Source: an uncultured Algibacter sp. (lineage in GTDB: Bacteria > Bacteroidota > Bacteroidia > Flavobacteriales > Flavobacteriaceae). From it: DNA of 64,000 nucleotides. Below, one piece after another: positions 1 through 64,000 of the stretch (position 1 is the first letter of the stretch; every line of letters starts with the position of its first letter). The position numbers were made by a program, and so were the translations under genes. The stretch is taken from contig CANMZT010000012.1 of NCBI GenBank assembly GCA_947502405.1, positions 62,001 through 126,000 on the forward strand. Direction: 5' to 3'. The notes below the pieces were generated by a model, which made no database searches, was not told where the DNA came from, and worked only from the letters and a program-made list of their open reading frames with translations.

Positions 1-170
1 CCTTTAAAAATTTAGGGCAACCATGTAAAGAATTATTAAACACATTTTATTTTGAAAAAAAGTCTTTAAAAGAAATTGCTTCAAAATTAAAAATAGAAGA
101 AACCACAGCGCGCAATAAAAAATACAGATGTATGGAAAAACTACGTGCTATGGTTTTAGCCTCAAAATAA
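1..170 (+). CDS. RNA polymerase sigma factor, C-terminal fragment (sigma-70 region 4)
   Basis: The frame is open from the window edge and stops at TAA 168-170. The visible 55 residues read as a sigma-70 region 4 helix-turn-helix: a short helix with CKELLNTFYFEKKSLKEIA, then a recognition helix rich in Lys and Arg ending in MEKLRAMV. The SLKEIA...TTARNKKYRCMEKLR pattern is typical of ECF-type sigma factors. The 5' part lies outside the window. It sits 7 bp before a membrane TPR protein and a CHAT protein, probably one operon. In this arrangement the sigma factor may respond to those envelope proteins, but that is inference. Confidence 0.8.
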   Translation, partial: FKNLGQPCKELLNTFYFEKKSLKEIASKLKIEETTARNKKYRCMEKLRAMVLASK

Positions 171-177
171 TTTCAAA

Positions 178-921
178 TTGAAAAATAATAGCAACGACAT
201 ATCACAAGAATTATTAGAAATCATAGAAAGCTATATAAATGGCTCTATGAATACTAGGGAATTGAATGATTTTAATCAACTTCTCGAGCTTGATGATGAG
301 TTTAAAACAAAAGTTGAAGATGTTAAAACGATGCTTTTAGGGATAGAAAATCAATCGCTAAAAGAGCAACTTGATGAAATTCATAAGGACATCCCTAAAA
401 CTAAGGTTAAAAAATCTAAAGATAAAAAAGTAAGGTATTTATATTACAGTAAATTTGCTGCTGCAGCGGCATTAATTATAGCTGTAGGTAGTATTTGGTT
501 TTTTAGCACACCACAAAATGAAAAACTTTATTCCAAACATTTTAAACCAGACCCAGGATTACCAACTACCATGAGTAGCACCAATAATTTTGATTTTTAC
601 GATGGCATGGTAAAATATAAGCATGGTGATTATGACATCGCAATTGATAAATGGAAAACTTTGAATGAAAATAGCCCTGAAAACGACACAATAAACTACT
701 TTTTGGGTGTTGCATTTTTAGCTAATAAAAATGTACCTGAAGCTATTCCGTACTTAGAAAATGCTGCTGAAGCTGAAGACAACTTTGCTTTTTTAAACGA
801 CACTTACTATTATTTAGGTTTGGCTTACATGAAAGAAGGAAATATTGAGTTAGCAAAAAAGAATCTCGAATTAAGTAATACCAAAAAGAGTGAGGAAATT
901 TTATTAAAACTCACAAACTAA
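178..921 (+). CDS. Single-pass membrane protein with C-terminal TPRs, possible anti-sigma factor
   Basis: 247 residues. A soluble N-terminal part of about 90 residues has a short motif (ELLEIIESYINGSM) resembling the N-termini of Bacteroidota anti-sigma proteins. It is followed by a basic stretch, one membrane helix (about 92-110, Ala/Ile rich) and a periplasmic region with two or three TPR-like repeats (about 140-240). The start shown is TTG at 178; the first ATG is at 247 and would remove the conserved-looking N-terminal helix, so TTG is preferred but not certain. It lies between a sigma factor and a TPR-CHAT gene, ending 1 bp before the latter. A role as membrane anti-sigma factor is inferred from topology and position only. 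Confidence 0.75.
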   Translation: MKNNSNDISQELLEIIESYINGSMNTRELNDFNQLLELDDEFKTKVEDVKTMLLGIENQSLKEQLDEIHKDIPKTKVKKSKDKKVRYLYYSKFAAAAALIIAVGSIWFFSTPQNEKLYSKHFKPDPGLPTTMSSTNNFDFYDGMVKYKHGDYDIAIDKWKTLNENSPENDTINYFLGVAFLANKNVPEAIPYLENAAEAEDNFAFLNDTYYYLGLAYMKEGNIELAKKNLELSNTKKSEEILLKLTN

Positions 922-922
922 A

Positions 923-3900
923 ATGTTTATTGCTAAAAAGCACATCAAAAACTTATTTTTCTCACTTCTAGTGCTGATAAGTACCTCTGCCGCAGCACAA
1001 AACAAGTCTATTTCTGATATATCATACATCAAAAAGCTTTTAAAACAAGATTCTACCAATAAAGCTAAAACTGAATTAAGCAAACAAATAGATTTTTTTA
1101 TATCTCAAAAAAACTATGATACTCTAGTAGATTATTTGAGTGTAATGGGTAATATAAAGTCTCAAAAAAGAGAGTTTAACGAAACAGTAAAAGTTGCTGA
1201 AGATATAGTTACGTTTATAAAAGAATCTGAAAACCCTGAGACTATAAAAGAAGCACTATTGGGGCTTTCAAATTTATTTTTCAATGCAAGAGATTTCACA
1301 AGAAATTATAAAACAAATATAGAAGCACTAGAATACGCTAAAAAAATTAAGCCCGAAAAGGCTTCAGACTTGTCAAAAATTGAATATAATTTAGGAACAA
1401 TAGCTATAAACCTAAATAATTTACAACTTGCAAAAGAACATCTTTTTCAATCAAAAAAAATATTAGAAACGAATCCTGATATTGAAAAAGAACAGTTTTA
1501 TCTCACCTATAACTCATTAGGAAGAATAAAAGCATCCTTATTAGAACTAGATAGTTCTTCGTTTTACTATAATAAATCTCTGAAGATTTTGAATAATATG
1601 GGAGATACACCCATCAATAAATATTACCGTGCTGCAATAGTAAAACAAAATATTGCTCTTAATTTATTTAATTCGGGGAAAATTGAAGCATCTATAAAAA
1701 CAGGAAAAGAAGCGGTATTAAAATTTCAAGAATTCTTAAACACCTCTGATAACGAAGCAAAAAAGATTCGTGCAAGAAGGTTTCGTTTGTCTGCAATAGA
1801 TAATTTAGGTGGTTTTTATTCTGGTATTGGAGACAATAAAAGCGCAGTAGATGTTTTAACATACTCATACAATGAAAAACTAAAAGTGTTTAGTGAAGAC
1901 GATCCTAACGTTATAATATCTACATTAATTTTAGGTCATGTAAATCTTATTGCAAAAAACTTTGAAGATGCTGGAACATTTATTGATAAGGGGTTAAAAC
2001 ACATAAAAAAAACACCTTATTATGAGGATTATGCTCTTATGTTAAGAGCATCAGTACATGACAATACAGGCGATGTAGAAAGTGCAAAAAGGACTTACGA
2101 AAAGAGTGAAGCCATTTACAGAAAACAAAGCCCAAATAGCTACCCATTTAACTTTTTGGAAGCCATACTAGAAATGTCTAATTTCTATGCTAAAAATGGT
2201 TTCAAGGAAAAAGCTATTGGCTTAGCAACCGAGAGTTATAATCATACCTCTAAAAGTGATTTTAATAACCCCACAACCAAATTTCAACATACTGAAAATT
2301 TAGCTTCGATTCATTACACTGTTGGGAATTACAACGACGCATTAAAATATAGTAACGAAGCACTTGCTATGAATTTAAAGATGGATGGCGTATTAGATTC
2401 AATTAAACATAATATTAGAAAACCAAGAACACTTTATATTAATGCTAAATCTAAATACGAATTAAACACTTCAAAAAACTCAGAATTCCTTAATGGTTTA
2501 CTATCACAAATTAAGAGTGGCATTCAAATATTAGAACAAAGAAAAACGGTTGTTAATTCATCCGAAGACGTTTCGTCATTCATCTCTGAAAACAATGAAC
2601 TTTTTGGTTTTGCAAAACAAATATGCTTAGACCTATATAAATTAACTAATCAAGAGTATTATTTGAATGAGCTAATATCTATTCATGAATCTAGTATTTA
2701 TAATAGAATACGATCTCAACTGAATATTAGAACCAATATTGCATTTGCAGATATTCCCTTAAAAGCTACAAAAAGAGAAATTTTATTAAAAAAGAATTTA
2801 GAAAACGTACTAAATGATTCAAATGAAAATACGATTGAATCTTTTTTTAGTGCCAGAAATGACTGGAATACATTTCTCGATTCTTTAAAAACAGCATATC
2901 CAAAATATTACAAAATGCGTTATGCTTCCATAGAAGTACCGCTAGACAACCTAAAGAAAAATATACCCGAAAACACATCTATTGTACGATATATATTCAT
3001 TAACAATACATTATACGCTTCAGTAATTGACAATCAAAAAAAACATCTTATTGAGGTTAACCAAGAGAATATTGGAGAGATCATCAATCAACTATCTGAT
3101 CATCAACTAGATTTTAATAAAACCAGTACTTCATTACATCAACTATATCAACAAATTTGGAAACCTCTTGAAAATCATATCTCAACTGAAAATATAATTA
3201 TTATTCCAGACGGTGTATTATTTAACTTAAGTTTTGAAAGCTTAACACCAGTCAAAAATTCATCTTTTGAAGATTTAGCTACTAACAGTTTACTTTCAAA
3301 ACACGCTATCTCATATAACTATAGTCTGTTACTTTTAAATCAAGAGAGAAAAACTGTTAATTATCAAAAAAACTTTATTGCCTTTGCTCCTGAGTTTAAT
3401 GATACAATGAAGCAGGATTACAAGGTTGCTATTGAAGATTCTGTCTCGATTGACAAAACCTATCTTACACTACTTCCTCAACCATTCAGTGTTGATTTAG
3501 CAAAAGAATATTCAAAAGTTTTTAATGGCGATTTTTTTGTTAATGAAAATGCTTCAAAACAAATTTTTAAAAATGAAGCTAACGAACATAAGATAATACA
3601 TATAGGCACACACGCTGAATCTAACAACGTGTCTCCAGAATTATCTCGACTCATTTTTGCAAAGAGTAGTGAAACAGAAGATAACTCTTTGTACACTTTT
3701 GAGATTTATAACGAAAACTTAAACTCTAACTTAGCCATATTAACGGCTTGCGAAACAGGTAAACCAACATATCAATCTGGTGAAGGGATGATTTCTTTAG
3801 CACATGCATTTAATTACGCTGGAAGTGAAAGCATACTTACAAGCCTATGGAAAATAGATGAAAAAGCCAGTTCTGAAATAATTGAATTGTTTTATAAAAA

Positions 3901-4132
3901 CATAAAAAATGGATTACCAAAAGACAAAGCATTACAGCAAGCTAAGTTAAATTACATTAAAAATGCTGAAGGTAGAACTATTACACCTCAATATTGGTCT
4001 GGTTTAGTTTTAATTGGAGACACATCCCCTATTGATTTAACTTCTTCTTCATCTACTACTATCTGGTATATTTTGAGTGCCTTATTACTCATTTTTGCAA
4101 CTATATATTTGATAAAATCCTCCAAAAAATAA
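923..4132 (+). CDS. TPR-CHAT protein, caspase-like protease domain, exported and membrane anchored
   Basis: 1069 residues. A signal peptide covers about 1-25 (ends SAAAQ). Residues about 30-620 are a long array of TPR-like helical repeats. The C-terminal third is a CHAT domain (caspase HetF-associated with TPRs): the expected His lies in IGTHAE (His897) and the Cys in LTACETG (Cys943), followed by the usual GEGMISLAHAF and SLWKID strands. A membrane helix at about 1046-1063 and a Lys-rich tail would anchor it, so the protease would face the periplasm. CHAT domains are cysteine peptidases of clan CD; the substrate is unknown. It is the third gene of a sigma/TPR/CHAT operon. Both catalytic residues are present, so it is probably active. 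Confidence 0.9.
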   Translation: MFIAKKHIKNLFFSLLVLISTSAAAQNKSISDISYIKKLLKQDSTNKAKTELSKQIDFFISQKNYDTLVDYLSVMGNIKSQKREFNETVKVAEDIVTFIKESENPETIKEALLGLSNLFFNARDFTRNYKTNIEALEYAKKIKPEKASDLSKIEYNLGTIAINLNNLQLAKEHLFQSKKILETNPDIEKEQFYLTYNSLGRIKASLLELDSSSFYYNKSLKILNNMGDTPINKYYRAAIVKQNIALNLFNSGKIEASIKTGKEAVLKFQEFLNTSDNEAKKIRARRFRLSAIDNLGGFYSGIGDNKSAVDVLTYSYNEKLKVFSEDDPNVIISTLILGHVNLIAKNFEDAGTFIDKGLKHIKKTPYYEDYALMLRASVHDNTGDVESAKRTYEKSEAIYRKQSPNSYPFNFLEAILEMSNFYAKNGFKEKAIGLATESYNHTSKSDFNNPTTKFQHTENLASIHYTVGNYNDALKYSNEALAMNLKMDGVLDSIKHNIRKPRTLYINAKSKYELNTSKNSEFLNGLLSQIKSGIQILEQRKTVVNSSEDVSSFISENNELFGFAKQICLDLYKLTNQEYYLNELISIHESSIYNRIRSQLNIRTNIAFADIPLKATKREILLKKNLENVLNDSNENTIESFFSARNDWNTFLDSLKTAYPKYYKMRYASIEVPLDNLKKNIPENTSIVRYIFINNTLYASVIDNQKKHLIEVNQENIGEIINQLSDHQLDFNKTSTSLHQLYQQIWKPLENHISTENIIIIPDGVLFNLSFESLTPVKNSSFEDLATNSLLSKHAISYNYSLLLLNQERKTVNYQKNFIAFAPEFNDTMKQDYKVAIEDSVSIDKTYLTLLPQPFSVDLAKEYSKVFNGDFFVNENASKQIFKNEANEHKIIHIGTHAESNNVSPELSRLIFAKSSETEDNSLYTFEIYNENLNSNLAILTACETGKPTYQSGEGMISLAHAFNYAGSESILTSLWKIDEKASSEIIELFYKNIKNGLPKDKALQQAKLNYIKNAEGRTITPQYWSGLVLIGDTSPIDLTSSSSTTIWYILSALLLIFATIYLIKSSKK

Positions 4133-4136
4133 AAAA

Positions 4137-4157
4137 GCTACCATTTAAAATGGTAGC
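4137..4157. terminator. Intrinsic terminator between convergent genes
   Basis: A perfect stem of 10 bp (GCTACCATTT paired with AAATGGTAGC, one-base centre) lies just after the CHAT gene. It has A-runs before it and pyrimidines after it, so it can serve the plus-strand gene and probably also the convergent minus-strand gene. Confidence 0.8.
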
Positions 4158-4189
4158 CTTCTTCTTTGATTAGTTTTCTTTAATAGCAA

Positions 4190-6112
4190 CTAATTTGAAA
4201 CCATTATGCGTTTTGTTGTTGTAGCATTTAAATTATCATCTTCAATTTTAAATAAATAAATACCAGTAGGCATTTCTCTTACACTAATTCTAAGCTCGTT
4301 AGATTCGAAAGTTGAAGCTTTTACAACTTGTCCTAATTGGTTTATTAATTGCCAATTACCTTTACTTATTAAATTAGATTTAATGTTTAAAACACTATTA
4401 ACAGGATTAGGATATATTGCAATATCTTCTAAAATATTTTTAGTAGTTGAAAGTACTGCATTTGGGCCATTTAAATACACAGAGTTATTGTGACAAACAA
4501 CATCAAAAGTATAGGGTGTGCCATTAAAACTTGCAGTTACTTGACTAGGAAGATTACAGTTGTAAATCTCATTGGATTTTATAATCTCAAAACTTGCATC
4601 ATTAGCAGGTAAGTATCCTAAAGTTACATTAATTTCTCCCTCTAAAGCAGCATTATTTGTAACCGAAACTTGGTCGTATTGTGTACCTGCATTTGGTCCA
4701 TCAATTTCTATTTCAAAAGTAGCAGTATCAGATGTTACTAAATCGCCAACTACCGTTAAAATACCTGGAGAACTTCCTGGTGCAATTTCACCTTCCATAA
4801 CAAAATTACTAGGAAAAGCGATACTCCCACTACCACCATAGCTTCCTATCCAATCCAAATATTCTCCAGTAGTTAAATTTTCATTAAAAGCTAATGTACC
4901 AGATTCACTAATTACATCGCCATAGTTAATAAATGTAGTAAGGTTAACAGACGATGTTCCGCTTCCAGATGTTTTTTTCAAAGCACTTATTACACTAACA
5001 GTTAATTCGTGTTGGGTTCCACTGGTATAACCAACTGTAATGTTATCACCATTAATATTATAACTATTTTCATTAAAAACTCTTACAGTACCATTATTAA
5101 TATTTAAATTTCCTCCGTTATGGTTAATATCTTCAAAGAATGTCCATAAATACAAATCTGTATCCATTTCTTTAGTACCTGGGCCATCTAAATTTATATT
5201 TCCATAACCATTTATTCCCGATTGATCATTAGGATCATTACTATAAATTTTTCCAGCCCTCCATGAGAATGTGGCTCCTTTTTTCACATAAATAAATTTA
5301 TCTAATAATAAATCACCATTAATTTCCAGAGTACTATCAGCTCCTAAAATAATATTTGCAACAGCTGTAATACCTGAACCATTAGTAGACACAAAATCAC
5401 CTCCAGGCAAATTAATAACAACCCTTGAGTCTGCAGCTGGAATACCATTAGGATCCCAATTGGCTGGATTACTCCACATACCATCGCCTCCTTCACCATC
5501 CCAAGCAATAGAAGTAGTGTAATTAATATCTAAAACCTCATAATACAAACCATCCGACTCACATTGTGCAGTTAATATAGTATCAAAATCAAAACTAGAA
5601 TTTAAATAAGAGTCTGGTGAAGGACAAGACCCTTGAAAACCATTTATAATTTGAAAAGTATCTCCTATTTGTGGTGCATAACCTGAAAAACTTAAGTTAA
5701 CAGTTCCATTAAAATAAAAATTACCTTCACAAGTTACCTCATTAAATAAATCAATGTCTTGTACAACAACTTCAAATGTACTTGTTACATCCACGATAAA
5801 ATCCCCGTAAAGATAAAAATCTCCTTGCGTAAAAAGTTGAGCCCCATTTCTCAACTCCAAACTCCCATATTCCTGATCTAAAGGAATAGACCCAAGTCCG
5901 TTAAAATACACGAAGAAGCCATCAATTAAAATATCGTCTCCAGATTCCGGAACTCCTGGTAATGATGGGTCTCCACCTCTACGCCAGTTTTCAGGGTCTT
6001 CCCATTCATCAGTTCCGGCATCGCCTGTAAAAACTACCTGATTAAAGTCTTGTGCAATTAAAGTTGTAAATGTGAATGCAAAACACATTGTAAATAATAA
6101 AATTCGTTTCAT
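4190..6112 (-). CDS. T9SS-secreted beta-helix-like surface protein
   Basis: 640 residues. It starts with a signal peptide (MKRILLFTMCFAF, cleavage after LIAQ). Two N-terminal modules (about 25-160 and 205-330) share a W-x-x-P-x-N-W-x-x-x-G-x-P pattern and hydrophobic repeats, like G8 or autotransporter-type beta-helix domains. The middle is low-complexity beta structure. The last 75 residues are a type A T9SS sorting domain (IYPNPVNSVLNI ... PTGIYLFKI ... TTKRIMVSN). It should be exported through Sec, then through T9SS to the cell surface. No catalytic motif is visible, so an adhesin or structural role is more likely than an enzyme. It stands alone between two convergent or divergent neighbours. 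Confidence 0.85.
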   Translation of the reverse strand: MKRILLFTMCFAFTFTTLIAQDFNQVVFTGDAGTDEWEDPENWRRGGDPSLPGVPESGDDILIDGFFVYFNGLGSIPLDQEYGSLELRNGAQLFTQGDFYLYGDFIVDVTSTFEVVVQDIDLFNEVTCEGNFYFNGTVNLSFSGYAPQIGDTFQIINGFQGSCPSPDSYLNSSFDFDTILTAQCESDGLYYEVLDINYTTSIAWDGEGGDGMWSNPANWDPNGIPAADSRVVINLPGGDFVSTNGSGITAVANIILGADSTLEINGDLLLDKFIYVKKGATFSWRAGKIYSNDPNDQSGINGYGNINLDGPGTKEMDTDLYLWTFFEDINHNGGNLNINNGTVRVFNENSYNINGDNITVGYTSGTQHELTVSVISALKKTSGSGTSSVNLTTFINYGDVISESGTLAFNENLTTGEYLDWIGSYGGSGSIAFPSNFVMEGEIAPGSSPGILTVVGDLVTSDTATFEIEIDGPNAGTQYDQVSVTNNAALEGEINVTLGYLPANDASFEIIKSNEIYNCNLPSQVTASFNGTPYTFDVVCHNNSVYLNGPNAVLSTTKNILEDIAIYPNPVNSVLNIKSNLISKGNWQLINQLGQVVKASTFESNELRISVREMPTGIYLFKIEDDNLNATTTKRIMVSN

Positions 6113-6350
6113 AATTAATAGCTTTATATGTTTATATATAACTACATCGAAACAAAAGAAGAAAGTGAGCAGGAAAAATCTTATATTATTGATAAAATAA
6201 CGTTTTTTTAGCTGTAACGTTTGCTTTTTTCGGCGTATGGTATTCTAAGTTACCTATGCTTTTAATTATACAGGAATAAAACTTACAAGAAAATTATTCT
6301 TAAATACTACTAAATCTATCGCTTATGGTTTTACACATAGTACAAAACAC

Positions 6351-7220
6351 TTATTTAAATCGAACAAATTTAGAACTATTAAACGTATAATTTGAAACAG
6401 GTATCTCAATATCCTTTTTTAAATGATACCAAGGTGATATTTTAGAATCTTCAAGATTTTTAACCAAGTGAACACTTTGCGCTGGGGTATTTCCTTGAAA
6501 AAGAAGATAAATTTTATCTCCTTGAGTATTTATTGCTTCATCACAAATCATAACGATATGTCCTGGTGAACCACCTTTAATTAGCATATCTCCAATTTTT
6601 AAATCTTTAGCTGAATTTACTTTTGGTAACTCATTAAACAATGATAAAGTTCCAGAATACATATAAATTAAATTCAGATATTTATAAAAGTTTTCTTTTG
6701 AATGATTTTTAGTTGCTGTTTTATGAAAAGACACTTTGTTACCGTTTATTTTAGGTCTATAGCCTTCAGCATATTTTTTCCAAGAACAATAATGACCACT
6801 AGTAAAATTGAATCCTATTTCATCTTTTCTTTTATTATCCCAAAGGTATTCACTTCTAATTCTAATTAAAGCATCAGCACATTGTTGTAAACCATTTTTA
6901 GGTACTGGAATCTCTAATATACCAATATGACCACCTTGCCAGAAATATTCGGTATCATCATAATTTATAATCTTACTTCCAAAAGGTTTCAATTTGTAAT
7001 TACGCAAATATTCTTGGAAAGAACCTTTTGGATACTCTATTCTTTTATACCCTTTAGGGATAATCACTCTAGATTTTATAGTAATACTATCCTTATTTAT
7101 TAAACTAGGCGTATCGATAACTGAAGCGATAGTTTTAATGGCTTGCTTTGTTGGCTTAAACTGGAAGAACAGAGCAGCCAGCAAGATAACAATAAGGCTT
7201 ATTCTAAGGATATTTTTCAT
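6351..7220 (-). CDS. DUF4846 domain protein, exported or membrane anchored
   Basis: 289 residues. An N-terminal hydrophobic helix (about 5-21) acts as a signal or anchor. The rest matches the DUF4846 pattern as I know it: QEYLRNYKLKPFGS, a GHIGILEIP stretch, ALIRIRSEYLW, a SGHYCSWKKYAEGYRP block, the YMYSGTLSL helix and the IGDMLIKGGSPGHIVMI / LLFQGNTPAQSVHL / SPWYHL end. The function of the family is not established. The GGSPGHIVMICD segment recalls the His-containing strand of NlpC/P60-like folds, so a cell-wall role is possible but unproven. Confidence 0.85.
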   Translation of the reverse strand: MKNILRISLIVILLAALFFQFKPTKQAIKTIASVIDTPSLINKDSITIKSRVIIPKGYKRIEYPKGSFQEYLRNYKLKPFGSKIINYDDTEYFWQGGHIGILEIPVPKNGLQQCADALIRIRSEYLWDNKRKDEIGFNFTSGHYCSWKKYAEGYRPKINGNKVSFHKTATKNHSKENFYKYLNLIYMYSGTLSLFNELPKVNSAKDLKIGDMLIKGGSPGHIVMICDEAINTQGDKIYLLFQGNTPAQSVHLVKNLEDSKISPWYHLKKDIEIPVSNYTFNSSKFVRFK

Positions 7221-7329
7221 AACTGACTAACGCGTAAAAAAGATAACTTCGTACTTACTTAAGAAAAATTTAAGAGTAATTTCACTTAAGAAATTGAAAA
7301 ATTTAGTAATTTAAAGTAAAATTTGGCTT

Positions 7330-7779
7330 ATGAAAACCACAAAACGACTTGAATCTGCAATTCATAAATTATACACCGCTTTTCATAACAATACTTTAAA
7401 TCCAGAATGTTGTAAGCAATGTGCAGTTGGAAATATATTAGACCAAACAGACAGTTGGAAGCATTTATCTGATAATCATGGTGATTTAATTTTAAATTAT
7501 GTTGGAAAAGTACATCAATCTTTTGGAAGAAAATTTAACGGTTATTCACCTTTAGAACTGCTAAAAATTGAACATACTTTTCTTAAAGCATGTGGCTATG
7601 AATTACCGCTTCATTATAAAAACAACAAACCTAGAAACCCAACTGACAAAGATTTGTTATTTGAAGGTTTATCGGTAGTAATCTCACTTTTATGTGAGAT
7701 AGACGGTGTTAAAAATGTCATGGATTATACCAAACTATTTGAAATTGAGAATGACAAACCAAAATATGTTTTAAGTTAA
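7330..7779 (+). CDS. Conserved small protein with CCxxCAVGNI motif, function unknown
   Basis: 149 residues, cytosolic, no signal peptide or membrane segment. Near residue 27 it has PECCKQCAVGNI, which looks like a metal- or cluster-binding or redox CxxC site, followed by a helical region (DLILNYVGKVHQSFGRKFNGYSPLELLKIEHTFL) and a cysteine in LKACGYELP. It lies convergent to nqrF. From memory, small proteins like this are sometimes labelled NADH-quinone reductase subunit F in databases because of that neighbourhood. It has no ferredoxin, FAD or NADH motif and is not NqrF. Confidence 0.7.
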   Translation: MKTTKRLESAIHKLYTAFHNNTLNPECCKQCAVGNILDQTDSWKHLSDNHGDLILNYVGKVHQSFGRKFNGYSPLELLKIEHTFLKACGYELPLHYKNNKPRNPTDKDLLFEGLSVVISLLCEIDGVKNVMDYTKLFEIENDKPKYVLS

Positions 7780-7801
7780 ATATACTAATATGATATCATA
7801 A

Positions 7802-7829
7802 AAAAACCAACTCAATTGAGTTGGTTTTT
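7802..7829. terminator. Bidirectional intrinsic terminator
   Basis: A perfect 14-bp inverted repeat (AAAAACCAACTCAA / TTGAGTTGGTTTTT) with no loop bases. A-run and T-run flanks let it end both the CxxC gene on the plus strand and the nqr operon on the minus strand. Confidence 0.9.
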
Positions 7830-7841
7830 AGTTTTATATGG

Positions 7842-7862
7842 ATACTGAAATAAGTTCAGTAT
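7842..7862. repeat. Small palindromic repeat (CTGAA...TTCAG family)
   Basis: ATACTGAA-N5-TTCAGTAT, located between the terminator and the nqrF stop. It has the same core and loop size as the hairpin at 9927-9947, with both sides of one base pair changed together (A-T there is C-G). A REP-like dispersed hairpin is likely. Confidence 0.55.
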
Positions 7863-7876
7863 ATCACTCTTCTTAT

Positions 7877-9187
7877 TTATCCTCCAAAGTCATCAAATCT
7901 AATGTGCTCATCTGGGATTCCAAAATCTTCTCCCATTTTCTGAACCGCTTTATTCATTAATGGTGGTCCACAGAAATACAATTCTATATCTTCAGGAGAT
8001 TCGTGCTTACTTAAGTAATTATCAATTACACAATTGTGGATAAAGCCAACAAAACCATCACCAGGAGCATCTAAATCTTCTTTTACTTTCCAATTATCTT
8101 CTTCTAAAGGCTCAGATAAAGCTAAGTAAAATTTAAAGTTAGGGAAGTTCTTTTCTAAATCATAGAAATGATCTAAGTAGAACAACTCACGTTTAGAACG
8201 TCCACCGTACCAATACGTAACCTTTCTACCTGTTTTTAATGTTTTGAATAGGTGATATAAATGTGAACGCATTGGTGCCATTCCTGCTCCACCTCCTACA
8301 TAAAGCATTTCACTATCAGACTCGTTGATAAAGAATTCACCGTAAGGTCCTGAAATCGTTACTTTATCTCCAGGTTTCTGTGCAAATATATATGATGATG
8401 CTACACCAGGGTTAACATCCATCCATCCATTTTTGGAACGATCCCATGGTGGTGTTGCAATACGAACGTTTAACATAATTTCACGCCCTTCAGCTGGATA
8501 AGAAGCCATAGAGTAAGCTCTTTCTACAGTTTCAGTATTCTTCATTACTAATGGCCAAAGACCAAATTTATCCCATTCTGCCTGAAACTTATCTGGTGTT
8601 TCATGCTCTTCTGGGTGAGCTGTAATATCAATATCGGCGTATTTAATTTCACATTCTGGAATTTCAATTTGAATATATCCACCTGCTTTATAGCCCATAT
8701 CTTCAGGAATTTCAACAACAAATTCCTTAATAAATGATGCAACGTTATAATTACGTACCACAGTAGCTTCCCATTTTTTAATACCAAACACCTCTTCAGG
8801 TATAGTAATATCCATGTCTTGTTTAACTTTTACCTGACAAGCTAAACGTGCTCCGTGTTGTAATTCTTTTCTTGAAAAATGAGGCGTTTCAGTAGGAAGC
8901 GCTTCACCACCTCCAGAGTTTACATGACATTCACATTGAATACATGTTCCTCCACCACCACATGCAGATGGTAAGAAAATTTTATTTCCACCTAAAGTAG
9001 ACAATAATGTTCCACCAGAGGCTACTTCAATTTCTTTTTCTCCATTAATGGTAATCTTTACTGGACCAGATGGTGATAACTTTTGTTTTACAAAAAGTAA
9101 TAAGCTTACAAGTAGCAACGTAATTAATAAAAACGCTGCAACTGTTGCTATAACTGTTCCTGTTGTTCCTGCTGCTAAAATCATCAT
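7877..9187 (-). CDS. nqrF: Na+-translocating NADH:quinone reductase subunit F
   Basis: 436 residues, the NADH-oxidising entry subunit of the Na+-NQR complex. It has an N-terminal membrane anchor (about 9-33), a 2Fe-2S ferredoxin domain with Cys76, Cys82, Cys85 (CGGGGTCIQC) and Cys117, an FAD-binding domain with RAYSMASYP, and an NADH-binding domain with YVGGGAGMAPMRS and CGPPLMNKAV. It ends in the usual DDFGG. It is the last gene of the nqrABCDEF operon, starting 1 bp after nqrE ends. All cofactor residues are present, so it should be functional. Confidence 0.97.
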   Translation of the reverse strand: MMILAAGTTGTVIATVAAFLLITLLLVSLLLFVKQKLSPSGPVKITINGEKEIEVASGGTLLSTLGGNKIFLPSACGGGGTCIQCECHVNSGGGEALPTETPHFSRKELQHGARLACQVKVKQDMDITIPEEVFGIKKWEATVVRNYNVASFIKEFVVEIPEDMGYKAGGYIQIEIPECEIKYADIDITAHPEEHETPDKFQAEWDKFGLWPLVMKNTETVERAYSMASYPAEGREIMLNVRIATPPWDRSKNGWMDVNPGVASSYIFAQKPGDKVTISGPYGEFFINESDSEMLYVGGGAGMAPMRSHLYHLFKTLKTGRKVTYWYGGRSKRELFYLDHFYDLEKNFPNFKFYLALSEPLEEDNWKVKEDLDAPGDGFVGFIHNCVIDNYLSKHESPEDIELYFCGPPLMNKAVQKMGEDFGIPDEHIRFDDFGG

Positions 9188-9188
9188 A

Positions 9189-9908
9189 CTAGTCTATAGT
9201 TTTAGTGTTTTCAGCTAATTCTTTAGCTTTTTCAGTTTCAATTTTTATATCTTCTAATGCGGTTTCAGTTGCTGGTTTTTCTTCCTCATCTCCACCAGTA
9301 AGCATTCCTCCAAAACTCAAAAACCCTATTCCCATTAATCCTGTTATAATAAATGTAATACCCAGACCTCTTAAAGGTGCTGGCACATTACTATATCTTA
9401 TTTTCTCTCGAATAGCTGCAATAGCTAAAATGGCTAAAAACCACCCTATACCTGAAGAAACACCATAGTTAAATGCTAAACCTAATGTTTCAATTTCACG
9501 AGCTTGCATAAATAAAGACCCTCCTAAAATTGCACAGTTAACTGCAATAAGTGGTAAAAAGATACCAAGCGAGTTATATAATGAAGGTGAAAATTTTTCA
9601 ACTACTATTTCAACAAGCTGTACCATAGTTGCTATGGTTGCAATAAACATGATGAATGATAAGAAACTTAAATCGTAATCTACAAATTCCTCCCCTAACC
9701 AAGATAAAGCTCCTGGTTGTAATAAATATTGATCTAATAACCAGTTTAAAGGTACTGTTATAGCCAATACAAATATTACCGCTGCTCCAAGTCCTACAGC
9801 TGTTGCAACTTTCTTAGAAACGGCTAGGTAAGAGCACATCCCTAAGAATACTGCAAATACCATATTATCAACAAAAATTGATTTGAAAAATAATTCTAAA
9901 TGTTCCAT
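9189..9908 (-). CDS. nqrE: Na+-NQR subunit E
   Basis: 239 residues, a polytopic membrane subunit with about six helices. Conserved pieces include NMVFAVFLGMCSYLAVSKK near the N-terminus and LGIFLPLIAVNCAILGGSLFM in the middle; the cysteines in these two segments belong to the intramembrane 2Fe-2S site shared with NqrD. The C-terminal tail of about 35 residues is acidic and charged (GGDEEEKPATET...) and longer than in the common gamma-proteobacterial form of about 200 residues. The gene sits 1 bp upstream of nqrF and 50 bp downstream of nqrD, with a hairpin in that gap. Confidence 0.95.
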   Translation of the reverse strand: MEHLELFFKSIFVDNMVFAVFLGMCSYLAVSKKVATAVGLGAAVIFVLAITVPLNWLLDQYLLQPGALSWLGEEFVDYDLSFLSFIMFIATIATMVQLVEIVVEKFSPSLYNSLGIFLPLIAVNCAILGGSLFMQAREIETLGLAFNYGVSSGIGWFLAILAIAAIREKIRYSNVPAPLRGLGITFIITGLMGIGFLSFGGMLTGGDEEEKPATETALEDIKIETEKAKELAENTKTID

Positions 9909-9926
9909 ATTTTTTATTTTGATGAA

Positions 9927-9947
9927 ATCCTGAAATAAATTCAGGAT
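9927..9947. repeat. Small palindromic repeat in the nqrD-nqrE gap
   Basis: ATCCTGAA-N5-TTCAGGAT. It fills the only sizeable gap inside the nqrB-F block. It is the same element type as at 7842-7862, with a compensatory base-pair change, and could affect mRNA processing between nqrD and nqrE. Confidence 0.6.
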
Positions 9948-9958
9948 AACCAGTCAAT

Positions 9959-10603
9959 TTAATCTTCTATTAATGCTTTATTTCTACTACGTTGTACCCA
10001 AATAATTAATCCCACAACAATCAAAGCCATTGGAGGCATCAACATAAATCCGTTATTTTCATAACCTATAGAATACACACCTGTCTTCTCAATTGGGTCA
10101 CCTAATACTGGAATTCCAAAAAGGGTACCAGAACCTAGTAGTTCTCTAAAAAAACCAACTATTAATAAAATTACTGCGTATCCAGCAGCATTACCAATAC
10201 CATCCAAAAATGATTTCCATGGACCATTACCTAAAGCAAAAGCTTCAAAACGCCCCATAATAATACAGTTTGTAATAATTAAACCTACAAATACTGCTAG
10301 CGTCTTACTTAACTCATAAGCAAAAGCTTTTAATACCTGATCAACAATAATTACTAATGAAGCAACTACAATAAGTTGCACAATAATTCTAATTTTTGAA
10401 GGAATGATATTTCTCATTAAAGAAATAACAACATTACCAATACCTAAAACAAAGAGTACCGCAATACCCATAACTAGAGAAGCCTTTAATTCTGCAGTAA
10501 TTGCTAAAGCAGAACAAATACCTAATACTTGAATAGTAATTGGGTTGTTATCAGCTAACGGGTCTGTGATTAACTTTGCGTCTTTTTTTGAAAGTAGTCC
10601 CAT
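9959..10603 (-). CDS. nqrD: Na+-NQR subunit D
   Basis: 214 residues, a membrane subunit with about six helices, homologous to NqrE and RnfE. The N-terminal part has PLADNNPITIQVLGICSALAIT and the middle has FVGLIITNCIIMGRFEAFALG; both contain the cysteines of the intramembrane Fe-S site. Length is normal for NqrD. The stop is 1 bp before the nqrC-proximal boundary and the gene follows nqrC directly, so translation is likely coupled. Confidence 0.96.
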   Translation of the reverse strand: MGLLSKKDAKLITDPLADNNPITIQVLGICSALAITAELKASLVMGIAVLFVLGIGNVVISLMRNIIPSKIRIIVQLIVVASLVIIVDQVLKAFAYELSKTLAVFVGLIITNCIIMGRFEAFALGNGPWKSFLDGIGNAAGYAVILLIVGFFRELLGSGTLFGIPVLGDPIEKTGVYSIGYENNGFMLMPPMALIVVGLIIWVQRSRNKALIED

Positions 10604-10604
10604 A

Positions 10605-11351
10605 TTATTTTAACGTTTTAAAGTAAGGTAAATATAATTTCAAATCTTTCTTAATCATGGCAGTAACGCCATCACCAGTAATAGTTGCTCCGGCTAAAGC
10701 ATCAACTTCATGATCATCTTTTATTTCATTTTTAGGATCTGCATTTCCTTTAGCAACCGTAATACCTTTAAATACTCCTGCTTCAGTTAGTAAACGTTCA
10801 CCATAAAAATCATCCATAAAATAGCGTTGCTTAATATTTGCACCTAAACCAGGTGTTTCTCCAGCATGATCGAAAAATGTTCCTTGCACAACCATATTCT
10901 TATCTAAAGCAACATAGCCCCAAATAGCATCCCATAGACCTTTACCTCTTATAGGTGCTATATAAAAAGTTTCACCATCTTTTTCACCAACAAATAAAGG
11001 TAATCTTCTAGTTCCTCCATTTTTAGCTTTAGCTTGTTCTTTCTTAATATCTATTAAATAAGCTTCTTCATCTTCTTTTACATCACTACCTTCAATTACT
11101 AATTGTTTTTTGATGTATTTAGAAAATTCATCAGCCACAACATCTGTTCCTACAAAAGTTATATCTCCTGTTCCTTCATTACCATTTACTCCCATAGCAT
11201 ATAGAATGTTTTGCTGCTTTTCCATACGCTTATTTTCATCTATACTAGGTCTTAATGACGATGCTGTAAATGCCAATAGAGAACCTACAACTAATACCAT
11301 CGCTACTGCGAAAATTATAGTATATGAATTTTTATCTGTGTTAACTGCCAT
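10605..11351 (-). CDS. nqrC: Na+-NQR subunit C, FMN-binding
   Basis: 248 residues. One N-terminal membrane helix (about 12-30) precedes a periplasmic FMN-binding domain. The flavinylation motif is DALAGATI (217-224), with Thr223 as the expected covalent FMN site. The usual form is Dxx(S/T)GAT, so the Ser/Thr before GAT is Ala here. Other conserved parts are APIRGKGLWDAIWGY and HAGETPGLGA. It lies between nqrB (2 bp) and nqrD (1 bp). An ApbE flavin transferase must be supplied from elsewhere; none is in this window. Confidence 0.95.
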   Translation of the reverse strand: MAVNTDKNSYTIIFAVAMVLVVGSLLAFTASSLRPSIDENKRMEKQQNILYAMGVNGNEGTGDITFVGTDVVADEFSKYIKKQLVIEGSDVKEDEEAYLIDIKKEQAKAKNGGTRRLPLFVGEKDGETFYIAPIRGKGLWDAIWGYVALDKNMVVQGTFFDHAGETPGLGANIKQRYFMDDFYGERLLTEAGVFKGITVAKGNADPKNEIKDDHEVDALAGATITGDGVTAMIKKDLKLYLPYFKTLK

Positions 11352-11353
11352 AA

Positions 11354-12577
11354 TTATGCTGTTTTAACTTTTAAACGTTTCATTCTTCGCTTAACATTAC
11401 CTTGAACCACATAGTGATCAATTGTTGGTGCAAATACATTCATCAACAAAATAGCTAAGAATACACCTTCTGGATAAGCTGGATTAAACACACGAATCAT
11501 AATTGAAATAAAACCTATTAAAAATCCATAAATCCATTTCCCTTTATTGGTCTGTGAAGCAGTTACTGGATCTGTGGCCATATAAACCGCTCCGAATAAA
11601 ATACTACCAATAATTAAGTGCTGCCAAAAAGGTACACTCATCAATCCATAAAATTTACTAGATTCTCCTATCCAACCTGCATCTACAACACCATTAAATA
11701 TAAGCCCCATAGTTAGTGCACCTATTAGTGTTGAAATAATAATTCTCCAACTTCCTACTTTAGTAAAAATTAAAAATAAAGCACCAATTATTATTAGAAA
11801 TTTAGACGTTTCTCCAACGGAACCAGGTATTATTCCCCAAAACATATCCAAATAGCTGTAATCAACAGGATTATTTGCAGCATAAGTACCTAAAATTGTT
11901 TCTCCTGAGATAGCATCTAAATTAGCTCCAGCTGCAATAGCTTGATCTCTTTCTACAGCGCCATGAACCCAAACCTTATCTCCAGACATCCATGTAGGAT
12001 ATGCAAAGAATAGAAAAGCTCTGATTGTTAGTGCTGGATTTAAAATATTCATTCCTGTTCCACCAAACACCTCTTTTCCGATTACAACACCAAAAATTAC
12101 AGCAACGGCTAACATCCATAATGGAATATCAACAGGAACAATTAGTGGTACAAGCATACCTGTTACCAAGTATCCCTCCTCTACTTCATGTCCTTTAATA
12201 ATAGCGAATACAAACTCTACAGCTAAACCTACACCGTAGGATACAACTATTAATGGCAAGACTTTCCAAAGACCAATAACAAGGTTATCCCAAGTCCAAA
12301 ATGAAGCTCCTAAAAACCCATCAGCAGACTCTATTAATCCCTGAGCCAAATAATGTTGATAACCAGCATTAAACATACCAAATATTAAACAAGGTACTAA
12401 AGCCATTATCACCGTATTCATGGTACGCTTTAAATCGTCGGCTGCCTTAATATGAGTACCGTTATGAGTGGTCTCGTTAGGCATATATAAGAATGTAAAA
12501 AGGGCATTAAATCCTGGCAACCACTTTTTATTCTTATTTTTTTCTTTAAAATTGTGTAAATTTTCTTTTAAACCCAT
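11354..12577 (-). CDS. nqrB: Na+-NQR subunit B
   Basis: 407 residues, the large Na+-channel subunit with about ten membrane helices, riboflavin and covalent FMN. Conserved segments include GKEVFGGTGMNILNPALTIRAFLFFAYP and ATDPVTASQTNKGKWIYG. The covalent FMN site is expected in Dxx(S/T)GAT. Here the matching segment is DAISGET (221-227): the Thr227 acceptor is kept but Ala is replaced by Glu. Whether this is normal for Flavobacteriia I cannot check here. It follows nqrA after 69 bp and precedes nqrC by 2 bp. Confidence 0.95.
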   Translation of the reverse strand: MGLKENLHNFKEKNKNKKWLPGFNALFTFLYMPNETTHNGTHIKAADDLKRTMNTVIMALVPCLIFGMFNAGYQHYLAQGLIESADGFLGASFWTWDNLVIGLWKVLPLIVVSYGVGLAVEFVFAIIKGHEVEEGYLVTGMLVPLIVPVDIPLWMLAVAVIFGVVIGKEVFGGTGMNILNPALTIRAFLFFAYPTWMSGDKVWVHGAVERDQAIAAGANLDAISGETILGTYAANNPVDYSYLDMFWGIIPGSVGETSKFLIIIGALFLIFTKVGSWRIIISTLIGALTMGLIFNGVVDAGWIGESSKFYGLMSVPFWQHLIIGSILFGAVYMATDPVTASQTNKGKWIYGFLIGFISIMIRVFNPAYPEGVFLAILLMNVFAPTIDHYVVQGNVKRRMKRLKVKTA

Positions 12578-12646
12578 CTTGTAATATTTTTCATTTCACT
12601 TTCAGTGAATAAAATGATATTTTTCATTTCGTTCCTCAATGAATAA

Positions 12647-14002
12647 TTATCCAATTTCTTTAAGCATTAAGTCTAAACCTTCTCTTATAATTTTTTGATG
12701 TGGCTGTTTAGAAACACATACAAATTCTGTTAATGCAAAATCTTCAGGAGCAACTTCGTACATTCCTAAAGCTTCCATCTCATCTAAATCTTTGTACATA
12801 CAAGCCTTTAAGATTTGCATTGGATAAATATCCAGAGGAAAAACCTCCTCGTAAGTCCCTGTGGTTACAAATGCTCTGTGCTCACCGTTTGTATTGGTAT
12901 TTAAATCATATTTTTTCTTGGGATTCAACCATGAAAACGTTAAAGCTCTAGAGGTAGATATTTTATTAAAAACTGGTTTATTCCAACCAAAAAATTCGTA
13001 ATCATCGCCTTCAGGAATTACAGAAACTACATTGCTGTAGTAATCTAAACTTCCATCTGGATTTATTTGTTTACCAGACAATACGTTACCAGAAATAACA
13101 CGATCGTTACCATCTTTAGCAACACCCTTATCATAAATTATAGTAGAAATTTCACTTCCTACAAGAGTTTTAAAATATCTTGGTTTTTCAACTGAAGATC
13201 CAACTAAAGCAACAATACGCTCTGCATTAAATTTACCTGTTAAAAGTAATTCTCCAATAATAACTAAATCTTGCGCATTAACTGTCCAAACAACTTCGCC
13301 TTTGTTTACTGGGTCAATTTTATTAATTAAAGTACCTACATTTCCTGATGGATGGGGTCCTGAAACTTTATGTAAACTAACTCCAGACAATCCAGCCAAT
13401 GGTGAATTAGAATCTTTACCAACAGAAATATGTACTTTACCTTCAGTCAATTTACTTAAAGCTGAAACAGCAGCTTGCAATTCAGCCTCTTTACCTTGTA
13501 AAGTAAAATCTAAATCAGCTGCCAATGGCGCACTAGCATATCCTGAGATAAATATCGCTTTTGGCGAACTATTCGGATTTGCAATCACATCATACGGACG
13601 TTGCTTAATAAATGCCCAACAGCCTGAAGCTAGTAAATGTGCTTTTAAAGCTTCTGGTTTTGAAGCATCTACATCAAACTTCCCAAAATCTTCAAAAGTT
13701 TGCGTTTTATCAGCTTCTATTTTAATGGCATCAATGCGTCTTCTAGGACCACGCAATACCTCAACTACTTTTCCTGAAACTGGGGATACAAATTTCATAT
13801 CCTCAACATCTTTATTGTAAAAAACTGTACCACCAGCTTTCACTGTAGTCCCTTCTTTTGCAACAAGTTTTGGTATTATTCCGTGAAAATCTTCTGGTCT
13901 TAAGGTGTTGTAGTTGCTGATAATCGCTTGTTCAACGGTTTTTTCAGCTTCACCCTTAAGTTTAATGTCCAGACCTTTTTTAATACGAATGTCGTTTGAC
14001 AT
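12647..14002 (-). CDS. nqrA: Na+-NQR subunit A
   Basis: 451 residues, the cytosolic quinone-side subunit of Na+-NQR. It starts SNDIRIKKGLDIKLKGEAE, the usual NqrA N-terminus, and contains PKLVAKEGTTVKAG, a biotinyl-lipoyl-like fold, and SGVSLHKVSGPHPSGNVGTLINKIDPV. It is the first gene of the six-gene operon. The upstream gap (14003-14164) is shared with the divergent T9SS plug gene and should hold both promoters. Full length and no odd residues seen. Confidence 0.96.
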   Translation of the reverse strand: MSNDIRIKKGLDIKLKGEAEKTVEQAIISNYNTLRPEDFHGIIPKLVAKEGTTVKAGGTVFYNKDVEDMKFVSPVSGKVVEVLRGPRRRIDAIKIEADKTQTFEDFGKFDVDASKPEALKAHLLASGCWAFIKQRPYDVIANPNSSPKAIFISGYASAPLAADLDFTLQGKEAELQAAVSALSKLTEGKVHISVGKDSNSPLAGLSGVSLHKVSGPHPSGNVGTLINKIDPVNKGEVVWTVNAQDLVIIGELLLTGKFNAERIVALVGSSVEKPRYFKTLVGSEISTIIYDKGVAKDGNDRVISGNVLSGKQINPDGSLDYYSNVVSVIPEGDDYEFFGWNKPVFNKISTSRALTFSWLNPKKKYDLNTNTNGEHRAFVTTGTYEEVFPLDIYPMQILKACMYKDLDEMEALGMYEVAPEDFALTEFVCVSKQPHQKIIREGLDLMLKEIG

Positions 14003-14141
14003 ATTTATTTAATTGAAATTAGTTGTCTAAAAATCGGTGCAAAAATACGAATTAATACTAATATATTTTTTAAATTATGACATCTTTTTTATTTATAATC
14101 ATTATAAACAATATATATAATTTTTAGGTATGAATTTTGAT

Positions 14142-14149
14142 TACCTTTG
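14142..14149 (+). promoter_or_regulatory. Bacteroidota -7 box (TAnnTTTG) of the T9SS plug gene
   Basis: TACCTTTG matches the Bacteroidota housekeeping -7 consensus TAnnTTTG and lies 15 bp before the chosen ATG. No good TTG -33 box is seen at the usual distance, so this is moderate evidence. It also argues against the TTG start at 14147, which would overlap the box. Confidence 0.5.
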
Positions 14150-14164
14150 TTTATATTCAATCAT

Positions 14165-15412
14165 ATGAGCTCAAAACATATATTATATCTTCTACTATTT
14201 TTAACAATTTCTGTCTATTCGCAAGTAGAAGAAGTTAACCCACCAGATTATATCAAATCTATAACATTTAAGAGTACCAGTAGTGATTTAGGCGAGCTAC
14301 CTATTATGAAGTTAGGAGAACCTTTTTACATAGAATTTGATGCTTTAGTTACAGATGAGCCTGATTTTTATTATAAAATTGAACATTACGATTACGATTG
14401 GAAAGAGTCCATTCTTGTAAAGCCAGAATTCCTTTCAGGGGTAGATAATTTTAGAATTCAAGACTACACGAATTCATTTAATACCTTTCAAATGTATTCG
14501 CATTACAAATTGTCAATTCCTAATCAGCAAACCAAGAGTTTAAAAGTTTCTGGCAACTATATCATCTCCTTTTACGATACAGATGGAGAATTAGTGTTTT
14601 CAAGAAAATTCATGATATATGAAGATATTGTAACACCAGGAATCAGTATTAAAAGATCCCGAGATGTTAACACGATTGATTACATGCAAACGGTTGATAT
14701 CGAAATTTCTTCTGGACCTCAAATAAATAATCCGCTTCAAACGGTAAAAGCTTTAATTATTCAAAATAGAAATTTGCATACCGCCATTTACAATTTAAAA
14801 CCTCAATACACAGTTGGCAACAAGCTTATATACCGCTATGTAAAAGAAACTGCTTTCCCTGGCGGAAATGAGTATTTATTTTTTGAAACTAAAGATGTTA
14901 GAGCAGCAACCATGCGCGTACAAGCTATTGCACTAGAAGATATTTATCACTCTTACCTGTTTACCGATGTATCAAGAGCCAACTTACCTTATACTTACAA
15001 CCCAGATATAAATGGACAATTCAAGATTGTAGCTATTGATAGAGATGACGTATCTATTGAAGCTGACTATGTTCAAGTTCATTTCTCGCTTCAATTTCCA
15101 GAATTAACAAACGGTGAAAACATTTATGTGTATGGTAATTACAATAATTATGCTCTAGAAGACTATAACAAAATGACCTTTAACAGTCAAAGAAATCTAT
15201 ATGAGACAGATATGAAACTCAAACAAGGCTTCTATAATTACAAATATGTTGTTGTTGAAAAAAACGGAACCCTTAAAGAAGGTGCCATAAGTGGTGATTT
15301 TTGGCAAACTGAAAACAACTATAAAGTCTTAGTGTATTATCGTGATTTAGGCACACGTTACGATAGAATAATTGGATTTAATGAAGTATCATCCATAAAT
15401 ATTTCAAACTAA
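14165..15412 (+). CDS. T9SS plug protein (DUF5103)
   Basis: 415 residues from ATG 14165; a TTG at 14147 would add six residues but overlaps the promoter box. The signal peptide is MSSKHILYLLLFLTISVYSQ. The DUF5103 region begins with PPDYIKSITFKSTSSDLGELPIMKLGEP and includes FYYKIEHYDYDWKES, the Ig-like middle, and the beta-rich C-terminus with FETDMKLKQGFYNYKYV-like strands. In the SprA translocon structure a protein of this family caps the periplasmic side of the T9SS pore. This agrees with the T9SS-tailed proteins at 4190-6112 and 46499-53299. It diverges from nqrA. Confidence 0.85.
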   Translation: MSSKHILYLLLFLTISVYSQVEEVNPPDYIKSITFKSTSSDLGELPIMKLGEPFYIEFDALVTDEPDFYYKIEHYDYDWKESILVKPEFLSGVDNFRIQDYTNSFNTFQMYSHYKLSIPNQQTKSLKVSGNYIISFYDTDGELVFSRKFMIYEDIVTPGISIKRSRDVNTIDYMQTVDIEISSGPQINNPLQTVKALIIQNRNLHTAIYNLKPQYTVGNKLIYRYVKETAFPGGNEYLFFETKDVRAATMRVQAIALEDIYHSYLFTDVSRANLPYTYNPDINGQFKIVAIDRDDVSIEADYVQVHFSLQFPELTNGENIYVYGNYNNYALEDYNKMTFNSQRNLYETDMKLKQGFYNYKYVVVEKNGTLKEGAISGDFWQTENNYKVLVYYRDLGTRYDRIIGFNEVSSINISN

Positions 15413-15569
15413 AGCTCAAAACCTCATAATAATATCAACCCAAACTAGCTATTCAGCAATTGTTATAGGCTAAAAATGCATTTCATCTAATTTTTACATC
15501 AAAGACGTTAAAATTTACGTTAACCACTTAATATTTATTATTTTAGCACACGCAAACACTTGTACATCA

Positions 15570-15956
15570 ATGGTTCAACAGGTTACTAAAGGCATAAAAA
15601 TTTCGGTAGAAACTAATTTCGAAGGCTCATTTTATAAAAATTATAAAATTCACTATGCCTTTGGATATACAGTAACTATCGAAAACCAAAGCAAAGACTC
15701 TGTTCAGCTAAATGCACGCCATTGGGAGATTCTAGATGCCTTAAACAATATTGAAACTGTTTCTGGCGAAGGTGTTATTGGAAAAAAGCCGGTAATAAAA
15801 CCAGGAGAATCTCACACCTACACATCGGGTTGCTTACTAACTTCTCCATTTGGAGCTATGCAAGGTCATTACAGTATGGTAAACTTTACTACTACTAAAA
15901 AATTTCAAGTCGCTATTCCTTTATTTAAGTTAAGCGCACCTTTTGCCATAAATTAA
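15570..15956 (+). CDS. apaG: ApaG-family protein
   Basis: 128 residues, a single fibronectin-III-like beta-sandwich. Diagnostic parts are TFE-like KISVETNFEGSF, FGYTVTIENQS, LNARHWEILDA and the Gly/Pro loop VIGKKPVIKPGESHTYTSGC followed by TPFGAMQGHY. ApaG proteins are linked to cobalt/magnesium resistance in enterobacteria but the biochemical role is unclear. It stands alone; its 3' end is 13 bp from a dispersed repeat. Confidence 0.92.
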   Translation: MVQQVTKGIKISVETNFEGSFYKNYKIHYAFGYTVTIENQSKDSVQLNARHWEILDALNNIETVSGEGVIGKKPVIKPGESHTYTSGCLLTSPFGAMQGHYSMVNFTTTKKFQVAIPLFKLSAPFAIN

Positions 15957-15969
15957 TTTTTTTATTTGT

Positions 15970-16066
15970 GCGTTACCCAAAATGGGTCGGGCTTTCACTA
16001 CTCAATCCTTCTCCCGATAGCTATCGGGATCAGGGATTTCAAACACACCGTTCAATCCCTAACGCA
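15970..16066. repeat. Dispersed repeat copy A (about 97 bp, GCGTTA...TAACGC ends)
   Basis: It begins GCGTTACCC, has GGGTCGGGCTTT near the left end, a perfect 18-bp palindrome TCCCGATAG/CTATCGGGA at 16012-16029, and ends ATCCCTAACGC. The six terminal bases are inverted repeats of each other. Copies B (39599-39699) and C (split, 23554-23723) share the same blocks. It sits between convergent apaG and the VOC gene. It has no coding capacity, so it is a non-autonomous (MITE- or REP-like) element. Confidence 0.75.
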
Positions 16067-16080
16067 GCTTATAGTTTCCA

Positions 16081-16473
16081 TCAAAAACGTTCTTCAAAGA
16101 AAAACAAAACAATTCCATTAGGGTCTTCAACAGAAAAGCTTCTGTGCCCCCAAGACTGGTCTACTAAATCCTCTCTAAACACTAAACTTTTTTTCTTATA
16201 TTTTTCGTAAAGCGCGGTAACATCATCAACCTGTAAACAAGCAAAAACACCTTGTGGTTTTCGGTAATCAAGTCCTTTAATTCTATAGGTTTCATCTGGT
16301 TTCAACATCACCTCAATTGTTCCTACACCCGATTTCAAAAGAGTACCTTTATCATTAGCATGTCTATCCCAAACATGCAACACCTCTAACTCTAGTGTAT
16401 CTTTATAAAACACTATAGTTTCATTATATTTTTCGGTAAAATATGTTAATCTAAAAGCGCCACTATCCTTCAT
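16081..16473 (-). CDS. VOC/glyoxalase-family protein
   Basis: 130 residues with the two beta-alpha-beta-beta-beta halves of the vicinal oxygen chelate fold. The first half has FRLTYFTEKYNETIVFYKDTLELE; the second has GVFACLQVDDVTALYEKYKK and FSVEDPNGIVLFFFEE. The classic PNG loop and a C-terminal Glu that could bind metal are present. The substrate cannot be told. It stands alone; its stop lies only 14 bp from repeat copy A. Confidence 0.85.
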   Translation of the reverse strand: MKDSGAFRLTYFTEKYNETIVFYKDTLELEVLHVWDRHANDKGTLLKSGVGTIEVMLKPDETYRIKGLDYRKPQGVFACLQVDDVTALYEKYKKKSLVFREDLVDQSWGHRSFSVEDPNGIVLFFFEERF

Positions 16474-16576
16474 GTTTTTAATATTAGTTTACAACTAAAC
16501 TAAAAGATTTTAAACAAATAGAGCCATGTTAGCAATCACTAATAGCTATAAATAAATAGAAAAAATTAAGCTAAAT

Positions 16577-17569
16577 TTAGATTATAATATCAAACCTAAA
16601 AATCTTATCATTTTGCTCAATATTGAAAAACTTACAATTTGAGTAGTGTATAAATTCATAAGGCTGATTATAAGCAAAAGACTCATCTTCAACCCTAAAA
16701 ACAGCATCACAATCTACATTTCCATAAGGAGAAATGCGCCTAAATCGGTATTCCGTTCTGCTTCCCAAGTCATGTAACTCAAACCATGCTCCTGCCGCTA
16801 TCCCAGATAGCCATTGTGCATGATCTACTTTTACATCATTATGTTTAGGTTCTAAAGTACCCTTAAAATTCACTTCATGGTCTTTGAGCTTATCTAGAAA
16901 ACATCGTAAGTTTTCACTTTTTTGAGAGCCTTCAAATTTCTTAATTATACCTGTTTCAGAAACCTCAAAAGGATGATTTTCAGTATCAGCAAGCAACACA
17001 TTACCTACTGTACTTGGTGTAAACCACTTAGAGTTTTCCAGCTTCTTTTTTATTTCATAATTAGTTACCGAAGCAATTAATGAATCAGTTACAAAACGCG
17101 CACAATTGCAAGCGTCTTTTATAAAAGCGGCATATCTTATAAAATGCTTGTTTTGCATTTTGGTAATATGAGTCCGAGCTTTTTTATAGTTTACAGCATT
17201 ACAAACCGAAGCTACCAATTTTCCTTCACCATGTGTTAATTTGGGGTGCGTACCTAAAAATTCTAAAATAGCGTCTAAGTTGGTAATAGTATCATTTTCA
17301 ATCTCAGCACTTAAAGGAAAATGCAGCTCATTATCGGTATCACGCCCGCGGACTCTTCCATTTGGCTCAGACGTAATATAACGTCCAAAATCATGATATT
17401 CCAAAACACCAGCTTGCTTATCTATTAAAACCAAAGCTGCATGACCTGCCCGTAAATAATTTTTTTTACCAATACCTAGATATCTTAAAAAAGGAGAAAA
17501 CCATTCTTCAGATACCATAACAATAGTATCTGGATACGCCAGTGTTATAATAATACCTGTATTATCCAT
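16577..17569 (-). CDS. Uncharacterised protein, possible permuted papain-like (NlpC/P60-type) enzyme
   Basis: 330 residues, cytosolic as written. I recognise it only as a flavobacterial conserved protein (perhaps DUF6695). The N-terminal half has RAGHAALVLIDKQAGVLEYHDFGRYI (His43) and later KDACNCARFVTDSLI (Cys154, Cys156). A His strand first and a Cys helix later is the order of permuted NlpC/P60 or LRAT-like folds, so a thiol hydrolase or acyltransferase role is possible. The C-terminal part (about 240-330) is beta rich with no motif. It overlaps the upstream NRDE gene by 8 bp, so the two are co-translated. Confidence 0.7.
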   Translation of the reverse strand: MDNTGIIITLAYPDTIVMVSEEWFSPFLRYLGIGKKNYLRAGHAALVLIDKQAGVLEYHDFGRYITSEPNGRVRGRDTDNELHFPLSAEIENDTITNLDAILEFLGTHPKLTHGEGKLVASVCNAVNYKKARTHITKMQNKHFIRYAAFIKDACNCARFVTDSLIASVTNYEIKKKLENSKWFTPSTVGNVLLADTENHPFEVSETGIIKKFEGSQKSENLRCFLDKLKDHEVNFKGTLEPKHNDVKVDHAQWLSGIAAGAWFELHDLGSRTEYRFRRISPYGNVDCDAVFRVEDESFAYNQPYEFIHYSNCKFFNIEQNDKIFRFDIII

Positions 17570-18284
17570 TAACTACTTGAGGAAGATTGAATATTTTAGT
17601 AGTAACGGTTTTGTTATCTAGGTTTTCATAACGCATATTTAAAGCATCACCAAGTTTTTCTACTTGTGTAATACTTGTAGTTTTAACGTAACCACGGTTC
17701 ATCACTACACCATAATCGGTATTACCATTACCAGCTAATTTATGAAATTTCAATAACGAATCTGCTTTGAGTACGTTATCAATTTTAAAAACGGTAAACC
17801 ACAACAGTCGCTCTTGTTTCATTTTTTCATTATACAACGTAGAAGACGACCAAACCCTTGGTTCTAAAGGTAATTGTTTAAAATGCTTGGTTTTTCCATC
17901 CCAAACCAATTCATAAAACTTCAAAGAAGCATTCCAATCCACAATAACCAAAGTAAAAGGCTCAATATCATCAAGATTATAAGCTTCAACAGTTCCTAAA
18001 ACATTTTTAGCAATCATAAAATCTTTAGCAACTATACCTCTACTCATTCTATAGCTTGCTTTTCGATTGTGCTTTTCAAAACCACCATTTAATACACAAA
18101 CCAGCCTTTTATTTTCACTTACACCAATCCAAGTACCTCCCATTTTATCTTTTGGAAATAACAACTTAGTGCCATCAACCGAATAAAAGTCAGGAACCAA
18201 TGATACTCTATCAGGAGCTTCATCACGACTAGAGGTTAACACAAACCCATTATTCTCTTGAGGAATTATTGTAACTGTACACAT
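17562..18284 (-). CDS. NRDE/TANGO2-family protein
   Basis: 240 residues from the ATG at 18282-18284. The frame is open further to 18332, but the family has an N-terminal Met-Cys, and Cys2 is thought to be the nucleophile of an Ntn-hydrolase fold, so MCTVTIIPQ is the better start. The NRDE-like signature appears as SSRDEAPDR, followed by FPKDKMGGTWIGVSENKRLVCVLNGGF. TANGO2 relatives are tied to lipid or haem handling in eukaryotes; the bacterial role is unknown. It forms an operon with the possible thiol enzyme downstream (8-bp overlap). Confidence 0.85.
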   Translation of the reverse strand: MCTVTIIPQENNGFVLTSSRDEAPDRVSLVPDFYSVDGTKLLFPKDKMGGTWIGVSENKRLVCVLNGGFEKHNRKASYRMSRGIVAKDFMIAKNVLGTVEAYNLDDIEPFTLVIVDWNASLKFYELVWDGKTKHFKQLPLEPRVWSSSTLYNEKMKQERLLWFTVFKIDNVLKADSLLKFHKLAGNGNTDYGVVMNRGYVKTTSITQVEKLGDALNMRYENLDNKTVTTKIFNLPQVVNG

Positions 18285-18385
18285 AAAAAATGTAGTCTCA
18301 AAATGCATTGGCAACTTACGAAAAATAATCAAAATTTAACGCCATTTTAATAAGCCATGTTCCTTATTAATAATTTGAAAATTCT

Positions 18386-18393
18386 TAAATTTG
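18386..18393 (+). promoter_or_regulatory. -7 box of pruA
   Basis: TAAATTTG fits TAnnTTTG and lies 42 bp before the pruA ATG. The -33 TTG at the ideal distance is not evident. Confidence 0.45.
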
Positions 18394-18435
18394 CAGCACA
18401 TTTACTGAAAATTCAATAACGAAAACTCAAAAATC

Positions 18436-20064
18436 ATGGGAAAAGGCTTTTTTAATGTGCCAATTGCGGTTAACGAACCGGTAAAATCTTACGCTCCAGG
18501 ATCACCAGAACGTGATGCCGTTCTTAAGACTTACAAAGCGATGTTTAATAGCAAAATTGATGTACCATTATATATAAATGGCAAACATATATCTACAGGA
18601 AACACTAGAACTATGTCGCCACCCCATGACCATCAGCATATTGTTGGAACCTATCATTTAGCAGAACAAACGCATGTTGAAGATGCTATATCAACTGCTT
18701 TAGAAGCCAGAAAATCTTGGGCCTTAATGCCATGGGAACAGCGTGCAGGAATATTTTTAAAAGCTGCTGAGTTAATTGCTGGTCCTTATCGTGCTAAAAT
18801 AAATGCAGCAACCATGATTGCACAATCTAAAACCATCCATCAAGCAGAAATTGATGCCGCCTGTGAGTTTATAGATTTTTTACGTTTTAATGTTCAGTTT
18901 ATGACGGATATTTACATGGAACAACCTGAAAGTACAAGTGATGCTTGGAATAGGATAGAATATCGTCCGTTGGAAGGTTTTACATATGCTGTAACACCAT
19001 TTAACTTTACTGCTATTGCTGGAAACTTACCTGCGTGTATGGCGCTAATGGGTAATGTTGTTGTTTGGAAACCTAGTGATAGTCAAATATATTCTGCAAA
19101 AGTGATTATGGATGTTTTTGAAGAAGCTGGTGTTCCTTCAGGTGTAATTAATGTGGTATTTGGAGACCCTGTTATGATAACTAATACGGTTATGGCAAGC
19201 CCAGATTTTTCAGGATTACACTTTACAGGTTCTACATTTATTTTCAAAGAACTTTGGAAGCAAATAGGAAACAACATTCACAATTATAAAACGTATCCAA
19301 GAATTGTTGGAGAAACTGGTGGTAAAGATTTCATCGTTGCTCACAAATCGGCTGACGCTAAACAAGTAGCTACAGCAATTGTTCGTGGTGCTTTTGAATT
19401 TCAAGGGCAAAAATGTAGTGCCGCATCTAGAGCTTACATTGCAAAAAGTCTTTGGAATGATGTGAAAAAACATGTTTTAGAAGATGTAAAATCTTTTAAA
19501 ATGGGTTCTCCTGAAGACATGAGCAATTTTATAACTGCCGTAATTCATGAAGGTTCATTTGATAAATTAGCAAAATATATTGATGGCGCTAAAGCTGATG
19601 TTGATGCAGAAATTATAGCTGGCGGAAATTATGATAAAAGCAAAGGCTACTTTATTGAACCTACAGTTATAGTTACTAAAGACCCAAAATATACCACCAT
19701 GTGTACAGAGTTATTTGGTCCAGTAATCACCATTTATATTTATGAAGATGATGAGTATGCTGAGACATTAAAACTCGTAGATGAAACAAGTGAATACGCC
19801 TTAACTGGAGCCATATTAGCCAAAGACAGATATGCCATAACACAAGCTACTGATGTGTTACAAAATGCCGCTGGAAACTTTTACATTAATGACAAACCAA
19901 CAGGCGCTGTTGTAGGACAACAACCATTTGGTGGTGCAAGAGCTTCTGGAACCAACGATAAAGCAGGAAGTGCTCAAAATTTATTACGTTGGGTATCACC
20001 TAGAATGATAAAAGAAACTTTTGTTACACCTACCGATTATAGATATCCGTTTTTGGGTGAGTAA
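18436..20064 (+). CDS. pruA: L-glutamate gamma-semialdehyde (P5C) dehydrogenase
   Basis: 542 residues, the usual length of the type 1 P5C dehydrogenase of Bacteroidota and mitochondria. It oxidises glutamate semialdehyde from proline breakdown to glutamate with NAD+. Seen: MSPPHDHQHIVGTYHLA, TPFNFTAIAGNLPACMALMGN, the catalytic base region VGETGGKDF and the catalytic Cys327 in FQGQKCSAASRAYI, then PTGAVVGQQPFGGARASGTNDKAG. Proline dehydrogenase is not next to it. The last 23 bp of the gene recur at 21735-21757 with one change, on the far side of the next gene. Confidence 0.96.
   Translation: MGKGFFNVPIAVNEPVKSYAPGSPERDAVLKTYKAMFNSKIDVPLYINGKHISTGNTRTMSPPHDHQHIVGTYHLAEQTHVEDAISTALEARKSWALMPWEQRAGIFLKAAELIAGPYRAKINAATMIAQSKTIHQAEIDAACEFIDFLRFNVQFMTDIYMEQPESTSDAWNRIEYRPLEGFTYAVTPFNFTAIAGNLPACMALMGNVVVWKPSDSQIYSAKVIMDVFEEAGVPSGVINVVFGDPVMITNTVMASPDFSGLHFTGSTFIFKELWKQIGNNIHNYKTYPRIVGETGGKDFIVAHKSADAKQVATAIVRGAFEFQGQKCSAASRAYIAKSLWNDVKKHVLEDVKSFKMGSPEDMSNFITAVIHEGSFDKLAKYIDGAKADVDAEIIAGGNYDKSKGYFIEPTVIVTKDPKYTTMCTELFGPVITIYIYEDDEYAETLKLVDETSEYALTGAILAKDRYAITQATDVLQNAAGNFYINDKPTGAVVGQQPFGGARASGTNDKAGSAQNLLRWVSPRMIKETFVTPTDYRYPFLGE
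20042..20064 (+). repeat. Direct repeat, left copy: 3' end of pruA
   Basis: These 23 bp encode the last codons (RYPFLGE-stop) and match 21735-21757 at 22 of 23 positions. Each copy is followed by its own intrinsic terminator, so the intervening gene looks inserted at the pruA 3' end. Confidence 0.7.
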
Positions 20065-20092
20065 ATAGTTTTAAAATTATAACACAAATTCC

Positions 20093-20124
20093 AAAAGAGG
20101 CTTCTTAATTAAGAAGCCTCTTTT
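20093..20124 (+). terminator. Intrinsic terminator of pruA
   Basis: A perfect 16-bp inverted repeat (AAAAGAGGCTTCTTAA / TTAAGAAGCCTCTTTT) followed by T residues, 28 bp after the pruA stop. Confidence 0.92.
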
Positions 20125-20327
20125 TTTAATCATTTAAACAATTAATCATTCTAAAATTTAAACGCTAAATAATTATTTCTAGATCCTCTAACAATAAAAT
20201 AATTGTTTGGCGTATTTTTTGTGAGTTATTTCATTCAACAACAAACATACATATCTCTTAATTTATTTTATTAAAAAATATATTATTTGGATAAATAATA
20301 GAATAACTACTAATCAATATTATACTC

Positions 20328-21713
20328 ATGAAAATTAAATTAGCATTGCTTTTCACACTATTATTCACTGGTATTAATTCAATTTTAGCTCAAGATAATA
20401 CTGAATGTAAAACTAAACTCTCTCTATTTCATGAATATGCAAAATCCAAAAATTACGATGCTGCTTATGAGCCATGGCTATATGTGTTTGATAAATGTCC
20501 AGAATTAAATATTGCTATTTATAAGAACGGAGAAGATATACTTGAAGCAAAAATTAAACAATCTGCAGGGGAAGAAAAATATAATTTCCTAAATAAGCTT
20601 CTAAGATTATGGAAACAGAGAGCAAACTATTTTCATAACGCTACTAAAGAAGGTAAATACAAAGCAATGGCTTGTCAATTAAAATATGACAATAAAGATT
20701 TATTTGATAAAACAGATTTAGAACTATACAACTGTTTTGATGAAACCTATAAAAATGACAAAATAAACTTTACAAAAGCTAAAAGTCTATACACCTATTT
20801 TTCCCTGATAGTTAACCTATATGACAAAAAAATAAAATCTGCAGAAGATTTGTTTAATAAACAAGATGACATTGTTGAAAAAATTGAAATTGAAATTAAA
20901 AAATATTCAAAAAAACTTAATGCACTTATAATTAAAGAAGACAACAAAGTAGCTTTAACTAGAAAAGAAAAGGAATACAAAACATATTATGAAAACTCTT
21001 TAAAAGCATACAACCAAATTTTAAATAGTATTATTGGCAAATCAATTTTAAGATCTAATTGTACAAACTTAACTCCACTTTATGAAAAGGGTTTTGAATC
21101 ACATAAATATGATTCTATTTGGCTAAAAAGAGCAGTAAATAAAATGTATCATAAAGGATGTACAGATAATACACTCTACGAAAAAATTGTAAAAGCTTTT
21201 GATGACATTGAACCATCTGCAGACACTAAGTATTTTGTAGCTACAGTTTTGTTCAAAAATGGTAAGCCATCTGAAGCTGAAGATTATTTAAAGCAAGCAT
21301 TTGATTTAGAATTAGACACCTATAAAAAAGGTGAACTAGCATATAAAATTGGGATAATCCTTAAGAATAAAAGAAAATATAACAAAGCTAGAATTTATTT
21401 TAATCATGCATTAAAGCTTAATCCATCAAATGGCAAACCTCATTTATCTATAGCATCAATGTACAAAGCAAGTGCAAATGACTGTGGAGATTCTAATTTT
21501 AATAAAAGAGTTGTTTATTGGTTAGCAGCTAATGAGGCTCAGAAAGCTTCAAGGCTAGATCCTACATTAAAAAAAGACGCAGCTCAATCTGCTGCCAGCT
21601 ACAGAGCAAAAGCACCATCAAAAAAGGAAATATTTATACATGGCAAATCTGGGGAAACTATTAAAATAGGATGCTGGATTAATGCCTCAGTAAAAGTACC
21701 TATTGTAGATTAA
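20328..21713 (+). CDS. Secreted TPR-repeat protein, accessory
   Basis: 461 residues. Signal peptide MKIKLALLFTLLFTGINSILA-Q. Helical throughout with TPR units; the clearest lie at about 300-380 (AEDYLKQAFDLELDTYKKGELAYKIGIILKN and KARIYFNHALKLNPSNGKPHLSIASMYK). The tail (about 440-461) is a short non-helical segment with no T9SS signature. No enzyme motif. It lies alone between two copies of the pruA 3' end, each with its own terminator, so it is probably an acquired single-gene insert. It could act as a periplasmic scaffold. Residue use is Lys/Asn rich like its neighbours. Confidence 0.8.
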   Translation: MKIKLALLFTLLFTGINSILAQDNTECKTKLSLFHEYAKSKNYDAAYEPWLYVFDKCPELNIAIYKNGEDILEAKIKQSAGEEKYNFLNKLLRLWKQRANYFHNATKEGKYKAMACQLKYDNKDLFDKTDLELYNCFDETYKNDKINFTKAKSLYTYFSLIVNLYDKKIKSAEDLFNKQDDIVEKIEIEIKKYSKKLNALIIKEDNKVALTRKEKEYKTYYENSLKAYNQILNSIIGKSILRSNCTNLTPLYEKGFESHKYDSIWLKRAVNKMYHKGCTDNTLYEKIVKAFDDIEPSADTKYFVATVLFKNGKPSEAEDYLKQAFDLELDTYKKGELAYKIGIILKNKRKYNKARIYFNHALKLNPSNGKPHLSIASMYKASANDCGDSNFNKRVVYWLAANEAQKASRLDPTLKKDAAQSAASYRAKAPSKKEIFIHGKSGETIKIGCWINASVKVPIVD

Positions 21714-21722
21714 TAAACTAGT

Positions 21723-21757
21723 CTACAAATTAACGATATCTGTTTTTGGGTGAGTAA
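21723..21757 (+). pseudogene. Displaced duplicate of the pruA 3' end
   Basis: In frame it reads R-Y-L-F-L-G-E-stop, against R-Y-P-F-L-G-E-stop in pruA. The Arg codon is CGA here and AGA in pruA, a synonymous difference, and the 12 bases upstream still align weakly to the T-D-Y codons of pruA. This is a leftover gene end, not a functional gene, and it is followed by a terminator as a real pruA end would be. Confidence 0.6.
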
Positions 21758-21806
21758 TATCATATTACTTTCTATCATTAAAATGTAAAACACCCATTAA
21801 AAAAGC

Positions 21807-21837
21807 AGTCCTTCGAATTAATTTAATTTGAAGGACT
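21807..21837 (+). terminator. Intrinsic terminator behind the displaced pruA end
   Basis: A 13-bp stem AGTCCTTCGAATT / AATTTGAAGGACT with one G-T wobble, followed by TATTTT. It was probably the original pruA terminator before the insertion. Confidence 0.75.
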
Positions 21838-21872
21838 TATTTTAATACCTTAACATCATAATTACAAAAGTT

Positions 21873-23471
21873 ATGATAAAAAATTACATTTTAGTTTTAA
21901 TACTACTTCCTTTTATTGCTTTTTCACAAGCTGGAACAGAAAGTGCTATACTAACAATAAACTCAACGCTTACCTATCAAGGTTTTGGAGAGGCAATGGC
22001 TCATGCAGGTACTGCGGAATATAAAATTTACTACGATAATATTGATGGGGTTTTGGACAAGCCTATTTTTATTTTGGATGGTTTTGATCCAGGAGATTCT
22101 AGGGGCATTACAGCATTATTTAATGCATTTAACAATGCACCTACTTCGGATAATATTGTAGAAGAAGTTAGAGATGAAGGTTACGACTTAATAATAGTGA
22201 ATTTCCCAACTTACATAAGTTCAACTGACAACACAACTGAAATTGATGGAGGTGCAGACTTTATTCAACGAAACGCGTATAGTGTAATTGCATTACTTCA
22301 ACTTATTAATGGGATGACTACTACATCAGATGAAAATGTGATTATCGGTGCAAGCATGGGGGGACTCATAGCGCGTTATGCTTTACGATATATGGAACAA
22401 AATACGATTACTCATGATACACGACTTTATATTTCCTTTGATTCACCTCATCAAGGTGCGAATATTCCAATCGGTATTCAATACCTATTCAACTATATGG
22501 TAAATAATCCTGTAGCGCCTCTAGATGCTTTTCAACCAGGTTTAGATGATTTAAATAGTGCAGCTGCTAAGCAAATGTTAGTAGACCATTATTTAGCACA
22601 TATTGATATTGGAGCTGACCCAATAGCTCAAACTGGCTCGAATCTCCCTAGTGGTGCTCCTAATTTTAGAGATGCCTTTCAAACTGAATTAGACAACATG
22701 GGATTCCCGCAAAATGTACGTAATGTTGCCATGATTAATGGCAGTGGCACAGGAATAACTTCAGGTTCAGCTGGAGCCAATGTAATTAATCATACATTTA
22801 CAACAACTCCAATAGCAATTACTATTAACCTCAACTTTACACCAGCTGCTTCTCAAACTAACACTGCTCTATCAGTGAGTTCTATTTTAGGGAATTACAC
22901 TACAAATGCTGAGTCTCCAACATTTACGGATGGGGTTGACAGTGCCCCTGGTGGTACTACAAGTTTAAGCACACTTAGTGATGGAAGCGACCCTGCACTT
23001 AATGAATTTGTTAATAATTTAAACCAAACCGCATATTGTTTTATTCCTACTGTAAGTAGTTTAGCTATGTCTTCAACCAACAATTGGAATACATTACCTG
23101 ATAACTCAACTCCTTTTGATAATACATACATTCCAGATAACAACGAAGAGCATGTTTTGGTAACAAGCGGAAATGTGGCTTTTGCTCTATCTGAAATTAG
23201 AGAAGAAACTTTAAGTAGCTCAAATTTTACTAAAGGTCAAACTATTTCACTTGGTTTAAACCCAATTGAGAACTCCATGGTTTTATTAAATAAATCTCAG
23301 CAAACAAAAGCACAAATTTCTATTTTAGATATTACTGGAAAAGTAGTATTTCAAAATGCTATAGAACTCAAAAAGCGAACTAATATTCCATTAAGTTTAT
23401 CTTCAGGTTTGTATTTACTTGATGTTAAAACTGAAACTACTGATTTAAAAACAAAGTTAGTAGTGAAATAA
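21873..23471 (+). CDS. Secreted lipase-like alpha/beta hydrolase with probable T9SS tail
   Basis: 532 residues. Signal peptide MIKNYILVLILLPFIAFSQ. The alpha/beta hydrolase core has an oxyanion-type strand PIFILDGFDPGD and the nucleophile elbow IIGASMGGLIARYAL with Ser161 in G-x-S-x-G. The Asp and His of the triad cannot be assigned safely; SFDSPHQGANIP resembles the lipase strand after the nucleophile. The last 75 residues (LGLNPIENSMVLLN ... ISILDITGKVVFQNAI ... SGLYLLDVKTETTDLKTKLVVK) look like a T9SS sorting domain. Probably a surface-exposed or secreted esterase/lipase. Confidence 0.85.
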   Translation: MIKNYILVLILLPFIAFSQAGTESAILTINSTLTYQGFGEAMAHAGTAEYKIYYDNIDGVLDKPIFILDGFDPGDSRGITALFNAFNNAPTSDNIVEEVRDEGYDLIIVNFPTYISSTDNTTEIDGGADFIQRNAYSVIALLQLINGMTTTSDENVIIGASMGGLIARYALRYMEQNTITHDTRLYISFDSPHQGANIPIGIQYLFNYMVNNPVAPLDAFQPGLDDLNSAAAKQMLVDHYLAHIDIGADPIAQTGSNLPSGAPNFRDAFQTELDNMGFPQNVRNVAMINGSGTGITSGSAGANVINHTFTTTPIAITINLNFTPAASQTNTALSVSSILGNYTTNAESPTFTDGVDSAPGGTTSLSTLSDGSDPALNEFVNNLNQTAYCFIPTVSSLAMSSTNNWNTLPDNSTPFDNTYIPDNNEEHVLVTSGNVAFALSEIREETLSSSNFTKGQTISLGLNPIENSMVLLNKSQQTKAQISILDITGKVVFQNAIELKKRTNIPLSLSSGLYLLDVKTETTDLKTKLVVK

Positions 23472-23553
23472 AAACAAGCTTTATGCTTTTCTTGTTTATG
23501 TGAAGCTTTAAAAATTAAGACCTCTTATAATATATTTCGAGGTTCTCTTTCCT

Positions 23554-23723
23554 GCGTTAGTCCCGATAGCTATCGGGAGAAACAGCATCCTTTTATGTGC
23601 CTACCTAACGGTTTTATTATTTAAAATAAATTAATAATAATCTACTAAAGCTTTAATGAGACAACAAAATAATTTAAGCACAAAAAAGATATAACGTAAA
23701 GCCCCCTACCCTTGTGGTAACGC
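23554..23723 (-). repeat. Dispersed repeat copy C, split by about 110 bp
   Basis: On the minus strand the left block (23692-23723) matches copy B closely: GGCGTTACC, ACAAGGG, GGGCTTTACGTTA. The palindrome TCCCGATAG/CTATCGGGA is at 23561-23578 with the terminal GCGTTA at 23554-23559. Between them lies AT-rich sequence absent from copies A and B. The rest of the 313-bp gap 23472-23784 holds no gene that I can see. Confidence 0.55.
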
Positions 23724-23732
23724 CTAAATAAA

Positions 23733-23762
23733 AAAGCCCACTAACAATCATTAATGAGCTTT
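23733..23762 (-). terminator. Intrinsic terminator of secDF
   Basis: On the minus strand AAAGCTCATTAA pairs with TTAGTGGGCTTT (12 bp, two G-U wobbles) and is followed by TTTT. It lies 23 bp after the secDF stop. Confidence 0.75.
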
Positions 23763-23784
23763 CTTGTAAAGAAAAAAGTTTGAG

Positions 23785-26775
23785 TTAGTTTTTCTCTTTT
23801 TTACCTTCTAATTTATTTACTGTATCGTACATAATTGGCGTTGCAATAAATAATGACGAGTACGTACCAACAATTACACCAATGATTAAGGCGAACATGA
23901 AACCTCGAATAGAATCGCCACCAAAAATGAAGATTGCTAATAACACCACTAATGTGGTTAATGAGGTGTTTAATGTTCTACTCAATGTACTGCTTAATGA
24001 TGCATTTACAACTTTATCAAATTTCCAGCTAGTGTGCTCGTTGAAGAACTCACGAATTCTATCAAATACTACCACGGTATCATTTAATGAATAACCTATT
24101 ACTGTTAATATAGCTGCGATAAATGCTTGGTTTATTTCCATGTTGAATGGCATAAACTTGTAGGTTAATGAGAACACTCCTAGTACAATTAATACATCGT
24201 GGAATACTGCAGCTACTGCACCTAATGAATACTGCCATTTCTTAAAACGAATTAAGATATATAAGAATACTACGATTAATGATCCTAGGATTGCCCAGAA
24301 TGATGCTTGCTTAATATCATCAGCAATAGTTGGTGTTACTTTGTAAGATTCTAATAAACCAACTTGTTTGTTTTCATCATTCAAATCGATGAATTGCTCA
24401 TAAGAGATACCTTCTAAATGTGGCACTAAAGCTTCATATAATGATTTTCTGATTTCTTCATCTACTGCTGCTCCAGACTCATTTACTTTATATTTAGTAG
24501 TGATTTTTAACTGGTTTGCATCTCCAAACGTTTTAGCATCAGCACTTCCAAAAACATCTGGCTGAGATAAAAGATTAGTAACTTCAGAAGCGCTAATATC
24601 TTGTGCAAAACGAACTTGATAGGTTCTACCACCAACAAAATCAACACCTTCATTCAATCCATTAGTAAATAACGATCCTAAACTTAAAAGAATTAAAGCG
24701 CCAGATATAACAAAGGCTACTTTTCGTTTTTTCAAGAAATCGATATTAATATTTCTGAATAGGTTTTTAGTAATTGCCGTTGAGAAATCTAATTTTCCGC
24801 CACGGTTAGCATACCAATCGATTAATAATCTGGTTATGAAAATTGCTGTGAATAATGACGTAGCAATACCAATTAATAAGGTTGTTGCAAATCCTTTAAT
24901 TGGTCCTGTACCAAATATAAATAAGATTAAAGCCGTTAAACCTGTAGTAATATTAGCATCTAAAATAGATGATAAAGCGTTACTAAATCCATCTTTAATA
25001 GACTCTAACTGACCTTTACCTTTAGCCAATTCCTCTCGGATACGCTCGAAGATAAGTACGTTTGCATCCACAGACATACCAATAGTTAATACGATACCTG
25101 CAATTCCAGGAAGTGTTAATACCGCTCCTAATCCTGATAAAATACCGAAAATTAAAAGGATATTTAATAGCATTGCTAAATCAGCAAACACACCTGCTTT
25201 TCCGTAGTAAAAAATCATCCAAACTAACACTAATACCAATGCTATTAAGAAGGACATGGTACCACTTTCAATAGCTTCTTTACCTAATGATGGTCCTACA
25301 ACTTCACTTTGAATAATATCAGCAGAAGCTGGTAATTTACCAGCACGTAATACGTTTGCTAAGTCAATCGCTTCATTTAATGTAAAGTCTCCAGAAATTG
25401 ATGAGTTTCCTCCAGCAATTGGCCCTGTAGTAACTCCAGGAGCAGAATACACAACATCATCTAAAACAATTGCTATTTGACTGCCTTGAGTATATGCATT
25501 ACCTGTCATTTCCTCCCAAATCTTTGCCCCTTTTGCATTCATTTGCATAGACACTTCAGACTTTCCTGTTGGCCCAAATTGGTTTCTGGCATCAGTTACC
25601 ACAGCACCACTTAATTGTGGAATATTTTCTCTGTTTCCTACTAAAGCGTATAAATCTACAAGCTCGCTATCCTTTTCTGGCTTACCAAAAACAAACTTAG
25701 CGTAACGTTGTTCTGCTGGAAGTAATGCTCTTACTTCTGGTCTGTTTAAATAATCAAGAACCGTTTCTTTATCTTTAGTTTCAAACTTAGCAATAATAGG
25801 TCCTCCTTGGTATCCAATTCCTCTGATTAACTTTCCTAACGGATTGTTTTCCTCAACTGCAGTAGAATCAGTTTCGGCATCACCTAATAAATCATCAATT
25901 TGATCACTTTGTGCATCTTCTTCATCTTGAGGCTCTGCTTCTGTGGTATCTTCTGTTTCAACAATATCTTTTAAAACAGCATTGGCTTGATCTATAAATC
26001 CAAAGAATTGTTCCCCTTTGTAAGCATCCCAAAATTCTAATTGCGCTGTACTTTGCAACAAGCTTGTAGCACGATCAACATCTTTAACACCTGGTAATTC
26101 AACTAAAATTCTACCAGAATTACCTAAACGCTGAATATTAGGAGAGGTAACACCAAACTCATCAATACGCTTACGTAACACTTCAAAAGCTGAAACAATT
26201 GACTCATCAATTTTAGTTTCAATAATAGACTTTACATCTTCATCACTCATACTACCATCAATCTCGCCATCAAGTTCTCTTGTATAAAAAATATCTGGTG
26301 ATGCTAATTTAGTATCGCCTTTAATTTTATCAAAAGCAATAAAGAAATCCTCTAAATAGGTGTTTTGACTATTTTTTTGAAGTTCTGAAGCATCATCCAA
26401 TGCCTTGTTAAATACTGGATCATTTGTATTGTTTGCTAATCCTTTTAAGATATCTTTTACAGATACTTGAAGAATTACATTAATACCACCTTTTAAATCT
26501 AAACCTAGATTCATAGCTTTTTGCTTCACTTCATTATAAGTGAATTTTGCAATACCAATATTATAAACTGTATCGGTTCCTTTTTCTTGAAGATAGTTCG
26601 CTTCTTCTTGACTGCGCAGCGCTCTGTAATTCTCTTCAGATTCAGAGATTTTATTAATCGCTATTTCTTCAGCTTCTTTTTCAATTGAATTTGCTGTGAA
26701 TGTGAATGATAATTGGTAAAGACTTACCAAACCAAACAAAATAGCAAATAATTTTACTAATCCTTTGTTTTGCAT
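23785..26775 (-). CDS. secDF: Fused protein translocase subunit SecDF
   Basis: 996 residues: SecD and SecF fused in one chain, as is usual in Bacteroidota. It uses the proton gradient to help pull proteins through SecYEG. One N-terminal membrane helix, the D1 region with MNLGLDLKGGINVILQVSV, the P1 periplasmic domain with LRKRIDEFGVTSPNIQRLG and ILVELPGVKD, then SecD helices with GMSVDANVLIFERIREEL, then the SecF half with FVGGRTYQVRFAQ and GYSLNDTVVVFDRIRE. An acidic low-complexity insert (about 275-310) lies in P1. The product would serve export of the many Sec substrates here. Confidence 0.96.
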   Translation of the reverse strand: MQNKGLVKLFAILFGLVSLYQLSFTFTANSIEKEAEEIAINKISESEENYRALRSQEEANYLQEKGTDTVYNIGIAKFTYNEVKQKAMNLGLDLKGGINVILQVSVKDILKGLANNTNDPVFNKALDDASELQKNSQNTYLEDFFIAFDKIKGDTKLASPDIFYTRELDGEIDGSMSDEDVKSIIETKIDESIVSAFEVLRKRIDEFGVTSPNIQRLGNSGRILVELPGVKDVDRATSLLQSTAQLEFWDAYKGEQFFGFIDQANAVLKDIVETEDTTEAEPQDEEDAQSDQIDDLLGDAETDSTAVEENNPLGKLIRGIGYQGGPIIAKFETKDKETVLDYLNRPEVRALLPAEQRYAKFVFGKPEKDSELVDLYALVGNRENIPQLSGAVVTDARNQFGPTGKSEVSMQMNAKGAKIWEEMTGNAYTQGSQIAIVLDDVVYSAPGVTTGPIAGGNSSISGDFTLNEAIDLANVLRAGKLPASADIIQSEVVGPSLGKEAIESGTMSFLIALVLVLVWMIFYYGKAGVFADLAMLLNILLIFGILSGLGAVLTLPGIAGIVLTIGMSVDANVLIFERIREELAKGKGQLESIKDGFSNALSSILDANITTGLTALILFIFGTGPIKGFATTLLIGIATSLFTAIFITRLLIDWYANRGGKLDFSTAITKNLFRNINIDFLKKRKVAFVISGALILLSLGSLFTNGLNEGVDFVGGRTYQVRFAQDISASEVTNLLSQPDVFGSADAKTFGDANQLKITTKYKVNESGAAVDEEIRKSLYEALVPHLEGISYEQFIDLNDENKQVGLLESYKVTPTIADDIKQASFWAILGSLIVVFLYILIRFKKWQYSLGAVAAVFHDVLIVLGVFSLTYKFMPFNMEINQAFIAAILTVIGYSLNDTVVVFDRIREFFNEHTSWKFDKVVNASLSSTLSRTLNTSLTTLVVLLAIFIFGGDSIRGFMFALIIGVIVGTYSSLFIATPIMYDTVNKLEGKKEKN

Positions 26776-26805
26776 GTTGTACTTTATTTAGGTCAAATAT
26801 TAAAT

Positions 26806-26820
26806 CCTGAAAATTTCAGG
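26806..26820. repeat. Short palindrome CCTGAAAATTTCAGG upstream of secDF
   Basis: A 15-bp palindrome preceded by AAAT, related in its CCTGAA/TTCAGG arms to the hairpins at 7842 and 9927. It lies about 30 bp upstream of the secDF start and could fold in its leader. Confidence 0.45.
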
Positions 26821-26951
26821 CGAGCAAATATAGAATTTACTCCATGATTTGACAATTTTTTATTTTTTTGATTATGATTTTGTAGAATCTGCATTATTAA
26901 TGAATTCTACCTTGAGAATAAAGGTTAAGGAATCTTTCTTTTAAACTCCTT

Positions 26952-27569
26952 TTAAACTATGGGTCCAGCTCTAACTTCTGGTATTACATGTAGCGCATCA
27001 CTTATTTGTATCGTAATAGCTCTACGAATTTTATAAGTGATTTGTATTAGGTTATCTGTATAATCGTAAACTGTACTTTCTGTAGAGAAATAATTAGGAT
27101 CTAAGAATCGATCGCTTTTTACTTCAGTATCTAAGGTAATTGCACCATCAAAATCCCATCCAGAATCTAGCCTATTTTGTATTTCGTAAACATTAATATC
27201 ATAATTAATGTTTGATTCTTGAGGTGGTAATTTAGAAGAATTATTATTTAGTGATTGTGAAGTTAACTGAAGCGCTAAAGTTTCTTGATCTAAAAACAAC
27301 TGTTTTATACTTGCAATATCTGCATCACTGTAGTATGTTATTTTTAGCTTGCCTTCCTCTAGGGCAAGTACTTTGATATTTTTAACTCCTAAACCGTGTA
27401 ATTGTTGTTTTATGGCTGCTACAGCTTCTTGCGCTTGATTTGATGTTAAATTAACATCTTCAAATTGCAAAACAATTTCTTGATTAGGCAACGTTATTTG
27501 CTGTTGAGAAACCACACCAAATAAGGTTAAACCAAATATTAAAATACTAATGTACCATCTAGCAATCAT
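26952..27569 (-). CDS. Exported conserved protein of unknown function
   Basis: 205 residues. N-terminal hydrophobic signal (MIARWYISILIFGLTLFGVVSQ). After it comes an alpha/beta region: QEIVLQFEDVNLTSNQAQEAVAAIKQQLHGLGVKNIKVLALEEGKLKITYYSDADIASIKQLF (quoted only as landmarks 29-90), which resembles a small periplasmic sensor or a SecD-P1-like fold. A beta-rich C-terminus ends in ISDALHVIPEVRAGP. No catalytic motif. It lies 74 bp downstream of mdh and 176 bp upstream of secDF, all on the minus strand. I do not recognise a named family. Confidence 0.65.
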   Translation of the reverse strand: MIARWYISILIFGLTLFGVVSQQQITLPNQEIVLQFEDVNLTSNQAQEAVAAIKQQLHGLGVKNIKVLALEEGKLKITYYSDADIASIKQLFLDQETLALQLTSQSLNNNSSKLPPQESNINYDINVYEIQNRLDSGWDFDGAITLDTEVKSDRFLDPNYFSTESTVYDYTDNLIQITYKIRRAITIQISDALHVIPEVRAGPIV

Positions 27570-27586
27570 GCGTCAAATATAAAAAA

Positions 27587-27614
27587 ATAAAGACTGTATT
27601 ACTACAGTCTTTAT
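27587..27614 (-). terminator. Intrinsic terminator of mdh
   Basis: Arms ATAAAGACTGTA and TACAGTCTTTAT form a perfect 12-bp stem with a 4-base loop, flanked by A-runs on the plus strand (T-run on the minus strand). Confidence 0.85.
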
Positions 27615-27643
27615 ATAAATCTATGTTTTAAGGAATTAACCTA

Positions 27644-28570
27644 TTATACGTCAAGTAATCCATTGGTTTTTTTAACACCTTCTGCACTTTCTTTCATATG
27701 TGCTTTTTCAGCATCACTTAAAGGAACATCAACAATACGTTCAATACCATTTCGTCCTAAAATCACAGGAACACCAATACAAATATCATTTAATCCATAT
27801 TCTCCTTCTAAAAATGTAGAACATGGGAACATTTTCTTCTGATCGCAAGCAATAGCTTGAACTAAACCACTTACTGCAGCTCCAGGAGCATACCAAGCAG
27901 AAGTTCCTAAAAGTCCTGTAAGTGTTGCGCCTCCAACTTTAGTATCGGCTGCTACTTGCTCTAAACGTTCTTCACTTAAAAACTCAGAAACTCTAATACT
28001 ATTTCTTGTTGCATGACTTGTTAATGGCACCATACCTTTATCACTATGCCCGCCAATTACCATTCCATCAATATCGCTAATAGGTGCTTCCATAGCTTCT
28101 GCTAATCTGTATTTAAAACGCGCCGAATCTAAAGCTCCACCCATTCCAATAATTCTATTTTTTGGCATATCTAAAGATTTATGAGCCAAATATGTCATGG
28201 TATCCATTGGGTTACTTACAACTATAAGAATCATATTAGGTGAATGTTCTAGTAAACTAGTAGAAACTGATTTTACAATACCCGCATTAATGCCAATTAA
28301 CTCTTCACGAGTCATACCTGGTTTACGAGGAATACCAGATGTAATAACACAAATATCACTATTTGCCGTTTTGCTATAATCATTTGTTACACCTGTTATT
28401 TTAGTATCAAAACCATTTAATGATGCACATTGCATTAAATCCATGGCTTTCCCTTCAGCATAACCTTCTTTAATATCTAACAATACAACCTCTGAAGCGA
28501 AATTTTTAATAGCAATATATTCTGCGCAACTTGCGCCTACTGCACCTGCTCCTACAACTGTTACTTTCAT
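27644..28570 (-). CDS. mdh: Malate dehydrogenase
   Basis: 308 residues, the LDH-like malate dehydrogenase. It interconverts malate and oxaloacetate with NAD in the TCA cycle. The dinucleotide loop is VVGAGAVGAS (6-14) and Asp32 at the end of the second strand selects NAD. Substrate arginines are Arg82 and Arg88 (GIPRKPGMTREEL) and Arg151; the catalytic His175 is in GGHSDKGM. Length and motifs are normal. It is followed by a terminator. Confidence 0.96.
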   Translation of the reverse strand: MKVTVVGAGAVGASCAEYIAIKNFASEVVLLDIKEGYAEGKAMDLMQCASLNGFDTKITGVTNDYSKTANSDICVITSGIPRKPGMTREELIGINAGIVKSVSTSLLEHSPNMILIVVSNPMDTMTYLAHKSLDMPKNRIIGMGGALDSARFKYRLAEAMEAPISDIDGMVIGGHSDKGMVPLTSHATRNSIRVSEFLSEERLEQVAADTKVGGATLTGLLGTSAWYAPGAAVSGLVQAIACDQKKMFPCSTFLEGEYGLNDICIGVPVILGRNGIERIVDVPLSDAEKAHMKESAEGVKKTNGLLDV

Positions 28571-28737
28571 TTTTTATAATTTATATTAGTATTTAATTTG
28601 TTTTCATTATCAATGCAAAACTCAATATTAAATCAAATATGTGATATGATTTAAGTGATGAACTTCTATTATTTCACTAAAAAAAGATATGAAATTTTTA
28701 TACCAGCAAAATTACGAATTAATATGCTGTAAATGAA

Positions 28738-28766
28738 AAAAGCACAGGATAAAATCCTGCGCTTTT
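28738..28766 (-). terminator. Intrinsic terminator of the DUF6588 gene
   Basis: On the minus strand AAAAGCGCAGGAT pairs with ATCCTGTGCTTTT (13 bp with one G-U pair) and ends in TTTTTT. It is 60 bp downstream of the stop at 28826. Confidence 0.8.
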
Positions 28767-28825
28767 CAAACAAAAATTAAATATAACTAACTAAAACTAA
28801 ACAATTAATTTCTTAATATATTCTA

Positions 28826-29845
28826 TTATCTAAAACCAAAATTAATACCTAATGAATAAGCATTAAATTCTGACATGTGATATTCTCCATTAAGTCTAAA
28901 AAAACCTAATTTCAATTTAAATCCTAGTGTTCCTCTAACTGAAGACACTTCACTTGAAACTGAAAACGGATCTGTATACGATTCAGTAAAGAAAGGTCCT
29001 GAAGTAACTGTATATGTACCTAGCACATCTGACTCCGACTTTCCTTTAATATATCCAACACCTCCATAAAAGTTTATTACAGGTAATTTAGTTGACACTA
29101 TTGCTTGAAGCAACCATGTATTTGTATCGCTTTCTATACGCTGATCACTACCATCTACTCCAGAAGACTCCGTTATATCATAAGAAGCATTCAAATTTGT
29201 ATATGCCACTAATCCTGAAATAGCTACTGGCAATAGTTTATCTGCTGGCAACCATTTGGTAACCTCAAATTGTAAACCTGCTCCGTACATACTTAACGAA
29301 AAATCATCTGTATTGATTTTTGGAACAAATCGTGCCTTAAGTTCTATACCACTACTTAAACCTAATGCGCCTTGGATGAAAGCTGTAGGCAATAAATTAG
29401 CACTGGCATCACCTATTCCTGAAGGTAATGTTATTTCTTCACTAAGCGTAGTCGAATTATCGGTTACTCTAATCCTAATATCCGGATCGTTTTCTCCTAA
29501 GGCAGTTGCAACATCTCTTGATCTTACGTTAGAATCAACAAATTCAAACGACAAGTCATTTGTTTCATACGAATCTAAATTCATCAAAAATGATTTGTGT
29601 TCATCAGCAACACTTGCAGCATTTGCTATTAATGATATTTCAAAACCTCCTAAAGGTTTAGCGTCTGCAGTATTAAACCAACCAGCATTCATACTATGCA
29701 TTAAACCATTTGTTCCTGGTTTTAAATAATCATTAGTAAAGCGTTCTGCACTTTCCTCACCAGCAGCAAACAAATTACCAATATCTTGGGCTTTTGAAGT
29801 TATTGTTACAAAACCGAGTAATATAAGTAAGGTTAACTTTTTCAT
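28826..29845 (-). CDS. DUF6588-type outer-membrane barrel protein
   Basis: 339 residues. Signal peptide MKKLTLLILLGFVTITSKAQ. After AGEESAERFTNDYLKPGTNGLMHSMNAGWFNTA comes alternating beta structure typical of an outer-membrane barrel (GIELKARFVPKI, SMYGAGLQFEVTKWLP, VAISGLVAYTNLNASYDI, INFYGGVGYIKGKSE), ending in a phenylalanine-containing strand SLGINFGFR suited to BAM recognition. I place it in DUF6588 from the N-terminal pattern. Function unknown; a porin or transport role is possible. Confidence 0.75.
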   Translation of the reverse strand: MKKLTLLILLGFVTITSKAQDIGNLFAAGEESAERFTNDYLKPGTNGLMHSMNAGWFNTADAKPLGGFEISLIANAASVADEHKSFLMNLDSYETNDLSFEFVDSNVRSRDVATALGENDPDIRIRVTDNSTTLSEEITLPSGIGDASANLLPTAFIQGALGLSSGIELKARFVPKINTDDFSLSMYGAGLQFEVTKWLPADKLLPVAISGLVAYTNLNASYDITESSGVDGSDQRIESDTNTWLLQAIVSTKLPVINFYGGVGYIKGKSESDVLGTYTVTSGPFFTESYTDPFSVSSEVSSVRGTLGFKLKLGFFRLNGEYHMSEFNAYSLGINFGFR

Positions 29846-29934
29846 TATTATAAATTTGGAATCACAAACATAAGAAAAAAATCACACAAAAATGCTTTTT
29901 ATCGAAAAAAAATGCTTTTAAACGAATATCATAA

Positions 29935-32478
29935 TTAGAAATTACATCTAAAACTGATATTAGGTGTTAATCCGAGAGACTTGTTTTCTATAGCAATTGC
30001 CCTGTCAGAATCACTTGGATCAACCTCGTAATAGGTATTTATATTATTTTTTCTGTCCAACAGATTAATAATACCTATTCTTAAAGAAGATTTTACTGAA
30101 GATGACACATTGAACGTATAATTTAGTGATGCATCAATACGCATAAAATCATCTAAATTTTCACTATTCGGTGAATCATAGTTCACCACCGTATTATTTC
30201 CGTTTTGAATAGTTTCATTACCTTCAACTGGTTTTGTAAAGGGTCTTCCTGTACGCCAAATACCACCTGCAGATACTTCTAAATTTTCTAAAATATTGTA
30301 GTTAAAAGCCAAGGAAACAGAATGTCTAATATCTACATTATTAGGAAACTTGGGTGGTGATAAAGTTTCAAACTCGTAATCGTTTATAGCATAGGTGTAG
30401 CTCAACCAAGTACTGTAATTCTTAGCGGTTTTATTGATTAACAATTCCGTGCCTTTTGCTTCATAACTTCCGGTAGCATTCAAATACTGAAAATTATTAT
30501 AAAACCCTTGGTTAGAAACAGTAATACCATCAACGGTTTTATAAAACCCTTCAATATCTATCACAAAATTATTATGCTTGAATTCAACGCCAAATGAACC
30601 TTGCTTACTTTCGGCAATAGGAATATTTTGCTCGTTTACCAAAATCCAACGTCGGTTTTCAACTCCTAAAAAGTCATCTTGAAAATCGATAATTTGGGTA
30701 GCTGATTGGTTTTTAAACTCCCCTTGAAGTTTAACTGCAAATTGATTGGATAATTTTTGCCTTAAATTTAAACGGGGCTCTATAATAAGTCTGCTAAACT
30801 TCTGAAAATAATTACCTCGAACGCCTACCCTTACGTACGTTCCATTTTTATTAAACTCCAATTCAGCAAATCCTGCATGGTTCAATAACACATCTTTTTT
30901 GGTTCGATCGTAGGCGGGAGCACTAACTTCGGTCGCATTCAAAATACCAATTTCACTGAATTGATAGCCACTCAACAAGTTTAAGTTCGTGTTTACCCTA
31001 AAGTTGGTTTTAAATTTAAAGCCCGTTTCTAAAACCTCATTAGCTTGTGTCAACTCTTGATCGGTTTCAACTCGGTAGTCCACCGCATCCACATTATATT
31101 TTGAATAAAACCCATTTACAAATGTTAAAAACCTATCGCTCCATTTAGCTTCCCAACTACCTCCAAACCCAAGGTTTTCCTGTTTTAGGTTACTGGTTTT
31201 TGATTCGGTTTCGCCATCGGCATTGGTAAATGTTTCGATATAATCTAAATTATTATTGATACCGATAACATTAACCCTAAATTTGTGATTCTCATTTAAA
31301 TCGAATAACAACTTAGCAGTATAATCATAAAATGAAAAATCTGAGGTTCTATTGCTTTCGCTAATATTATCACTATTCGTAGTGATTTCGCTATCCTGAA
31401 AAGAACGTTCAAAATAATTGTCATAGGTAGGTGACGAAAACACATCGGTAAACGATCGTCTTCCAGAAACATGCAACGCCACTTTTTTACCCAAAGGCAC
31501 TTCTAAAAAAGCATCGGTATGAATTAAATTAGCTCCAAAACCCCCAGAGACCCCAGTCCCAGCCTCATCTTTGGTAAACATATTTATGGTACTAGAAACA
31601 CCATCACTAAATTCGCTGGAAGTTCCGTTTTTAGTGACTACCACTTTATTAGTCAAATATGGATTATAGGCAGAAATCAATCCGAAAAAATGACCGGAAT
31701 GGTACATTTTAATATTATCCCATAGGATTAAATTTTGATCGTTGGCACCCCCTCTCACGTTAATATTTGCAATACTTTCATTCACGCTTTCCACACCTGG
31801 TAAAGCTTGAATGGACTGCAAAATATCAGGCTCTGTTAAACCTGGTAAGGCTCCAAATTTTTGAGTGTTTAAAACTGTACTACCATCTGTAGCTTTCTGT
31901 ATACCTGTGGTTAAAAATTTAGAAATCAATATCTGATTCAATACTTCACTTTGCTCCGATACTAGAATCGTTTTACAGTTATCTTTTAGCTTTCGCAATT
32001 CGATTGCCTTAAAGAGCAATGTCTTAAATCCTAAGAAAGAAATTTGAATAGTTTCGTTCACACCAACGTCATCTATTTGAAATGAACCATCATCTGAGGT
32101 AATAACACCTTTTGATGCATCTAGAATTACTACGGATGCTCCAAAAAGAGGTTGATTGTCAACCCCTGAAATCAAAACACCACAAATGTCAATCGTTTTG
32201 TCAATGGTTGAAACCGTGATATAACGTTCATTCAAAAACTTAAAATTTAAAACTGTTGTATTATTTAGGTGATGAATGATGTCTTTTAGTGTGTCTGTTT
32301 CGGAAGGCTGATCTACCAAAATAGCATTGACATCTTCAACGGAATATGAAAACTTTACATCAAACTTAGTTTCCAAATCTGCAATGAGCTCAACCAAATT
32401 CACCTTTTCTTGTGATTGCACTAGAGATGTGCTAAAACCTAGAAAAAGAAATAAAATGAAGGGTTTAGTTAGATTCAT
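29935..32478 (-). CDS. TonB-dependent receptor with N-terminal STN and carboxypeptidase-like domains
   Basis: 847 residues from ATG 32476-32478; a TTG at 32493 would add five residues and is less likely. Signal peptide MNLTKPFILFLFLGFSTSLVQS. Then an STN-like secretin/TonB domain (about 25-95), a carboxypeptidase-regulatory-like domain (GVLISGVDNQPLFGASVVILDASKGVITSDDG as landmark, about 100-180), a plug domain (LPGLTEPDILQSIQALPGVESVN) and a barrel ending in PNISFRCNF. The STN domain would signal to FecR across the periplasm. It overlaps fecR by 14 bp. The ligand, perhaps a siderophore or other metal complex, is not visible in sequence. Confidence 0.92.
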   Translation of the reverse strand: MNLTKPFILFLFLGFSTSLVQSQEKVNLVELIADLETKFDVKFSYSVEDVNAILVDQPSETDTLKDIIHHLNNTTVLNFKFLNERYITVSTIDKTIDICGVLISGVDNQPLFGASVVILDASKGVITSDDGSFQIDDVGVNETIQISFLGFKTLLFKAIELRKLKDNCKTILVSEQSEVLNQILISKFLTTGIQKATDGSTVLNTQKFGALPGLTEPDILQSIQALPGVESVNESIANINVRGGANDQNLILWDNIKMYHSGHFFGLISAYNPYLTNKVVVTKNGTSSEFSDGVSSTINMFTKDEAGTGVSGGFGANLIHTDAFLEVPLGKKVALHVSGRRSFTDVFSSPTYDNYFERSFQDSEITTNSDNISESNRTSDFSFYDYTAKLLFDLNENHKFRVNVIGINNNLDYIETFTNADGETESKTSNLKQENLGFGGSWEAKWSDRFLTFVNGFYSKYNVDAVDYRVETDQELTQANEVLETGFKFKTNFRVNTNLNLLSGYQFSEIGILNATEVSAPAYDRTKKDVLLNHAGFAELEFNKNGTYVRVGVRGNYFQKFSRLIIEPRLNLRQKLSNQFAVKLQGEFKNQSATQIIDFQDDFLGVENRRWILVNEQNIPIAESKQGSFGVEFKHNNFVIDIEGFYKTVDGITVSNQGFYNNFQYLNATGSYEAKGTELLINKTAKNYSTWLSYTYAINDYEFETLSPPKFPNNVDIRHSVSLAFNYNILENLEVSAGGIWRTGRPFTKPVEGNETIQNGNNTVVNYDSPNSENLDDFMRIDASLNYTFNVSSSVKSSLRIGIINLLDRKNNINTYYEVDPSDSDRAIAIENKSLGLTPNISFRCNF

Positions 32479-33379
32479 AATTGTAGAATTCAACTGTTTT
32501 ACCGTTTATTTTATAGCTTAATTTTAAAGGAATAGTCACAGATTTTAACGCCACATTGATATCGGCGTGGGTAAATCCACCAGAGTATAGTACTGAAGCA
32601 TCAACGTTTTTAACGGAGATTTTGATATCGTACTGATGCTCTAATTCATCAATAACCTGCCAAAGCGGTACTTCGTCAAAAGTGGATTCCTGAGCCAACC
32701 AAGATGGACTTGTTGCATTAAAATCTTTAACTTCAATAACTTTCCCATCCATCATCCTAAAGGTTTTTCCGGGTTTTAAAATGTTTGTATTCATGCCACT
32801 TGTAACACGCACCGAACCTTCAAAACACTGAACTTCAAAATAATTATCACGTTCCTTCACATTAAACTGCGTACCTAAAACCTGTACCACTCCTGCATCG
32901 GTGATCACCGAAAATTTTTCGCCTTTGGTGACCTTAAAAAAGGCTTCACCATCCAAATCCAACGTTCTGTTGGTTTTCCATTGTTTCTTGTTGTATGATA
33001 ATTTGGATTGAGCATTCAAAATCACTTCAGAATTATCAGGCAGATTAAATATTTCCGTCTGAGCAATTTCTGTTGAAAACGACTTGGTATTATTGAAAAA
33101 CACGAAGTATGACGAGGTTAGTAAAACAACAACAGCCGCGGCAATTTTTAAAAATGATTTGAAATTTAATGGAATTACTTTTGGCTCTTCTTTTTTGAAG
33201 TTTCTATTTTTAAAATCGGCCAAAGCTCGTTCTACATCTATTTTTGGAACTTCCAATTGTTTGGCGTAAAATGCGGTTTTTTCCAAAGTGGAAAAGTCCT
33301 CGTCGGGGTAGCGGGTCTTGATATCTTCCGTAGAAATCTCGCCATCAAACCATTTTAATATGTCGTTTTCCTTGCTCAT
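32465..33379 (-). CDS. FecR-family anti-sigma regulator
   Basis: 304 residues. N-terminal cytosolic part (about 1-74), membrane helix about 75-93 (IAAAVVVLLTSSYFVFF), periplasmic FecR domain (about 100-195, with NLPDNSEVILNAQSKLSY and GEAFFKVTKGEKFSVITDAG) and a C-terminal DUF4974 region (FDEVPLWQVIDELEHQYDIKISV). FecR proteins hold or activate their partner ECF sigma factor when the receptor is engaged. It lies between sigma and receptor genes, with its own sigma-type promoter motif 20 bp upstream of its ATG. Confidence 0.93.
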   Translation of the reverse strand: MSKENDILKWFDGEISTEDIKTRYPDEDFSTLEKTAFYAKQLEVPKIDVERALADFKNRNFKKEEPKVIPLNFKSFLKIAAAVVVLLTSSYFVFFNNTKSFSTEIAQTEIFNLPDNSEVILNAQSKLSYNKKQWKTNRTLDLDGEAFFKVTKGEKFSVITDAGVVQVLGTQFNVKERDNYFEVQCFEGSVRVTSGMNTNILKPGKTFRMMDGKVIEVKDFNATSPSWLAQESTFDEVPLWQVIDELEHQYDIKISVKNVDASVLYSGGFTHADINVALKSVTIPLKLSYKINGKTVEFYNYESN

Positions 33380-33399
33380 TTTTTTATGCTTTTCAAACT

Positions 33400-33427
33400 T
33401 AAGACACCTATATATTTATTTACCCTA
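33400..33427 (-). promoter_or_regulatory. ECF-type promoter motif, copy 1 (fecR-TonB receptor)
   Basis: TAGGGTAAA-N11-GTGTCTTA on the minus strand, between the sigma gene and fecR. The two blocks and the 11-bp gap are identical in the three copies on the plus strand (34070, 34239, 36951). Probably the -35/-10 of the sigma factor encoded next door. Confidence 0.75.
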
Positions 33428-33436
33428 CGCTTTTTT

Positions 33437-33958
33437 CTAAATTTCTATGCCTTCCATCTTTTTACGTAATATTTTCAATGCTCCAGACATTCGTTTTTCA
33501 ACGGTTTTCTGGGAAATATCCAGCATTTCAGCAATTTCTCTATATTTTTTATCCTCTATGCGATTCAGTAAAAACACTTCACGCTGTTCCTCACTCAAAT
33601 CTGAAATTACCGCTTGTAATTTCTGCTTGAATTCTTCCTCTTCCAGCAAATATTCCGGACTCATATCCGTTCTATCCATATAGGGTGAAGCCTTTGCATA
33701 ATTAAGCACTACCTTTTGATGGCGAACGGTATTTAAAAATAAATTATTAACGGTGGTAAAAAGGTAAGTTTTAGCCTTTTCAAAATCAATTTTTGCACAA
33801 TTTTCCCAAATTTTTGAGAAAGCATCTTGCACCAAATCCAAGGAAACGGCAGAGTCCCCACATTTATAATAGGCAAAATTATTAATAGCCTGCGCGTGTT
33901 CTAAATAAAAGGTATTGAAATGCGATTCTTGGCAAAGTTTAGGTTTGGGGTTACTCAT
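33437..33958 (-). CDS. FecI-like ECF sigma-70 factor
   Basis: 173 residues. Region 2 spans about 15-85 (AINNFAYYKCGDSAVSLDLVQDAFSKIWENC and FTTVNNLFLNTVRHQK) and region 4 about 112-165 (LSEEQREVFLLNRIEDKKYREIAEMLDISQKTVEKRMSGALKILRKKM as landmark). It is the first gene of a sigma-FecR-TonB receptor operon on the minus strand. Four identical-spacing promoter motifs nearby suggest it controls fecR/receptor and the divergent surface-protein genes. The gap 33959-34331 upstream holds two of those motifs and a small ORF. Confidence 0.94.
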   Translation of the reverse strand: MSNPKPKLCQESHFNTFYLEHAQAINNFAYYKCGDSAVSLDLVQDAFSKIWENCAKIDFEKAKTYLFTTVNNLFLNTVRHQKVVLNYAKASPYMDRTDMSPEYLLEEEEFKQKLQAVISDLSEEQREVFLLNRIEDKKYREIAEMLDISQKTVEKRMSGALKILRKKMEGIEI

Positions 33959-34069
33959 AAAAATCTTGATATATTATGATAGCACAAAAATAGAAATAAA
34001 AATTTTACTAATTATTTGACTTATTTTCAGTGAGTTATGCGTTTTTTAAAAGAAAATTAAAATTTTTGA

Positions 34070-34097
34070 TAGGGTAAAAAATAATGTGCGTGTCTTA
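34070..34097 (+). promoter_or_regulatory. ECF-type promoter motif, copy 2
   Basis: TAGGGTAAA-N11-GTGTCTTA, 7 bp before the ATG of a 41-codon ORF. Same blocks and spacing as the other three copies. Confidence 0.7.
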
Positions 34098-34104
34098 AAG
34101 ATGT

Positions 34105-34230
34105 ATGGGAACAAAATACAACAATACACGATTTGATTTAGTATATAAAAGAGTTAGGATTCTATTAATCATCATTCTTGTGTTAAGTATTTTCGCCTCG
34201 ATTAAATTAACAATTAAAATATTTTTTTAA
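34105..34230 (+). CDS. Putative 41-residue membrane peptide
   Basis: An ATG 7 bp after promoter motif copy 2 opens 41 codons to TAA 34228-34230. The N-terminal third is polar (MGTKYNNTRFDLVYKR), then a strongly hydrophobic helix (VRILLIIILVLSIFAS) and a basic-hydrophobic tail. Small single-pass membrane peptides of this shape are common, but no homology is known to me and in AT-rich DNA chance ORFs of this size occur. Its position directly behind a sigma-specific promoter is the main support. Confidence 0.4.
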   Translation: MGTKYNNTRFDLVYKRVRILLIIILVLSIFASIKLTIKIFF

Positions 34231-34238
34231 AATTTAGG

Positions 34239-34266
34239 TAGGGTAAAAAACAACAAACGTGTCTTA
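34239..34266 (+). promoter_or_regulatory. ECF-type promoter motif, copy 3 (lipoprotein operon)
   Basis: TAGGGTAAA-N11-GTGTCTTA, 66 bp before the lipoprotein ATG at 34332. An ATG three bases after the motif (34270) opens a 21-residue Lys-rich ORF whose TGA (34333-34335) overlaps the ATG of the lipoprotein gene. Confidence 0.75.
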
Positions 34267-34331
34267 CTTATGAAAAGCGAAAAAATCGCTATGAAAAAGA
34301 AAAAAGAGTATAAACCCAAAAAAATGAAATC

Positions 34332-35384
34332 ATGAAGAATTTAAAATTTTTAACCGCAGTCTTATTATTATCAATTTTTACGTTTACATCATGTCAAGAT
34401 GAAATTGACAGTGAAAACGGAAACAGAGAAAACACAAACAGTGCAACTTCTCCAACAGCAAACAATTTAGAACGCTCGTCTATGTACGATGGTAGTTTTG
34501 ATGACTTTCTAGATGGTATATCCTGTTCATCTGTACTATTACCAGTTACAGCAACCGTTAATGGCACACAAGTTACCATCATCAGCGAATCTGATTATAG
34601 CTTAATCCTAGATATTATTGGTGAGCTTACAAATGATGATGACACAGTTCAATTTCAATTTCCCTTAACCGTGAGATTGAGTAATTATACTGAAGTTCAA
34701 GTCATGAACCAAACAGAATATGATGCCCTTATAGATGCCTGTGAGGAAGCTGAAAATCAAGCTAACGATGCAATTAACTGTATTGATATCGATTTCCCAA
34801 TCAGCATTCTTACGTTTGACTTGAATGTTGAGCAAACTGGCAGTGTTGTGCTAGAATCTGAGCAAGAACTGTACACTTACATAAACAACTTTGGTAACGA
34901 CGCATTATTCTCAGTAAACTACCCCATTACCGCTACTTTAAATGGTGAAACTACTATTGAAATTACTAGTGATATGGATTTGCAGAGTAGAATTACAGAA
35001 TGTTTGGGAGTTGAAGATGCCGAAGATGAAGCTGAAGAAAATGCCGAAGCATTGGAAGATATTTTAGTAGATGGTATGTTTAGAGTAGAATCGTTCATTA
35101 CCGCTGGTGTAAATACAGCAACTGATTATGCTGATTATACAATTGACTTTGCTAACGACTTAACCTGTACTGCGGAAAACACAGTGAATACCACGATTCA
35201 GGATGTAGAAGGAACCTATGAAGTAGCATCAGAGATGGAAGTATTTTTAACATTGACTTTCTCTGGTAACGCAACGTTTGAACTGTTGAACCATACTTGG
35301 AAAGTGACGAGTTATTCTTCCAGTTCTATCAGCTTACAGAGTACAACAAACGCAGGCCTAACAATGGTTTTGTCCCAAATTTAA
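34332..35384 (+). CDS. Surface lipoprotein with four internal repeats
   Basis: 350 residues. Lipoprotein signal with Cys21 (TFTSCQDEID). Residues about 66-230 hold four related units of about 35 residues, each with a hydrophobic beta strand, a polar turn, a second strand and a helix ending near Cys or Asn: PVTATVNGTQVTI...SESDY, PLTVRLSNYTEVQV...NQTEYDALI, a diverged third unit (LNVEQTGSVVLESEQEL) and PITATLNGETTIEI...SDMDL. An acidic linker (about 226-245) leads to a beta-rich C-terminal domain. No known enzyme motif. It is behind ECF promoter motif copy 3 and has its own terminator, so expression should follow the neighbouring sigma factor. Confidence 0.8.
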   Translation: MKNLKFLTAVLLLSIFTFTSCQDEIDSENGNRENTNSATSPTANNLERSSMYDGSFDDFLDGISCSSVLLPVTATVNGTQVTIISESDYSLILDIIGELTNDDDTVQFQFPLTVRLSNYTEVQVMNQTEYDALIDACEEAENQANDAINCIDIDFPISILTFDLNVEQTGSVVLESEQELYTYINNFGNDALFSVNYPITATLNGETTIEITSDMDLQSRITECLGVEDAEDEAEENAEALEDILVDGMFRVESFITAGVNTATDYADYTIDFANDLTCTAENTVNTTIQDVEGTYEVASEMEVFLTLTFSGNATFELLNHTWKVTSYSSSSISLQSTTNAGLTMVLSQI

Positions 35385-35417
35385 AACCAAGCTTGCATTT
35401 GTAACGTATGTTATGGT

Positions 35418-35449
35418 AAGTAGCCACCATCCCCAAAAGGTGGCTACTT
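35418..35449 (+). terminator. Intrinsic terminator after the repeat lipoprotein
   Basis: AAGTAGCCACC pairs with GGTGGCTACTT (11 bp, 10-base loop), followed by TT and AATT. It may be partly read through, since the next two genes lack an ECF promoter motif of their own. Confidence 0.85.
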
Positions 35450-35469
35450 TTAATTAAAAAAAAACAATA

Positions 35470-36252
35470 ATGAAACGATTTATTTCAACAATAGTTTTAG
35501 CCACAGTATTAGTTTTAGGATGTTCTAAAGAGGACGCTTCAGCAGAAGATAACAATCAAAACAGTGCACCTAATAAAAACCTTAATAGACAAGCTACAGG
35601 TTCTTCTGCCAATGACCTTTTATCAGATAGCACTTTTAAAAGTATGGTAATAGAACTGGTTTATGTTGAAGGTTTTGAACCGTCGCAAACGGCTGTTGAT
35701 AATTTCATTTCATTTTTAACAAACAGAACATTTAAACCCAATGGTATTACGGTTGAAAAACGCAGTATACCGTCACCTGGAAAAGACAGCTTTACCATTG
35801 AGGAAATTGCAGATATTGAAAGAGAGGCCCGTACAAAATACAATACCGATACTGAAATAGCGGTTTGGGCACTTTTTATTGATGGTAAATCTGCTAACGA
35901 TTCTGAAAATAGTGTAACTCTGGGTAGTGCTTATTGGAACACTTCGTTTGTAATTTACCAAGAAACCGTTCAAAACTTGAGTAATAGTCCGTTGGAACCT
36001 AACCGAAGTGTTTTGGAAACTACAGTGATAAACCATGAATTAGGACATATTCTTGGATTAACCGATTTAGGATCTGATATGCAAGAAGACCATGAAGACG
36101 CTGAACACCCCAAACACTGTAATGTAGAAGAGTGCTTGATGTATTGGAGCGCCGAAACTGGAGCAGGCATTGCAAATATGGCTGGAATGAACAGTGCACC
36201 ACAATTAGATGCTTTCTGTTTAGCAGATTTAAAAGCCAATGGTGGCAAATAA
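35470..36252 (+). CDS. Metzincin-like zinc metalloprotease lipoprotein
   Basis: 260 residues. Lipoprotein signal with Cys18 (LVLGCSKEDAS). A zinc site HELGHILGLTD at 189-199 gives HExxHxxGxxD, with Asp as the likely third ligand as in some metzincins. A Met-turn-like CLMYWSAE follows about 40 residues later. Cysteines in HPKHCNVEECLMYW may form a disulphide. Expected to cleave proteins at the cell envelope. It lies 85 bp after the repeat lipoprotein, beyond a terminator, and 38 bp before a barrel gene; it is probably expressed with the ECF group by read-through. Confidence 0.85.
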   Translation: MKRFISTIVLATVLVLGCSKEDASAEDNNQNSAPNKNLNRQATGSSANDLLSDSTFKSMVIELVYVEGFEPSQTAVDNFISFLTNRTFKPNGITVEKRSIPSPGKDSFTIEEIADIEREARTKYNTDTEIAVWALFIDGKSANDSENSVTLGSAYWNTSFVIYQETVQNLSNSPLEPNRSVLETTVINHELGHILGLTDLGSDMQEDHEDAEHPKHCNVEECLMYWSAETGAGIANMAGMNSAPQLDAFCLADLKANGGK

Positions 36253-36290
36253 AATAGAATTTGAACAATAACCCCAAAAAATATAGAGAC

Positions 36291-36869
36291 ATGAAAACTA
36301 AAATTTTAATATTAGGACTATTTTTGAGTACAATTTTGACTTTAGGCGCCCAAAATAAATCAAATGCTGGTATAAAATTTGGGTATAACCTTTCGGCTGT
36401 AAGTTTTGACGGTGAAACAGAAACGGGACAGAGACATGGCTTTCATGCTGGTTTTTACGGCGAATCTTTCCTAGCGGAAGTTATCGCTTTGCAAGTTGAA
36501 TTATTGTATTCGCAACAAGGCTACGAATTAAGGGACAATAGCGGAACATTTACCCAAAAGCTGGATTACATCAACATACCTTTATCGTTGAAAATATATC
36601 CAAATGATAAATTCTATTTAGAAGCTGGTCCGCAAGCAGGTTTAGCCATAAACCATAAAGAAGAGTTTGATAGCAATTTCAGTTTGTTCAACACTTCGCA
36701 AGAGTTTGACCCTCAGAGTTTTGATTGGGGCTTAAACTTTGGAGCAGGATTTAAAACGGATTCTGGAGTAAGTTTAGGTGTAAGATATCATTTAGGTATG
36801 GGTGATATTTACGATGAAGGTAGTCCGCAAAACAGGGTGTGGCAATTCTCATTAGGCTTCGATTTTTAA
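36291..36869 (+). CDS. PorT-family outer-membrane beta-barrel protein
   Basis: 192 residues from ATG 36291; the frame is open from TTG 36261, but the signal peptide MKTKILILGLFLSTILTLGAQ begins at 36291. The body is an eight-strand-type barrel (AGIKFGYNLSAVSF, GFHAGFYGESFLAE, ALQVELLYSQQGYEL, FYLEAGPQAGLAINH, GLNFGAGFKTDSG, SLGVRYHLGMGDI, QFSLGFDF) with an aromatic C-terminus for BAM insertion. Outer-membrane beta-barrel domain 2 / PorT-like. Role unknown; the preceding protease gene is 38 bp away. Confidence 0.85.
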   Translation: MKTKILILGLFLSTILTLGAQNKSNAGIKFGYNLSAVSFDGETETGQRHGFHAGFYGESFLAEVIALQVELLYSQQGYELRDNSGTFTQKLDYINIPLSLKIYPNDKFYLEAGPQAGLAINHKEEFDSNFSLFNTSQEFDPQSFDWGLNFGAGFKTDSGVSLGVRYHLGMGDIYDEGSPQNRVWQFSLGFDF

Positions 36870-36889
36870 ATAGTGATTACAAATTTTAT

Positions 36890-36917
36890 AAAGCCAACTT
36901 AAATTTAAGTTGGCTTT
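36890..36917 (+). terminator. Intrinsic terminator after the barrel gene
   Basis: A perfect 14-bp inverted repeat AAAGCCAACTTAAA / TTTAAGTTGGCTTT followed by TTTT. Confidence 0.9.
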
Positions 36918-36950
36918 TTTTATGTTTAAAGATTTTATTTCAACTTTCCG

Positions 36951-36978
36951 TAGGGTAAAAAGCAATTGAAGTGTCTTA
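36951..36978 (+). promoter_or_regulatory. ECF-type promoter motif, copy 4 (His-rich protein)
   Basis: TAGGGTAAA-N11-GTGTCTTA, 52 bp before the ATG at 37031. Same spacing as copies 1-3. It also has an ATG three bases after the motif (36982), opening a 20-residue ORF that runs into the next gene. Confidence 0.75.
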
Positions 36979-37030
36979 AGTATGAAAGGGCAATTAATGC
37001 TCCAATTAATAACCTTAAAAATGTATAGTT

Positions 37031-37492
37031 ATGAAATTATTTAAAACAGCAATAGGTATTGTTATCATAAGTTTTTCTTTTACGCTAAACGCACAGGAAA
37101 CATCAAAAGAAAAAGATGAAGCAATAGATAAAACCACGTATTACGAAAAACGTGCTAAAGAAGACGCTAAATTTGAACAAGAGTTTAAAGCCGAAACTGA
37201 AGCCGAAGCTGAGGAGTTTTGGGAAGAACAGGAAGCATATGAAAAAGAATTAAAAAAACGAGACCGAAAGGCATATAGGGCTTATATGAGAGGAAAACGT
37301 GATGCTTACGCTGAACATTACGAGCATTGTAATCATCATTGTCATCATGGAGACCATTATTATCACCATGCTTCATTTTACTATTATAGGTATGATAATT
37401 ATCACTACAATAGATATTCTAACAGAGGTACAACTATAAGAACTAATGTAAGGTTAAATACACCTCGAGTAGGACTTGGCTTAAGATTATAA
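37031..37492 (+). CDS. Secreted His/Tyr-rich protein, possible metal binder
   Basis: 153 residues. Signal peptide MKLFKTAIGIVIISFSFTLNAQ. Residues about 25-95 form a highly charged Glu/Lys helix (KAETEAEAEEFWEEQEAYEKELKKRDRK as landmark). Residues about 96-130 are dense in His and Tyr (EHCNHHCHHGDHYYHHASFYYYRYDNYHYNRY) with two Cys, which would suit binding of Zn, Cu, Ni or haem. The C-terminus is Arg/Gly rich. I know no named family. It has its own copy of the ECF promoter motif, so it belongs to the sigma regulon, which makes a metal-related signal plausible. Confidence 0.7.
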   Translation: MKLFKTAIGIVIISFSFTLNAQETSKEKDEAIDKTTYYEKRAKEDAKFEQEFKAETEAEAEEFWEEQEAYEKELKKRDRKAYRAYMRGKRDAYAEHYEHCNHHCHHGDHYYHHASFYYYRYDNYHYNRYSNRGTTIRTNVRLNTPRVGLGLRL

Positions 37493-37526
37493 TAGAAGCC
37501 TAGAGAAATAGCTTAATCTGAAAAAT

Positions 37527-37557
37527 AAAATGTCGCTTTGAATTAAAGCGACATTTT
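37527..37557. terminator. Bidirectional terminator between the His-rich gene and gyrB
   Basis: AAAATGTCGCTTT pairs with AAAGCGACATTTT (13 bp, 5-base loop) with A- and T-runs outside. Serves both convergent genes. Confidence 0.9.
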
Positions 37558-37592
37558 TTATTTGGTTTTAAGTTTGTATTTAAACGCTTTAG

Positions 37593-39551
<1,959 letters not shown>

Positions 39552-39584
39552 TTAGTTTGTTTTAATTCATTTTTTAAAACACCA

Positions 39585-39592
39585 CAAAACTA
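39585..39592 (-). promoter_or_regulatory. -7 box upstream of gyrB
   Basis: On the minus strand TAGTTTTG fits TAnnTTTG, 42 bp before the gyrB ATG. A TTG about 16 bp further upstream falls inside the left end of repeat copy B, so the repeat may supply part of this promoter. Confidence 0.4.
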
Positions 39593-39598
39593 TTTTGG

Positions 39599-39699
39599 GC
39601 GTTACCCACAAGGGGTCGGGCTTTACGTTACAAGTCCTCGCACCTCTCCCGATAACTATCGGGATCAGGCTGTGGGCTTTCCTCTGCAATCCCTAACGC
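39599..39699. repeat. Dispersed repeat copy B (about 101 bp)
   Basis: It begins GCGTTACCC, has GGGGTCGGGCTTTACG, a near-perfect palindrome TCCCGATAA/CTATCGGGA at 39647-39664, and ends ATCCCTAACGC. Same block order as copy A at 15970-16066. Confidence 0.75.
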
Positions 39700-40192
39700 A
39701 TCCATCCGCCAAATTCAAACCACAAAATCTAATTAAAGTACGATTTGCAAAAGCCTAAATTTCAGCATAAAAAAAGACGCCTAATAGCATCCTTCTGAAT
39801 ACAAACAAATATACGAAATTCTACACCCATTTAAAAGCATTTCATCGATGTGACGCAATAATTATCAACAATTGTTAATTACTCAAAAGTCGCTTAAATC
39901 GTCTAAAAACGCCTTAAAATAGATTTTGTGGTTTTTTATTCATTTTACAAAACAGTCAAAACTCAAAATGTCTTAAACCGCATTTTTTAACTTCAATTTA
40001 CCCATCATTTACTCACAAAAAGTCAGCAAAAATGCGCTAAATAACACTAATGTTTTTAAAATGTATTAAATATAAATAAGTAATTACTACAAATACACTA
40101 ACAACCTTTCAAATTAACTTTACGTTTTTTAATAATTTCACAATACAATACAGTATATCTCTAAAAATAGTGTGTACTCTATTTATTCTATA
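39700..40192. other. AT-rich intergenic stretch, no gene seen
   Basis: About 490 bp between repeat copy B and the attenuator promoter. I see no open frame with a plausible start and composition, no tRNA-like cloverleaf and no strong hairpin. It contains many short AT runs and several near matches to promoter boxes, none convincing. Confidence 0.5.
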
Positions 40193-40200
40193 TATATTTG
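40193..40200 (+). promoter_or_regulatory. -7 box of the gatCA-gatB/aspS operon
   Basis: TATATTTG is an exact TAnnTTTG match. It lies 17 bp before the leader peptide ATG, giving a short leader transcript start near 40206. The -33 box is weak. Confidence 0.5.
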
Positions 40201-40217
40201 AACTCGTTAAAATAAAC

Positions 40218-40265
40218 ATGAGAAACAATAACAATAATAATAATTTCAATAATCCTAATATCTAG
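40218..40265 (+). CDS. Asn-rich attenuator leader peptide (15 residues)
   Basis: ATG at 40218, stop TAG at 40263-40265. It reads MRNNNNNNNFNNPNI: 10 of 15 residues are Asn, including seven in a row, using both AAC and AAT. The antiterminator strand begins four bases after the stop and the terminator follows, the standard layout of a ribosome-sensing leader peptide. It would stall when Asn-tRNA(Asn) is scarce. The operon behind it makes exactly that product, so chance is unlikely. Confidence 0.85.
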   Translation: MRNNNNNNNFNNPNI

Positions 40266-40295
40266 GGTTCGGAAGGTTATTGTTTAAAAATATAT

Positions 40296-40326
40296 AAAGC
40301 CTTCCGATATCGGAAGGCTTTTTTTT
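40296..40326 (+). terminator. Attenuator terminator hairpin
   Basis: A perfect 13-bp inverted repeat AAAGCCTTCCGAT / ATCGGAAGGCTTT with T-run to 40326. It lies 45 bp before gatC, in the leader of the operon instead of behind a gene, which marks it as regulatory. Confidence 0.92.
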
Positions 40327-40370
40327 GAGACTATTTTAAAACAGTCTCTATAATCCAAAAATCAATAAAG

Positions 40371-40637
40371 ATGAGTAAAATCATGACAGTCGACGTATTG
40401 TCGAGCATTAAAGGAGCGCAGCCATCAGAGGCTGTAAACAAATTATTTGAGGTTATTAAAAATGCCAATACCACAAATAATAATACTTTTAATCATCATA
40501 ATAATGCGGTGTCTTTAAATGATTTAAGAGACGATGTGGTTATAGATAGTTCTGCTACAGAAAAACAAATCATCATCGAGAACTTCCCAAAAGAAAAAAA
40601 CGGCTATTTAGTAGTTTCTAAAGTTATAGAAGAATAA
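40371..40637 (+). CDS. gatC: GatC-like amidotransferase subunit, atypical N-terminus
   Basis: 88 residues. The C-terminal half matches GatC: LRDDVVIDSSATEKQIIIENFPKEKNGYLVVSKVIEE corresponds to the usual LRxDxV ... NAPxxxxGxFxVPKVIE. The N-terminal half does not show the normal GatC helical hairpin (LAxLAxLxLxxxE...); it is MSKIMTVDVLSSIKGAQPSEAVNKLFEVIKNA followed by an Asn/His-rich stretch (residues 31-45, eight Asn and two His). GatC wraps around GatA and tethers GatB; how this form does so is unclear. It is the first structural gene after the Asn attenuator, 2 bp before gatA. Confidence 0.75.
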   Translation: MSKIMTVDVLSSIKGAQPSEAVNKLFEVIKNANTTNNNTFNHHNNAVSLNDLRDDVVIDSSATEKQIIIENFPKEKNGYLVVSKVIEE

Positions 40638-40639
40638 TT

Positions 40640-42040
40640 ATGAGCTCGCAGATACACAAAATTCATCAGCAATTGATGAACAAGGAAATCACTTGTACCG
40701 CGCTGGTTCAAGAAAAATTAGACCTATTAAAACAGAATACTAACAACACCGTTAATGCCTTACTAGATACTATGGCGTTAGATTTAGCCGCCAAAGTAGA
40801 TGCCAAAATAGCCAATGGAGAACCTATTGGTTTGCTAGAAGGGATTCCTTTTGGTATTAAAGATGTATATATGGTGCAAGGCACGTATACTACAGCAAGT
40901 TCAGAATTATTAAAGAATTACAAATCGGCTTACACAGCAACAGCTATTCAAAAATTATTGGATGCTGGAGCAATTCCATTAGTTAAAGAAAACTGCGATA
41001 GTTTTGGTCACGGTTCTTCTTCTGAAAACACCATTTTCGGTGCCGTAAAAAACGCTATAAACCCAGATTTAGTTGGTGGTGGTTCTAGTGGCGGTTCTGC
41101 TGTTAACGTTGCTAAAGATTATACGGTATTTTCTATTGGGGGCGATACTGGTGGTTCTGTACGTCAACCTGCTGGCTACAATAATGTTTATGGTTTAAAA
41201 CCAACTTACGGACGTATTTCACGTTACGGATTAATGGCTTACGCATCCTCTACAGATTGTGTTGGACCAATTGCAAAATCAATCGAAGATATTCGTATTG
41301 TTTTAAATGTCATGAGCGGAAAAGATATTAAAGATCAGACCTCTTATGCTTCCGCAGAAATAACTCAAGATGCTATTTTAACTTCGGATAGCATAAAAAC
41401 AGTCGGTTATTTCAAAAATTTCATTGAAAGTGATGCTATTGATGCTGAAGTCAAATCTGATTTCTTAGCAACTATAGAAAACATAAAAGCGAAAGGCATA
41501 GAAGTAAAAGCTTTAGATTTCTTTGAATCTGAAACGTTAGTTTCAACCTATTATACCTTAGCTATGGCAGAAACAGCCTCTAACCTATCTCGATTAGATG
41601 GGACAAATTACGGTAACCGTATTGAAGCTGATAATTTAAAAGAAACCTATGCAGTTACACGTTCTGAAAACTTCTCTGAAGAAACAAAACGCAGAATTGT
41701 TGGTGGAAACCAAGTATTATCTCAAGGGTTTTCAGACGAAATCTATTTAAAAGGATTAGCGCTTAGAGATAGCATCGCTAATAATTTTGAAAATGATTTT
41801 AACGAAGTTGACATCATCATTTCTCCTGTTACACCTAGTACACCTCCAAAAATTGGAGATAGTTTAAAAGATCCACACGCCATGTATTTATCTGATGCAT
41901 ACACCGTTGGTTTCAGTTTAGGGCAATTACCAACCTTAACCGTTCCTCAAGGGACTGCAACAGGTTTACAAATTACGGCGGCAAAAAATAATGACGAACT
42001 CGTTTTGAAGTTTGCTAACTTCTTAAAAGACACGATATAA
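40640..42040 (+). CDS. gatA: Asp-tRNA(Asn)/Glu-tRNA(Gln) amidotransferase subunit A
   Basis: 466 residues, an amidase-signature enzyme that frees ammonia from glutamine (or asparagine) for GatB. The Ser-cisSer-Lys triad is visible: Lys74 in PFGIKDVYMV, the Ser pair in GGGSSGGSAVNVA, and the nucleophile in GGDTGGSVRQPAG. GLKPTYGRISRYGL and the C-terminal QLPTLTVPQG-like segment are typical. Length is close to the family norm. Its TAA overlaps the ATG of the GatB-AspRS gene by one base, so the three proteins are made together. Confidence 0.95.
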   Translation: MSSQIHKIHQQLMNKEITCTALVQEKLDLLKQNTNNTVNALLDTMALDLAAKVDAKIANGEPIGLLEGIPFGIKDVYMVQGTYTTASSELLKNYKSAYTATAIQKLLDAGAIPLVKENCDSFGHGSSSENTIFGAVKNAINPDLVGGGSSGGSAVNVAKDYTVFSIGGDTGGSVRQPAGYNNVYGLKPTYGRISRYGLMAYASSTDCVGPIAKSIEDIRIVLNVMSGKDIKDQTSYASAEITQDAILTSDSIKTVGYFKNFIESDAIDAEVKSDFLATIENIKAKGIEVKALDFFESETLVSTYYTLAMAETASNLSRLDGTNYGNRIEADNLKETYAVTRSENFSEETKRRIVGGNQVLSQGFSDEIYLKGLALRDSIANNFENDFNEVDIIISPVTPSTPPKIGDSLKDPHAMYLSDAYTVGFSLGQLPTLTVPQGTATGLQITAAKNNDELVLKFANFLKDTI

Positions 42041-45000
42041 TGGAACTAGAACAATTAAACGACTTGCTTAAAAAGCACGAATTAGAGTTAGTAATCGGTC
42101 TTGAAACACACGTTCGATTAAACACAAAAACGAAGTTATTCTGTTCTTGTGCCAATCAAGAAATAGAACAACCTAATCAAAATATCTGTTCGGTTTGTAC
42201 GGGACAAATGGGTGTTTTACCTGCCATTAATAAAGAAGCCATTAACAAAGCCATTTACTTCGGTAAAGCTGTAAAATCTACTTTTGAAAATGATGTGATT
42301 TCTTGGGATAGAAAACATTATGAATATCCTGATAATCCAAAAAATATTCAAATTACGCAGTTTCATAACCCAGTAATTCCAGACGGACAAGTATCTTGTT
42401 TCCGTAATGATGGTTCGCAGTTTACGGTAAATTTAACGCAAGTCCATATTGAAGAAGATGCCGCTAAATTAATGCACGAGAAAAAAACCTCGTTAGTTGA
42501 TTTTAACAAAGCTGGCGTGCCACTTATTGAAATTGTAACCGAGCCATGTATTCGTCATATTGAAGATGCATCAACTTATGCGCAATACATTCAACGTATT
42601 GTTCAAAATTTAGAAATCTCTGAAGCCAACCTTGAAAAAGGCGAATTCAAATCGGATGTTTCTGTTTCGCTTCGGAAAAAACACGATTATAATTTAAATC
42701 CGCGTACCGAAATAAAAAACTTAAACTCGTTTAAGTTTATGGTGGAAGCTCTAAAAGAGGAAGTTGAAAAACAACTCAACTATTTCTTGGAACACAAAGA
42801 ATTTAGACCAGACCAAACTACTGTTTTGTGGGATGCAGAATTGAAGCAAACCAAAACCATGCGTAAAAAAGAATTTGAAGCAGATTATCGTTTTATTTCT
42901 GAGCCAGATTTACCGTTTGTAAGCATAAAAGAAGTGGTTGAATCTATTGATGTAGATTTGAGCACACTCCCTTTTGCGGTTGAATCTATTCTTATAAAAG
43001 GGGGTGTTTTACCGCAAGACGCTAAGTTTTTTACAGCAGACTCCTTACGCTCTGAAACTTTTGTTGCAATTAACAACGTGATTAAAGACCCATCATTTGT
43101 TGCAAAAACATTGGTTAATAATATTGATGCTGAAGCTTATGGAGACATTCATAGGATTGAACATTTAATTGAAATTTTTCAACTATTTAAAGATGAAAAA
43201 ATTACTTCAGTTTTAGTTCAAAATGCCATAACATCTTATTTAAAAGATAGAGAATTCAACTATAACCAATATTTTGAAGATAACACGATTTCGGAATCTC
43301 AAATTGAAGAAGCTATTTCAAAAGTGATTTCAGATAATGAAGCCATTGCTAACGATATCCGTTCTGGAAACCAAGGAAAAGCAGGTATTTTAGTAGGAAA
43401 AGTGATTGGTATTATTGGAAAAGGTGCTTCAGGAAAAGTGATTCGTGAAGGGATTTTAAGTGCGCTTGCAGGAGAGGACGGAAGCCCGAAGACCGAAGAC
43501 GGAAGTGCTTCTAAACAACAAACACCTCAACAACAAAGCACAAAAACCAAAGAGGAAGAGGTATTACCAGAAATTCCAATCATCATTAAAGATGAATACC
43601 GAACCCACGTCATTTCCGATATCTCAGATGAGAGCATCAACGAAAATGTAACGCTTTCTGGATGGGTGTCTAGTGTGCGTGACCATGGCGAATTAATCTT
43701 TATCGATTTACGCGACTCGAGTACACAAGTATTCCAAGTACGTTTAAGTAGAGAATCGTTTGCAAATTTAGACGAACTCGTAAAGCTAAAACCAGAAACT
43801 GTTATTACCGTGTCTGGAACCATTTTACAACGTAAAGAAGATGATTATAACGCTGCGTTAAGAACGGGTAAAATTGAATTAGAAGCTAAAGATTTAGAAA
43901 TTTTAAACCTTTCTAAAACCCTGCCTTTTGAAATAAAACGTGCTACAAAAACAAATGAAAATGTTCGTTTTCAATACAAATATTTAGACCATAGAAATAA
44001 CGATGTCCGAAGAGTGATTGTTAACCGCCACAAGGTTATCAAAATGATGCGTGATATTTTAGACGAGCAAGATTTCCTTGAAATTGAAACACCAATTTTA
44101 AGTGCGGGAACTGATGAAGGCGCACGTGAATTTATTGTGCCAACACGTAAGCAAGCAGGTTCGTTTTACACGTTACCACAAGCACCTCAGCAATTTAAAC
44201 AAATGTTAATGGTTTCTGGTTATGAAAAATATTTCCAGATTGCACGTTGTTTTAGAGATGAAGATTCTCGTGGCGACCGCCAACCAGAATTCACGCAGTT
44301 AGATATTGAAATGGCGTATGCCAGCATGCAGCAAATCATAGATTTAAATACTGAGATGTTTAACGGTATTGTTGAAAAAATATATGGCAAAAAATGGATT
44401 TTACGTCCGTTTGAGGTATTAACCTATAAACAAGCTATGGACGATTATGGCTGTGATAGACCAGATTTACGTTTCGGTTTAAAACTACAAGACATTACAG
44501 ATATTGTAAAAGACACGACCTTCCAAGTATTTAGTAAACCTATTGAAGAAGGCGGTATTGTAAAATGTATTAAAGTCTCTGCTGAAGAACAAGGTAACAA
44601 GCGTTTATCAAAAGGTCAGATTGAGAAGTTAACTGCTTTGGCACAAAGTCATGGTCTTGGTGGATTAGCATACATTATTGTTAATGAAAACGATTTACAA
44701 TCGCCAATTATTAAGTTTTTAGGCGAAGCTATTGCTGCAGGCATCATTAAAACAACAGCTGCTAAAGTAGGCGATATTGTGTTCTTTTCAGCTGCTGATT
44801 ATGCTACTGCAAATAAAGCTTTAGATGCTGTTCGTCAAGAATTAGGTAAGATGCTTCGTTTAATCAATCCGAAGGAATTAAGACCAGCTTGGGTGATTGA
44901 TTTCCCAATGTTTGAAAAAACAGATGAAGGCCGTTGGACGTTTACTCACAATCCATTCTCAATGCCAGCAATATATGATATTGAAAAACACATGAATGGT

Positions 45001-45378
45001 AAGGAAGATGAAATTGGTAGCATTATCGCGCAACAATACGACCTTATATTAAATGGTTATGAAATTGGTGGTGGTTCTGTGCGTGCACATAAACCTGAAA
45101 TTTTAGAAGCCACATACAAAAACATGGGTTATAATAAAGACGAGATGATGAAGAGTGTTGGCACCATGTACAAAGCCTTCCATTATGGCGCACCACCTCA
45201 CGGCGGTATTGCTTGGGGTGTTGATAGATTGATGATGATTTTAGAGAAAAAAGCTTCTATTAGAGAAGTGATGGCTTTCCCAAAAACAGGAACTAGTGAA
45301 GATTTACTCTTTGGTGCACCTTCTCAGTTATCTGATAAAAAGGTGGAAGAAATGAATGTGAAGGTGATGCGGAAGTAA
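42040..45378 (+). CDS. gatB-aspS: GatB-aspartyl-tRNA synthetase fusion
   Basis: 1112 residues in one frame. Residues about 1-478 are GatB: [20 protein letters not shown], the zinc cysteines CSC...CSVC, [25 protein letters not shown], and the C-terminal tRNA-binding YqeY-like tail. A linker rich in Gln, Thr and Lys (about 479-512) leads to AspRS: OB-fold ([23 protein letters not shown]), class II motif 2 [21 protein letters not shown], the GAD insert and motif 3 [14 protein letters not shown]. Fusion puts Asp-tRNA formation and its amidation on one chain, a covalent transamidosome. I know this fusion from flavobacterial annotation. The AspRS part should be non-discriminating to serve tRNA(Asn). 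Confidence 0.95.
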   Translation: [1112 protein letters not shown]

Positions 45379-45401
45379 CCTACTTAATAACATTATTGTT
45401 T

Positions 45402-45435
45402 AAAAAATCCTGATAGTTTACTGTTGGGATTTTTT
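45402..45435 (+). terminator. Probable terminator of the gat-aspS operon
   Basis: AAAAAATCC pairs with GGATTTTTT (9 bp, 16-base loop) and ends in a T-run, 24 bp after the stop. Weak but well placed. Confidence 0.5.
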
Positions 45436-45528
45436 TGGCTTACATGTAAGAATATTAATTATATTTACGAGACAAATATGACAAAAAAGCTATCTTATAA
45501 CGATTTGGCAGTAATTTCAAACCTTAGA

Positions 45529-46152
45529 ATGAAGAATAAAATTATTTTTGCGATTTTACTATTCACAATTTTCTCAACATTTTCTCAAGAAAAGAAAAGA
45601 TTATTTTATGATGAAGAATTAAATGAAATTTCTAAAAAACAATTTCTAAGGCAAATAGATTATGGTAAAAATCTAGATTTATACTTCGAAAACGATTCAA
45701 TTATTAGTAGTCTTCTTGTAAAAAGAAAAAAATATGGAAAACTAACAACCGAAGAATATAATGGACTTTCAAATAACATCTCACCATTCAAAGAATTAGA
45801 AAGTGAATTAATTATCATTGTATACTATCCTGGTAAGGATAGATGTAATGGAATGGAAAGAATTTCAACTTGGAATATATTCGATAGTGATTACGAGGAA
45901 AAACTCAAAAAAATTAATAGTGTAGACCAATTCTGGGTTTATAAAAACAGTGAGAATTTAAAGTATTATCATACTGATCAAGTTGATTGGCGCAAAGATA
46001 AAAACCAATTAGTTGAAAACTTGTTTTTTGAATTTCATTATCCTTGTTCTAGTGCTGTTGTTATAGATAATGAAGGAAATTATATATCCTATTTTGGTGA
46101 ATTTGGAAAACAAACAATTTGGAAAATAGCCAAAGAAATATCTAAAAATTAA
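45529..46152 (+). CDS. Exported protein of unknown function, accessory
   Basis: 207 residues from ATG 45529. The frame is open from 45424, but the signal peptide MKNKIIFAILLFTIFSTFSQ starts here. The mature part is mixed alpha/beta: ELIIIVYYPGKDRCNGM, then SVDQFWVYKNSENLKYYHTD and CSSAVVIDNEGNYISYFGEFGKQTIWKIA. The strand order and the Cys-containing PCSSAVVID loop recall thioredoxin-like folds but no CxxC is present. I know no family. It is placed between the live aspS 3' end and a displaced second aspS 3' end, next to a transposase-like remnant, so it was probably acquired. Confidence 0.7.
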   Translation: MKNKIIFAILLFTIFSTFSQEKKRLFYDEELNEISKKQFLRQIDYGKNLDLYFENDSIISSLLVKRKKYGKLTTEEYNGLSNNISPFKELESELIIIVYYPGKDRCNGMERISTWNIFDSDYEEKLKKINSVDQFWVYKNSENLKYYHTDQVDWRKDKNQLVENLFFEFHYPCSSAVVIDNEGNYISYFGEFGKQTIWKIAKEISKN

Positions 46153-46200
46153 AACTACAGCCAACAAAGAACTGAGTAAAAAACAATCAAGTAAAAATTA

Positions 46201-46338
46201 TTATTTTATTACCAATGTACTTCTAAACTCAGAACTATAAGGCATTCCATTTTTAACTATAGAAAAAGCCTGCTTTAGTAGTTTGTTACAAACTACTATG
46301 TAAAACCAGTTTTTTGCTTTTTCCCTTGGCCACTATTC
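46201..46338 (-). pseudogene. C-terminal remnant of a transposase-like protein (IS110 type?)
   Basis: On the minus strand, from about 46330 to the stop TAA at 46203-46201, the frame reads KAKNWFYIVVCNKLLKQAF then SIVKNGMPYSSEFRSTLVIK. NKLL-x-x-AF-x-x-V-K-x-x-x-PY is the pattern I associate with the C-terminus of IS110-family transposases in Bacteroidota. No start and a stop codon shortly upstream, so it is a fragment. A 23-nt palindrome (TAGTAGTTTGT / ACAAACTACTA) lies at 46276-46298 inside it. It ends next to the aspS remnant at 46347. Confidence 0.4.
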
Positions 46339-46346
46339 TATCAAAT

Positions 46347-46415
46347 TTTGGTGCACTTTCTCAATTATCTGATAAAAAGATTGAGGAGATGAATGTTAAA
46401 GTTATAAGAAAGTAG
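46347..46415 (+). pseudogene. Displaced duplicate of the aspS 3' end
   Basis: In frame it reads FGALSQLSDKKIEEMNVKVIRK and stop, matching the AspRS end [22 protein letters not shown] at 19 of 22 residues. The nucleotides differ at about 13 of 69 sites, mostly third positions, so both copies evolved as coding sequence before being brought together. No upstream aspS sequence remains. It is followed by a strong terminator, as a true gene end would be. Confidence 0.85.
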
Positions 46416-46432
46416 AATATTAGTCGGTATAA

Positions 46433-46472
46433 AATAAGAAAGGACTATTTGATTAAATAGTCCTTTCTTATT
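46433..46472. terminator. Strong intrinsic terminator behind the aspS remnant
   Basis: AATAAGAAAGGACTATTT pairs with AAATAGTCCTTTCTTATT (18 bp, 4-base loop), followed by TTT. It probably ended the ancestral aspS operon and now also serves the convergent protease gene. Confidence 0.9.
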
Positions 46473-46498
46473 TTTATGAATTACCAATTGATCTTTTT

Positions 46499-49400
46499 TT
46501 ACTCGATAATTATTCTTTTTGTAATTTTTATGCCATCTGTAAGAACTTTAACAAAATAAACACCACTATCAACATTTAACATATTAACATTAAATTTTTC
46601 AGATGGATTTTCCATTATATCTCGTTGTATTAATCGTCCTGAAACATCAAAAACTTCAACTATATCAATTTTTCTACCTAGTAGACTCTTTACTGTAAAT
46701 TGGCCTTTATTTGGTACTGGATAAACCATTAAATAATTACTTAAGGTTTCATCATTTTCAACCGAAAGTACCTTCTCAACTATTAGCGAAACATTATCAA
46801 TAAGTGCTTTAGCTGGTCCAGTATTAGTATCTGGAACAAATGCTTCAAAATTAATTACTATTGACTCACCAGCATAATTACTTAAGTTTTGTAGAATATC
46901 CTCGTTAAATGAAATATCGAGACCACCAGTATCTGGAGATAATCCAAATTCTATTTCTTCAACATTAAACAATTCTACTCCTGTTAAATCGGTGAATCTT
47001 ACTGTAAACACCCTATTTTGAGTCGGGTTTCCAAAAGTTAATTGGTAATTTACTTTAAAATCAAATGTTAACATAGCTGCTGTTGAAGTTATAATATCGC
47101 TAGGCACCTCAATGGTTTGTTGCAAGCTATAAGTTGTACCTGCATCACCATCAAAAGATGTAAAAGCAGCGTAAAATCCTTCCGTTCGAGTAATATTATT
47201 AACTATAGTACAAACAGATTGCGAATTAGTTAACACATTAAAATTCATTCTACATCCAGAAAACACATTTGGTCCTCCTAAAGTCCATCCCGACAGAGAA
47301 CCGCATTCAAAACCACCATTAGTTATTAAGTTACTGGTATCTACATCAGGGTCGCAAGCCGTCATAAAATTTAAAGGTCCGATAACATTACTAAACCCTC
47401 CATCTATACAGTTAGTCTTAATATAAACATCATAAGAAGTACTTGGGTTTAAGCCTGATATGGTTTCTGTTTTAGTATTAGAAACAACTGTATTACCACT
47501 TCCTAAAGAAAAACCTTGTAGACCATACTCTAAAGTCCAATTAGTTTCGGAATCATTTTGATCCCAACTAAATTCAACCTCAGTTGGCAATATGTTTGTA
47601 GCAACAAAGTTGTTTGGTGCTGAACAAGAAACAGGAGTAACAAAACCAATATATCCTGTCCAATTACTGTACCCATCTATACCACAATTACTTCTTAAAT
47701 AAACATAATATAGTGTATCAGGTAATAAGTTTTCTATATCTATAGAATTTGTCGAGCTAGTTTGCACAGAACCTATACCATTTCCTGGATTAAAGAATCC
47801 AGCGTTATATTCTACTTCCCACTCTGAGACATCAATATTATCATCCCAACTTAGAGAAACACTATTCTTAGTTACACTTTCAGTCATAAAACCTGTAGGA
47901 ATAGTACATGCTACTTCAGTTCTAAAAGCTATCGAAATATTATCACTATACCCATCATCTACTCCACAATCTCTTCTTAAATAGGCATAATATAATGTGT
48001 CAGGAACTAGATTTTCAATAGTAATTGAGTTTGATGAAGTGGTTTCTACTGTTCCTGCTCCTGGAGAAAAGAAGCCTTCTGCATACTCGATCTCCCATGT
48101 TGCATTATCAGTTATATCATCCCAAGATAATTCAGCCGTATTCTTTGTTGTTGATACAACCCTGAAACTAGTTGGGGCTGGACATAACTCTATAGTAGAA
48201 AAACGAATAGGCCCAATAAACTCACTTGAATCACCAATATCACAAACTGCTCTTATATATACATCATAACTACGTTCAGGGACTAAGTCTGAAAGAACAT
48301 AAGGGTTATCTTCTGTAAAAATGGTTGTTGCTTCAGCAGTTGTAAATCCAGAAAACCCATATTGAATTTCCCAATTCACCTCATTATCAGTAGCCACCCA
48401 ACTCAATTCTGCAGTTCTACCAGTAATATTATTTACTAGAGGGTTTACGGGATTGGTACAGGAGGGTAACTCACGAAAACTTACTTCATCAATTAATATA
48501 TCATTATATCTAGCACTGCCGCTTTGACTTAATGTAACACTGAATTCAATCTGTATATCTGTACTTGTAAATGCATAATCACTTAAATCTATTACAAAAT
48601 CCTTCCATATATTCGTATCACTATTAACTGTAATAATATCAGTAAATAATGTGCCATCGGAATCATAGATAGAGACATTTAGTGTATTATATATGTCATC
48701 TATTGTATTTTTACTAAAAACTGAGAATGAAATAGCTGGATTAGTGAGAGCTGAGATATCCACCCACGGAGACTTCAAAACGTAATCACCATTAAAAGCA
48801 CTTAAATCCCCATCTAACCATGCATAATTAGAATTATTTGATGGGTTTCTGTCTTGAACATTACCTGCCCCCCAACTAGCAAAAGTGTTAAAATTCCAAT
48901 TCCCATTATCACTTTGACTCCAACAGTTTGGAATTGTATTCTGAAAAACAAAACTTTCAGTATAAGGTGCTTCTAGTACACCACAATCAGTTCTAAACTT
49001 AATAGGCCCTAAAACATCACTAAATCCTCCAACTTCACAATTAGTCCTGATATATACATCATAAGGTGTATCTGGAGTTAAACTAGTAATTGTTTGGTTT
49101 AGGGTAGATGCCGCTATCTCTATACCTTCACCAAAAACAAAGCCTTCAATACCGTACTCTATAGTCCAATTCTCTTCATCATCACTTTGCTCCCAAGAAA
49201 AATCAACTTGTCTCGCTTCTATATTAGATACCTGAAAATTATTTGGAGCCTCACAATTTGGTCTATCTTCACATATTATTGCAGCATCCCAACCAGAACT
49301 GGTTGCACTACTATCTGATGTAAATAGAAAAGTTAAAGCTCCACTCTCATGAGTTGATACTATATTACCTGGATTAGTAGTATAAGTACCAATTAGAGTA

Positions 49401-52400
49401 GACTGAGTATCTGGCCCATCAAAAATTCTTAAACGATCGCAACATGTTTCTACTGAAAAACTATCAAAAATAACTCTAACCCTTTCATCTAAAGTTTTAG
49501 GATAAATCACTGTAGTTATATTTTCTCTATTAGAATAGTTTCCAGATTCACCACCAGAATCATAAAATCGATCTCCTCCACAATAATCTGGAGTCGTTTT
49601 AAAATTAATAGGACCTACCCAATTACTAAAACCATCGCCTTCAGCCTCACAATTAGATCTTATGTAAAATTGATAATCTGTATTAGAATTTAATGCTTCA
49701 ATTAAAACTTGTGCTTCTATTACCTCTTGCATGGTTCCTGAACCTAAAGAAAATCCATTTAAGCCATACTCTACTTGCCAATTAGAAATACCTGTGTTTA
49801 AGTTTTCCCATGTAGCTATTGCGGTTTCATTAGTAATATTAGAAAAACTCACATTAAAAGGTGAAGCACATAGCTCTGTAGTTGTGAATCTAAAAGGCCC
49901 TAAAACCTCACTAAAACCTCCTAAATCACAAATAGTCTTTATATATACATCATAAGAGGTAATTGGTAATAGATTCTCTATTCTAACGGATTCTACTGAA
50001 GTTGTAATAATTGTTCCATTGCCACGAACAAAACCTACTTCCCCATATTCTATTTCCCAATTGGCATCATCACCTACAGCATTCCATTCAAAACTAGCTT
50101 CGTCACCTTCTAAACCTGTATTCTGAAAGTTTATTGGTGTAGCACAATTAGGTTTTTGTTCACATACAATTGTTGCATCCCACCCTGGAGCATTTCCAAA
50201 TCCATCAGAAATAAAAATAAAAGTTAGTGCTCCTGATTCGTGTGTAGAAACCAATTCTTGACCTTGTAATTCTGATCTTCTAAAGCCACCTATAAAAGTA
50301 TCATTTTGACTTTCTCCATCAAAGACATACAAAATATCATTCCAATTACCCAAGTTGAATACATCAAATCGAGCTCGGATTCTATCAGTATCAGAATCAG
50401 GATAAATTTGTGTGGTTATATTTTCATTATCTTTAAAGCTATCATTTAACCCACCCGAATCGTAAAAATGGTCTCCATTACAATAATTAAAACTAGTTGT
50501 TACTAAAATAGGGCCTACCATATCACTAGAGCCAGATATACTACAGTTTCCGTTTATATAAAAGTCATACTTAGTACCAGACTCTAAACCTTCAGCTATA
50601 AATTCCTTTTCGGTTATCGTTACGCTTGTTCCAGAGCCCAAAACAAATCCAGAAACTCCATATTCTACTGTCCATGAATTTGTACTTATCGTATCTTCCC
50701 AAGTCACTTCGATGCTATCAAAATCTACATTTAAAATTTCTATATTAGTGGGTGTACTACATTTTGTGGAAAATATAAAAACATCTGAAAAACTAGAAAA
50801 ACCACATGGATTTAACGTTCGAACTCTCCAATAATATTCTGCATTATTTTCTAAGTTTGAAGGAATATAAAATAAACTTTGTGTTGTAGAATCTTCGATA
50901 ATATTAGTAAATACATCGTCTGTAGCTATCTCGATTTGATATGAAACTGAATTACTATCATTTTCCCAATTAAATTCAACATCAATATCTTGTAACTCAG
51001 AGTTATTTAAGGGTGAAATAAGGTTAGGTACAACATTATTTGCAGCGTAAACTGAAAAATCTAACTCAATACTTTTCTCGATACCATTTGTTGATATACC
51101 TTCTAAATTAAAAGAATAGTTTCCTACCCCCAAGTTATCAATACCCTCAAGTGTAACATTAAAGGGGGTACCTTCTATAGATTGTTCTGTAAAATTATCT
51201 TGAGTAAACAACACACTAGTTCCCGGAGGCAAACTAGTAGCTGTTAAAGCTACAGATTCATCAAAATCTAAAAAAGTTTTATATTCGAGATTAAACACTG
51301 CATTTCCAGAATCGCATACATCAATTGAAGGCGACTCTGCTAATATGGCAAAATCAGATTTCTCAATTGTAAAACTCTGTTGATTTACTGCAAAGAAAAC
51401 ATTATCAACAGCCTTTATAAGTAACCTAGCACTTGTGGTAGCTTCAACATCAGGCAAACTAAACGTTTCCTCTCCATCATTTTCAGTAACTAATAAGCTG
51501 GTTGAAAATGTAAGGCCTCCATCGGTGGATAAAAATATTTCTACTTCACTGGTTCTTATTGGTTCCAAATCTGTATTAGCAACATCCCAGGTAACAGTAA
51601 CTGAATTACCTACTGTCCATATTTCTGAATTACTTACTTGCGAGGTAACTGAAAAAGGACCTGCCCCAGCTGAAACATTAATTGTAACAGCATCAGAAAC
51701 CGTTTGCCCTCCATTAATACCGTTATCGCGGACAGTCATTACAAAATTCAAGGTTCTTGATACAGAAGGCAACACCTCCCAAGTGGGCGTAATATTATTT
51801 GCTAGAACATCATTTAGATTAGGAAAATACCTCTTACCACTCAACGAAGGGGGAAAAGATCTAAACATAGGCCCCAAGGTATTGGTTGGTAAAGGTGTAT
51901 TTGTACTCTGAGGGTTTTCGGGGTCATTCTGTTCCCAACAGTATGTCAACACATCATTACCATCGGAATCTGTCGCACTTCCTTCTAACATAAAAGGTGT
52001 ACTCCTAGGGATTACATAATCTAAACCTTGGGCTACTATTGGAGCAGAATTATTAGTAGGAATTAATTCCGCGCAGTTAGCATTATCAATAGTCCAAATT
52101 GCAACATCCCTGATACTAGTATAGTTAAAATAATCATCAGAGCTAGCTTGAACATTTGGGGGGCAAATTCCAGCATAACTCATAATGGTACTTCCACTAC
52201 CTGGCTCAACTTCACTATTAAAACCACTACGACAATTACCACTACTTTGTGTATGAAATGCTCCGAATTGATGACCAAACTCATGAGCTGCCAAAAGATT
52301 CATATCATCAGTATCTGGGTTTCCATGAACACTATAGGCCTTCCCTTTTTCAATATCTGTACATACACAAGCTATACACCCTGCGTTACCATATTTGTTA

Positions 52401-53299
52401 TTATTCTCAGCATGAAACAAATGCCCCACATCATAATCATCGTTCGTAATTATACTATTGATTGTATTAGATAACTCATTTCCCAAATTTATACTTGTTG
52501 AATATGGGTCTGTGGATGGATCCAAGAAAATCAGTAAGTCAGTTTCAGCAATTAATTGCATTGTTATCCCAAAATCGCGTTCAAAAATTCCGTTCAAACG
52601 ATTTATAGAATTAACCATACCTTGCAAGACTTTTGCTTTTCTTTCAGTATCGCTATTTTCTGTACCATCCAAAAACACTTGAGAATAGTCTCCACTTACA
52701 GATAATGCTAAACGGTATCTTCTCAAATTACCATCATCAACATCCCTATTAAATACTCCAAAACCTTTAGCTCTTTTTTGTAACAAATCTTCTGTCTGAC
52801 ACTCAAAAGGATTATTGTTTGATTGACTAGAGGTAGTCTTGAATTCATGCAATGATTTACCAAGAGCCTTAACTTCAATTTTTTCATAAACTGTAGTTTG
52901 AAAAACACCAAAAAAACCAGCTTCTGGTGAATACGTAAACTGCATTGTTTTTTTTGACCCATCTATAGCTACTCCTTTATAACTTTTAATATTTGGAAAT
53001 TTTTTGGCTAAATCTGGGTGCATAACCTTGGTTTCCCTTACCATGAATTTTTTTAAATTATCATTATCAACAGGAAAACTCAATACACTAGAAGAATACT
53101 CAGATATTTTATTAAGTTCTCTCTGAAAGCTAACACTACCTAATTTATAAACAGAAGCGTTTTCTTCAGAATTGATATTAGTAGGTTTATTGGAAGAATT
53201 GATTTTTTGCCAGATATTATCTTGTGAATACGATTTTAAACAAAAAAATAAAAAAGTAAAAGTTAAGATTTTTAGAACGTGAAAAAGATGATTTACCAT
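46499..53299 (-). CDS. Giant T9SS-secreted metzincin metalloprotease with Fn3 and CUB-like modules
   Basis: 2266 residues. Signal peptide (HVLKILTFTFLFFCLKSYSQ), a propeptide, then a reprolysin-like catalytic domain (about 190-410) with zinc site HEFGHQFGAFH at 339-349 and a Met-turn STIMSYAG. Next come Ig/Fn3-like domains, then at least eight Fn3 modules of about 90 residues sharing the W-x-(V/I)-E-Y-G...Y-D-(V/F)-Y-I-x-x-x-C pattern, two CUB-like domains beginning YCxGDxFYDSGG, a MAM-like domain (APYTESF...NCWSQ) and a carbohydrate-binding-like domain near the end. The tail YPVPNKGQFTV...SGVYFVKV...TKRIIIE is a T9SS sorting domain. Probably degrades host or organic-matter proteins at the cell surface. 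Confidence 0.93.
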   Translation of the reverse strand: MVNHLFHVLKILTFTFLFFCLKSYSQDNIWQKINSSNKPTNINSEENASVYKLGSVSFQRELNKISEYSSSVLSFPVDNDNLKKFMVRETKVMHPDLAKKFPNIKSYKGVAIDGSKKTMQFTYSPEAGFFGVFQTTVYEKIEVKALGKSLHEFKTTSSQSNNNPFECQTEDLLQKRAKGFGVFNRDVDDGNLRRYRLALSVSGDYSQVFLDGTENSDTERKAKVLQGMVNSINRLNGIFERDFGITMQLIAETDLLIFLDPSTDPYSTSINLGNELSNTINSIITNDDYDVGHLFHAENNNKYGNAGCIACVCTDIEKGKAYSVHGNPDTDDMNLLAAHEFGHQFGAFHTQSSGNCRSGFNSEVEPGSGSTIMSYAGICPPNVQASSDDYFNYTSIRDVAIWTIDNANCAELIPTNNSAPIVAQGLDYVIPRSTPFMLEGSATDSDGNDVLTYCWEQNDPENPQSTNTPLPTNTLGPMFRSFPPSLSGKRYFPNLNDVLANNITPTWEVLPSVSRTLNFVMTVRDNGINGGQTVSDAVTINVSAGAGPFSVTSQVSNSEIWTVGNSVTVTWDVANTDLEPIRTSEVEIFLSTDGGLTFSTSLLVTENDGEETFSLPDVEATTSARLLIKAVDNVFFAVNQQSFTIEKSDFAILAESPSIDVCDSGNAVFNLEYKTFLDFDESVALTATSLPPGTSVLFTQDNFTEQSIEGTPFNVTLEGIDNLGVGNYSFNLEGISTNGIEKSIELDFSVYAANNVVPNLISPLNNSELQDIDVEFNWENDSNSVSYQIEIATDDVFTNIIEDSTTQSLFYIPSNLENNAEYYWRVRTLNPCGFSSFSDVFIFSTKCSTPTNIEILNVDFDSIEVTWEDTISTNSWTVEYGVSGFVLGSGTSVTITEKEFIAEGLESGTKYDFYINGNCSISGSSDMVGPILVTTSFNYCNGDHFYDSGGLNDSFKDNENITTQIYPDSDTDRIRARFDVFNLGNWNDILYVFDGESQNDTFIGGFRRSELQGQELVSTHESGALTFIFISDGFGNAPGWDATIVCEQKPNCATPINFQNTGLEGDEASFEWNAVGDDANWEIEYGEVGFVRGNGTIITTSVESVRIENLLPITSYDVYIKTICDLGGFSEVLGPFRFTTTELCASPFNVSFSNITNETAIATWENLNTGISNWQVEYGLNGFSLGSGTMQEVIEAQVLIEALNSNTDYQFYIRSNCEAEGDGFSNWVGPINFKTTPDYCGGDRFYDSGGESGNYSNRENITTVIYPKTLDERVRVIFDSFSVETCCDRLRIFDGPDTQSTLIGTYTTNPGNIVSTHESGALTFLFTSDSSATSSGWDAAIICEDRPNCEAPNNFQVSNIEARQVDFSWEQSDDEENWTIEYGIEGFVFGEGIEIAASTLNQTITSLTPDTPYDVYIRTNCEVGGFSDVLGPIKFRTDCGVLEAPYTESFVFQNTIPNCWSQSDNGNWNFNTFASWGAGNVQDRNPSNNSNYAWLDGDLSAFNGDYVLKSPWVDISALTNPAISFSVFSKNTIDDIYNTLNVSIYDSDGTLFTDIITVNSDTNIWKDFVIDLSDYAFTSTDIQIEFSVTLSQSGSARYNDILIDEVSFRELPSCTNPVNPLVNNITGRTAELSWVATDNEVNWEIQYGFSGFTTAEATTIFTEDNPYVLSDLVPERSYDVYIRAVCDIGDSSEFIGPIRFSTIELCPAPTSFRVVSTTKNTAELSWDDITDNATWEIEYAEGFFSPGAGTVETTSSNSITIENLVPDTLYYAYLRRDCGVDDGYSDNISIAFRTEVACTIPTGFMTESVTKNSVSLSWDDNIDVSEWEVEYNAGFFNPGNGIGSVQTSSTNSIDIENLLPDTLYYVYLRSNCGIDGYSNWTGYIGFVTPVSCSAPNNFVATNILPTEVEFSWDQNDSETNWTLEYGLQGFSLGSGNTVVSNTKTETISGLNPSTSYDVYIKTNCIDGGFSNVIGPLNFMTACDPDVDTSNLITNGGFECGSLSGWTLGGPNVFSGCRMNFNVLTNSQSVCTIVNNITRTEGFYAAFTSFDGDAGTTYSLQQTIEVPSDIITSTAAMLTFDFKVNYQLTFGNPTQNRVFTVRFTDLTGVELFNVEEIEFGLSPDTGGLDISFNEDILQNLSNYAGESIVINFEAFVPDTNTGPAKALIDNVSLIVEKVLSVENDETLSNYLMVYPVPNKGQFTVKSLLGRKIDIVEVFDVSGRLIQRDIMENPSEKFNVNMLNVDSGVYFVKVLTDGIKITKRIIIE

Positions 53300-53641
53300 A
53301 TTCAGAATGTAAGTATTTAAAACAAATATTAATTCATTTTAATAAAGTACAGCAATAAAAGCGTCAAACTGCATTTAAAATAGGTATCTTGTTTTACTGA
53401 ATAAAGTAAATAAATTGATTACCCTTTAAATGAGTTATGATTATTCAAAATAAAAGTTGAAGAATGTAATTTAAAATGTTACTTAACTGATAAATCCGAA
53501 ATCTTAAATTACAATAGAATAATTATTGGCATGCTTTACTCAAAAAACTAATGGCTAATTTTCTTCTATAATTTAGACTAAAAAAATCAAAAAATTATTT
53601 TAGTGTTTATATAACTGAAGGAAATTAATATAATCAACAAT
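53300..53641. other. Intergenic region, no gene seen
   Basis: 342 bp of AT-rich sequence upstream of the giant protease gene and downstream of queE (both minus strand). All frames are broken by frequent stops. It must hold the protease promoter, but no convincing box was found. CAAATATTA at about 53323 could be an off-spaced -7 box. Confidence 0.4.
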
Positions 53642-54271
53642 TTAAGGTATATTCAAATATTTATGTGTTTGAAGGGATACTTTCCATTTAGGATGCTTCA
53701 TTACATAGTTAACAATTTCTGGTACAACCTTATCCCGTTTACTCCACTCTGGTTGTAAATACAAAATACAATCCTTATTTACTTTAGAGGCTTGTTCTTC
53801 AGCAAAACGAAAATCATCTTTATTATAAACAATTACTTTAAGTTCATCAGCCTTATCGTAAACCTCTTTTGTAGGTAGCTTCATCTTTTTTGGCGATAAA
53901 CAAATCCAATCCCAAACACCTGTTAACTTATACGCTCCAGAAGTTTCAATATGTACTTGCATACCTTCAGCTTTTAATTGCGTTGTTAAAGCCGTCATAT
54001 CCCAAGTAAGTGGCTCACCTCCTGTTACTACAATAGTATCGCTATACTGTTTAGCGTTTTCAACAATTCTTTTTGTAGCAGTAGGCGGATGCAAATCAGC
54101 ATTCCAACTCTCTTTAACATCACACCAATGGCACCCTACATCACAACCTCCTATTCGAATAAAATACGCCGCTGTACCTTTATGATAACCTTCACCCTGA
54201 ATGGTGTAAAACTCCTCCATAAGAGGTAACATTTCTCCTTTATTAACTAAATTTAGAATATCTTTTTCCAT
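53642..54271 (-). CDS. queE: 7-carboxy-7-deazaguanine synthase
   Basis: 209 residues from ATG 54269-54271; the frame extends to 54295 with eight extra hydrophobic residues, but MEKDILNLVNKGEMLPLMEEF is the usual start region. A radical SAM enzyme that forms the deazapurine ring in queuosine biosynthesis. The cluster motif is CDVGCHWC (Cys43, Cys47, Cys50), with EFYTIQGEGYHKGTAAYFIRIGGCD before it, SAM-binding VVTGGEPL, and LSPKKMKLP and YLQPEW near the C-terminus. Other queuosine genes are not adjacent. Confidence 0.94.
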   Translation of the reverse strand: MEKDILNLVNKGEMLPLMEEFYTIQGEGYHKGTAAYFIRIGGCDVGCHWCDVKESWNADLHPPTATKRIVENAKQYSDTIVVTGGEPLTWDMTALTTQLKAEGMQVHIETSGAYKLTGVWDWICLSPKKMKLPTKEVYDKADELKVIVYNKDDFRFAEEQASKVNKDCILYLQPEWSKRDKVVPEIVNYVMKHPKWKVSLQTHKYLNIP

Positions 54272-54507
54272 AGAAATGCAAAGATATATATTCACATTTG
54301 ATTTCAGTCCTATTTATTGAATTCAAAAGACCACTAATTTATATAGCTATTAAGATTAAAATCTATTTTCTGATACACTATTTTTGTTTAATATAAACTT
54401 CAAAACTATAAACTTTTATGTTTTTTGTCGGATTTTTTTGTTCTTAATCGGATTTTTAGTTAGTTTCGCTAAAAATTAATAGCTAAAAAAAGTCTCTCAC
54501 ACTCCCA

Positions 54508-55236
54508 ATGAAAAATAAAATCTACACTGTTTTATTACTGTGCCTCTGTTATTTTCATGGTTTTTCCCAAGTAGGAGTTGGCACTACAACGCCTGATGCT
54601 TCTTCAATATTACATATTGAAGCTACTGATAAAGGTGTTTTAATACCAAGATTAAGTACAGCTCAAATAAACTCTATTATAGATCCTGCAATGGGCTTAA
54701 TGGTTTTTAATACGGATATTAATGAGTTTCAATTTAACAACGGATCAATGGCAACTCCAGATTGGAGCAAGATATCACATTCAAGTTCTGTAAAGTATAG
54801 TAACACGGATACAACAAGTAATATAAATAATAATGGAGCATATGCTAATATTCCCATTTTTGGGAACCTAGAGTGGAATGATGATACTACTTTGTATACA
54901 CAGGCAGGAAATACTTTAACTATAAATACATCAGGTAGATATCGAATAACAGCCAATATAGCCTATATAGTCCCCACAATTCCTGGCAATACAGATTTAC
55001 GTGTATCAGTTGAAGCTCAAATAGCAATTAACGGCACCCCTACTGGAGCTATAGGTAATACGGGATATGTAAGACATAATAGTGGCCATTTAGAAGCTTC
55101 ATTGCATATTACAGAGGTTTTTAATATAACAGCAGGCCAGACTATAAGTATCCAAACCATTAGAGGTGGTAATTCTGCTCCTGCAGTTTTCAGAAGCGCT
55201 GGTACTTCTAACATCTACATTGAAAAAATAAAATAG
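54508..55236 (+). CDS. Secreted fibre-like protein with C1q/TNF-like C-terminal domain
   Basis: 242 residues. Signal peptide MKNKIYTVLLLCLCYFHGFSQ. It is followed by the N-terminal module VGVGTTTPDASSILHIEATDKGVLIPRL...GLMVFNTDINEFQF (landmarks 22-75), common in flavobacterial surface proteins and similar to tail-fibre attachment domains. The C-terminal half (about 105-242) is a jelly-roll-like domain: IPIFGNLEWNDDTTLYTQAGNTLTINTSGRYRITANIAY resembles C1q/TNF or BclA trimeric heads. No T9SS tail. Probably a trimeric surface or matrix protein; there are no phage genes nearby. Confidence 0.75.
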   Translation: MKNKIYTVLLLCLCYFHGFSQVGVGTTTPDASSILHIEATDKGVLIPRLSTAQINSIIDPAMGLMVFNTDINEFQFNNGSMATPDWSKISHSSSVKYSNTDTTSNINNNGAYANIPIFGNLEWNDDTTLYTQAGNTLTINTSGRYRITANIAYIVPTIPGNTDLRVSVEAQIAINGTPTGAIGNTGYVRHNSGHLEASLHITEVFNITAGQTISIQTIRGGNSAPAVFRSAGTSNIYIEKIK

Positions 55237-55298
55237 CCTTTTACATCAAATACATTCTTTCTTAATTTTTTCCTGTATTTTTATGCAAAATATTAAGC

Positions 55299-56843
55299 AT
55301 GAGTACAAAGGAGGTTTTTTTTAATTATATAACTGAAGGTAATAAAACTAAAGGTGAATATATTCCCATTGGCGCTGCCATGTTAGATGGCGAAACCATA
55401 ACAGGAGCCCACGTAAAAATACCTTTAAAAACCATGAATCGCCATGGTTTGATTGCAGGAGCAACAGGCACAGGGAAAACTAAATCTTTACAAGTACTTG
55501 CTGAAAACTTGAGCGATAAAGGTATTCCTGTTTTGCTTATGGATATTAAAGGAGATTTAAGTGGTATTGCTCAACCAAGCCCTGGACATCCAAAAATTGA
55601 TGAACGTCATGAAAAAATAGGCTTACCTTTTGATGCTAAAGCATTTCCTGTAGAAATCTTAACACTTTCTGAACAAGATGGTGTAAGATTACGTGCTACA
55701 GTTAGTGAGTTTGGACCCGTTTTATTATCAAGAATTTTAGATTTAACTGAAACACAATCAGGTATTGTAGCTGTTATTTTTCAATATTGTGATGATAATA
55801 AATTACCACTTCTAGATTTAAAGGATTTTAAAAAGATTTTACAATACGCCACTCAAGAAGGTAAAGCTGAATTTACGGAATCTTATGGTAGAATTTCAAC
55901 AGCTTCAACAGGTGCTATACTTAGAAAAATAGTAGAATTAGAACAACAAGGTGCCGACTTATTTTTTGGAGAAACATCTTTTGACACACAAGATTTACTG
56001 AGAGTTGATGATGATGGAAGGGGTTATATAAACATTATTAGACTGACTGATATTCAAGACAGACCAAAACTTTTCTCTACATTCATGTTAAGTTTATTAG
56101 CAGAGATATACTCAACATTTCCTGAACAAGGAGACAGCGATAGACCTGAACTTATTATGTTTATAGATGAAGCGCATTTAATATTTAATGAAGCCTCAAA
56201 AGCGCTTTTAAGTCAGATAGAAAGTATAGTAAAACTAATTAGAAGTAAAGGTGTTGGTTTATATTTTGTAACACAAAATCCAACAGATGTTCCTGAAGCA
56301 GTTTTAGGTCAACTTGGATTAAAAGTACAACATGCCTTAAGAGCATTTACTGCTAAAGATAGAAAAGCTATTAAGTTAACCGCCCAAAACTATCCTGATT
56401 CGGATTATTATGACACTACCGAAGTCTTAACATCTTTAGGAATAGGCGAAGCACTAGTTTCAGCATTAGATGAAAAAGGACGCCCTACACCTTTGGCAGC
56501 AACTATGATGCGTGCGCCCATGAGTAGAATGGATGTTTTAACTGAAGTTGAATTAAGTTCCTTATTATCTAAATCAAAATTAGTTAAAAAGTATAATGAA
56601 AATATTGATAGAGAAAGTGCCTATGAACTTTTAAATGAAAAAATAAAACAAGCTGAAGCTGAAGAGGCTAAAGAAAAAGCTCGAAAAGAAAAAGAGGCGC
56701 TTAAAAAAGCAGAATCAAAAAGAAAAACTTCAACATCAAGACGAAGAAAAAGTACGCGAATGAATCCGATAGTTAAAGTACTTACAAGTGCTACTTTTAT
56801 AAGAAGTGTTTTTGGTATTTTAACCAAAGTGATGAAAAAATAG
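55299..56843 (+). CDS. HerA-like ATPase/helicase of the DUF853 family
   Basis: 514 residues. FtsK/HerA-type P-loop ATPase with Walker A GATGTGKT (54-61), MDIKGDLSGIA, Walker B MFIDEAHLIF (about 288-297) and the C-terminal arginine region KDRKAIKLTA. The family (YjgR in E. coli) is conserved but its DNA substrate and role are not settled. The tail (about 435-514) is Lys/Glu rich and ends in a short hydrophobic segment. It starts 62 bp after the fibre gene and leads a plus-strand run through 57433. Confidence 0.9.
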   Translation: MSTKEVFFNYITEGNKTKGEYIPIGAAMLDGETITGAHVKIPLKTMNRHGLIAGATGTGKTKSLQVLAENLSDKGIPVLLMDIKGDLSGIAQPSPGHPKIDERHEKIGLPFDAKAFPVEILTLSEQDGVRLRATVSEFGPVLLSRILDLTETQSGIVAVIFQYCDDNKLPLLDLKDFKKILQYATQEGKAEFTESYGRISTASTGAILRKIVELEQQGADLFFGETSFDTQDLLRVDDDGRGYINIIRLTDIQDRPKLFSTFMLSLLAEIYSTFPEQGDSDRPELIMFIDEAHLIFNEASKALLSQIESIVKLIRSKGVGLYFVTQNPTDVPEAVLGQLGLKVQHALRAFTAKDRKAIKLTAQNYPDSDYYDTTEVLTSLGIGEALVSALDEKGRPTPLAATMMRAPMSRMDVLTEVELSSLLSKSKLVKKYNENIDRESAYELLNEKIKQAEAEEAKEKARKEKEALKKAESKRKTSTSRRRKSTRMNPIVKVLTSATFIRSVFGILTKVMKK

Positions 56844-56872
56844 CCCTTAAACTTAAAAAAAGCAAAATATAC

Positions 56873-57433
56873 ATGCGTCAATCAACTATAGGCTTATTAA
56901 GCTTAATCCTACTCCTTATTGCAAGTTGTAAAAAAGAACAAAATCCGTTTGAAATAAGCAAACAACACATTGGTTTATTAACCGATTCTACACAAGTTAA
57001 AGAGCTTATTAATATTTATGCAAACGATTCTATTGTCAAATTTATTAGTGGCGATGAATTTACTGGTAATATTAATAACATTGAGATTTTTGAAAAAGGC
57101 GGAAAAAAACTACTTACACTTACACCAAAACAAGCTTTAGACTCTACCTCAACCATTAGCAGTGTACGCATACATGATGAGCGCTACAAAACAGGCAAAA
57201 ACATAACTACATCTAGTACGTTTAAAGATATTCATGCTAATTATAAAATTTCTAGAATTAGCAATTTAATTAACTCTATTGTCATTATTGTGAATGATAT
57301 TAATGGGAGTTTTACGATTGACAAAAATGAACTTCCTGCTAACCTCAGGTTTGATATGGATTTAAAATTTGAACCTACTCATATTCCTGATGATGCTAAA
57401 GTAAAATACTTTTTTATTAACTGGAATCATTAA
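56873..57433 (+). CDS. Lipoprotein of unknown function
   Basis: 186 residues with a lipoprotein signal (LLLIASCKKEQN, Cys20). The mature part is mixed alpha/beta: HIGLLTDSTQVKELINIYANDSIVK, IEIFEKGGKKLLTLTPKQALDSTSTISSVRI and a beta-rich end. No named family known to me. It lies 29 bp after the DUF853 gene and 5 bp before the YitT-family gene, so the three are likely co-transcribed. Confidence 0.75.
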   Translation: MRQSTIGLLSLILLLIASCKKEQNPFEISKQHIGLLTDSTQVKELINIYANDSIVKFISGDEFTGNINNIEIFEKGGKKLLTLTPKQALDSTSTISSVRIHDERYKTGKNITTSSTFKDIHANYKISRISNLINSIVIIVNDINGSFTIDKNELPANLRFDMDLKFEPTHIPDDAKVKYFFINWNH

Positions 57434-57438
57434 AAAAA

Positions 57439-58419
57439 ATGAATCCATTTTTATCTAAAATATTAGTTGACGTTGCTCGAAAGAGGCTTGAAAAAAAACA
57501 AGTTGAAAAACCCATTACTAAAAAACAAATAATTCCTCTAGTTAGAAAACTAGAAGTTGAATTATCTCATGCGATTAGGGAATATATATTTATTGTTTTA
57601 GGTGTGTTTTCTGCAGGATTTGGATTAAAAGGGTTCTTACTCCCTAACAGTTTTATTGATGGAGGCGCAACTGGTATTTCCTTACTGTTAGAAAACATAA
57701 CATCACTAAATCTTGGTATCCTATTGGTTATCGTAAACCTTCCATTTATTTATTTAGCATCCAAAACCATAGGAAAAAAGTTTGCTTTAAAAAGTATTAT
57801 TGCCATTTCGCTTTTAGCAATTGTAGTGCATTTTGTTAATTACCCTACTATTACAGAAGATAAACTATTAATAGCCGTTTTTGGAGGTTTTTTTTTAGGT
57901 TCGGGTATTGGTTTATCTATGAGAGGCGGAAGTGTTATTGATGGCACTGAGGTTTTAGCCATTTTTTTAAGTAGAAAATTATCACTTACTATTGGCGATG
58001 TGCTATTTTTAATAAATATTTTAATTTTTTCATTAGGAGCTTACGTATTATCTATTGAAACAGCTTTATATGCAATGCTTACCTATTTATCTGCAGCTAA
58101 AACTGTTGATTTTGTTGTTGATGGTGTTGAAGAGTATGTTGGCGTAACTATTATATCCAACAAGCATGAAGAGTTGCGAGTGATGATCATAGAAAAACTT
58201 AGAAGAGCTTGTACAATTTATGCTGGGAAAGGTGGTTATGGCTCAACCGGTTATAGTTACGAAAAGGACATCATATATACTGTTGTAACTAGGTTAGAAT
58301 TAGCAAGATTACAAACAGAGATTGATAAAATCGACAAAGACGCATTTATTATAATGGGTGTTGTTAAAGATTTAAAAGGTGGTATGATTAAAAAGAAACC
58401 ATTAAAAGAAAACCACTAA
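57439..58419 (+). CDS. YitT-family membrane protein (DUF161 + DUF2179)
   Basis: 326 residues. A charged N-terminus of about 45 residues is followed by five or six membrane helices (about 47-235) with LLPNSFIDGGATGISLLLENIT, GSGIGLSMRGGSVIDGTEVLAIFLSRK and SAAKTVDFVVDGVEE, the usual YitT landmarks. The C-terminal DUF2179 domain (about 240-320, GVTIISNKHEELRVMIIEKL and ACTIYAGKGGYG) is a GlnB-like cytosolic regulatory fold. Function as transporter is suspected, not shown. Adjacent lipoprotein gene 5 bp upstream. Confidence 0.9.
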   Translation: MNPFLSKILVDVARKRLEKKQVEKPITKKQIIPLVRKLEVELSHAIREYIFIVLGVFSAGFGLKGFLLPNSFIDGGATGISLLLENITSLNLGILLVIVNLPFIYLASKTIGKKFALKSIIAISLLAIVVHFVNYPTITEDKLLIAVFGGFFLGSGIGLSMRGGSVIDGTEVLAIFLSRKLSLTIGDVLFLINILIFSLGAYVLSIETALYAMLTYLSAAKTVDFVVDGVEEYVGVTIISNKHEELRVMIIEKLRRACTIYAGKGGYGSTGYSYEKDIIYTVVTRLELARLQTEIDKIDKDAFIIMGVVKDLKGGMIKKKPLKENH

Positions 58420-58442
58420 TACCGTAACTTTAAGACTTATAA

Positions 58443-58811
58443 ATGGCTAAAAAAAAATATACCATCCAAAATAACCCTTTTATAGTTCCAACTACAGATG
58501 GAAAAATAATTAAAGAACATTTTGGAAATACTACAGATGGTAACTCCGAGATTAGTATAGCACATATGAAAGCACCTGCTGGTTGGAGTGAACCTTTCCA
58601 AACTCCTGAATTTGATGAATTCACATTCATTATAAGTGGCAAAAAACAGTTTATTATTGAAGGTGAAACGGTTATTTTAGAAGCTGGACAGTCAATAAAA
58701 ATTGAGCGCCATACCAGAGTTCAATATTCTAACCCATTTACCGAAGTATGTGAGTATATAGCTATTTGCACACCCGCATTTTCTATGGATTTGGTAAATA
58801 GAGAAGATTAA
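58443..58811 (+). CDS. Cupin-domain protein
   Basis: 122 residues, a single small beta-barrel. The central part EFDEFTFIISGKKQFIIEGETVILEAGQSIKIERHTRVQYSNP is a cupin 2 pattern with a Glu/Asp instead of the first His pair, so metal binding is uncertain; a His remains at the second motif. The N-terminus (KKKYTIQNNPFIVPTTDGKIIKEHFG) is typical of small flavobacterial cupins. Its TAA abuts the ATG of the hydrolase gene (0 bp), so they form an operon. Confidence 0.85.
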   Translation: MAKKKYTIQNNPFIVPTTDGKIIKEHFGNTTDGNSEISIAHMKAPAGWSEPFQTPEFDEFTFIISGKKQFIIEGETVILEAGQSIKIERHTRVQYSNPFTEVCEYIAICTPAFSMDLVNRED

Positions 58812-59639
58812 ATGAATAATTATATTCCAAAAATTTTAGGAGCGTTAATAAATTTTATTGCTTACTTTTCTCCTAAACGAGCTGCTAAAATAGCCATTGA
58901 TTTATTTTCAACTCCTAGAAAAGGCAGAATAACTCCTCAAGAATCTGATTATCTAAAATCGGCTATCCAAAGCGATGTCTCTTTTGAAGAAACTCTTATT
59001 AAAACCTACCATTGGAAAGGGGAAAAAGAAACTATTTTACTAGTTCATGGATGGGAAAGCAACTCATTTAGATGGAAAGATTTAATCACTTTGCTTCAAA
59101 AAGAAAACTACAATATCGTGACATTAGATGCTCCGGCTCATGGGGCATCAGGAGGGAAATTTTTTAATGCATTACTCTTTTCTGAATGCATTAACCTTGT
59201 TGCTAAAAAATTTAAAGTAAGTACTATAATTGGACACTCTGTAGGTGGAATGTCAACTGTTTTTTTTCAGCATAAATATCAGTTAAAACATATTGAAAGG
59301 TTAATTTTATTGGGAGCACCAGCAGATTTCTTAGGTGTTTTTAGTCGTTATGAATCTATGATGGGGTTTAACAAACACGTATCAAAAGCCCTAGAGCATT
59401 ATGTTCTAAAAAAATATAACCATTTACCTGAATACTTCTCTCCTGCTGTGTTCTCTAAAGAGATTACTGCAAAAGGACTTATTGTCCATGATAAAAAAGA
59501 CAGAATTATTCCTTACAAAGACGGATTAAAATTCAAACAAAATTACACTAACGCTACTTTTATTGCTACTAAAGGCTATGGGCATGGACTTAAATCAGAG
59601 CGTGTTTATCAACATATCTTAGACTTTTTAAACAACTAA
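58812..59639 (+). CDS. Alpha/beta hydrolase
   Basis: 275 residues. Alpha/beta hydrolase fold with LVHGWESNSFRWKDL (oxyanion loop), LDAPAHGASGG, the nucleophile elbow IIGHSVGGMS (Ser143) and the catalytic His region IATKGYGHGLKSER; Asp is probably in HDKKDRIIP. Esterase, thioesterase or lactonase activity is possible, substrate unknown. It follows the cupin gene with no gap. Confidence 0.9.
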   Translation: MNNYIPKILGALINFIAYFSPKRAAKIAIDLFSTPRKGRITPQESDYLKSAIQSDVSFEETLIKTYHWKGEKETILLVHGWESNSFRWKDLITLLQKENYNIVTLDAPAHGASGGKFFNALLFSECINLVAKKFKVSTIIGHSVGGMSTVFFQHKYQLKHIERLILLGAPADFLGVFSRYESMMGFNKHVSKALEHYVLKKYNHLPEYFSPAVFSKEITAKGLIVHDKKDRIIPYKDGLKFKQNYTNATFIATKGYGHGLKSERVYQHILDFLNN

Positions 59640-59645
59640 GTTTCG

Positions 59646-59653
59646 TACTTTTG
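59646..59653 (+). promoter_or_regulatory. -7 box of rluF
   Basis: TACTTTTG fits TAnnTTTG and ends 4 bp before the rluF ATG, which would give a very short or leaderless transcript. Confidence 0.4.
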
Positions 59654-59657
59654 AATT

Positions 59658-60422
59658 ATGAGTGAAGCACCATTAAAGCGTATAAATAAGTTTTTAAGTG
59701 AAGTTGGCTATTGTTCTAGAAGAGAAGCCGATAAGCTTATAGATGCTGGTAGAGTTACTATAAACGGAATTGTTCCTGAAATGGGAACCAAAATAGCACC
59801 TGATGATGTGGTTGCTGTAGATGGCGTAGAAATAAAAAACACCAAAACATCGTTTGTTTACCTTGCTTTTAATAAACCCATTGGTATTGTCTGCACCACA
59901 GATACATCTGTAGAAAAAGATAATATTATTGATTTTATTAACTACCCAAAACGCATTTTCCCAATAGGCAGACTTGATAAACCCAGTGAGGGTTTAATTC
60001 TTTTAACCGATGATGGTGATATTGTGAATAAAATTCTTCGCGCAAGTAATAATCACGAAAAAGAATACATTGTAACAGTTGACAAACCTATTTCTCAAAC
60101 CTTCATACAGCGAATGGCTGGTGGTATTTATTTGGAAGATTTAGAGAAACGCACAAAAAAGTGTAAAGTTGAAAAACTAAGCACTTATAAATTCAAAATC
60201 ATCCTAACACAAGGGTTGAATAGGCAAATTCGCAGAATGTGTGATTATTTAAACTATGAAGTACAGACTTTGAAACGTGTTAGAATCATGAACATAAAAT
60301 TAGATATGCCAATTGGAGAGTATCGGGAGTTATCTAAAGATGAGTTTACAGAATTAAACAAACTCATCAGTAATTCTTCCAAAACATTTAAGCCATCCAC
60401 ACATAAGAGAAAAAGAGATTAA
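59658..60422 (+). CDS. rluF: 23S rRNA pseudouridine(2604) synthase
   Basis: 254 residues. An S4 RNA-binding domain (about 6-60, LKRINKFLSEVGYCSRREADKLIDAGRVTING) is followed by the RsuA-type pseudouridine synthase domain with the catalytic Asp107 in PIGRLDKPSEGLILLTDDG, and GLNRQIRRMCDYLNYEVQTLKRVRI. The order and length fit RluF, which makes pseudouridine 2604 in 23S rRNA; RluB/RsuA relatives are the alternatives. It ends 2 bp before the LytTR gene. Confidence 0.88.
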   Translation: MSEAPLKRINKFLSEVGYCSRREADKLIDAGRVTINGIVPEMGTKIAPDDVVAVDGVEIKNTKTSFVYLAFNKPIGIVCTTDTSVEKDNIIDFINYPKRIFPIGRLDKPSEGLILLTDDGDIVNKILRASNNHEKEYIVTVDKPISQTFIQRMAGGIYLEDLEKRTKKCKVEKLSTYKFKIILTQGLNRQIRRMCDYLNYEVQTLKRVRIMNIKLDMPIGEYRELSKDEFTELNKLISNSSKTFKPSTHKRKRD

Positions 60423-60424
60423 TT

Positions 60425-61288
60425 TTGATAGCTGGTTTCTCAAAAATATCATCACAGAAAAAACATATTGCCGTTATTATTGGTATATTCCTTTTAGCTA
60501 TTTTATTTGAAACCTTACAGCAATTTTATTACATCAAGCGTTTTAATTTAGGTCAAAACGTTCATTTTATTGAGCTTTTAAAAACCCAATCTTATAAATG
60601 GTTCGTTTGGTTAATCCTTTCAATACCAATTATTCAGTTTGTAAAAAAAGAAGCTTTAAAAACAACAAATTATTTTAAATACGGATTATTAATATTCTGT
60701 TTGGTTTTATTTTGTGTGATTGTAATTGCTATAATTCAACTTCTAATCAATCAAGATTTATTTTCGTGGTCTACTTTTTTCAATGAATATGTTACCTTTT
60801 TCATATTTCAAAAAGCACCAATCTATACACTTGGTTATATTGCCATTGCCATAATCACTCATTTTTATTTTGCTAATGAACGGTTGCAAATTGAAGTAGA
60901 AGCGCTTTCAAAATTAAAAACTACTAACACAAAACTCTATCAAGAGCTTAGTAAATATGTTGAAGATAAAGCCTCAGTACTAAACATCAAAATAGGCAAC
61001 AAACGAAAAATTATTCCTGTAAACCATATTACTTGGATTGAAGCTGATGATTATTGTGTGATTGTTCACACCAAAAAAGACCATGCTTATACCATGCGAA
61101 GTTCGTTAAAATCCTTAGAAAATAAACTAGCTAGTAACTTTTTAAGAGTACACAGAAAAGCTATAGTAAATATGGATTTAGCTAAAGAATTGAAACTTAC
61201 AAATACGCCTAAGTTAATTCTTGAAAACAATTTTGAAATTCCTGTTTCTAAGAGTAATCTAAAATCAGTTAAAAATTTTATAACCTAA
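60425..61288 (+). CDS. Membrane-anchored LytTR-family DNA-binding regulator
   Basis: 287 residues from TTG 60425; no in-frame ATG exists before the first membrane helix, so the TTG is accepted. Four membrane helices (about 14-32, 55-72, 85-108, 122-148), a short coiled helix (LQIEVEALSKLKTTNTKLYQEL), then a LytTR domain (about 185-285) with IIPVNHITWIEADDYCVIVHTKKDHAYTMR and FLRVHRKAIVNMDLAKEL. Membrane LytTR proteins act as regulators without a separate histidine kinase. Stop-to-start distance to rluF is 2 bp. Targets unknown. Confidence 0.85.
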   Translation: MIAGFSKISSQKKHIAVIIGIFLLAILFETLQQFYYIKRFNLGQNVHFIELLKTQSYKWFVWLILSIPIIQFVKKEALKTTNYFKYGLLIFCLVLFCVIVIAIIQLLINQDLFSWSTFFNEYVTFFIFQKAPIYTLGYIAIAIITHFYFANERLQIEVEALSKLKTTNTKLYQELSKYVEDKASVLNIKIGNKRKIIPVNHITWIEADDYCVIVHTKKDHAYTMRSSLKSLENKLASNFLRVHRKAIVNMDLAKELKLTNTPKLILENNFEIPVSKSNLKSVKNFIT

Positions 61289-61398
61289 TTTTATAAAATC
61301 CTTAACTAAGCTTACTGCAAATAAACCCTAGCTCTCTGCATTTTTTGTTTTTTATCTTGTCTTTTTATGTTGATTTGAATAATCAAAACATCATCATC

Positions 61399-61971
61399 AT
61401 GAAAAAACTAAACAGTATTATTTTTTGCTTATTAATATCCTTAACTACTTATGGTCAGTATGATTATGAAGCTTCAGAGGAATTCCCATTTGGCAGACCA
61501 AACCCAGAAGCTCCAGAACAAATTAAAGATTATCAAGCCATGATTGGCGAATGCCATTGCAAATCGAGTACCAGAAATCAAGATGGCAGCTGGAATGACG
61601 ACGTTGATATGATATGGCGTTGGAAATACATCTTAAATGGAATGGCAATTCAAGACGAAACTTTAAAAATAGATGGTGGACACTCTGGAAGCATCAGACA
61701 ATTTGTAACAGATAGTAGCAGATGGTATGTGCATTGGTTTTCATCAAAAACACCATCAACTAAATTTCCCGTTTGGGAAGGCAATAAAAAAGATGATAAG
61801 ATTATTCTCTATAAAACACAAAAAGCGCCTAATGGAACTGATGGTTTTTTTAGACTTACATTTTATGATATGTCTGAAACTGGATATAAATGGATTGGAG
61901 AATGGGTTGATAAAACTGAAAGTGTGGTATTCCCAACTTGGAAAATTAATTGTGTTAGAAAAAGAGAATAA
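61399..61971 (+). CDS. Exported protein of unknown function
   Basis: 190 residues from ATG 61399; the frame is open from 61345 but the signal peptide MKKLNSIIFCLLISLTTYGQ begins here. The mature part has alternating beta strands with many Trp: MIGECHCKSSTRNQDGSWNDDVDMIWRWKYILNGMAIQDETLKI and WYVHWFSSKTPSTKFPVWEGNKKDDKIILYK. It looks like a lipocalin-type or DUF1579-like beta-barrel for a small hydrophobic ligand. No catalytic motif is evident. Confidence 0.7.
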   Translation: MKKLNSIIFCLLISLTTYGQYDYEASEEFPFGRPNPEAPEQIKDYQAMIGECHCKSSTRNQDGSWNDDVDMIWRWKYILNGMAIQDETLKIDGGHSGSIRQFVTDSSRWYVHWFSSKTPSTKFPVWEGNKKDDKIILYKTQKAPNGTDGFFRLTFYDMSETGYKWIGEWVDKTESVVFPTWKINCVRKRE

Positions 61972-62015
61972 ATATGATAATTTAAAATGTAGTTAGGCTA
62001 GTTGCAAAATATTCT

Positions 62016-62023
62016 TATTTTTG
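62016..62023 (+). promoter_or_regulatory. -7 box of the small membrane protein gene
   Basis: TATTTTTG fits TAnnTTTG, 17 bp before ATG 62041. Confidence 0.45.
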
Positions 62024-62040
62024 AACAAATCGATTTTATT

Positions 62041-62226
62041 ATGATAAGAACATTAGCATTAGTTTTAACACTAATTGGAATGGCTGGTTTAATTATGGGT
62101 GTTTTAGGAATTTTTGGAACTCCAATTATAGCATCTTTAAGCCCTTGGGCATTAGCCATATTAGGTATTATATTCTTTATTGCAGGTGTTTCCATGCTTA
62201 AATATGGAAAAAGCAAATCTGCTTAA
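62041..62226 (+). CDS. Small two-helix membrane protein
   Basis: 61 residues from ATG 62041. A longer frame from TTG 62002 overlaps the promoter box and is rejected. Two hydrophobic helices (about 3-24 and 30-52: [21 protein letters not shown] and [21 protein letters not shown]) joined by a short polar turn, with a Lys/Ser tail. No family known to me beyond generic small membrane proteins. It is 5 bp before the VOC gene, so probably co-transcribed. Confidence 0.7.
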
Positions 62227-62231
62227 TAATT

Positions 62232-62657
62232 ATGCAAACCGTATCGCCTTTTCATTTAGCTATTCCTGTTTATAATTTAGAAACTTGCAGGTTATTTTAT
62301 AAAAATATCTTAGGTTGTGAAGAAGGCAGAAGTAGTGACCATTGGGTAGATTTTAATTTCTTCGGCCATCAATTAGTTATTCACTTCAAACCCAAAGAGG
62401 AAATCTCGGGTATTCACACTAATGCAGTTGACGGAAAATCTGTTCCTGTTCCCCATTTTGGAGTGGTTTTACCTTGGGATGCGTTTCACGCTTTCGCGGA
62501 AGATTTAAAAAACAAAAACATTGAATTTATTATTGAACCATACATTAGGTTTGAAGGTTTAGTGGGCGAACAAGCTACTATGTTTTTTTATGACCCATCT
62601 GGTAACGCTTTAGAGTTTAAAGCCTTTAAAGACGTTAGTCAATTGTTTGCTAAATAA
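62232..62657 (+). CDS. VOC/glyoxalase-family dioxygenase-like protein
   Basis: 141 residues with the two-module VOC fold: [46 protein letters not shown] (metal His8 and His52-type positions) and [19 protein letters not shown]...[15 protein letters not shown] with the second His and the C-terminal Glu. The [10 protein letters not shown] end is the standard ring-cleaving/glyoxalase signature, so metal binding is likely. Substrate unknown. Confidence 0.9.
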
Positions 62658-62674
62658 AATACCGTTTTATTAAT

Positions 62675-63394
62675 TTATTCCTTTTTTTGGGTTAAATAAA
62701 ATGGCAAATAAATAAGTAAAAACAGAGGAATAATTATTATTTGAACCATAATAATATACCAAGGCCATTCTCCAAAATAATCTAAAATTGATGCTGATTC
62801 TGGCTTTTCATTTAAATAAAAATAATTGGCATCTAAAAGCTTATTTATTATTACCATGAGAACTACATAAACTTGAAGTGCTAAAAATGATTTAAAAACG
62901 CTTTTAAATTTTGGTCGCATATTAAAAACGAAGGTTGCGTAAAAAATAATTATCAAAAGTCCCAAATGCACGATCCAATACCTAAAATAATCAAAACTTG
63001 GAAAGCCCAAAGCTATGTCTGGTGTTATTACGGCTTGTAACGTTCCGCCTATAATCCAGAAGACCAAAATTTCATACATCCAAAATTTTCTGTAATATGT
63101 AAAAATGGGGATTAACAAACCTAATAAACTACATAGATACAAAGGCAAATCTGTAGATACATTATAATAGCCTAAACTGATTTTACGTGCATGAAATACA
63201 ACAACTATGACGCTTACAAAACAGGCGAAAATATGTAACGCATTTTTTTGTTGAATTGAGTTAGGGAGTCGCTTAGCATAGTTTATAAAAACCATGCTAA
63301 ATAATATGGCAATTACAATTGGAAATATATGCTGTAGGCTACCAATAACTACTCTACTAAATAAAAAAAATGCATCATAAATTAAGAAATTCAT
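62675..63394 (-). CDS. TIGR02206/YwaF-type membrane protein
   Basis: 239 residues, about seven membrane helices. Landmarks of the YwaF/TMEM164 family: LQHIFPIVIAILF, DLPLYLCSLLGLLIPIF, WIIGGTLQAVITPDIALGFPSFDYFRYWIVHLGLL and YANYFYLNEKPESASILDYFGEWPWYI-like end with a conserved Pro-Trp. Human TMEM164 is an acyltransferase in ether-lipid metabolism, but the bacterial role is not established. It is on the minus strand 30 bp downstream of folD and likely in the same transcript. Confidence 0.85.
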   Translation of the reverse strand: MNFLIYDAFFLFSRVVIGSLQHIFPIVIAILFSMVFINYAKRLPNSIQQKNALHIFACFVSVIVVVFHARKISLGYYNVSTDLPLYLCSLLGLLIPIFTYYRKFWMYEILVFWIIGGTLQAVITPDIALGFPSFDYFRYWIVHLGLLIIIFYATFVFNMRPKFKSVFKSFLALQVYVVLMVIINKLLDANYFYLNEKPESASILDYFGEWPWYIIMVQIIIIPLFLLIYLPFYLTQKKE

Positions 63395-63424
63395 GATGCA
63401 ATTTAGTTAAATATTGTTTACTTA

Positions 63425-64000
63425 CTACTGGCGTCTTTCTCTAGCTAGTAATGTGTTTTTTAATAGCATTGCAATAGTCATTGGTCCTACTCCACCAGGA
63501 ACTGGAGTAATATAGCTTGCTTTTTTACTCACACTTTCAAAATGCACATCTCCCGCTAGCCTGTAACCATTCTTTTTGGTTTGGTCTGGCACTCGGGTAA
63601 TCCCAACGTCTATAATCACCGCGTCTTCCTTAACCATATCTCCAGTTAAAAACTCTGAAATACCTATGGCAGCAACAATAATATCTGCTGCTTTTGTGAG
63701 CTCTTTTAAGTTTTTAGAACGACTGTGAACCACTGTAACTGTAGCATCTCCAGCTGGACGTTTCTGACTCATTAAAATACTCATGGGGCGACCAACTATA
63801 TGGCTTCTTCCCATAACCACTACATTTTTACCTGAAGTCTCAACTTGATAACGCTCAAGAAGCTCCATAATACCATAAGGTGTCGCTGGTAAAAAACTTG
63901 GTAAATCCAATGCCATTTTACCAACATTAGTTGGATGAAAACCATCAACATCTTTATCTGGATCTACAGCCATTAAAACTTTTTGTTCATCAATTTGTTC
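63425..64000 (-). CDS. folD: Methylenetetrahydrofolate dehydrogenase/cyclohydrolase, 5' end outside window
   Basis: The visible 3' part (about 190 residues) is the FolD C-terminal region. Landmarks: [26 protein letters not shown], the NADP site [37 protein letters not shown] and the [15 protein letters not shown] motif. FolD interconverts methylene-, methenyl- and formyl-tetrahydrofolate. The start lies beyond position 64000. All conserved residues in the visible part are intact. Confidence 0.96.

Follow-up and report, generated by a model that had tools for sequence, protein, structure and literature searches.

Classical attenuators follow the strands 1-2-3-4 model, and in the pheST (pheM) attenuator of Escherichia coli a leader peptide controls the synthetase that makes the sensed aminoacyl-tRNA. 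A T-box reads uncharged tRNA directly. For the trp and his attenuators, regulation is described as a race of ribosome and polymerase (Elf and Ehrenberg, 2005, PMC1183508), and in bacilli leader peptides are reported to control hisS/hisZ (PMC2965389). In Clostridium acetobutylicum, tRNA-dependent Asn synthesis by an additional AspRS and GatCAB is described as T-box controlled (Saad 2012, 2013; via PMC4206432). Strong clues of leader-peptide attenuation before amino-acid operons are given for Flavobacterium psychrophilum (PMC9723704); the main text of that article, to which this statement is limited, contains neither "asparagin" nor gatB or aspS and names no Asn leader.

The locus described here, an Asn-codon leader upstream of a gatC-gatA-gatB::aspS operon, resembles the trp and his attenuators in its short ORF with regulatory codons before the first gene and in its strands 1-2-3-4. 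It differs from them in the sensed amino acid, Asn, and in the target, which is a tRNA-amidation operon and not a free amino-acid pathway. As in pheST and hisS/hisZ, the leader peptide would control the maker of the sensed aminoacyl-tRNA, but those systems act on direct synthetases, whereas here GatCAB and AspRS are concerned and a separate AsnRS is present in the genome. The leaders of F. psychrophilum belong to the same family and the same mechanism class. With the system of C. acetobutylicum, the locus would share AspRS and GatCAB under tRNA-Asn control and asparagine made on the tRNA; however, no T-box was found, and translation of Asn codons would take its place.

The mechanism class is textbook knowledge, while the amino acid, the target and the apparent serial form before asnA look new in the open-access literature searched. 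In this literature, neither an Asn leader peptide nor a GatB-AspRS fusion was found by title or start of abstract among the matches listed; subscription papers and supplements were outside the scope. An earlier note on this DNA, made from the sequence alone, had stated that attenuation was not known for GatCAB/AspRS. This agrees with the absence of Asn leaders from the searched literature, but for the target there is a precedent in the T-box of C. acetobutylicum. The system would attenuate tRNA-dependent amino-acid synthesis through a leader peptide for asparagine, and it would give a direct handle on the labour division where AsnRS and GatCAB-AspRS coexist, which is discussed for Bdellovibrio and others (PMC4206432).

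Leader Region of the gatC-gatA-gatB::aspS Operon

In the window, i.e., the whole 64-kb stretch of DNA that was analyzed, the following features were annotated upstream of gatC:

40193..40200, + strand: promoter -7 box TATATTTG, matching the flavobacterial sigma-A consensus TAnnTTTG
40218..40265, + strand: leader ORF MRNNNNNNNFNNPNI, 10 Asn of 15 codons, ATG at 40218, stop TAG at 40265
40223..40232, + strand: strand 1 (protector), AAACAATAAC, inside the Asn codons, partner 40276-40285 (fold and inverted repeat, 10/10)
40224..40244, + strand: run of seven Asn regulatory codons
40252..40268, + strand: small hairpin around the stop codon, AUCCUA / UAGGGU (fold and alignment)
40269..40285, + strand: strand 2, with TCGGAAGG(TT) as antiterminator half and GTTATTGTTT as partner of strand 1
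40296..40308, + strand: strand 3, terminator left arm
40309..40326, + strand: strand 4, terminator right arm and U tract

Downstream of the leader stop follow GGT, TCGGAAGGTTATTGTTT, the terminator AAAGCCTTCCGATATCGGAAGGCTTT and a T run to 40326, and gatC starts at 40371. The gap between T run and gatC is 44 nt here, mostly 17-22 nt in other operons and 183 nt at the longest. The earlier note had claimed a leader peptide with 10 Asn codons in 15, an 8-base strand within four bases of its stop that is exactly complementary to the terminator left arm, and a perfect 13-bp terminator, all of which proved correct. The ORF occupies 40218-40265, and the inverted-repeat search returned the terminator arms (40296-40308 / 40309-40321) as a perfect 13-nt inverted repeat. 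TCGGAAGG (40269-40276), located 3 nt past the stop, is the exact complement of CCTTCCGA in the left arm (40300-40307), and in the fold this match grows to 10 bp by the addition of a U-G and a U-A pair. The 1:2 protector pairing is absent from that note and is added here: by inverted-repeat search, AAACAATAAC (40223-40232) is fully complementary to GTTATTGTTT (40276-40285) over 10 nt, in the manner of a classical protector. The features of an attenuator are therewith present, namely an Asn-codon ORF, a terminator before the first gene, an exclusive antiterminator, a 1:2 protector and a strand 2 beside the stop codon.

Apart from the leader, neither strand of the window has an ATG ORF of 8-25 codons in which Asn makes up at least 50%. 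By chance, 0.083 such Asn-rich short ORFs are expected per 64 kb (order-2 Markov sequences), and ORFs with at least 10 Asn did not occur in 60 simulations. Folded alone, the whole leader RNA forms the strand 1:2 helix and the terminator at -31.6 kcal/mol (z -4.9 against shuffles, 0/200 as good), and RNA cut before the terminator right arm is predicted to fold into the antiterminator. A chance origin of the leader is excluded by the 62 distinct homologous leaders described below, which keep the frame, the Asn codons, the promoter box and the 1-2-3-4 pairing plan.

An Rfam scan of 39700-40700 revealed no family at its gathering score and no T-box at E up to 5. The best match, Phe_leader (RF01859), reached 34.9 bits against a gathering score of 55; it has the leader peptide and terminator shape in common with the locus, which carries Asn instead of Phe codons. 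Another RNA sensor, in which the ORF would be incidental and a T-box, a riboswitch or a leader of a known family would do the sensing, could be imagined from the T-box control of the same pathway reported for C. acetobutylicum (PMC4206432) and from this weak match. The match reflects an attenuator-like shape. In view of the negative scan, such a sensor is practically discounted.

Between gyrB and the leader, a 22-nt inverted repeat with 91% complementarity was observed (window 39717-39738 / 39913-39934), the meaning of which is unknown.

Proposed Attenuation Mechanism

It is considered very probable, without any experiment so far, that the locus is a ribosome-mediated transcription attenuator with the logic of trp, his and pheST that monitors how much charged tRNA-Asn is available. 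RNA polymerase would start just 5' of the leader ORF, followed by a ribosome. With ample Asn-tRNA, this ribosome would reach the stop codon and cover strand 2, whereupon strands 3 and 4 would form the terminator and gatC-gatA-gatB::aspS would be off. With scarce Asn-tRNA, the ribosome would stall in the Asn run and mask strand 1, leaving strand 2 free to pair with strand 3 on its emergence; the terminator would come too late and the operon would be transcribed. The AspRS of the operon, presumably non-discriminating, and the amidotransferase would then make Asn on tRNA-Asn. Because asparagine synthetases are not found, the operon would probably be the only source of new asparagine in the cell, while AsnRS would use free or imported Asn to recharge the tRNA.

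Sequence data directly show the parts, their conservation and the gene context, and the alternative structures are folding predictions. Stalling, timing, regulation in the cell, the enzyme activities and induction by Asn limitation are inferred. The Asn-codon attenuation of the operon proposed in the earlier note is thus supported as a reading, by 62 conserved leaders and by folding, with the stalling itself remaining an inference.

Annotation of the Operon Genes

Three genes follow the terminator:

40371..40637, + strand: gatC-like gene, 88 aa, Pfam GatC 25.4 bits (cut-off 23), NCBIfam gatC 26.2 of 47.1
40640..42040, + strand: gatA-like gene, 466 aa, TIGR00132 433.6 bits (below the cut-off of 481.1), Pfam Amidase 378.5
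42040..45378, + strand: gatB::aspS fusion, 1112 aa, TIGR00133 344 bits (314.8), TIGR00459 657 (373.9)

The Pfam cut-offs were passed for GatC, Amidase, GatB_N and GatB_Yqey, and the NCBIfam cut-offs were missed by GatA and GatC. The operon is composed as had been claimed, of a GatC-like protein, GatA and GatB-AspRS, with GatB and a bacterial AspRS joined in one protein of 1112 aa. GatB could be identified in 23 of 149 evenly drawn family genomes, and the full-length fusion occurs in exactly these genomes.

The genome contains a second, separate AspRS (39% identical). The OB domain of the fusion AspRS carries the motif RDHG and that of the other AspRS RDKG. Among the alignments listed (5 of 14), RDHG is also found in the solved AspRSs 4o2d, 4rmf and 5w25, of which 4o2d and 4rmf are alike. 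Among the matches listed, 4rmf and 5w25 are called Asp/Asn enzymes by their depositors, and a tRNA(Asp) enzyme has RDLG. The His of RDHG is taken here to mark a non-discriminating AspRS; the fusion AspRS is presumably non-discriminating, an activity inferred from the motif only. Thermus and Deinococcus are known to have two AspRSs, of which one discriminates and the other does not (PMC6523644). U1 and A72 were read from the tRNA-Asn sequences of 29/29 genomes, of which 21 have the fusion and 8 lack it, so that the two groups are not distinguished by these bases. Since a GlnRS is present in the genome (724 bits), the amidotransferase is not needed for Gln-tRNA.

Residues 29-50 of GatC (window 40455-40520) were found to be Asn-rich, with a median of 8 Asn of 22 in the 62 operons with leader and of 9 in 31 leaderless ones, and the translation of gatC itself may be sensitive to Asn-tRNA. 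Judged from the list of ORFs alone, a minus-strand ORF of 2266 aa (window 46499-53299) begins like a metalloprotease, contains repeated modules and ends like a sorting domain.

Conservation of the Leader Among Fusion Operons

In total, 101 upstream regions of gatB::aspS fusion operons were compared, 22 from family genomes and 79 from named loci, partly of the same organisms. The family set comprises 22 of 23 fusion operons, as one contig ends too early (G140), and the named loci are 79 usable ones of the best 80 among the matches listed, spanning Algibacter, Tamlana, Flavivirga, Polaribacter, Confluentibacter and others. One of the loci has an upstream region of only 158 nt (L162) and one lacks gatC (L161).

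The Asn leader and terminator were found in the same arrangement in 69 of the 101 regions, i.e., in 13/22 family operons and 56/79 named loci. Algibacter luteus (L093) is among the carriers of the leader. A stricter exact pattern of strands 2-3-4 alone matches 58/101 regions. After seven duplicates had been dropped, 62 distinct leaders were aligned, three ends of which were lengthened by hand (T run in loop). The reading frame is kept in all 62, with an ORF length of 48, 45, 51 or 54 nt, and the stop codon is TAG in 61. The Asn runs consist of 270 AAT and 98 AAC codons and contain neither AAA nor AAG, although no other AAN triplet is as frequent in the window as AAA. This constraint on Asn codons with synonymous freedom indicates, at the level of sequence, that the frame and the Asn codons are under selection. 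TAnnTTTG, given as the flavobacterial sigma-A -7 consensus (PMC9723704), ends 10-23 nt 5' of the leader start in 62/62 leaders and occurs in 2.6% of random 60-mers of the window. The GAAGG motif starts 4-6 nt past the stop in 61/62 leaders and 0 nt past it in one. The conservation of Asn run and stop spacing upstream of gatB-aspS fusions, proposed as a check in the earlier note, is thus met by 62 distinct leaders.

A covariance model built from the alignment was used to search 397 family genomes and resulted in 37 strong (94-130 bits) and 23 weak matches (44-49 bits). At least 13 of the strong matches belonged to the training set, and all 37 are located 5' of gatC. In one of them (G124), leader and gatC lie at a contig end, for which reason this genome is not counted among the 23 with GatB. 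Inspection of 12 of the 23 weak matches revealed two Asn leaders before asnA, two Trp leaders, two Ile/Val leaders and six without a recognized leader.

The leader peptides are short and strongly conserved, and FNNP is kept in 57 of 62, as would be expected of an arrest peptide whose nascent FNNPN stalls the ribosome for another signal, the Asn richness being incidental. However, the pairings UUUC:GGAA and UCCUA:UAGGA (helices 2 and 3) involve the Phe, Pro and stop codons, and the conservation of these bases is explained by their pairing in the RNA. Furthermore, the Asn run varies in length from 4 to 7, 56 of the 62 peptides are distinct, and the Asn leaders 5' of asnA have quite different ends. 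An arrest peptide is for these reasons judged very unlikely, and sensing of Asn-tRNA through the Asn codons is retained.

Folding and Covariation of the Leader RNA

All 62 leaders were folded with and without a ribosome; a ribosome at the stop codon was modeled as bases masked to stop+9, an assumed footprint. Without a ribosome, the full-length fold shows the terminator and at least six 1:2 pairs in 62/62 leaders. With a ribosome at the stop, the nascent RNA forms the predicted antiterminator in 0/62 and the full-length RNA the terminator in 62/62, an outcome that the model owes to its assumption of a footprint reaching about 9 nt beyond the stop. For a ribosome stalled at every Asn codon tried, a nascent antiterminator was predicted in 62/62. 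Folding in both states, proposed earlier as a check, gave the two structures required, terminator with the ribosome at the stop and antiterminator on Asn stall in 62/62, if timing decides. When the ribosome stands at the first Asn codon, the terminator is still favored in the full-length RNA of 60/62, and in nascent RNA without a ribosome the 2:3 pairing is formed in 60/62. Equilibrium folding alone thus gives no switch, and timing must decide, as in other attenuators. The median duplex energies are -9.6 (1:2), -13.1 (2:3) and -18.2 kcal/mol (3:4).

A constitutive partial terminator, in which the hairpin does no more than reduce expression and the ORF is left over without a sensing role, would fit the equilibrium folds of the full-length RNA (terminator in 62/62 without ribosome or with it at the stop, 60/62 when stalled) as well as the many fusion operons that lack the leader unit. 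It leaves the selection on frame and Asn codons unexplained and gives no reason for the complementarity of strands 1 and 2 to persist, and little credence, less than for the arrest peptide, is given to it. The attenuator that reads Asn-tRNA remains the preferred explanation.

In the alignment, 97.8% of the 1:2 and 3:4 cells are paired (slid controls 42-70%), with 99% for helix 1 (strand 1) and 99.7% for helix 3 (stop-codon hairpin). The covariation score of 1:2/3:4 is 0.118 versus 0.101 in shuffled alignments and is reached by 0/500 shuffles. Double changes occur only in the terminator, in 3 of 24 pairs, a count reached by 139/500 shuffles, and strand 1:2 shows wobble changes only; the number of pair types is reached by 416/500 shuffles. 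For the 2:3 pairing, 91.7% of cells are paired (slid controls 28-65%) and the score is 0.050 versus 0.041 shuffled, score and paired percentage being each reached by 6/500. By the other covariation measures, 2:3 does not stand out from the shuffles (140 to 500 of 500), and in 38 sequences the bases of the outer 2:3 pair do not match. Judged from the alignment, the support by covariation is modest: of the stem covariation that was to be checked, paired percentages above the slid controls were obtained, but double changes are confined to the terminator.

Fusion Operons Without the Asn Leader

The earlier note had named homologous operons without any Asn-rich ORF or terminator as a refutation of its claim. 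Both elements are present in 69/101 regions, but 32 (31 distinct) have no Asn leader. A hidden, diverged leader was ruled out within 450 nt in the 31 distinct ones. TAnnTTT[GA] was found at most 75 nt from gatC in 27 of these 31 (exact TAnnTTTG in 15), and 18 of the 27 boxes lie 38-40 nt from gatC, which leaves little room for a leader. Because most of them have a promoter-like box near gatC, the leaderless operons look like an alternative regulatory state. Three (L130, L131, L159) have a strong hairpin and T run without an Asn ORF.

On a FastTree phylogeny of 82 fusion proteins, 57 with and 25 without leader, at least eight changes are required, of which seven are forced by starred branches. 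This rules out that the leader was gained or lost just once, and its control was gained or lost repeatedly; a gain plus losses and exchange are indistinguishable on this tree.

Asparagine Supply in Genomes With the Fusion

An intact AsnRS (598 bits) is present in the source genome, and AsnRS is over the cut-off in 148/149 family genomes, which rules out the operon as the sole Asn-tRNA route. The equation of sensed molecule and operon product in the earlier note is therefore incomplete: the operon should make Asn-tRNA, but AsnRS gives a second source.

The housekeeping AsnB (NF006949) was found over the cut-off in 0/23 genomes with the fusion versus 108/126 others, i.e., 108 of 149 (Fisher 3e-16, without correction for kinship); in two of the 23 fusion genomes, completeness is 88% and 75%. 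AsnA is over the cut-off in 10/149 family genomes and in 0/23 with the fusion; taken together, AsnA or AsnB exceeds its cut-off in 114 of the 126 genomes that lack the fusion. The presence of the covalently joined GatB-AspRS thus goes with the absence of a housekeeping asparagine synthetase. Because AsnA and housekeeping AsnB are not above cut-off, the unique supply of the operon is probably new asparagine, and more probably the operon replaces asparagine synthetase. In the simplest reading, asparagine is made on tRNA-Asn by the operon and AsnRS uses free Asn. The same division is proposed for bacteria with AsnRS and GatCAB but without AsnA/AsnB, a class that, with GlnRS present too, is given as 18 of 547 genera (PMC4206432).

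The broad asparagine-synthase model TIGR01536 is over the cut-off in 10/23 fusion genomes, including the source genome, and 13 have none; the matches of two genomes (G034 and G061) were judged by E-value. The matching protein of the source genome has 636 aa (G000:C8:79926-81617, L313:4211-6121) and lies among glycosyltransferases, a sugar transferase and an O-antigen ligase-like protein in a polysaccharide cluster. Asn synthesis by this protein is not excluded. Proteins of about 600-640 aa match TIGR01536 in other fusion genomes as well.

Asn Leaders Upstream of asnA

Two weak matches of the covariance model (G241 and G393) were identified as Asn-rich leaders with terminators 5' of AsnA, the identity of which rests on TIGR00669 (416 bits for G241). 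A search for AsnA in the 397 genomes resulted in 29 genomes with a match, 27 of them over the cut-off, and 28 of the 29 genes could be placed, one with only 44 nt of upstream sequence. Asn-rich leaders with terminator were found 5' of asnA in nine genomes (G007, G033, G053, G241, G259, G273, G276, G362, G393). Upstream of the other placed AsnA genes no Asn leader was seen, one gene start being uncertain (G252). The nine leaders are arranged as follows:

Apparent serial units: L254, L257, L259, L263, L265, L267
Single units: L256, L258, L262

In six of the nine genomes, two leader-terminator units are thus apparently in series. Under the stricter ORF criterion both ORFs are seen in two of the six, and the other four require the criterion of at least three Asn. 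In three of the six, the second ORF runs through its own terminator. The second leaders contain SPPG, SPSG, SPPQ, SPPPGG or DPPPGG, and some of these Pro motifs could presumably add a polyproline pause. An upstream partner of the terminator left arm that is reached by at most 5% of shuffles was found in 8 of 15 units, namely in 6/7 long first or single leaders and in 2/8 other units, so that the antiterminator plan before asnA is supported mainly for the long leaders. The serial leaders, which were found unexpectedly, are the most surprising part of the analysis.

That asnB shares the Asn leader was ruled out for the 30 genes examined of 108 (mostly the best-scoring ones): no Asn-rich ORF was found within 350 nt of these 30 genes, and none has a terminator, as hairpins followed by a T run in the nearest 200 nt reach -6.4 kcal/mol at most.

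The occurrence of Asn leaders before two unrelated asparagine-making systems, i.e., the same sensing logic on two unrelated enzymes, favors asparagine sensing over chance or a GatCAB-specific signal. One asnA leader (G241) resembles the gatC leader in its Asn run and TTTCAA followed by GCGGAAAGCTATTATTG, from which a common origin is possible but not shown. Only tentatively, and with the greater weight of doubt against it, a single portable asparagine leader in Flavobacteriaceae can be proposed that senses charged tRNA-Asn and was kept or moved as the enzyme was swapped, standing before the gatCAB-aspS fusion or before AsnA, there often two in series. If this were true, one device would control the asparagine supply whichever chemistry is used, with the AsnB lineages as the exception, and the serial attenuators of asnA would sharpen the response.

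Among the other weak matches, two Trp leader peptides with terminator were observed, MKNNNTHIGWWKLRNALSQ and MKNNNTHTWWWNLRNALSQ (L195 in G043 and L196 in G264, respectively). The gene behind the L195 leader resembles that of anthranilate synthase component I (TIGR00564 with 428.7 bits, short of the cut-off of 517.7). Ile/Val-rich leader peptides with terminators were found before ilvD and ilvE (L202 in G115 and L206 in G193).
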